From a virus, in IMG/VR virus record IMGVR_UViG_3300021142_000179, positions 1 to 24,021 of that record: DNA of 24,021 nucleotides. One strand, given 5' to 3'. Each line of letters begins with the position of its first letter. Position 1 is the stretch's first letter. The notes below the pieces were generated by a model that did not search any database, was not told the origin of the DNA, and worked only from the letters and a program-made list of their open reading frames with translations. Position numbers and translations under genes: made by a program. Below, one piece after another: positions 1 to 24,021 of the stretch.

Positions 1-648
1 GGAGTGCAACGTCTTTTTACAGGATCGGGTGCGGCGGCAATTTATGTTTGGGGCGCTCAATGCGAGATAGGAGCCTTCCCCACCTCCTACATCCCGACCA
101 CATCGGCGGCGGTGGGGAGGGGTGCGGATGCTCTTGTTACAACTCCCGCTGCGTCTCCGTGGTTTAACGGTACGGTAGGTACGTTTGTTGTCCAAGCCGA
201 TAAAATTGCTCCACTTACTGTTGGCGCTTTGGTCGGCTATTACAACGGAACTGCGTATGGGTACTTAAGCGAAATCACCGCAACCAATAATGGCGGAATT
301 TTTGACACGGCAACTACGTTGCAAAGTGCAAATACCATAAGCACCAACACAACATTTAAATTAGGTACGTTGTACAACGACACGGGCACAACCATGTCGG
401 TATGTTTGAATGGCGGCGCTGTGGCTTCTGCTACACACTCAAGTTCGTTTACAACGACCACTCAAATTGGTTTCGGTGGAAACATCGGTTTTGCGTATTT
501 GAACGGGCATCTTCAGTCCATTCAATACTTCAACTACGCGCTGACTAACACGCAACTTCAAGCCCTGACCTACGCGCAGTACATCTTGCTTGAGAACGGC
601 AACCGAATTCTGCTGGAGAACAACTCCGGCGACATCTTATTAGGATAG
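1..648 (+). CDS. LamG-like phage tail/fibre protein, 5' truncated
   Basis: The reading frame is open to the window edge, so the true start lies upstream; the GTG at 4 is only the first possible codon in view. Counting from it, residues 13-32 carry the motif IYVWGAQCEIGAFPTSYIPT, which in many phage tail proteins links a carbohydrate-binding-like domain to a LamG (concanavalin A-like) domain. Residues 55-190 read as a beta-rich LamG-type fold, with a GTFVVQAD strand near its start and QIGFGGNIGFAYLNG near its end. The C-terminus is an ILLENGNRILLEN tail shared with the 889-residue protein downstream. Likely role: receptor or glycan contact on the virion surface. The family call is from motif recognition and the function is inferred. 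GC looks lower than in the middle of the window. Confidence 0.75.
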   Translation, partial: GVQRLFTGSGAAAIYVWGAQCEIGAFPTSYIPTTSAAVGRGADALVTTPAASPWFNGTVGTFVVQADKIAPLTVGALVGYYNGTAYGYLSEITATNNGGIFDTATTLQSANTISTNTTFKLGTLYNDTGTTMSVCLNGGAVASATHSSSFTTTTQIGFGGNIGFAYLNGHLQSIQYFNYALTNTQLQALTYAQYILLENGNRILLENNSGDILLG

Positions 649-652
649 AACA

Positions 653-1804
653 ATGGCTGACACTAAAATCTCGGCTCTTGCATCAGGCGTACCGGCGGTA
701 ACGACGGACCTGATCCCCATCGCTCGCGGCACGGCGAACTACAGCCTCACGGCTGCGAGCCTCCTTGCTCAGACTGGTTCATTACTTCAAGTCGGTTCTA
801 CGGCTGTTGGTATTGGTACTTCAAGTCCTGCGACGTTCTTAGACGTATCGTACTCAGGCGGTATGGCTCGGTTCGGTGGTGCGTCCAACAACAATATGGT
901 GCAGGTAACTTCTGCACAAACGCTTGGTATGTGGGCAGGTGGTAATTCTCAAATCTACAGTTCCGTTGGATTAATTTTCCTAGTTGGAGCAACAACCGGT
1001 ACTGGTACGCCTACGGGTGGTACGCAGACCATGACTCTTGGTACGAATGGGGCAGTCACCCTCGCAGGGTCTTCGACTTCTGCGTCGCTTACGGTCAACA
1101 ATACTGCAACTCTAAATTCTTCCGCAATAGTTGTTAGCACTGCAGGTGCGGGCAACACCGGCATTGTCGGAGTACAAGTTTCTGACGGTGTTACTACAAG
1201 TGTCTACGGGTACACCGTTGGTACGGCTCACTTCGTCGGAACAAGTACTAGTCACGCTCTTGGATTCATAACCGGTAACGTAAATCGAGCCACTATAAGT
1301 AACACCGGTAACGTTACGATCAACGCTCCGACAAGCGGCACAGCGTTAACTATTACGGGGACAAACTCGACGACTGGTATAGGTGCTGTAATTGCGGGGT
1401 CCTACACTGGCGCAGGTACTACGCAACTTTTGTCGCTTAACGATCTCAACAATACCAATGGCGTAAATTTAAAACTGACCGGTAATGGCGCAACTACGCC
1501 GTCTAAGACGATCCGCGTCAGTAACGGCAATATGGAAATATTGAACGACGCGTACAGCGCGACGTTGCTTCGAGTAGTCGATAGCGGAGTTATTCAAATT
1601 CCTGCAGGCGGCGCTATGCGAATCGTGGCGACCACATACGCGACTATTCCCGCAGCAGCCACGGCGGGTGCGGGGGCGCAGGTGTGGATTACGGATTCCG
1701 GTACGGCGTACACGGGCGCGAATATCGGTACTATTATCAGCGCGGGCGGCGGTGCAAATCTCGCTCCATTGTACTCTGACGGCACTAACTGGCGAATTGG
1801 CTAA
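653..1804 (+). CDS. Putative tail fibre protein
   Basis: A 383-residue protein starting MADTKISALASG. The N-terminal 35 residues (KISAL...TDLIPIARG...YSLTAASLL) match the short attachment segment found at the start of many phage fibres. The rest is a long Ser/Thr/Gly/Ala-rich beta-type sequence with few charged residues, typical of fibrous virion proteins. The C-terminal end AGAGAQVWITDSG...SDGTNWRIG is also a recurrent phage-fibre ending. It lies 4 bases after the LamG-like gene and is presumably in the same transcript. There is no recognisable enzymatic domain or chaperone tail. The fibre role is inferred from composition and the two end motifs. Confidence 0.7.
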   Translation: MADTKISALASGVPAVTTDLIPIARGTANYSLTAASLLAQTGSLLQVGSTAVGIGTSSPATFLDVSYSGGMARFGGASNNNMVQVTSAQTLGMWAGGNSQIYSSVGLIFLVGATTGTGTPTGGTQTMTLGTNGAVTLAGSSTSASLTVNNTATLNSSAIVVSTAGAGNTGIVGVQVSDGVTTSVYGYTVGTAHFVGTSTSHALGFITGNVNRATISNTGNVTINAPTSGTALTITGTNSTTGIGAVIAGSYTGAGTTQLLSLNDLNNTNGVNLKLTGNGATTPSKTIRVSNGNMEILNDAYSATLLRVVDSGVIQIPAGGAMRIVATTYATIPAAATAGAGAQVWITDSGTAYTGANIGTIISAGGGANLAPLYSDGTNWRIG

Positions 1805-1819
1805 AAACGGGGGATTGAA

Positions 1820-1975
1820 ATGACTCTGGAACTCTCGACTGAAGAAGCACAGGCTCTCCTCAACTTCATCGACCTTGGCCTCAAGGCCACGGGTCTGGGT
1901 TCGGCGGAAGCGGCGGTGGTTCTGTCCAAGAAGATTCAGGACGCCGCGAAAGAAGCGGCTAAGGCGGCAGAATGA
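1820..1975 (+). CDS. Small helical protein, unknown function
   Basis: A 51-residue open frame starting MTLELSTEEAQ and ending KEAAKAAE. The predicted structure is nearly all helical, with an amphipathic first half and an Ala/Lys/Glu-rich C-terminus that could form a coiled coil. A GGGGGA-like purine tract (1808-1815) sits just before the ATG and may serve as ribosome binding site. It overlaps the next gene by four bases (ATGA), which argues that it is a real, translationally coupled gene. Tiny proteins starting LELSxEEAxxL are seen next to fibre genes in aquatic phages (from memory). Function unknown. Confidence 0.6.
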   Translation: MTLELSTEEAQALLNFIDLGLKATGLGSAEAAVVLSKKIQDAAKEAAKAAE

Positions 1976-2286
1976 GCGTTACCTACACGACGAGCGTTAC
2001 GTCCTTGGTCACCGTGCCGTCGCAAGACGGCCTGACGGATGTTGTCACTGCCGTGAACTGGCAGGTCTTGGCGACGGACGGGACGTACTACGCGCAGCAG
2101 TCGGGCACCGACGCGGTGGGGCCTCCCAATCCGGGCGACTTCACGGCGTACCCGAATCTGACTCAGGCACAGGTACTGAGTTGGATCCCTGACCCGTCCA
2201 CAGCGGACGTGCAAGCGTACCTCGCGTCTAACATCGCCCTACAGGCCAACCCGCCTGTCGTGACCCTGCCACCGCCTTGGGGATAA
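1972..2286 (+). CDS. Hypothetical virion-associated protein
   Basis: A 104-residue protein with a beta-rich N-terminal half (VTYTTSVTSL, VVTAVNWQVLATDGTYYA) and a short helical segment around LTQAQVLSWIPD, ending in a Pro-rich tail PPVVTLPPPWG. The 'W-x-V-x-A-x-D-G' pattern recalls small phage proteins placed near tail fibres, but I cannot assign a family with confidence. Its start overlaps the stop of the preceding small gene (ATGA), so the two are probably translated together. There are no Cys, signal peptide or membrane segment. Function unknown. Confidence 0.65.
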   Translation: MSVTYTTSVTSLVTVPSQDGLTDVVTAVNWQVLATDGTYYAQQSGTDAVGPPNPGDFTAYPNLTQAQVLSWIPDPSTADVQAYLASNIALQANPPVVTLPPPWG

Positions 2287-2289
2287 TCC

Positions 2290-2541
2290 GTGAGCGACCA
2301 CAACGACACCATCAAGCACAGCCTAGATCTCGCTTTCGCTGCGGTAGTGGGCGGTGCGTGGCTACAGGTACTGCCGACGGTAACGACCATTGCGGGCCTC
2401 GTGTGGTACCTGCTCCGGATCTGGGAGTCGGAGACGGTCAAGCAGTTGACGGGTAGACCCATGAGCAATCGTGACTGGATAGACACGATGCAATTCCGCA
2501 GCCTGAGAAAAAGGCAAGAAGATGCCGAGCGTAAGAATTAG
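2290..2541 (+). CDS. Small membrane protein, holin candidate
   Basis: An 83-residue protein with a GTG start just after the preceding stop. Residues 14-28 and 30-45 are hydrophobic, separated by a single Pro (QVLPTV), so this could be one long or two short membrane segments in a hairpin. They are followed by the polar tail RIWESETVKQLTG and a basic Arg/Lys-rich C-terminus. This resembles small holin-like proteins of aquatic podoviruses. It sits far from the endolysin gene, while a second two-TM protein lies beside that enzyme. A holin role is therefore one option; a virion membrane-interaction or anti-holin role is another. Confidence 0.55.
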   Translation: MSDHNDTIKHSLDLAFAAVVGGAWLQVLPTVTTIAGLVWYLLRIWESETVKQLTGRPMSNRDWIDTMQFRSLRKRQEDAERKN

Positions 2542-2550
2542 CGTTCAATG

Positions 2551-2558
2551 AAAGGAAA
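2551..2558 (+). promoter_or_regulatory. Ribosome binding site fixing the start at 2563
   Basis: AAAGGAAA sits five bases before the ATG at 2563 and directly after the alternative ATG at 2548. This spacing favours 2563 (MPSVSTKQHN) as the start. Confidence 0.55.
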
Positions 2559-2562
2559 TCAA

Positions 2563-3750
2563 ATGCCTTCTGTTTCAACTAAGCAGCACAACCTCATGGA
2601 AGCCGTGGCACACAATCCCGGCTTTGCCAAAAAGGTTGGCATCCCACAGAAGGTGGGTAAACATTTCCATGAGGCGGACAAGATGAAAGGCAAGAAATTC
2701 GCGATGGGCGGCCCCGCGGCACCGGGAACGCAAGCCGGAGGTCCGGGGGCGGCTATGTTAATGTCAGGCGCTCCGATTCCGACGGGCGGATTGATGCCCG
2801 GATTTTCGGGGTCTATGGCGGGAAGAGGTCCGGGCGGCCCTAACGCTTTACCGGGGATGCGCCCCCCTATGATGCGTCCCGGCATGGATCGGGACCGTAT
2901 GCACATGAAAAAAGGTGGACATGTGAAACCGAATGAATTGAAAGGCAAGGCGAAGGAAACGAAGTCCATCGCCGCTGCCGAAATGAAAGCCCTGAAGCGC
3001 GGTCACGCGCCGAAGGAAGTTATGGAACACGAAAAAGCGGAGCATAAGGCTATGGGCTACAAGAAAGGCGGTCACGTCGAAACCCCGAAGAAGGGTTTTG
3101 CGATGGCTGAGACCAAAGGTGGTCGCAAGCCACCGCACAGTCACAAGGGCGAAGAAGGCGATACCAAGCTGAAGGGCTTCGGTATGGGCAGGGGCGAAGG
3201 CAAGGGTCGTAAAGTCACCAAGGCTGAAAAGCCGAAAGACGAGACCAAGACCAAAGGCTTTGCCATGAAGAAGGGCGGTCACGTTAAGCACCACGCCAAA
3301 GGTGGCGCTGCCAAGGCTGCTCACAAGCCGAAGCCGAAAGGCAAGATCAATCCGGCGGCACTTGCTGCCATGATGGGGCCTCCGGGCGGCGCTCCTCCGA
3401 TGGGTGGCGCTCCTGATATGGGTGGCGGCGCTCCTCCGATGGGTGGCGGCGCTCCTCCGATGGGTGGCGCTCCGGGGATGAAGAAGGGTGGGCATATTAG
3501 CCACCACCATCACCACCACTACGCCAAGGGCGGTCACGTCAAGAAAGAGCCGGAATCGGGGCCGTACATGGTGCGTAAAGTCCACAAGGCGGCTGAAAAG
3601 CCGCACCGGAAGGAAGACGGCGTTGCACAGCGTGGACACACCCGTGGCAAAGAAGTGAGAATGGCCTCGGGCGGTCATGTTGGCTCGCATCCGTCTCGTC
3701 GCGCTGACGGTGTTGCAGAGCGCGGTCACACCACTTGCAAGATTCGTTAA
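2563..3750 (+). CDS. Basic KGGH-repeat protein with natural His6
   Basis: A 395-residue low-complexity protein starting MPSVSTKQHNLMEAVAHNPG, an N-terminus common in small phage proteins. Six copies of a [K/S]GGH[V/I] motif punctuate the chain, mostly as KKGGHV. Between them lie Lys/Glu-rich helical stretches (KAKETKSIAAAEMKALK), Met/Pro/Gly-rich stretches and a GGGAPPM tandem repeat. A run of six histidines, ISHHHHHHYAKGG, is encoded at 3502-3519. The end has two copies of an [E/A]DGVA[Q/E]RGHT motif, related to the ADGxAxRGxT endings seen in many aquatic phage proteins. The protein is strongly positive, so binding DNA, RNA, metal or a virion partner are all possible. No catalytic fold is visible. 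The Shine-Dalgarno of the next gene overlaps its stop codon. Confidence 0.7.
   Translation: MPSVSTKQHNLMEAVAHNPGFAKKVGIPQKVGKHFHEADKMKGKKFAMGGPAAPGTQAGGPGAAMLMSGAPIPTGGLMPGFSGSMAGRGPGGPNALPGMRPPMMRPGMDRDRMHMKKGGHVKPNELKGKAKETKSIAAAEMKALKRGHAPKEVMEHEKAEHKAMGYKKGGHVETPKKGFAMAETKGGRKPPHSHKGEEGDTKLKGFGMGRGEGKGRKVTKAEKPKDETKTKGFAMKKGGHVKHHAKGGAAKAAHKPKPKGKINPAALAAMMGPPGGAPPMGGAPDMGGGAPPMGGGAPPMGGAPGMKKGGHISHHHHHHYAKGGHVKKEPESGPYMVRKVHKAAEKPHRKEDGVAQRGHTRGKEVRMASGGHVGSHPSRRADGVAERGHTTCKIR
3386..3473 (+). repeat. Tandem GGGAPPM-coding repeat
   Basis: The 18-base unit GCTCCTCCGATGGGTGGC occurs at 3391, 3430 and 3451, with a degenerate copy between the first two. The last two copies are exactly 21 bases apart. 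They code for Gly/Ala/Pro/Met repeats in the KGGH protein, a tract likely to vary by slippage. Confidence 0.8.
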
Positions 3751-3754
3751 GGAG
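3749..3754 (+). promoter_or_regulatory. Strong Shine-Dalgarno overlapping the upstream stop
   Basis: AAGGAG overlaps the TAA at 3748-3750 and lies seven bases before the ATG at 3762. It selects that ATG rather than the in-frame ATG at 3735 inside the previous gene. Confidence 0.75.
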
Positions 3755-3761
3755 TATCCAA

Positions 3762-3992
3762 ATGTCGAAGCACGGTCATCACGGTCATCTCAAGCCTCAT
3801 CATTCCAAGGGTCATCACGGTCCACACGGCTCGCACGAGCATGTGACCCATGAGCATCACCCGGAGCATCATGAGCCGAAGCACCACACCCATCACATGA
3901 CGCCGCACCACATCCATCACAAGCATGGCGGTCATGTTGATTCGCACATGCCGCATCACGAACACATCCGTAAGCACTATCACGGGAAGTAA
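3762..3992 (+). CDS. Extreme histidine-rich small protein
   Basis: A 76-residue protein starting MSKHGHHGHLKPHH. I count 32 histidines (42%), spread evenly in HH, HxH and HxxH spacing together with Lys, Glu, Pro and Gly. There are no Cys or Trp and hardly any hydrophobic residues, so a stable hydrophobic core is unlikely. One KHGGHV unit links it to the KGGH-repeat protein upstream, suggesting common origin or a common partner. The strong ribosome binding site points to good expression. Known His-rich proteins bind Zn, Ni, Cu or heme, or become charged at low pH; which applies here is unknown. It is a real gene by context, since it fills the space exactly between coupled neighbours. Confidence 0.7.
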   Translation: MSKHGHHGHLKPHHSKGHHGPHGSHEHVTHEHHPEHHEPKHHTHHMTPHHIHHKHGGHVDSHMPHHEHIRKHYHGK

Positions 3993-3995
3993 GTG

Positions 3996-4358
3996 ATGAA
4001 AGCTTCACGGGGCATGGGAGCCATGAATCCCAGTAAAGTCCCTACCCCCCGTACTGGGAGGAAGGTCCATGCCCCCGTGAAGGCTTGTTCTGGTGGACGT
4101 ATGGCGAAGGGCGGGTTGGCATGGACTCGCAAAGAGGGGAAAAACCCCAAAGGCGGGCTGAATGCCAAGGGACGAGCCTCGTATAACAAGGCTCATGGCG
4201 CACACTTGAAGGCTCCCGCGCCGCATCCGAAAACCAAAAAGGATGCCGGTAGGCGTAAATCTTTTTGTGCCAGAATGTCAGGTATGCCGGGGCCTATGAA
4301 AGACGATAAAGGAAGGCCGACACGTAAAGCGCTGTCGTTACGAGCATGGAACTGTTAA
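3996..4358 (+). CDS. DUF6321-like basic phage protein
   Basis: A 120-residue protein with start chosen at ATG 3996 ([16 protein letters not shown], a frequent phage N-terminus); a GTG at 3993 is possible. The C-terminal half carries the conserved block [19 protein letters not shown], then [17 protein letters not shown], and a terminal RAWNC. This is the pattern I associate with DUF6321, a family of unknown function found in phage structural regions. Lys and Arg are abundant and there are three Cys residues, one of them the last residue. It is the third basic protein in a row here. Its end overlaps the endonuclease gene by 13 bases. Confidence 0.75.
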
Positions 4359-4753
4359 CTTGCACAAAATGTAAGCAAGAAAAACCCGGTACTCCGGAGT
4401 TTTTCCCATTGCATAACAAAAAGATCAATGGGCTAGACAGTTGGTGCCGGAAGTGTCGTAGCACCTATCGTTCAGAAATACGCCGGGGGAATTTTCGCGA
4501 TGTGATTTCTGACGAAGATTTGAAAGATCTTATTCAGACCACTAAAGAGTGTGTTATTTGCGGTAGTGATGATAGCCCTCTTGTGGTTGATCATGACCAT
4601 AAGACGGGGCAGGTTAGGGGCTTACTATGCAGCCATTGCAATCGCGGACTGGGGCATTTTAGAGATAGTCCTGAGTTGCTGGAATTTGCGCGAATGTATC
4701 TGTTAGCGCAGAAAGACGATCCCGAGTGGCTTAAATACTCTGAGGCATCCTAA
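4346..4753 (+). CDS. Endonuclease VII-like Holliday junction resolvase
   Basis: A 135-residue protein with a clear recombination endonuclease VII domain. C69/C72 and C95/C98 would bind structural zinc. The block [20 protein letters not shown] contains D82, H83, H85 and N99, equivalent to T4 gp49 catalytic residues D40, H41, H43 and N62. An extra N-terminal CxxC pair (C6/C9 with C34/C37) suggests a second zinc-binding module, common in phage versions of this family. Known role: cutting branched DNA so it can be packaged, although small stand-alone copies can also act as homing-type nucleases. It is AT-richer than its neighbours. Its start lies inside the preceding gene and its stop overlaps the next ATG (TAATG). 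Confidence 0.9.
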
Positions 4754-5481
4754 TGACCGCTACACTGTCCGGGCTTACAACGTTTAATCCGAACCTCAAC
4801 GACGTTGTTGAGGAGGCGTTTGAGCGTTGTGGCGCAGAGTTACGCTCGGGATATGACCTGCGTACGGCTACGCGCAGTCTGAATCTGATGTTCATGGACT
4901 GGGCCAATCGCGGCGTCAATCTGTGGACGATGGATCTGTCGTATCAACAGGTGCTGACTTCGGGCGTTGCGACCTACACGGTTCCGTCCGATACGGTGGA
5001 CTTGCTCGACCATGTGATCCGTACAGGGTCTGGGACGACGCAGCAGGACATCAACATCACGCGCATCTCCAGTTCGACCTACCTCATGATCCCCAACAAG
5101 ACGGCGACAGGCCGTCCGATTCAGGTGTGGATCAATCGGTTGAGCGGTCAGACGGCGGCGGGTGGTAGCACTACAACATACGCGCCCACGATCACGGTTT
5201 GGCCTACACCAGACAATTCTACGACATATACGTTCGTAGCGACGCGGCTGCGGCGTATTCAGGATGCGGGAACAGGTCTCAACATTCAGGACATGTCTTT
5301 CCGGTTCTGGCCCGCGATGTGTTCGGGTCTGGCCTACTACTTGTCTATGAAGATCACCGGGGCTGAGTCACGTACGCAGGTTCTTAAGATGGCGTACGAC
5401 GAGGATTGGCAACGCGCGGCAGACGAAGACCGCGAGAAGGCGGCGATCCGGTTTGTTCCACGTGAAACATTCCTACGGTGA
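4753..5481 (+). CDS. Putative connector/tail-completion virion protein
   Basis: A 242-residue protein starting [20 protein letters not shown]. The N-terminal 55 residues are helical (EEAFERCG...TATRSLNLMFMDWANRG), followed by a beta region (YQQVLTSGVATYTVPSDTVD) and a helical C-terminus (YDEDWQRAADEDREKA) ending FVPRETFLR. A helix bundle plus beta insertion fits the general layout of tail-tube/adaptor proteins such as T7 gp11. Homologues with this opening are common in aquatic podovirus contigs, where they lie close to an SU10-type adaptor as here. The exact place in the virion is inferred. Its ATG overlaps the stop of the endonuclease gene. Confidence 0.65.
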   Translation: MTATLSGLTTFNPNLNDVVEEAFERCGAELRSGYDLRTATRSLNLMFMDWANRGVNLWTMDLSYQQVLTSGVATYTVPSDTVDLLDHVIRTGSGTTQQDINITRISSSTYLMIPNKTATGRPIQVWINRLSGQTAAGGSTTTYAPTITVWPTPDNSTTYTFVATRLRRIQDAGTGLNIQDMSFRFWPAMCSGLAYYLSMKITGAESRTQVLKMAYDEDWQRAADEDREKAAIRFVPRETFLR

Positions 5482-5484
5482 TGT

Positions 5485-5865
5485 ATGCCTAGTCGGTTTG
5501 CATCGGCTAAAAATGCAATTGCGGAATGTGACCGCTGTGGGTTCCGTTACAAACTGACGGAACTCAAGAACCTTGTCATCAAGACCAAGAACGTCAGTAT
5601 CAAGGTCTGCCCGACATGTTGGGAACCGGATCAACCGCAGTTGCAGTTAGGTCTGTATCCAGTCAACGACCCGCAAGCGGTGCGGGAGCCTCGCAAGGAC
5701 ATCAGTTATTACACCGCGAACGGTGTGAATGGCGGTGACGGTGGTAGCCGTATCTACCAATGGGGATGGAATCCAATCGGGTATAACACATCGTTTTTGC
5801 CTGAGACGCCTAACGATCTAATCGGCGTCGGTGGCGTGGGTACGGTTACTATAGCGTTCTCCTAG
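5485..5865 (+). CDS. Small Cys4 zinc-ribbon phage protein
   Basis: A 126-residue protein. C15xxC18 (ECDRCGF) and C42xxC45 (VCPTCWEPDQPQLQLG) form a probable four-cysteine zinc ribbon, followed by the conserved-looking NDPQAVREPR and then a Gly/Asn-rich, aromatic tail (SRIYQWGWNPIGYN) with a beta-type end. This architecture (ribbon, DPQ..R.PR, glycine-rich tail) recurs beside the SU10-type adaptor in aquatic phages. The ribbon may be structural, with the tail contributing to the virion. There is no nuclease or polymerase signature. Three bases separate it from the preceding stop. Confidence 0.7.
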   Translation: MPSRFASAKNAIAECDRCGFRYKLTELKNLVIKTKNVSIKVCPTCWEPDQPQLQLGLYPVNDPQAVREPRKDISYYTANGVNGGDGGSRIYQWGWNPIGYNTSFLPETPNDLIGVGGVGTVTIAFS

Positions 5866-5874
5866 GAGAGTTAG

Positions 5875-6024
5875 ATGAAGAAGCACGACAAGCATCACGA
5901 CGGCAAGAAGCACATGGCGGCGGGTGGTGTCACTGGCGAAGCCATGAAGAAGTATGGGCGCAATCTCGCCCGTGCGATGAACCAGAAAGCCGCGTCGCAT
6001 AAGAGCGGCGGTCGGGGGCGGTAA
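5875..6024 (+). CDS. Tiny basic protein, unknown function
   Basis: A 49-residue protein starting MKKHDKHHDGKKHMAAGG and ending KSGGRGR. It is rich in Lys, His and Arg, with a central helical segment (AMKKYGRNLARAMNQ). AGGAGAG at 5864-5870, overlapping the upstream TAG stop, gives it a good ribosome binding site, and its stop overlaps the next ATG (TAATG). Short proteins with the K.GRN.ARA.NQ signature are frequent in aquatic phage structural regions. It resembles the His/Lys-rich cluster at 2563-4358 in composition. Function unknown. Confidence 0.65.
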   Translation: MKKHDKHHDGKKHMAAGGVTGEAMKKYGRNLARAMNQKAASHKSGGRGR

Positions 6025-6326
6025 TGAGCAACAAATGGCAGGATTTTAAGTATTTCGGGTGGGATGAACCGAACCCCATCGGGAAGTACAAGCAGCCTAT
6101 GAAGAACCCTCGGTTCACCGACGGTCAGGGCTACGAGTCTGATGAACTCGACCGCATGGGCACCAAGACCTACGGTCGTTGGGTGCGCCCGTTGAACGGC
6201 GACAAGAAGGAACGCCTTGAGATCCGTGGTTGCAAGAACACGACTCGCGGCAAGCACTTCTACGAGGATCACCAAGAGCGCGATCAGGTTCGTACTAAGG
6301 CTCGTCCGGGCAAGCACGAGGACTGA
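6024..6326 (+). CDS. Hypothetical phage protein, charged
   Basis: A 100-residue protein starting MSNKWQDFKYFGWDEPNP. It is highly charged and aromatic (KYFGWDEPNPIGKYKQP, YESDELDRMG), with a basic second half (KKERLEIRGCKNTTRGKHFYEDH). There is a single Cys and no membrane segment. It is translationally coupled to the preceding tiny basic gene by a one-base overlap and is followed 6 bases later by the SU10-type adaptor gene. I do not recognise a characterised family. The context suggests a minor virion or assembly factor. Confidence 0.65.
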   Translation: MSNKWQDFKYFGWDEPNPIGKYKQPMKNPRFTDGQGYESDELDRMGTKTYGRWVRPLNGDKKERLEIRGCKNTTRGKHFYEDHQERDQVRTKARPGKHED

Positions 6327-6332
6327 TAGGCC

Positions 6333-7031
6333 ATGCAGGTCATCTACAGCACGTCGTCGTCTGCGACGAACAACTTGTACACGATGATTCAGAACTACTG
6401 TGAATCGTCGGAAGCGTCGTTCGTTGCGAACATACCGAACTTTGTACAGTTAGCGGAAGAGCGGATCTATAACTCTGTTCAGCTTCCTGTCATTCGACAG
6501 AACGCGACGGGTACGATGACTGCGGGCAATCAGTATCTCCAGTTGCCTTCCACGGTCGGCGGTGTGCCGGTGTCTTGGCTGTCGATCTTCTCGGTCGCGG
6601 TCATCAACCCGAACAACATCGCGGGTAACATCAGTCAGGCGTTCTTGCTCGACAAGGACGTGAACTTCGTTCGCCAGTCGTATCCAGACCCTACGATCAC
6701 CGGTACGCCGCAGCACTATGGCGTGTTTGACTCCAGTACGCTGATTCTTGGCCCTACGCCGGATCAGAACTACGCGGTCGAGATGCACTACTACGGTTAC
6801 CCTGCGTCCATCGTGACGGCAACCAATACATGGTTGGGCAATAACTTCGGTGAAGTATTGCTGTACGGTGCGGTGCGTGAAGGATACGTCTACCTGAAGG
6901 GTGAGACGGACATGGCACAGAAGTACGACCAGATGTATCAGGAAGGCATGGCGCTGCTCAAGCAGCTTGGCGATGGCAAAGACCGTCAGGACGCGTATCG
7001 CTCCGGACAGGTTAGGGTCAAAGTACAATGA
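6333..7031 (+). CDS. SU10-type head-tail adaptor protein
   Basis: A 232-residue protein. Features match the SU10 adaptor family: an N-terminal helix region with FVQLAEERIYNSVQLPVIRQ, a strand-rich part with QYLQLPSTVGG, a central LDKDVNFVRQSYPD, then STLILGPTPDQNYAVEMHYY followed by GNNFGEVLLYGAVREGYVYL and a C-terminal helix (YDQMYQEGMALLKQLGDG). Adaptors form a dodecameric ring under the portal and connect it to the short tail. This is the main evidence for a podovirus. The start at 6333 is the only sensible ATG. The stop overlaps the next gene by four bases (ATGA). Confidence 0.8.
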   Translation: MQVIYSTSSSATNNLYTMIQNYCESSEASFVANIPNFVQLAEERIYNSVQLPVIRQNATGTMTAGNQYLQLPSTVGGVPVSWLSIFSVAVINPNNIAGNISQAFLLDKDVNFVRQSYPDPTITGTPQHYGVFDSSTLILGPTPDQNYAVEMHYYGYPASIVTATNTWLGNNFGEVLLYGAVREGYVYLKGETDMAQKYDQMYQEGMALLKQLGDGKDRQDAYRSGQVRVKVQ

Positions 7032-7441
7032 GCGGTATCACACAATGTATGACCACCTCATTCAAGGTGGACTGTTTGGGCATCGTGTCCAACGCCAAGA
7101 TCGCGTTGTACTTAGTTGCCAATAGCGCGTCGTTAGATGCGACCACGACAGCGTACACCGCAACGGGCGAGACCACGGGTACCGGCTACACTGCCGGTGG
7201 ACTCGCGTTGACCATAGGCACAGCGCCAACATCTAGCGGCACAACGGCGTACTTGGGCTTCAATAACGTCTCGTGGCCCGGAGCGTCGTTCAGCGCGGAC
7301 GGCGCACTCATCTATAACTCGGTGACGGGACACTCTATCGCCGTGTTGAACTTCGGCGGTACCAAGACCGTTACGTCGGGTACGTTCACAGTACAGTTCC
7401 CCGCTGCCGCACCGGGGACTGCAATCGTTCAAATATCCTAG
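7028..7441 (+). CDS. Small beta-rich virion protein
   Basis: A 137-residue protein starting MSGITQCMTTSFKVDCLGIV. Key segment: KIALYLVANSASLDATTTAY followed by GETTGTGYTAGG. 'K.ALY...A.LD..TTAYT..GE..GTGYTAGG' is a pattern I know from many small phage structural proteins, often annotated as hypothetical or as head/tail decoration. The rest (GFNNVSWPGASFSADGALIY; VLNFGGTKTVTSGTFTVQFP) is predicted all beta. It is coupled to the adaptor gene by an ATGA overlap. Probable virion component, exact location unknown. Confidence 0.7.
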   Translation: MSGITQCMTTSFKVDCLGIVSNAKIALYLVANSASLDATTTAYTATGETTGTGYTAGGLALTIGTAPTSSGTTAYLGFNNVSWPGASFSADGALIYNSVTGHSIAVLNFGGTKTVTSGTFTVQFPAAAPGTAIVQIS

Positions 7442-7450
7442 GGGTAGGCT

Positions 7451-7789
7451 ATGAGCAGTAAGCGTTCTAAAGAGGGTTATCTGATCATCGACCATCGGGC
7501 AACAGAACCTGTTCCTGATGAAATCATGGTAAAAGACGGACTTCCTCCCGGTTCCGGTCGTGGAGTGTTTGAGTCTGCAACGTATACGTGTTCGCACTGT
7601 GAATACGTTGTAGTGCTGAATCCTAACCGTACTCGTGAACGCGAGTATTGCCGTGGATGCGACAGTTATATTTGTGATGGCTGCGGAGTTCTAAAAAAGA
7701 ACGGCGCGCCGTGTAAAACCATGAAACAGATTGTAGATGAAGTAATGAACGCTGCTGAAAAGCAGTCGGGATTAATTATTGTTCCTTAA
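7451..7789 (+). CDS. Cys-rich zinc-binding phage protein
   Basis: A 112-residue protein. Seven cysteines occur in the second half: C47xxC50 (TCSHCEYVVVLNPNRTR), C67xxC70 (EYCRGCDSYIC), C75xxC78 (CDGC) and C88. At least one four-Cys zinc ribbon is expected; the fourth pair is incomplete. The N-terminus MSSKRSKEGYLIIDHRATEP resembles a recurrent aquatic-phage family of unknown function. It could be a virion assembly factor or a nucleic-acid-binding regulator. It appears AT-richer than the flanking structural genes. A strong AAGGAG for the next gene overlaps its stop codon. Confidence 0.7.
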   Translation: MSSKRSKEGYLIIDHRATEPVPDEIMVKDGLPPGSGRGVFESATYTCSHCEYVVVLNPNRTREREYCRGCDSYICDGCGVLKKNGAPCKTMKQIVDEVMNAAEKQSGLIIVP

Positions 7790-7793
7790 GGAG
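7788..7793 (+). promoter_or_regulatory. Strong Shine-Dalgarno before 7801
   Basis: AAGGAG overlaps the TAA stop at 7787-7789 and is seven bases before ATG 7801. The same stop-within-SD layout is seen at 3749 and 13713. Confidence 0.75.
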
Positions 7794-7800
7794 ATTTGCA

Positions 7801-8319
7801 ATGGCTAAGGTATCCAGTCAATTTTCATCGGTCCCAATGACCATCACCACTATCGGTAGCGCGGCGTCGTCCGGCGGTTTCATGGCACTTCTCGGTGTCG
7901 CTTCGTCGGTCGCAAAGATCAGCGAAATCTACATGGGTGGTGAAGCCACTTCGTCTTCGCAGGTGGCGAGCATGGTGTTTGCGCGTGTTACTACGCTAGC
8001 AGCCACTCCCGCTGTAGGTAACGCCACGACTATCTTCACGGATATCACGGCGGTTGCACCTACCTTGGCTGCGACTCCGGGGTTCACCTCCGCTGGCACT
8101 GGCCCGACTTCGGCGTCGGGTTCGCAGATTCTTCACTTGTCGTACAACGCGTACGGCGGCATTGTGCGTTGGGTGTCGTCGCCTGATCAGCAGATCACGA
8201 TGTACGGTGCCGGTGCGTATACCGTTGGTACTCAGGGTACCGGTGGTAGCATGAACTTGATTCAGGTCGGTGGTACGGCGTCCACGATGTCGGGTCACAT
8301 CTTGTACGAAGTGATGTAA
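7801..8319 (+). CDS. Putative virion structural protein
   Basis: A 172-residue protein starting MAKVSSQFSSVPMTITTIGS. It is rich in Ala, Ser, Thr and Gly and predicted mostly beta, with few charged residues (FMALLGVASSVAKISEIYMGG; ILHLSYNAYGGIVRWVSSPD; GHILYEVM at the end). It has a very strong ribosome binding site, consistent with a high-copy virion protein. It heads a set of three small structural genes (7801, 8332, 8839) of similar length but is not clearly similar in sequence to the other two. No family name assigned; the structural role is inferred. Confidence 0.65.
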   Translation: MAKVSSQFSSVPMTITTIGSAASSGGFMALLGVASSVAKISEIYMGGEATSSSQVASMVFARVTTLAATPAVGNATTIFTDITAVAPTLAATPGFTSAGTGPTSASGSQILHLSYNAYGGIVRWVSSPDQQITMYGAGAYTVGTQGTGGSMNLIQVGGTASTMSGHILYEVM

Positions 8320-8331
8320 GAGGAGAACGCC

Positions 8332-8829
8332 GTGGCAGCAAACGGGTTAATGTACACGGCGTCGTTCAACGCCACGTCTGGTTTTGCGGGCGGTACAGTA
8401 CAAGATCTTTGGCAGATCACTGCTTCTGCCACGGCATCCATCCTCATCCATTCGTGGCGCGTCACGATGCTCCCGGTGATTACATCGGGCGTGGCGCAGG
8501 ACTTGCGGTTCAATCTTCAAATCCTTACGCGATCTGGTACGGCGGGTACCGGCGGTACAGCGGTTACTCCTGTTCCGGTAAACAAACGCAATACGGTAAC
8601 GGCTACTTCAGTATGGACTCGTAACGTAACTGCTGTAGCTACTGCGGGTAGCATTATCTCCAACGACTACGTATCAGTCGTTGTACCGTACGAACGTGTC
8701 TATACGCCGGATCAGCGTATCGTGCTTCCGGCTGCGGCGTCGGGATCGTTCCTTTCGTTGTATATGCCTACACCTCCGGGCGCTACAGTTGTTGGTTGGT
8801 CAACTGAAGTCTATTTCGAAGAGATCTGA
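8332..8829 (+). CDS. Virion structural protein, paralogue A
   Basis: A 165-residue protein with a GTG start supported by AGGAG at 8321-8325, six bases upstream. It shares with the next gene an N-terminal ANG.MY.ASF, a QDL.QI block, IHSWR.T..P...SGV.QD.R..LQ, an R.Y..DQRI block and a V.FEE C-terminus. These line up in order along the whole length, showing an old tandem duplication. It is predicted all beta. Likely a small surface or tail protein, possibly forming a hetero-oligomer with its paralogue. No characterised homologue recognised. Confidence 0.7.
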   Translation: MAANGLMYTASFNATSGFAGGTVQDLWQITASATASILIHSWRVTMLPVITSGVAQDLRFNLQILTRSGTAGTGGTAVTPVPVNKRNTVTATSVWTRNVTAVATAGSIISNDYVSVVVPYERVYTPDQRIVLPAAASGSFLSLYMPTPPGATVVGWSTEVYFEEI

Positions 8830-8838
8830 GGGTATGTC

Positions 8839-9372
8839 ATGGGCGCGGCAAATGGTTCGATGTATGTCGCGTCCTTTGGGCCTAACGTCATTCAGGCTGT
8901 TGCTCAAGACCTGATACAAATCTATCCATCGACAAATGACGCGCAAACCACTGTCATTCATTCGTGGCGGCTGACGGTACAGCCGTTAGATAAATCGGGC
9001 GTCTCACAAGATGACCGCATGACTTTGCAAGTGGTGCGGCGTAGCACCCTGTCAACAACGGGCGGTGCAGTTGGGTTTTTGGGAACGCAATTTATTACAC
9101 CCACTCCGTTGCAGCCTAAATCGGGCACGGCGGTGACTAACGTAGAAACTAACTTAAACGTACTGGGTACGTTAGGTTCAGTGATTGAGTCTGACACTGT
9201 GTCGGTGATGTATCCGTGGTCGCGTACGTACCGCGAAGATCAACGTATACCTATCGTAGCGGATGATGGTGTGACTTATCCGTCTCTGCCCGTTTGCTTA
9301 TATTTGGCTACGCCACCCAGTACGTGGTATTTGATGAGCGGCGAGGTTGTCTTTGAAGAACTGAGCACGTAA
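8839..9372 (+). CDS. Virion structural protein, paralogue B
   Basis: A 177-residue protein starting MGAANGSMYVASFGPNV. It is collinear with the upstream 165-residue protein: shared TVIHSWRLTVQP, SGVSQDDRMTLQV, SWSR-like YPWSRTYREDQRIP, and the terminal EVVFEEL. Identity is otherwise low, so the duplication is not recent. The C-terminal part contains an extra loop (VADDGVTYPSLPVC) absent from paralogue A. It is followed 2 bases later by the long fibre gene. Structural role inferred from context and beta-rich composition. Confidence 0.7.
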   Translation: MGAANGSMYVASFGPNVIQAVAQDLIQIYPSTNDAQTTVIHSWRLTVQPLDKSGVSQDDRMTLQVVRRSTLSTTGGAVGFLGTQFITPTPLQPKSGTAVTNVETNLNVLGTLGSVIESDTVSVMYPWSRTYREDQRIPIVADDGVTYPSLPVCLYLATPPSTWYLMSGEVVFEELST

Positions 9373-9374
9373 CG

Positions 9375-12044
9375 ATGGCAGCCGTTACATTTGTCCGATC
9401 TACCGTAGGATCGACAACAACTGCTGCAACTTTAACGCTTACCGTTACAGCGCCTACAGTCGGTGATTACCTTGTTGTCTCGGTGTTCGGCACGACATCG
9501 AACTCAACGGGGCCGCTCAACGCTGACCTTTCTACCGCAACGGTTACCGATAACGCGACGGGTGGAACAAACACCTACACGCGACAAACGGCGCTGTATA
9601 ACAACACCGTTGATTCGGTCAGCAACTTTGACTCGGCGGGTATCGCGGTCTTTCTGGCCCCGGTATCGCGTACCAACGCAGGTACGTTCACCGTCACGAT
9701 CACAACGTCCATTAACACGACTGCCAACAATGGGTACTCGGTTGGTGCGGTCGTATCGGAATGGTCAGGCGTTGCAGGCTCGGAAGGGTTCTCAACCCTC
9801 AATGCGTTAATCACAAACCCTCATGGATACAGCGCGTATCCCACGTTGACTGCAACACTTCCCGGCGATGCGCTTGTCACTAGCCAAGTATCAAGCGGCG
9901 ATACGGCGGCGGCGTTTACGCAGGGCTTGGGCATCACAAGTGTCTTTTCCTCATCCGGTACGTCGGTTGAGTACGTTTCCGTTACCAATGCTCGGCAGGT
10001 CAACGGCACGTTCCTGTTCTCGCCTGTCAACGATCCGAGCGGCGGCACGACGTTTGCGGGTATCGCGTTACTGCTCAAGTCCACCAACACGGCGGTAGCG
10101 TCTGTTGCGGGGCATAACGTCGAGTTCTCGCCGCGCGAGTTCCCGTTACAAGCCTACGATGCTTGGAACGGCTTCCCACGCCCCCCGGCTACCTATAACG
10201 GGTTGATGTTCAATCGTACGGCGGCAGCGGCCCCCGCTACGGTACCGATACTGCTTCAGGGTAAGGATTTTCAGAATCCTATTGTACGCCCGCCTCCGGT
10301 TTACGTGCCGCCCGACGTACTTACGGTACGCAAGATCTCGGCTCCGTTTAACCAGACCGACTGGCAAAACCCTGTCGTATCCAGAGCCTCGGCGGTAGTC
10401 CATGCGTTTGCAGGGTCTGTACTGACTCTACTGGCCGTAACGGCGACGCCCGTACCGTTTACGCTCAGAGCAAAAGACCTACCCAATCCGGTTACCCGTG
10501 TTGCGGCGCAGCAGGACGTTGGATCTAACAACACGATTCGACAGGTTGCACCAACAGCAACCCCGATCACGCTGCTACCGAAAGACCTACCCAATCCGGT
10601 TACCCGTGTTGCGGCGCAGCAGGACGTTGGATCTAACAACACGATCCGACAGGTGCCCCCGCCACCATTTAGGCCAGTCGATGCACCTAACCCTGTAACA
10701 CGGCTCTATCCGATACCGGATCAACCTGACTTTTTACGGCTGCTGAATTTCGCTGCACCGTTTAATTTAACGGATCAGCCGAACCCGTCAATCAGGGTTT
10801 ACCCGCAACCGGACGCGGTTCAAAACAACACGATCCGACAGGTGCCCGCGCCGCCGTTCAAGCCCGTTGACCTGCCTAACCCGATCACGCGGCTCTCACC
10901 CCTGCCAGATTCGCCCGATTTCATGCGGTATCTGGCGGTACCGGGGCCGTTTAAGCAATCGGATTGGCTCAACCCGATCACAAGGGTCTACCCGCAGCCT
11001 GACGTTCTACCTAATACAACTATTAGGCAAGTTGCTCCAGTCCTAGCCCCGTTCGTACCGGCGGATCTTCCAAACCCGCTTACACGAATTGCGGCGCAAC
11101 CTATCCCGCCGGACTTCCTGACGATTCGGTCGATCTCGGCTCCGTTTAACCAGACGGACTTCCCGAATCCGGTTACACGCATTGCGGCACAGCAGGATGT
11201 AGGCGCGAACTACACCTTGCGGCAGATGATTCCGGCAGCGCCGTTTAGCCTGAGAGATTGGGCCAATCCGGTTACGCGTAGTGCGTTGTTGCCTGATGTA
11301 GGAAATAACTACACCATTCGGCAAGCAGTACCGCTGGCTCCGTTTACTCAGACCGACTTTCCGAATCCGATTCCGCGCCTTGCGACGCAGCAGGATGTCG
11401 GGGCGAACTACACTCTCCGACAGGTCATAGCCCCGACTCCGTTCAATCAGACCGACTGGCCCAACCCGCAGTTCCGGGCACCGCGCGGCATCACGTTCGA
11501 TCCCGCGTACCTGCAACCGCCCCCGTTGGTCATCGTACTTGTCACAGGCGTATCAGGTTTTGGTACAATCGGGCAAGTTTCGATCCAGATCACGCAACTC
11601 TGGAATCCGGTTAACGACTCCCAGACTCCCAACTGGGGTGTGTTGCCGGACTCCCAGACGCCGAACTGGATCCCGGTCGTTGACGCACAGACCCCCGGAT
11701 GGACTGTCGTTAGCGATCCGCAGACGCCAAACTGGACTTCAGTTAGCGTCGCGCCGACAACTGCTTGGACAACGATCAGCGACGCGCAGACTCCAAACTG
11801 GGTAGCCGTCAATGACTCGCAAACGTCGAATTGGGTTGCAGTTACAAATTCGCAGACTCCCAACTGGGCTGCTGTCGGGGATACGCAAACGCCAAATTGG
11901 TCAGCGGTCAACAGCACAGCACCTCAGTATCTGCTACTTGAGAACGGCAACCGGATTCAGTTGGAGAATGGCTCTGGTGATATAACGCTAGAGGGTTCTC
12001 AGTGGACCCCGGTTAACGACGGGCAGACCCCGAACTGGAAGTGA
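9375..12044 (+). CDS. Long fibre-like protein with two tandem repeat arrays
   Basis: An 889-residue protein in three parts. Residues 1-240 form a Thr/Ser-rich beta-sandwich-like domain (MAAVTFVRSTVGSTTTAATL; SVGAVVSEWSGVAG), a type common at the start of phage and bacterial surface proteins. Residues 290-715 contain about 13 repeats of 31-36 residues with the core PF..xD.PNP..R, most ending D...N.TIRQ. Residues 743-889 hold about ten 11-residue repeats V.D.QTPNW, with Trp at 743, 754, 765 and so on to 842, then 877 and 888. An LLLENGNRIQLENGSGDITL segment interrupts the second array. It is Pro-rich, without Cys. Likely an extended fibre or spike, with repeat number setting length. Function inferred. 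Confidence 0.7.
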   Translation: MAAVTFVRSTVGSTTTAATLTLTVTAPTVGDYLVVSVFGTTSNSTGPLNADLSTATVTDNATGGTNTYTRQTALYNNTVDSVSNFDSAGIAVFLAPVSRTNAGTFTVTITTSINTTANNGYSVGAVVSEWSGVAGSEGFSTLNALITNPHGYSAYPTLTATLPGDALVTSQVSSGDTAAAFTQGLGITSVFSSSGTSVEYVSVTNARQVNGTFLFSPVNDPSGGTTFAGIALLLKSTNTAVASVAGHNVEFSPREFPLQAYDAWNGFPRPPATYNGLMFNRTAAAAPATVPILLQGKDFQNPIVRPPPVYVPPDVLTVRKISAPFNQTDWQNPVVSRASAVVHAFAGSVLTLLAVTATPVPFTLRAKDLPNPVTRVAAQQDVGSNNTIRQVAPTATPITLLPKDLPNPVTRVAAQQDVGSNNTIRQVPPPPFRPVDAPNPVTRLYPIPDQPDFLRLLNFAAPFNLTDQPNPSIRVYPQPDAVQNNTIRQVPAPPFKPVDLPNPITRLSPLPDSPDFMRYLAVPGPFKQSDWLNPITRVYPQPDVLPNTTIRQVAPVLAPFVPADLPNPLTRIAAQPIPPDFLTIRSISAPFNQTDFPNPVTRIAAQQDVGANYTLRQMIPAAPFSLRDWANPVTRSALLPDVGNNYTIRQAVPLAPFTQTDFPNPIPRLATQQDVGANYTLRQVIAPTPFNQTDWPNPQFRAPRGITFDPAYLQPPPLVIVLVTGVSGFGTIGQVSIQITQLWNPVNDSQTPNWGVLPDSQTPNWIPVVDAQTPGWTVVSDPQTPNWTSVSVAPTTAWTTISDAQTPNWVAVNDSQTSNWVAVTNSQTPNWAAVGDTQTPNWSAVNSTAPQYLLLENGNRIQLENGSGDITLEGSQWTPVNDGQTPNWK
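10242..11521 (+). repeat. PF..D.PNP..R repeat array (about 13 copies)
   Basis: In-frame repeats of roughly 93-108 bases encode the PNP.TR...DV..N.TIRQ units of the fibre protein. Copies are diverged except for one nearly identical pair. Some alternate between a 'TIRQ' type and a 'PDFLR/PDFMR' type, hinting at a two-unit higher-order repeat. Confidence 0.8.
10473..10654 (+). repeat. Near-perfect 74-base direct repeat
   Basis: Positions 10473-10546 and 10581-10654 are identical except one T/C difference (at 10538 versus 10646). The period is 108 bases, exactly 36 codons, so a single repeat unit was duplicated in frame, apparently recently compared with its diverged neighbours. Confidence 0.85.
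11601..12041 (+). repeat. 11-residue DSQTPNW repeat array
   Basis: A 33-base unit encodes W..V.D.QTPN, nine copies in tandem from 11601 to about 11900 (one degenerate, around 11734-11766), then a 105-base interruption and one last copy at the C-terminus. The tryptophan codon TGG recurs every 33 bases. Confidence 0.85.
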
Positions 12045-12047
12045 TCA

Positions 12048-13079
12048 ATGGCTAATAGTTACACGCCCAACCTTCAAATTACTCTGATGGCGACGGGCGA
12101 TCAGTCGGGCCAGTGGGGTACGACAACTAATAACAACTTCCTCTATGCGATAGAGCAAGCCATCACGGGCGGTGGCTCCATTGCGTGTACGGGCGGCACG
12201 GACGGCACGGGGGCAATTACGTCGGGCGCTACGTCGCCTACGGCACGAAACGTTTACCTCACGTTGACGGGTACAGGTGGTGGCACGCTGGTCGTTCCTA
12301 CGACGCCTAAGCTGTACTTTGTCTATAACAGCACAAGCGCCGCGATCACGATCCGCCCCGGTACGTTCTCACCCAACACTCCGACGGGAACAGGTATCAG
12401 CGTTCCGACGGGCGCGACCTACGCGCTGTACTGTAACGGTACCAACGTTGTTAACGCGATCTCAGCGAACTCCGTTGCCACTGTATCTTCTGCGGCCCCT
12501 AGCGCGACGATTGGCCTTACGACGGTCACGGGTTCCGCGATCACGTTCATGACTTCAGACTCGGCTCCGGCCTTGAGTCAGGCGATCACGCCAACATGGA
12601 CTGGCGCTCACATCTGGAGCGCAGCGGTCACGTTCAACAGCACGGCGTCCTTTACGGGCGCAGTGACGTTCAGCAGCACAACGACTCCGACGATCAACGA
12701 CGGCGCGGGTAACCAAGTCGCTGTGGGCTTCCGGGGTATGCCCCAAACCACGGGCGCGGGTACGCAGTATCAAGCGGCGCTATCGGATCGCAGTAAGTAC
12801 GTGCTGAACACGGCGGGTGGTCTACTGATCGTTGCGGCTCCGTACCTAACGGGGTCTAGCGGTAGTACGGGGACGTGGACGACGGACAGCGTGATCAGCT
12901 TCTACAACAGTTCGTCTTCGTCACAGACTATTACGGCGGGTACGGGCGTAACGCTGCAGCTTGTGAATACGACCACTACGGGTAACCGGACGGTGGCTGC
13001 ACACGGCTTCTGCACGTTGGTCTGCGTCGTTGGCGGCTCTAATCCGACATTCATTTGCATGGGACCGGGGGTTTCGTAA
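12048..13079 (+). CDS. Tail fibre protein
   Basis: A 343-residue protein starting MANSYTPNLQITLMATGDQS, continuing QWGTTTNNNFLYAIEQAITG. This N-terminal block is a common signature of phage tail fibres, where it likely attaches the fibre to the tail. A Ser/Thr/Gly-rich beta shaft follows, then a C-terminal domain opening with AVGFRGMPQTTGAGTQYQAA and continuing with SDRSKYVLN, a pattern found at the tips of such fibres. The end contains two Cys (HGFCTLVCVV) and FICMGPG. The stop overlaps the next gene (TAATG). Role: host recognition, inferred from family. Confidence 0.75.
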   Translation: MANSYTPNLQITLMATGDQSGQWGTTTNNNFLYAIEQAITGGGSIACTGGTDGTGAITSGATSPTARNVYLTLTGTGGGTLVVPTTPKLYFVYNSTSAAITIRPGTFSPNTPTGTGISVPTGATYALYCNGTNVVNAISANSVATVSSAAPSATIGLTTVTGSAITFMTSDSAPALSQAITPTWTGAHIWSAAVTFNSTASFTGAVTFSSTTTPTINDGAGNQVAVGFRGMPQTTGAGTQYQAALSDRSKYVLNTAGGLLIVAAPYLTGSSGSTGTWTTDSVISFYNSSSSSQTITAGTGVTLQLVNTTTTGNRTVAAHGFCTLVCVVGGSNPTFICMGPGVS

Positions 13080-13714
13080 TGGGCGCTATTCTCAATGTGA
13101 TCGCTTCTAGCGGTGGTGGCGGTTTTACGCCGCAAACTGTTCCTATTACAACGACAGGCTCGTTCACTCAAGCGATCCCCACTGGCGCGACCAATATGGT
13201 CATTGAAGTCTGGGCCGGTGGCGGTGGCGGTGGCGGTTACGATACGACTGGTACGAATCCCGGCGGCGGTGGCGGTGCGGGTGCGTATGCCATTACTGCA
13301 ACCGCTTACAACGTCAGCACGGCGTCGGGGCAGACAATTGTCGGTTCGGTTGGTGCGGGTGGTTTGGGTGGCGCGTCAAATCTTAGCGGCGGTAATAACG
13401 GCTCAATCGGAACGTCGTCGCTCATCAATACATCGGGAACTTACGCAAGCATCAATGCGATTACTGTTAACCCCGGAAATTTTGGTAACAAGGGATCGGT
13501 AGGAACCGGCGGCGCAGGTGGCGCAACAACAACCGCAACCAATTGGACATCAACGGCAGGTGGTTCTGGGCAATCTGGAACAACAACAGGAGCGGGTGGT
13601 ATACCGATCACGGGTGTTCACGGTGGCCCATATGGTGGCGGCGGCGCGGGTGGCACGGGTACAGGTACTGCGCCGTCCGGATCTAACGGCGCTGTGGTGT
13701 TTTACTTCTACTAA
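13079..13714 (+). CDS. Glycine-rich adhesin-like protein
   Basis: A 211-residue protein; I take ATG 13079 (MGAILNVIASSGGGG) because it overlaps the fibre stop. IEVWAGGGGGGG, followed later by PGGGGGAGAYA and GSVGAGGLGGAS, matches the glycine-rich domain (Gly_rich_2 type) found at the tips of phage tail fibres and in adhesins. Further poly-Gly stretches occur to the end, which closes with SNGAVVFYFY. In phage S16 gp38, a comparable protein folds as a polyglycine II sandwich on the fibre tip; that parallel is structural speculation here. Its place directly after the tail fibre fits a fibre-tip adhesin or a second receptor-binding protein. Confidence 0.7.
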   Translation: MGAILNVIASSGGGGFTPQTVPITTTGSFTQAIPTGATNMVIEVWAGGGGGGGYDTTGTNPGGGGGAGAYAITATAYNVSTASGQTIVGSVGAGGLGGASNLSGGNNGSIGTSSLINTSGTYASINAITVNPGNFGNKGSVGTGGAGGATTTATNWTSTAGGSGQSGTTTGAGGIPITGVHGGPYGGGGAGGTGTGTAPSGSNGAVVFYFY

Positions 13715-13718
13715 GGAG
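13713..13718 (+). promoter_or_regulatory. Strong Shine-Dalgarno before the lysis cassette
   Basis: AAGGAG overlaps the stop of the Gly-rich gene and is five bases before ATG 13724, the first gene of the lysis cassette. Confidence 0.7.
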
Positions 13719-13723
13719 TTCGC

Positions 13724-14068
13724 ATGGGACTTTTTAAGTACATTCAGAATGCCCCCAAGTTCTTCGAACTCTTCAAAGAGGGCAAAGAAGTTGCTGATCC
13801 TGCGACTTGGAAAAATAGGACGATTGCAACCAACGCAATCCTTGCGCTCCTTGGTACGGCCCTTGGCCTTGCCAAGGTTTTTGGTTTCAACGTGAGTTTA
13901 GACAGTGACACCACACAGAATCTGGCTGCGGGGGTTGTTGCTATCGTCACTGCTGCTAACGCAGTCATGCACACAATTACGTCAGCAAGGGTTGGCGTGT
14001 CATCCAACAGCGGGGGTAGTACCGCCGAAGGACAGTCAGATAACGTTAGTAAGCCTCCAGAAGGCTGA
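13724..14068 (+). CDS. Two-TM holin candidate
   Basis: A 114-residue protein. Two hydrophobic segments, residues 34-54 (IATNAILALLGTALGLAKVF) and 66-86 (NLAAGVVAIVTAANAVMHTI), are joined by a short polar loop; the N-terminus is amphipathic and basic (FKYIQNAPKFFELFKEG) and the C-terminal tail is Ser/Gly-rich and charged. This is the layout of a small class II-like phage holin, which forms membrane holes to let the endolysin reach the cell wall. The endolysin gene follows after one small gene and has no export signal, consistent with holin dependence. Sequence alone does not prove holin activity. Confidence 0.65.
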   Translation: MGLFKYIQNAPKFFELFKEGKEVADPATWKNRTIATNAILALLGTALGLAKVFGFNVSLDSDTTQNLAAGVVAIVTAANAVMHTITSARVGVSSNSGGSTAEGQSDNVSKPPEG

Positions 14069-14111
14069 GTTCGATATTGGTTTTTCGTGCAACTTAACAG
14101 AGGACTGAACA

Positions 14112-14462
14112 ATGAGTTTCTTCAATACGCTTGAGCAGGACGTTGCGGCTTTGGGTAAGTGGTTCAACGGCAATCCGGTTGGCGCGGCTATCGAAGCCGA
14201 CTTCCGTGCGGCGATTGCTGAACTGCAAAGCATCGCGGTCGCTGATCTTGAGAACGCGGTCAAGGTGATCGGTTTGGCTGCGCTTGGCGGTCTCGCCACG
14301 GGTGGCACGGCGGGCGCTATCGCTGCGGGCATAGCCTCGGCTCAGACTGAGTTCAAGACCGTTGGTGTGGACATCTCGACCAAGACGATCAACACGCTCG
14401 TCAGCACGGTTGTGAATCAGGTCTCGGCCCAGACCACTCCGGCTCCGGTGGTGGCTCCGTAA
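14112..14462 (+). CDS. Small membrane-associated protein in lysis cassette
   Basis: A 116-residue protein. Residues 1-48 are helical and amphipathic (MSFFNTLEQDVAALGKWFNG), residues 50-77 are a Gly/Ala-rich hydrophobic stretch (VKVIGLAALGGLATGGTAGA, continuing IAAGIAS), then a Thr/Val-rich segment and an Ala/Pro tail. It sits between the two-TM holin candidate and the endolysin, with its stop overlapping the endolysin start (TAATG). A second holin, anti-holin or spanin-like accessory are possibilities; none has a decisive motif. No lipobox or signal peptidase site is visible. Confidence 0.6.
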   Translation: MSFFNTLEQDVAALGKWFNGNPVGAAIEADFRAAIAELQSIAVADLENAVKVIGLAALGGLATGGTAGAIAAGIASAQTEFKTVGVDISTKTINTLVSTVVNQVSAQTTPAPVVAP

Positions 14463-14905
14463 TGATGCACCGTATGAACGTCAGCCCGAACTGCGCGGCA
14501 ATCACCAAGCAGTTTGAGGGGTGTAGGCTGGAGGCATATTTATGCCCCGCTGAAAAGTGGACGATTGGCTATGGTCATACGGGGCCAGATGTTTACGAGA
14601 AGCTGAAAATTGATCAGGCTCGTGCTGATCAATTATTGATGCTGGACCTGCTGACCGCACAGAGTACCGTCAACAATTTGGTTGAACCTCAGATCAGTCA
14701 AAATCAATTCGATGCTCTGTGCGATTTTGTTTTCAATTGCGGATCGGGCAACTTCAAGACTTCGACTCTACTGAAATTGATTAATCAGCAGAAGTTTGAT
14801 GAAGCAGTGTTGGAGTTCGCCAAATGGAATAAGGGTGGCGGTAAGGTGCTTCCGGGCCTGACCAAACGCCGCGCTGCTGAAGCTGAGTTGTTTTCTAAGG
14901 TGTAA
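14462..14905 (+). CDS. GH24 endolysin (lysozyme, muramidase)
   Basis: A 147-residue glycoside hydrolase family 24 lysozyme, which cuts the glycan backbone of peptidoglycan at the end of infection. The catalytic signature FEGCRLEAYLC..EKWTIGYGHT is clear. E19, C28 and T34 fit the E-8-[D/C]-5-T triad; the middle residue is Cys, as in P1 Lyz, rather than the Asp of T4 lysozyme. Downstream SQNQFDALCDFVFNCGSGNF and VLPGLTKRRAAEAELF match the family C-terminal lobe. There is no N-terminal signal or SAR helix, so release needs a holin. Start is uncertain: ATGs at 14462, 14465 and 14474 are all in frame, and 14474 (MNVSPNC) best fits family length. Confidence 0.92.
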   Translation: MMHRMNVSPNCAAITKQFEGCRLEAYLCPAEKWTIGYGHTGPDVYEKLKIDQARADQLLMLDLLTAQSTVNNLVEPQISQNQFDALCDFVFNCGSGNFKTSTLLKLINQQKFDEAVLEFAKWNKGGGKVLPGLTKRRAAEAELFSKV

Positions 14906-14907
14906 CG

Positions 14908-17316
14908 ATGCCACTGGTTAAACTACCGTTCACGCCCGGAGTCAACAAAGAAGTCACGACCTATGCCGAGACTGGCACGTACTTCAACGCTGACAAGATC
15001 CGGTTCCGTTCGGGGTTTCCAGAAAAAATTGGTGGATGGAAGAACGCTGTCCCCAACGTCACGTTCAATGGCGTTGTCCGCACCTTACAGACATGGGTGA
15101 CTTACGACGGCTTCACGCTGACCGCGATGGGGTCGAACCAGAAGTACTACATACAGTATGGCAGTGCTTACTATGACATCACCCCCATACGATCCGGTCC
15201 GGTCTCACTCGCGTCGAATCCGTTTACTACTGACGGTGTTACGACTCTTGTTACGGTCAGCGCGCCGTCGCACGGAGCCAGCGCCGGATCGTTCGTCACT
15301 CTGACAAGTACAACCACTGTTGGTGGGTATGCAGTCGGTACGTATAACTCGGGCACGGGGCTATACACCGGAACCTACGAGATCATCTCCATCTCAACGG
15401 ACGGTAACTCGTTCACGATCAACGCATACCCCACCGTGCCGACAGCGGGTACGGGCGGCGGCACCGTCACGGCGACTTATAAACTGAACGCAAGCGGCAG
15501 CTCGGTGGTGGCTTCTACAGGTTGGGGCGCAGGGGGATGGGGACTTGGTGGGTGGGGATCCGGGTCTGGCGCGACGGTCAATATCCCGTTGCAGTTGTGG
15601 TCACAATGTAACTACAACCAAGACCTAGTGTTCTCCCCCACCGGGGGCGCGATCTATTACTGGCAGTGGGTCACGGGCGGTAGCGCCCTTCAGAACGCCA
15701 CGCCGACTCCCGGCGTAACGCTCAACGCGTTCGCAAGTACGCAGGTCAAAGGTACAGCGACTGTGACAGCCGTCACAACCGCCGGAACGTCAATTACGAT
15801 AGACAACTCATTCTACATCACGTCTGGGGCTACGGTTACCGTCGGCACCAATGTCAGCGGCACGGCGAGTATTCCGGCGGGGACGTACGTCACTACCTCG
15901 TACAGCAATGGTTTTGTTGTCACTCTGAGCAACAACGTGACGGTCGGCGTGGGCGACGTGCTGAACTTCAGCTATGCGGGCTACTCAGTCCCCAACCAGA
16001 CCAACAAGATTCTTGGCTCAAGTACGCTTCAATTCACCATCGCCATCGGTGCGAACTCTTACGACCCGACGAACTTCAACACCGCGTTCAATCCCATGTT
16101 GGTGCGGTGGTCTGACCAGTCCAACGCTTACGAGTGGGTTCCGCAGCAGCAGAACCAGTCGGGTGAGACGCCGTTGTCGAACGGATCGTACCTGATCACA
16201 GCGATTAACAACCGTCAGGAAATTCTGGTCTGGTCGAACACGACCTTGTACTCCATGCAGTACGTTGGTCCGCCGCTGATCTTTTCGTTCACGATTCTCC
16301 AAGACAACGTGTCGATCATTGCCCCCAACGCGGCGGTGACGGTCAACAACATTACATACTGGATGGGTCTGGATCGGTTCTATGTGTACTCGGGTACGGT
16401 GCAGACCCTGCCCAGTACGCTGAAACGTTACGTCTACAGCAACATTAACTACGCGCAGCAGAACCAGATCGTCTGTGGCTTCAACGAAGGCTTCAACGAA
16501 ATCTGGTGGCACTACCCGTCCAAGAACAGTCAGGTCAACGACTCGTACGTCATCTACAACTATCTGGATAACGTCTGGTACCCCGGCACGATGAACCGTA
16601 CCGCGTGGCTCGACTCGCAGTATCAGCCATACCCAATGGCGGTATTTAGCCTACAGAACTCTTACCTGAATCAGGCGATAACAACGACCAGCCCCACCCT
16701 GCCGCTTCTCAACGCGGCGTCGTTCCCATCCACGGGCGTGGTCACGGTTGATAGCGAGCAGATCGCCTACACGGGTGTGAGCAGCGGTGCCCTGACGGGC
16801 CTGACTCGTGGCTACAACAACACGACGGTCGCGGCTCACGCGATCTACGCCCCGGTGACCTACACCATACCCAACCAACTCGTCTGGCATGAAGACGGTC
16901 TGGACGATGGGACGCCGAACACCCCGGTGGGGATCTACTCGTATCTGGAGACAGCGGACGTGTCGCTAGGCGATGGGCACAAGTTCTCATACATCTGGCG
17001 TATCGTGCCGGACGTTACCTTTACAAACTCGACCTCATCAAGTCCAGTTATGTATATGACCATCGAACCCCGCCAGAACTCAGGCTCGGCCTACACGACT
17101 TCGGTCGGTGGCAACGCCACGGACGTGATGAGTGTAACGAATACCGCGCTACCGGCGGCTCCGACGTATACATATCCTGTAGAACAGTATACTGGACAGA
17201 TCTATACTCGTGTCCGGGGCCGTCAAATGGCGATCAAGTACTACTCGCAAGACCTTGGCGTCATGTGGCAGGTGGGCAATAACCGCTACGACATCCGTCC
17301 GGATGGGAGGCGCTGA
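14908..17316 (+). CDS. Nozzle-like large tail protein
   Basis: An 802-residue protein starting MPLVKLPFTPGVNKEVTTYA. N-terminal NADKIRFRSGFPEKIGGWKN is the hallmark of a phage tail-protein family related to P22 gp10/nozzle proteins. The conserved core has YWMGLDRFYVYSGTVQTLPS (from residue 484), then NEIWWHYPS, NDSYVIYNYLDNVWYPGTMN and RTAWLDSQ; it ends at residues 785-802 (QVGNNRYDIRPDGRR). Predicted fold is mostly beta, likely a propeller with Ig-like insertions. Two inserted modules are visible, at about residues 260-360 and 590-655. It is placed at the distal end of short tails in SU10-like phages. The position is inferred from homology recalled, not computed. Confidence 0.7.
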   Translation: MPLVKLPFTPGVNKEVTTYAETGTYFNADKIRFRSGFPEKIGGWKNAVPNVTFNGVVRTLQTWVTYDGFTLTAMGSNQKYYIQYGSAYYDITPIRSGPVSLASNPFTTDGVTTLVTVSAPSHGASAGSFVTLTSTTTVGGYAVGTYNSGTGLYTGTYEIISISTDGNSFTINAYPTVPTAGTGGGTVTATYKLNASGSSVVASTGWGAGGWGLGGWGSGSGATVNIPLQLWSQCNYNQDLVFSPTGGAIYYWQWVTGGSALQNATPTPGVTLNAFASTQVKGTATVTAVTTAGTSITIDNSFYITSGATVTVGTNVSGTASIPAGTYVTTSYSNGFVVTLSNNVTVGVGDVLNFSYAGYSVPNQTNKILGSSTLQFTIAIGANSYDPTNFNTAFNPMLVRWSDQSNAYEWVPQQQNQSGETPLSNGSYLITAINNRQEILVWSNTTLYSMQYVGPPLIFSFTILQDNVSIIAPNAAVTVNNITYWMGLDRFYVYSGTVQTLPSTLKRYVYSNINYAQQNQIVCGFNEGFNEIWWHYPSKNSQVNDSYVIYNYLDNVWYPGTMNRTAWLDSQYQPYPMAVFSLQNSYLNQAITTTSPTLPLLNAASFPSTGVVTVDSEQIAYTGVSSGALTGLTRGYNNTTVAAHAIYAPVTYTIPNQLVWHEDGLDDGTPNTPVGIYSYLETADVSLGDGHKFSYIWRIVPDVTFTNSTSSSPVMYMTIEPRQNSGSAYTTSVGGNATDVMSVTNTALPAAPTYTYPVEQYTGQIYTRVRGRQMAIKYYSQDLGVMWQVGNNRYDIRPDGRR

Positions 17317-17507
17317 TGTCGAACATCGTCGCATCTAAGGCTCCGAACCTCCCCGTGCCGCCGTCAACGTATGACATGCGCTACAACAATCAGGTTAACA
17401 ATTCCCTACGCTTGTACTTCAGCCAAGTCGATAACGCGACGGCTCAGTTGGCGACGACGGTGAACAGTGCGTCGGTGCAGCAGTGGCTTGATGGCGGGTG
17501 CTTCTGA
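17316..17507 (+). CDS. Small helical virion-associated protein
   Basis: A 63-residue protein starting MSNIVASKAPNLPVPPSTYD. N-terminal PNLP.PP..YD followed by NNSLRLYFSQVDNATAQL is a short pattern recurring next to tail-nozzle genes of aquatic phages. It has a Pro-rich N-arm and a helix. Both ends overlap neighbours by one base (TGATG), so it is tightly coupled in translation. Probably a minor tail component; function unknown. Confidence 0.65.
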   Translation: MSNIVASKAPNLPVPPSTYDMRYNNQVNNSLRLYFSQVDNATAQLATTVNSASVQQWLDGGCF

Positions 17508-17896
17508 TGGCGAACTTCCAGAACATCGTCCCCAAGCGTTTGGCGCAAGCATCTTCCGGGGCGGCGTATGCGAACACCTCGTATGCGTCTATTTATACGG
17601 TGCCGTCTGGTACGCGTACGTTCGTGAAGGACATGGACATCTGCAATACGACGGGTAGTTCCGTGAACGTGATTGTGTGCTTTGTCCCTGCCGCATCGAC
17701 TACGGTTTTAGGTACCCCCGGCGTTGCGAACGCGATCTATTACAACGTGGCTATCGCAGCCAACACGACGTTGCAGTGGAAGGGTACGCAGATTCTAAAC
17801 GGCCCTGCCGACAATACTCAGGCCGGTGACACTATCCAATTTAAGGCAAGTGCCGCCGGGGTCACGATTACAATCTCAGGTGGCGAAGCCACTTAA
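17507..17896 (+). CDS. Small beta-rich virion protein
   Basis: A 129-residue protein; I take ATG 17507 (MANFQNIVPKRLAQASSG) because it overlaps the upstream stop, in preference to the in-frame GTG at 17498. RTFVKDMDICNTTGSSVNVI followed by ...NAIYYNVAIAANTTLQWKG and GDTIQFKASAAGVTITISG is a recognisable small-protein pattern in phage tails (a beta-sandwich with an N-terminal arm). Likely a collar, fibre-base or tail-surface component. It lies 15 bases before the 744-residue gene. Confidence 0.7.
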   Translation: MANFQNIVPKRLAQASSGAAYANTSYASIYTVPSGTRTFVKDMDICNTTGSSVNVIVCFVPAASTTVLGTPGVANAIYYNVAIAANTTLQWKGTQILNGPADNTQAGDTIQFKASAAGVTITISGGEAT

Positions 17897-17911
17897 TACA
17901 GCGGTGTAACT

Positions 17912-20146
17912 ATGCTTAGACCAATGGCTCATCACCCGCACAACATGGCTCACGGTCTAGCATCGTTGGGACGTGGTGGCGATTCTATGCTCGTGCATAT
18001 GTCCCCCGCTGAAGTCGGTGGGCTTCAGAAACTCGCAACGGCTACGGGCGGGTCACTCACGACCAACCCACACACTGGGCTACCCGAAGCAGGATGGCTA
18101 AGTAGTCTCTTACCTCTAGTCGGTGGCGTCGCGCTGGACGCGTTCGCGCCGGACTTCGCCTCATCGTACGCACCTGAAATCGCCGTAGGTACGGGCCTTA
18201 TCGACAAGGCGATGGGCGGCAGTCTGTCCGATGCCGTCTCTGCGGGTATGGGGATGTACTCGGGTCTTGAGACGGGTCAAAGTCTTCAAAAGATGGGTAC
18301 TCCTAAAGTACCAACGCTTTCTACAGAAGCAAGCGATGCCGCTAATGCCACTGCTGAAGCACAAGCAGCCGCATTTGCGCGCGATGCAACTCCTGCTTCG
18401 GCAATTATGAACGATACGTCTTCATTGGCTAGTTTTGGTGATGTAGCGGGTCAAGTACCACAAGCATTACAACCGGAAGTAAGTACGGGTGGATTTGATA
18501 TCACTGCACCTGACGTATCCTCAACAGCACCGGGTATGTTAACTCCGCCTTCTAGTATGGGTGACGGACTTTATAAGTTTGTAGAAGACCCAATTGCTGC
18601 CGCCAAAAGTTTTTATGCCAACTTGGGCGAAGGGCCTCTTTCTCGCAACATTGCGCTGATGGGTGGTATCAACGCTCTTTCCAACACGGTCAACGCGTAT
18701 CAACAATCGCATCAGCCCACGATCCCGGCGGCGACTACCAACCAGAATGAGTGGTACGTTCCGGCTCCGGGCCAGACGAGTCTGTTCCGTCCCGGTAAGA
18801 TCAATCCAGACGTAGCCAAGTACGGCTACCTGCCGCAGGGCGAACAATACTACGTCGGACAGGGGTGGAACCCCGGCGTGTACACCTCGACGGCTCCCGG
18901 TATGAAAGCAGGTGGGCTTGCCAGTCTCCGGCGGTTCGATGCGGGTGGCCCGACAGGGACAGACCAAGCCGAACTTCAGAGCATGAACGACTACTATAAA
19001 CAGCAGTTGGCTCAGTCGCAGAATGCCCCGATGCAGATGAATCAGCCCACGCCGTCTCCTGATGATATGAACGCGTATCTGGCGCGACTAAATCAGATGA
19101 TCACCCCGTTTGCAGGGAATACAAGCCCCTCGGCAACGAGCAACTGGAGTTGGCAGGGTGGGGCGACGGACGCTACGGGCACCACGAGTGCAGCGGGCGT
19201 GACGGGGGCAAGGGGGGCGTCGGAGACCACCGGAGCGTCGGGCGCAAACAACGGGGTTTACGGCTTCGGAATGAACTCAATGGTGGGCGGCATGTCTATG
19301 CCGACAGACTCAACGGTGGAGGCTACGACCTCCTCCGATACGGGCGGCGCGACTACTACGGATACTGGGTCGGCGACCACTTCAGACAGCGGGTCTGGTA
19401 GTGGAGTTCTAGGCGATATCGGTAACGCCGTCAGTGGGTTTGCAAATTCGCATCCCGGCCTAGTTAACACAGTAGAAAACATGGGCCTTAACGCGATCAT
19501 CCCCGGAGCCGGGACGGTACGGTCGCTGTATCAGATGTATAAAAACCCGCCGAACTGGATGCGGAGTCTGCTCGGGATGCCGTCTCAACAGATGGCGAAC
19601 TTCCTGAACCAGACTAACGCGATTGATAACGTCTCTGCCGGAAGCACGATGCAGCAGGAGGCGTCTCAGAATATGGATGCTGCCGCGCAGCAAGCACAGC
19701 AGGACGCCCAGAACGCGGTCAACAATCAGCAGATCGACATCTCTCCAGTAAGCGGGAACGGCGGGGACTTTCTGGGTATGAGTCCGCTAGGCCAGAACGC
19801 CGATGTCATGTCTGCACGGCGCGGTGGGCGTATCCACCACATGGCGCATGGCGGTCTCGCTGATCTGGTGCCGACGTACGCCGCAGGGGGTAAACTGTTG
19901 CGAGGTCCGGGAGACGGGATGTCCGACTCAATCCCGGCGGTTATCCACGGCAATAAGCCGCAACGCGCGGCGCTCGCTGACGGCGAGTTTGTGATCCCTG
20001 CTGACGTTGTATCGCACCTCGGTAACGGTTCGACGGAAGCGGGTTCGCGCAAACTCTATGCGATGATGGACAAAGTTCGACACGCCCGTACTGGAAACAA
20101 GAAACAGGGCAAGCAAATCAATTCTGACAAATTTCTCCCGGTTTAA
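17912..20146 (+). CDS. Large internal/tail virion protein with GPGDGMSD end
   Basis: A 744-residue protein starting MLRPMAHHPHNMAHGLASLG. The N-terminal GRGGDSMLVHMSPAEVGGLQ (from residue 20) continues into NPHTGLPEAGWLSSLLP and a hydrophobic stretch of about residues 60-90. A low-complexity middle (residues about 410-510) is Gly/Thr/Ser/Ala-rich. The C-terminus has LLRGPGDGMSDSIPAVIHGN, RAALADGEFVIPADVVSHLG and NGSTEAGSRKLYAMMDKVRH. Both terminal motifs recur in many aquatic phage proteins of unknown role. The position in a block of long helical proteins after the tail genes suggests an internal or ejected virion protein. The stretch 18420-18600 is AT-richer than the rest of the gene. Confidence 0.65.
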   Translation: MLRPMAHHPHNMAHGLASLGRGGDSMLVHMSPAEVGGLQKLATATGGSLTTNPHTGLPEAGWLSSLLPLVGGVALDAFAPDFASSYAPEIAVGTGLIDKAMGGSLSDAVSAGMGMYSGLETGQSLQKMGTPKVPTLSTEASDAANATAEAQAAAFARDATPASAIMNDTSSLASFGDVAGQVPQALQPEVSTGGFDITAPDVSSTAPGMLTPPSSMGDGLYKFVEDPIAAAKSFYANLGEGPLSRNIALMGGINALSNTVNAYQQSHQPTIPAATTNQNEWYVPAPGQTSLFRPGKINPDVAKYGYLPQGEQYYVGQGWNPGVYTSTAPGMKAGGLASLRRFDAGGPTGTDQAELQSMNDYYKQQLAQSQNAPMQMNQPTPSPDDMNAYLARLNQMITPFAGNTSPSATSNWSWQGGATDATGTTSAAGVTGARGASETTGASGANNGVYGFGMNSMVGGMSMPTDSTVEATTSSDTGGATTTDTGSATTSDSGSGSGVLGDIGNAVSGFANSHPGLVNTVENMGLNAIIPGAGTVRSLYQMYKNPPNWMRSLLGMPSQQMANFLNQTNAIDNVSAGSTMQQEASQNMDAAAQQAQQDAQNAVNNQQIDISPVSGNGGDFLGMSPLGQNADVMSARRGGRIHHMAHGGLADLVPTYAAGGKLLRGPGDGMSDSIPAVIHGNKPQRAALADGEFVIPADVVSHLGNGSTEAGSRKLYAMMDKVRHARTGNKKQGKQINSDKFLPV

Positions 20147-20157
20147 GGGGCAACGAC

Positions 20158-21027
20158 ATGGCAACCACATCGACTACTTCGTCTAGTACGCCGACTACGA
20201 CTAACGTCTATAACCAGTCGATTGCTCCAGAGTTACTGCCGTATGAGACTCAACTGCTCGGTAACGCGCAGTCGTATTACTTCGGCCCTAACGCCCCCGG
20301 CGCGTTCAACTACACCGGACAACGCGTTGCGGACTTCAGTCCGTTGCAGACTCAAGCGTTCAATAACATTCAGCAGATGCAGCCCAATGCCGCTACGGAT
20401 CAGGCGGCGGGGCTTGCAGGTCTTGCGGGGACGAATCAGTTCACCGGAGCGAATGTTAACCAATACATGTCGCCCTACATGCAGGACGTTGTTAATACGC
20501 AGTCACAGGCGGCGGTGCGTAATTACGCACAACAACTTCCGGGCTTGGCGTCGGTGGCTACGGGGGCCGGTGGTCTCGGTGGCTCACGCGAGGCGTTGGT
20601 GCAAGCCAACATGCAGCAGGGGTTGCAGAATCAGTTAGCCCAGATTCAGGCGCAGGGTTCGCAGAACGCGTTTGCCAACGCTCAGAATCAGTTCAACACG
20701 GCGAACCAGAATCAGCTTCAGGCGGCGGGGTTGTTAGGCAACTTGGGTCAGCAGCAGTTCCAACAGGCGGCGGGTATCAACACCGCACTGCTCGGCGCGG
20801 GTTCGTTGCAGCAACAGCAAGAACAGACCGCGCTCAACAACGCTTATCAGAACGCTTACAACCAATGGCAGCAGCCGCAGACGGCGTTGGCGAACTATTC
20901 CGACTTGCTGCGTAACACGCCGATGGGTAGCGGCAGTTCTAGCACGTATCAGTCTGCGCCGAATATGCTCGGGCAGGTGGCAGGTCTCACTATGGGCCTT
21001 GGCAATCTCTTCGGAGCGTTGGGGTAA
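20158..21027 (+). CDS. Gln/Asn-rich helical virion protein
   Basis: A 289-residue protein with a Ser/Thr-rich start (MATTSTTSSSTPTTTNVYNQ), then APELLPYETQLLGNAQSYYF, a GQRVADFSPLQTQAFNNIQQ block, and GAGGLGGSREALVQANMQQG. The remainder is long helices full of Gln, Asn and Ala (QFNTANQNQLQAAGLLGNLG), ending with a Gly/Leu hydrophobic tail (QVAGLTMGLGNLFGALG) that might insert in a membrane. Homologous patterns occur in podovirus ejection or tail-core proteins of aquatic phages, but no role is proven. Its stop is close to the next start (3 bases). Confidence 0.65.
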   Translation: MATTSTTSSSTPTTTNVYNQSIAPELLPYETQLLGNAQSYYFGPNAPGAFNYTGQRVADFSPLQTQAFNNIQQMQPNAATDQAAGLAGLAGTNQFTGANVNQYMSPYMQDVVNTQSQAAVRNYAQQLPGLASVATGAGGLGGSREALVQANMQQGLQNQLAQIQAQGSQNAFANAQNQFNTANQNQLQAAGLLGNLGQQQFQQAAGINTALLGAGSLQQQQEQTALNNAYQNAYNQWQQPQTALANYSDLLRNTPMGSGSSSTYQSAPNMLGQVAGLTMGLGNLFGALG

Positions 21028-21030
21028 ATC

Positions 21031-22980
21031 ATGAGCATCTCTTCAATGTACGGACAGGGTATGTCCCCCTCGACGATGCAGCAGCTTAATGCGGTCAAGC
21101 AGAAGGCCATGCAACTTAAGCAGCAGGGTATGCCTGACGCTCAGATCGGGGCCATGATGCAGCAGGAATACGCGGGGGGTATGATCCCCGCGCCTGTGTT
21201 GTACAACATGCTGATGCAGTTGCAGAAGGCCACGCCGCAGCAGCCACAACCTCCGGGCAATGTCGCGGTTCAAGCCGCGCAGCGAGTGCTGCAGGTCAAT
21301 CAGCAAGCGCAGCAGCCGCCACCGAACATACAACAGTTACAGGCTGCGCTTCAGCCGCCGCCTCCTCCGCAACCGCCGCAGGGTGGGCCACCCATGCCCC
21401 CGCAGGGTGCTGCACCGCCGATGCCACAGGGGCCACAAATCCCTCATCGTGAAGGCGGTCTCGCCGGACTTCCCGCGCACAACATTGGGAAGGAGTACGC
21501 CACGAGCGGTATCGTTGCGTTCGCCGGAGACGAAGGCTCACTCGTGCAGGGCGACCTTATGGCAGACGAGTACTACGACAAGTTGGAACAGCCAACCCAG
21601 CAGAAGAAGCCTCCCGGTTACGCGGATGGCGGCAAGATCCGGCACTACGACGGTACAGCCGGGTCTTATGTGTCGATGCCGTCGATGCCAACTTCTTACG
21701 ATGACACAGCAATCGCGCAAGCGCTCCGCGACCATCCAGAACTTGCTCGTAAAATGCCGCGCCCCGGCGATCCGGGCTTCCAAGCTTCGCTTTTTGGTAC
21801 GGGTCTTTTCAGTGGGTCGCCATCTCCCGCTGCGGCTCCTGCCTCACCGTCTGCTCCGACTCCGACTGGCTCCACGATGGACTCGTCCATGCCTACGGGT
21901 CGATATGAAGTGGGGCTACCGGGGCCGTCGAGCATCATGGATCTTATTCCGCACCGCAAAGCAGGTGACGCACTGTCTGGTAACCTACTCCGGGAACCGT
22001 CTACGGATACTCGCAACTTCGCGACGGATCCTGCTTCGTCCAGAATGAGCGCGCAGCTTCAGAGCAACTTCGGGCTACAGAAGCCCGACATGGCAGCGAT
22101 GGATGCTCAGATCGCTCGTCCCGTGCCGAAAGCACGAACGGCGCAAGAGTCGATGGCTGATATTCAGACCGCGTTGGATGCAGCGGGCGTGGGCGATGCT
22201 GCGAAGCAGTATCAAGCGTATCTCGACAAGCGTCGCGATGACCTAGGCGAGCAATACAAGAAAGACCGCCGCATGGCGTTGGCTGACGCAGGGTTCAAGA
22301 TGGCGATGGCGGCGAGTCAGCCGGGACAGGCGGGTAACAACCTGACCAAGTTCTTGTCTGCCGCAGCCGTCGGCGGCGCTGACGCCGCGCAGGGCATCAT
22401 GGCTCTGCACAAAGAACAACGTGCGAACGAACAGCGTCTGGCTGAAGACCAACTCAAGTTGCAGCAGTCGGAAGAACTCCGTAAAGCGGGTTACGTCAAA
22501 GACGCGGTGGTGTTGTCCAAGGAGTCTGAGCGCGACGCGACAGCGGCGATGCACTGGCACGACCAACTTGTTATGGACAAGAACAACAGGGAGTGGGACT
22601 ACGCCAAGGCCGAAGCTGAAATGCAGAACCGCATACAAGTCGCACGACTCCAAGCGCAAAGCCATCCGTACGGCGGTGTTGAGATGGAACACTATAACGA
22701 TTTGAAGAATCAAGGACTTACCCCGCAGCAAGCGTGGGAAAGCCTACAGGGACCGAAACACGCGGCGCAGTTGCAGGCGAACTTTGAAAAGTTCATGGCT
22801 ACAGAAGAAGGGCAGAACGCTCTGCGAATTATCCGAACTTCTAAAGACCCGAATAAAGTGGCAGCGGCTAGAAACTCGATAATTCAGGGTATGCAGTACA
22901 TGACGCCACAGGGGCTTGGGCTTGCTAGTCTGGGCGTCGGCGGGGGCCAAGACCTCGGTAATTTGTTCGGCCCTCAATAA
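21031..22980 (+). CDS. Pro-rich and coiled-coil internal virion protein
   Basis: A 649-residue protein starting MSISSMYGQGMSPSTMQQLN. Layout: N-terminal helices rich in Gln and Met; residues about 68-145 Pro/Gln-rich (PPPPPQPPQGGPPMPPQG); then REGGLAGLPAHNIGKEYATS and GIVAFAGDEG, a phrase common in aquatic phage proteins; Pro/Ser linkers; and a long helical region about residues 360-560 (YLDKRRDDLGEQYKKDRRMA; LHKEQRANEQRLAEDQLKLQ) likely to form coiled coils. The end is Gly/Leu-rich (GLASLGVGGG). Likely an ejection or tail-interior protein. No enzymatic motif. The following gene has an AAGGTGA ribosome binding site overlapping its stop. Confidence 0.65.
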   Translation: MSISSMYGQGMSPSTMQQLNAVKQKAMQLKQQGMPDAQIGAMMQQEYAGGMIPAPVLYNMLMQLQKATPQQPQPPGNVAVQAAQRVLQVNQQAQQPPPNIQQLQAALQPPPPPQPPQGGPPMPPQGAAPPMPQGPQIPHREGGLAGLPAHNIGKEYATSGIVAFAGDEGSLVQGDLMADEYYDKLEQPTQQKKPPGYADGGKIRHYDGTAGSYVSMPSMPTSYDDTAIAQALRDHPELARKMPRPGDPGFQASLFGTGLFSGSPSPAAAPASPSAPTPTGSTMDSSMPTGRYEVGLPGPSSIMDLIPHRKAGDALSGNLLREPSTDTRNFATDPASSRMSAQLQSNFGLQKPDMAAMDAQIARPVPKARTAQESMADIQTALDAAGVGDAAKQYQAYLDKRRDDLGEQYKKDRRMALADAGFKMAMAASQPGQAGNNLTKFLSAAAVGGADAAQGIMALHKEQRANEQRLAEDQLKLQQSEELRKAGYVKDAVVLSKESERDATAAMHWHDQLVMDKNNREWDYAKAEAEMQNRIQVARLQAQSHPYGGVEMEHYNDLKNQGLTPQQAWESLQGPKHAAQLQANFEKFMATEEGQNALRIIRTSKDPNKVAAARNSIIQGMQYMTPQGLGLASLGVGGGQDLGNLFGPQ

Positions 22981-22988
22981 GGTGATTC

Positions 22989-24021
22989 ATGGCGTACCGC
23001 TACTATTTGCCTGACGGGTCGAGTGTTGCTGTACCCGACAACATTCCTGTCGATGTTGCAGAGGCAAAGGCGCGGGAGCGGTTTCCGGATCGCTTCAAGC
23101 AGCAAGAGGCCCCCGAAAGTGGGTCGTCCGCTAAAGGAGCGTTTGCGCGTGGCGCAGAGCGCGGCGTCCTTCCCGGTCTAGCAGGGTTGGTAGGTGGTCG
23201 ATTAGCCGGAGCGGCTGCATCGTGGCTGTTGGGGCCAGAAGTCGGTTTCTTTGTCACCGGTGCGAGTCTTATAGGCGGTCTTGGTGCTGGTACGGCAGGC
23301 AGCGCCGCGCAAGAAAAAGCGTTACAGGCTGCGCCCGAATTCGCGAAGCGAATCGGACAGGATGAAGAGACGCAACGCGCTGACCTCGCCGCGCACCCGT
23401 ACGCCGCTGCGACGGGTGAAGGTCTAGGCAGTCTGGTGGGCATGAAGCCTAATCTTTCGTTACTCGGTAACGCGGCAACGCGCGGCCCTGCTCTAGCGAA
23501 GATGGGCGTCAACGCCGCTATCGGTGCAGGTATCGACACGGGCTTTCAGCTATACAACGGTCAGCCCTACGATCCAATTCAAACGTTGATTGCTGGCGGC
23601 GTCGGTGGTCTCGGTGCTGAAGAGAATCGTCTCGGTCGTGGCGCTGCGGCGTTGGGCGAAGCCCCAATCAATCTCATGCGTGGGCGCGGAGCGTTCCCGA
23701 AAGTAGAACCCACCGTCAAGCCGCCATCGCCGAAAGAAGAAGCGAAGGAAGAGAAGAAGGTTGAGGCCGCGCGGCAGCGCGATACGGAGCGCGTTCAGAG
23801 CGAAGGCAAGGGCGTTGATATCGCCGCGCTGTTAGTCGGTGAACGTAAGATCCCGCCTCCGGTCGGTCAGGCCGAACCCACGCGAGTGCCGCCGCCCGAC
23901 ATCGGCGAAGAACCGCCTCCGGGATATGGGGAGGAGATGCCTCCTCCGGTCAGCGAGACCCCGGCCCCCGTGCCGCCTCCGGCACCTCCAGCCGAAGCCG
24001 TTGCTCCTGCGCCAGAACCTC
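22989..24021 (+). CDS. Large Pro-rich virion protein, 3' truncated
   Basis: The frame starts at ATG 22989 (MAYRYYLPDGSSVAVPDNIP) after AAGGTGA at 22979-22985 and stays open for 344 codons to the window end, so the gene is incomplete. The first 40 residues follow the pattern Y.LPDG..V.VPD..P...A...A.ERFP, seen at the start of very large phage proteins. Next come Gly/Ala-rich hydrophobic stretches (LAGLVGGRLAGAAASWLLGP; TGASLIGGLGAGTAG) that may contact membrane, a helical part (NRLGRGAAALGEAP), a charged linker (KEEAKEEKKVEAARQRD), and a Pro-rich region (PPPDIGEEPPPGYGEEMPPP). Possibly the beginning of a polyvalent or ejection protein with enzyme domains beyond the window; that is a guess. Confidence 0.65.
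   Translation, partial: MAYRYYLPDGSSVAVPDNIPVDVAEAKARERFPDRFKQQEAPESGSSAKGAFARGAERGVLPGLAGLVGGRLAGAAASWLLGPEVGFFVTGASLIGGLGAGTAGSAAQEKALQAAPEFAKRIGQDEETQRADLAAHPYAAATGEGLGSLVGMKPNLSLLGNAATRGPALAKMGVNAAIGAGIDTGFQLYNGQPYDPIQTLIAGGVGGLGAEENRLGRGAAALGEAPINLMRGRGAFPKVEPTVKPPSPKEEAKEEKKVEAARQRDTERVQSEGKGVDIAALLVGERKIPPPVGQAEPTRVPPPDIGEEPPPGYGEEMPPPVSETPAPVPPPAPPAEAVAPAPEP

Follow-up and report, generated by a model that had tools for sequence, protein, structure and literature searches.

Histidine-rich gene and its neighbourhood

The stretch of viral DNA analysed here (24,021 nucleotides, referred to as the window) carries a short gene for a protein dominated by histidine, together with the following features, all on the plus strand:

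2548..3750, +, KGGH protein: a PSxS three-helix domain (Met at 2563), then a Lys/Gly/His-rich body, a His6 run and KGG motifs
3749..3754, +, Shine-Dalgarno sequence AAGGAG of the histidine-rich gene, 7 nt before the ATG and overlapping the TAA of the upstream gene
3762..3992, +, histidine-rich protein gene; frame, histidine pattern and C-terminal motif kept in relatives
3993..4358, +, DUF6321 protein with a fused RGMG-type N-terminus (Pfam PF19846, E 3.4e-29)
4753..5481, +, SU10/Pam1-type neck adaptor (PF24175, E 1.1e-5, just under its cut-off; matches the annotated DSL-LC04 adaptor)
5875..6024, +, third small basic gene, 49 aa, MKKHDKHHDGKKHM...GRNLARAMNQ, recognised by family comparison and His-enriched in the clade described below
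6333..7031, +, second SU10-type adaptor (PF24175, E 2.2e-20)

Translation of positions 3762-3992 gives 76 residues and a stop codon, with 32 histidines (42.1%) and no cysteine, the same values that an earlier note on this DNA had counted. The longest histidine run is two, there are 10 HH dyads, and no gap between histidines exceeds three residues; among composition-preserving shuffles, about 0.3% match the protein in run length, about 0.7% in HH dyads and about 0.15% in gap length. The description of these histidines as evenly distributed is apt for the window protein, each measure being matched by fewer than 1% of shuffles, and the dispersion, strong in the window's own subtype, is weaker in the other tested subtypes, which have HHH. 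In 200 first-order Markov versions of the window the maximum was 12 histidines per open 76-codon stretch (mean 8.4), and outside the family the highest histidine content among 4,300 open reading frames of at least 50 aa in the fetched loci was 22%. To call the protein extreme even among histidine-rich proteins was nonetheless too strong, since Hpn of Helicobacter pylori is 46.7% histidine (PMC5312948). The Shine-Dalgarno sequence that had been reported is present, and GGAG-like sites also precede the start in those relatives whose start regions were read.

The KGGH gene lies upstream of the histidine-rich gene in the window and the DUF6321 gene downstream; in some relatives a second KGG-type protein sits between KGGH and the histidine-rich protein. 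In a 60,992-base relative the gene belongs to a long run of co-directional genes, downstream of terminase, portal and major capsid genes and upstream of the adaptors; the DNA polymerase and helicase genes are on the opposite strand. The gene has a late-block position. Its placement "among virion genes" in the earlier note holds for this terminase, portal, capsid and adaptor block as a whole, but not for the immediate neighbours, which have no assigned function.

Several observations concern these neighbours in their own right. The N-terminal domain of KGGH matches phrog_16759 (E 2.5e-21), and AlphaFold2 predicts a three-helix bundle for it (pLDDT 77). This PSxS domain (window 2563-2690) makes up a whole protein of about 50-60 aa in phiKZ-like Pseudomonas jumbo phages and in Stenotrophomonas phage BUCT555; Serratia jumbo phages have it too, and in PHROGs it stands at the N-terminus of virion proteins. 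Foldseek found nothing significant for the domain (best E 2.5); helix-turn-helix or homeodomain DNA-binding domains fill many of the top rows, a lead only, as any three-helix bundle may give these. Further along the KGGH gene, a GGAPPMGG-type tandem repeat (window 3384-3473), roughly four 21-base copies long, has a different copy number in the nearly identical L002. On the other side of the histidine-rich gene, close phages carry two alternative versions of the DUF6321 C-terminus, one of them being APQPEGGPRRD...NDPNSRINKSL (window 4200-4358; L008 4346-4708; L032 3565-3819), which suggests an exchange of that end. An endonuclease VII gene at window 4346-4753 (PF02945, E 5.5e-18), between the DUF6321 gene and the adaptor, looks like the insertion of a mobile endonuclease, because the adaptor directly follows the DUF6321 gene in L008, L042 and L044; in the window the DUF6321 end was perhaps exchanged together with it. 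A literature search found no paper on DUF6321.

Conservation and distribution of the family

Scans of IMG/VR recovered relatives of the histidine-rich gene in 34 uncultured viral contigs, amounting to 15 distinct sequences of 54-79 aa with 36-43% histidine. Their place is after a "KGG" protein rich in Lys, Gly and His and before the neck-adaptor gene, and conservation beside the KGGH protein, which the earlier note had proposed to check, is seen in all listed carriers whose upstream sequence is long enough. Conservation is strongest in the C-terminal GGHVxSHxPHHEH(I/V)RKHxHGK, and the N-terminal half varies in length.

The earlier note had reasoned that loss of the frame or of the histidine pattern, or neutral substitution rates, would point to a non-coding or neutral tract. 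The reading frame is intact in all of the histidine-rich relatives and the pattern is kept. Compared with its two closest relatives, the window gene has dN/dS values of 0.14 and 0.16, and the other listed histidine-rich pairs with unsaturated dS range from 0.04 to 0.33. CAC and CAT are mixed in 11 of the 14 gap-free columns that are always histidine, which argues that the amino acid, rather than a DNA repeat, is what selection acts on. We found no long tandem array inside the reading frame, and with the mixed histidine codons this led us to reject an origin by slippage or tandem repetition. The gene is real, conserved and under purifying selection.

The protein had no match in Pfam, PHROGs, NCBIfam, the PDB, INPHARED or GTDB genome contigs, with the proviso that BLAST low-complexity filtering may hide matches, and the family is undescribed in the family libraries, PDB and INPHARED searched. 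Nor did a literature search find a paper on a histidine-rich phage virion protein.

We used the neck adaptor at 4753..5481 as the marker for synteny and for a tree. All carriers of the histidine-rich gene fall in one clade of that tree (22 rows, support 84/91), in which two members, L048 and L052, had no such gene that we could find. The L079 type lies at the base of the carrier clade on a long branch. After its KGG protein and before its adaptor it encodes a 60-aa protein with 18% histidine and 39% identity. A family profile built without L079 ranks this protein first outside the family, weakly (12.2 bits, E 0.064), and 0 or 2 of 3000 shuffles scored as well, depending on bias correction. It is probably a homologue of the histidine-rich family, an assignment weak by sequence and drawn mainly from position and clade.

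By adaptor, the nearest annotated phages are DSL-LC04 and Pelagibacter phage HTVC023P. No member of the histidine-rich family was found upstream of the adaptor in either, and both carry small basic proteins at that place. A variable island of such proteins precedes the adaptor in L050-L118, and its modules (PSxS, RGMG, DUF6321, and KGG with a terminal GKTKGK) are shared and reshuffled between phages. The only adaptor matches in genome contigs were to a Dehalococcoidia MAG (61% identity) and one bin, too distant for host assignment. The MAG locus (L139, CP070693.1 198846-211547) lies in a sequence labelled chromosome and is either an integrated phage or a phage contig that entered the MAG during assembly.

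Histidine in place of lysine

Histidine enrichment extends to the proteins around the gene. The histidine content of KGG protein bodies is 6-12% in carriers, 5% for the L079 type and 0-3% where the phage lacks the histidine-rich gene. Where KKYAKGG and GKT are common in the KGG proteins of other phages, carriers have HHYAKGG and GHT. The two residues before YA(K/R)GG-type motifs are HH at 19 of 21 carrier sites and 0 of 42 non-carrier sites, KK being the most frequent pair at the latter (12), and in (K/R)G-x-T-type motifs x is histidine at 38 of 54 carrier sites as against lysine at 94 of 108 non-carrier sites; these counts are drawn from related sequences and describe the pattern without being independent events. 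A similar but weaker trend is seen in the third small gene, with 4-10% histidine in the clade compared with 3% histidine and 31% lysine in the L079 type. The adaptors contain almost no histidine (0% in the clade), which argues against a genome-wide amino-acid bias. On these sequence comparisons, the enrichment appears to be coordinated across the neighbouring basic proteins of carriers. The earlier note had offered metal chelation, a pH-switched polycation or a DNA coat as roles; of these the pattern favours metal binding or a conditional charge and speaks less for a DNA coat of fixed charge.

In some phages the two kinds of sequence also share one reading frame. In L015/L016 and in L134 the histidine-rich sequence continues in frame from a KGG-type protein; the junction retains a Shine-Dalgarno sequence and an ATG, so that the free protein could still be made. 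L015/L016 and L134 are sisters in the adaptor tree (99/90), and we therefore count this arrangement as one event.

Possible roles and known counterparts

AlphaFold2 gave the histidine-rich protein a mean pLDDT of 58.7 and a pTM of 0.16, with no fold except an 8-residue helix; the alignment comprised 13 low-complexity sequences, and its shallowness may itself cause the poor confidence. The model is consistent with an intrinsically disordered protein. Its calculated net charge is +3.7 at pH 7.5 and +33 at pH 5, whereas a lysine-rich protein from the same interval of another phage has a calculated charge of about +16 throughout.

We put at roughly one in three the probability that this is a late, disordered accessory protein acting with its KGG-type neighbours as a conditional polyelectrolyte, the mechanism being one that we infer. 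At cytoplasmic pH the protein would be almost neutral, at about +4. Mild acid could then protonate its histidines, or a divalent metal such as zinc could bridge them, and the resulting strongly positive or cross-linked protein would bind a polyanion, most simply the phage DNA, or its KGG partner. Histidine at lysine sites in several small basic proteins would likewise turn a fixed positive charge into a switchable one. The ligand may be that of the lysine-rich proteins of relatives, with DNA or an acidic protein surface as the simplest candidates. A precedent exists in the histidine region of vertebrate histidine-rich glycoprotein (HRG), which is switched by protons or zinc within a nucleic-acid-binding protein (PMC5372734). 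Phage assembly takes place in a near-neutral cytoplasm, so the charge switch would be off there unless metal were bound. The most economical reading of the sequences is that the clade uses switchable charge where its relatives use fixed charge. Tentatively, one may go further and suppose that a single clade rewrote its late basic proteins from lysine to histidine, replacing the fixed charge of its relatives by a pH- or metal-gated polycation system of which the ~40% histidine protein would be the dedicated effector.

The main rival, possible but somewhat doubtful, is metal sequestration or storage, in which an Hpn-like, histidine-only chelator of several divalent ions would keep metal levels buffered during infection, supply a metalloenzyme or carry metal in the virion. 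The composition and the HH, HxH and HxxH spacing would suit such a role; Hpn itself binds about five nickel ions and is multimeric (PMC5312948), and for phage tail fibres carrying HxH sites iron binding is known or proposed (PMC11705849). Yet the protein has neither cysteine nor an acidic cluster, no metal-handling gene was recognised among the scanned part of the proteins of a near-complete relative, and storage alone leaves histidine at the lysine sites of KGG proteins unexplained. The arrangement of L015/L016 and L134, in which the histidine-rich sequence follows a KGG-type protein in frame, is what a structural tail or glue joining KGG proteins to the neck or head might look like, with histidine serving for stacking and hydrogen bonding instead of switching. 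The gene's place in the late block directly upstream of the adaptor genes, and the match of the PSxS domain of the KGG protein to head and virion PHROGs, speak for such a linker, but L048, L052 and other phages with the same adaptor have no histidine-rich gene, so that it does not belong to the core of the neck, and we regard this role as unlikely.

A cationic peptide acting in lysis or on the envelope, acid-active like histatins or the HRG histidine region, would help release or attack the envelope from within. The acid-dependent antibacterial activity of that HRG region (PMC5372734) lends the idea some appeal, as does a short protein at 2290-2541, just upstream of the KGGH gene, whose hydrophobic N-terminal segment looks holin-like by eye. 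The supposed holin has no family match, however, and no signal peptide or membrane segment is visible in the histidine-rich protein, and we consider a lytic role improbable. Least credible of all is a neutral low-complexity tract or spurious reading frame: the composition is indeed of low complexity and the N-terminal half differs in length among relatives, but the low dN/dS values, the mixed histidine codons, the intact frames and the lack of a long tandem array inside the reading frame leave very little room for it.

Rather than a sequence oddity, the protein's extreme composition is a clade-wide trait of these phages that selection maintains, and the findings point towards a coordinated use of histidine for lysine across neighbouring phage proteins that is unusual and directly testable. 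If histidine does provide conditional charge or metal bridging, these phages would be a natural case in which polyelectrolytes gated by pH or metal serve virion assembly, genome handling or release, and possibly a case of phage-borne metal as well.

Small, histidine-rich, probably disordered proteins are a kind known from other organisms. Like Hpn, which has 28 histidines (46.7%, and hence about 60 aa), the phage protein is small and has a histidine content of the same order. Hpn, however, has histidine runs of six and seven and two EEGCC motifs (PMC5312948), whereas the longest run is two in the window protein and three in the tested relatives, and cysteine is absent. The HRG histidine region is likewise rich in both histidine and proline, and its charge is changed by protons or zinc, as the calculation above predicts for the phage protein with pH; it has tandem GHHPH repeats within a large plasma glycoprotein, a motif (as defined in PMC5372734) present in none of the listed family sequences, and the phage proteins are free and 54-79 aa long. 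The HxH tail fibres, such as the T4 gp37 tip and that of Alteromonas phage R22Y (PMC11705849), share the HxH spacing and have histidine-based metal sites in phage structural genes, but they are folded trimers with few HxH sites, and the 76-aa protein has far more histidine, is probably disordered and matches nothing in Pfam or PHROGs. The KGG-type Lys/Gly-rich small proteins occupy the same interval upstream of the adaptor and are likewise basic and of low complexity, with GG motifs; unlike them, the histidine-rich protein has no PSxS domain or terminal G-(K/H)-T, contains a single KHGGHV, and has histidine in place of lysine as its main residue.
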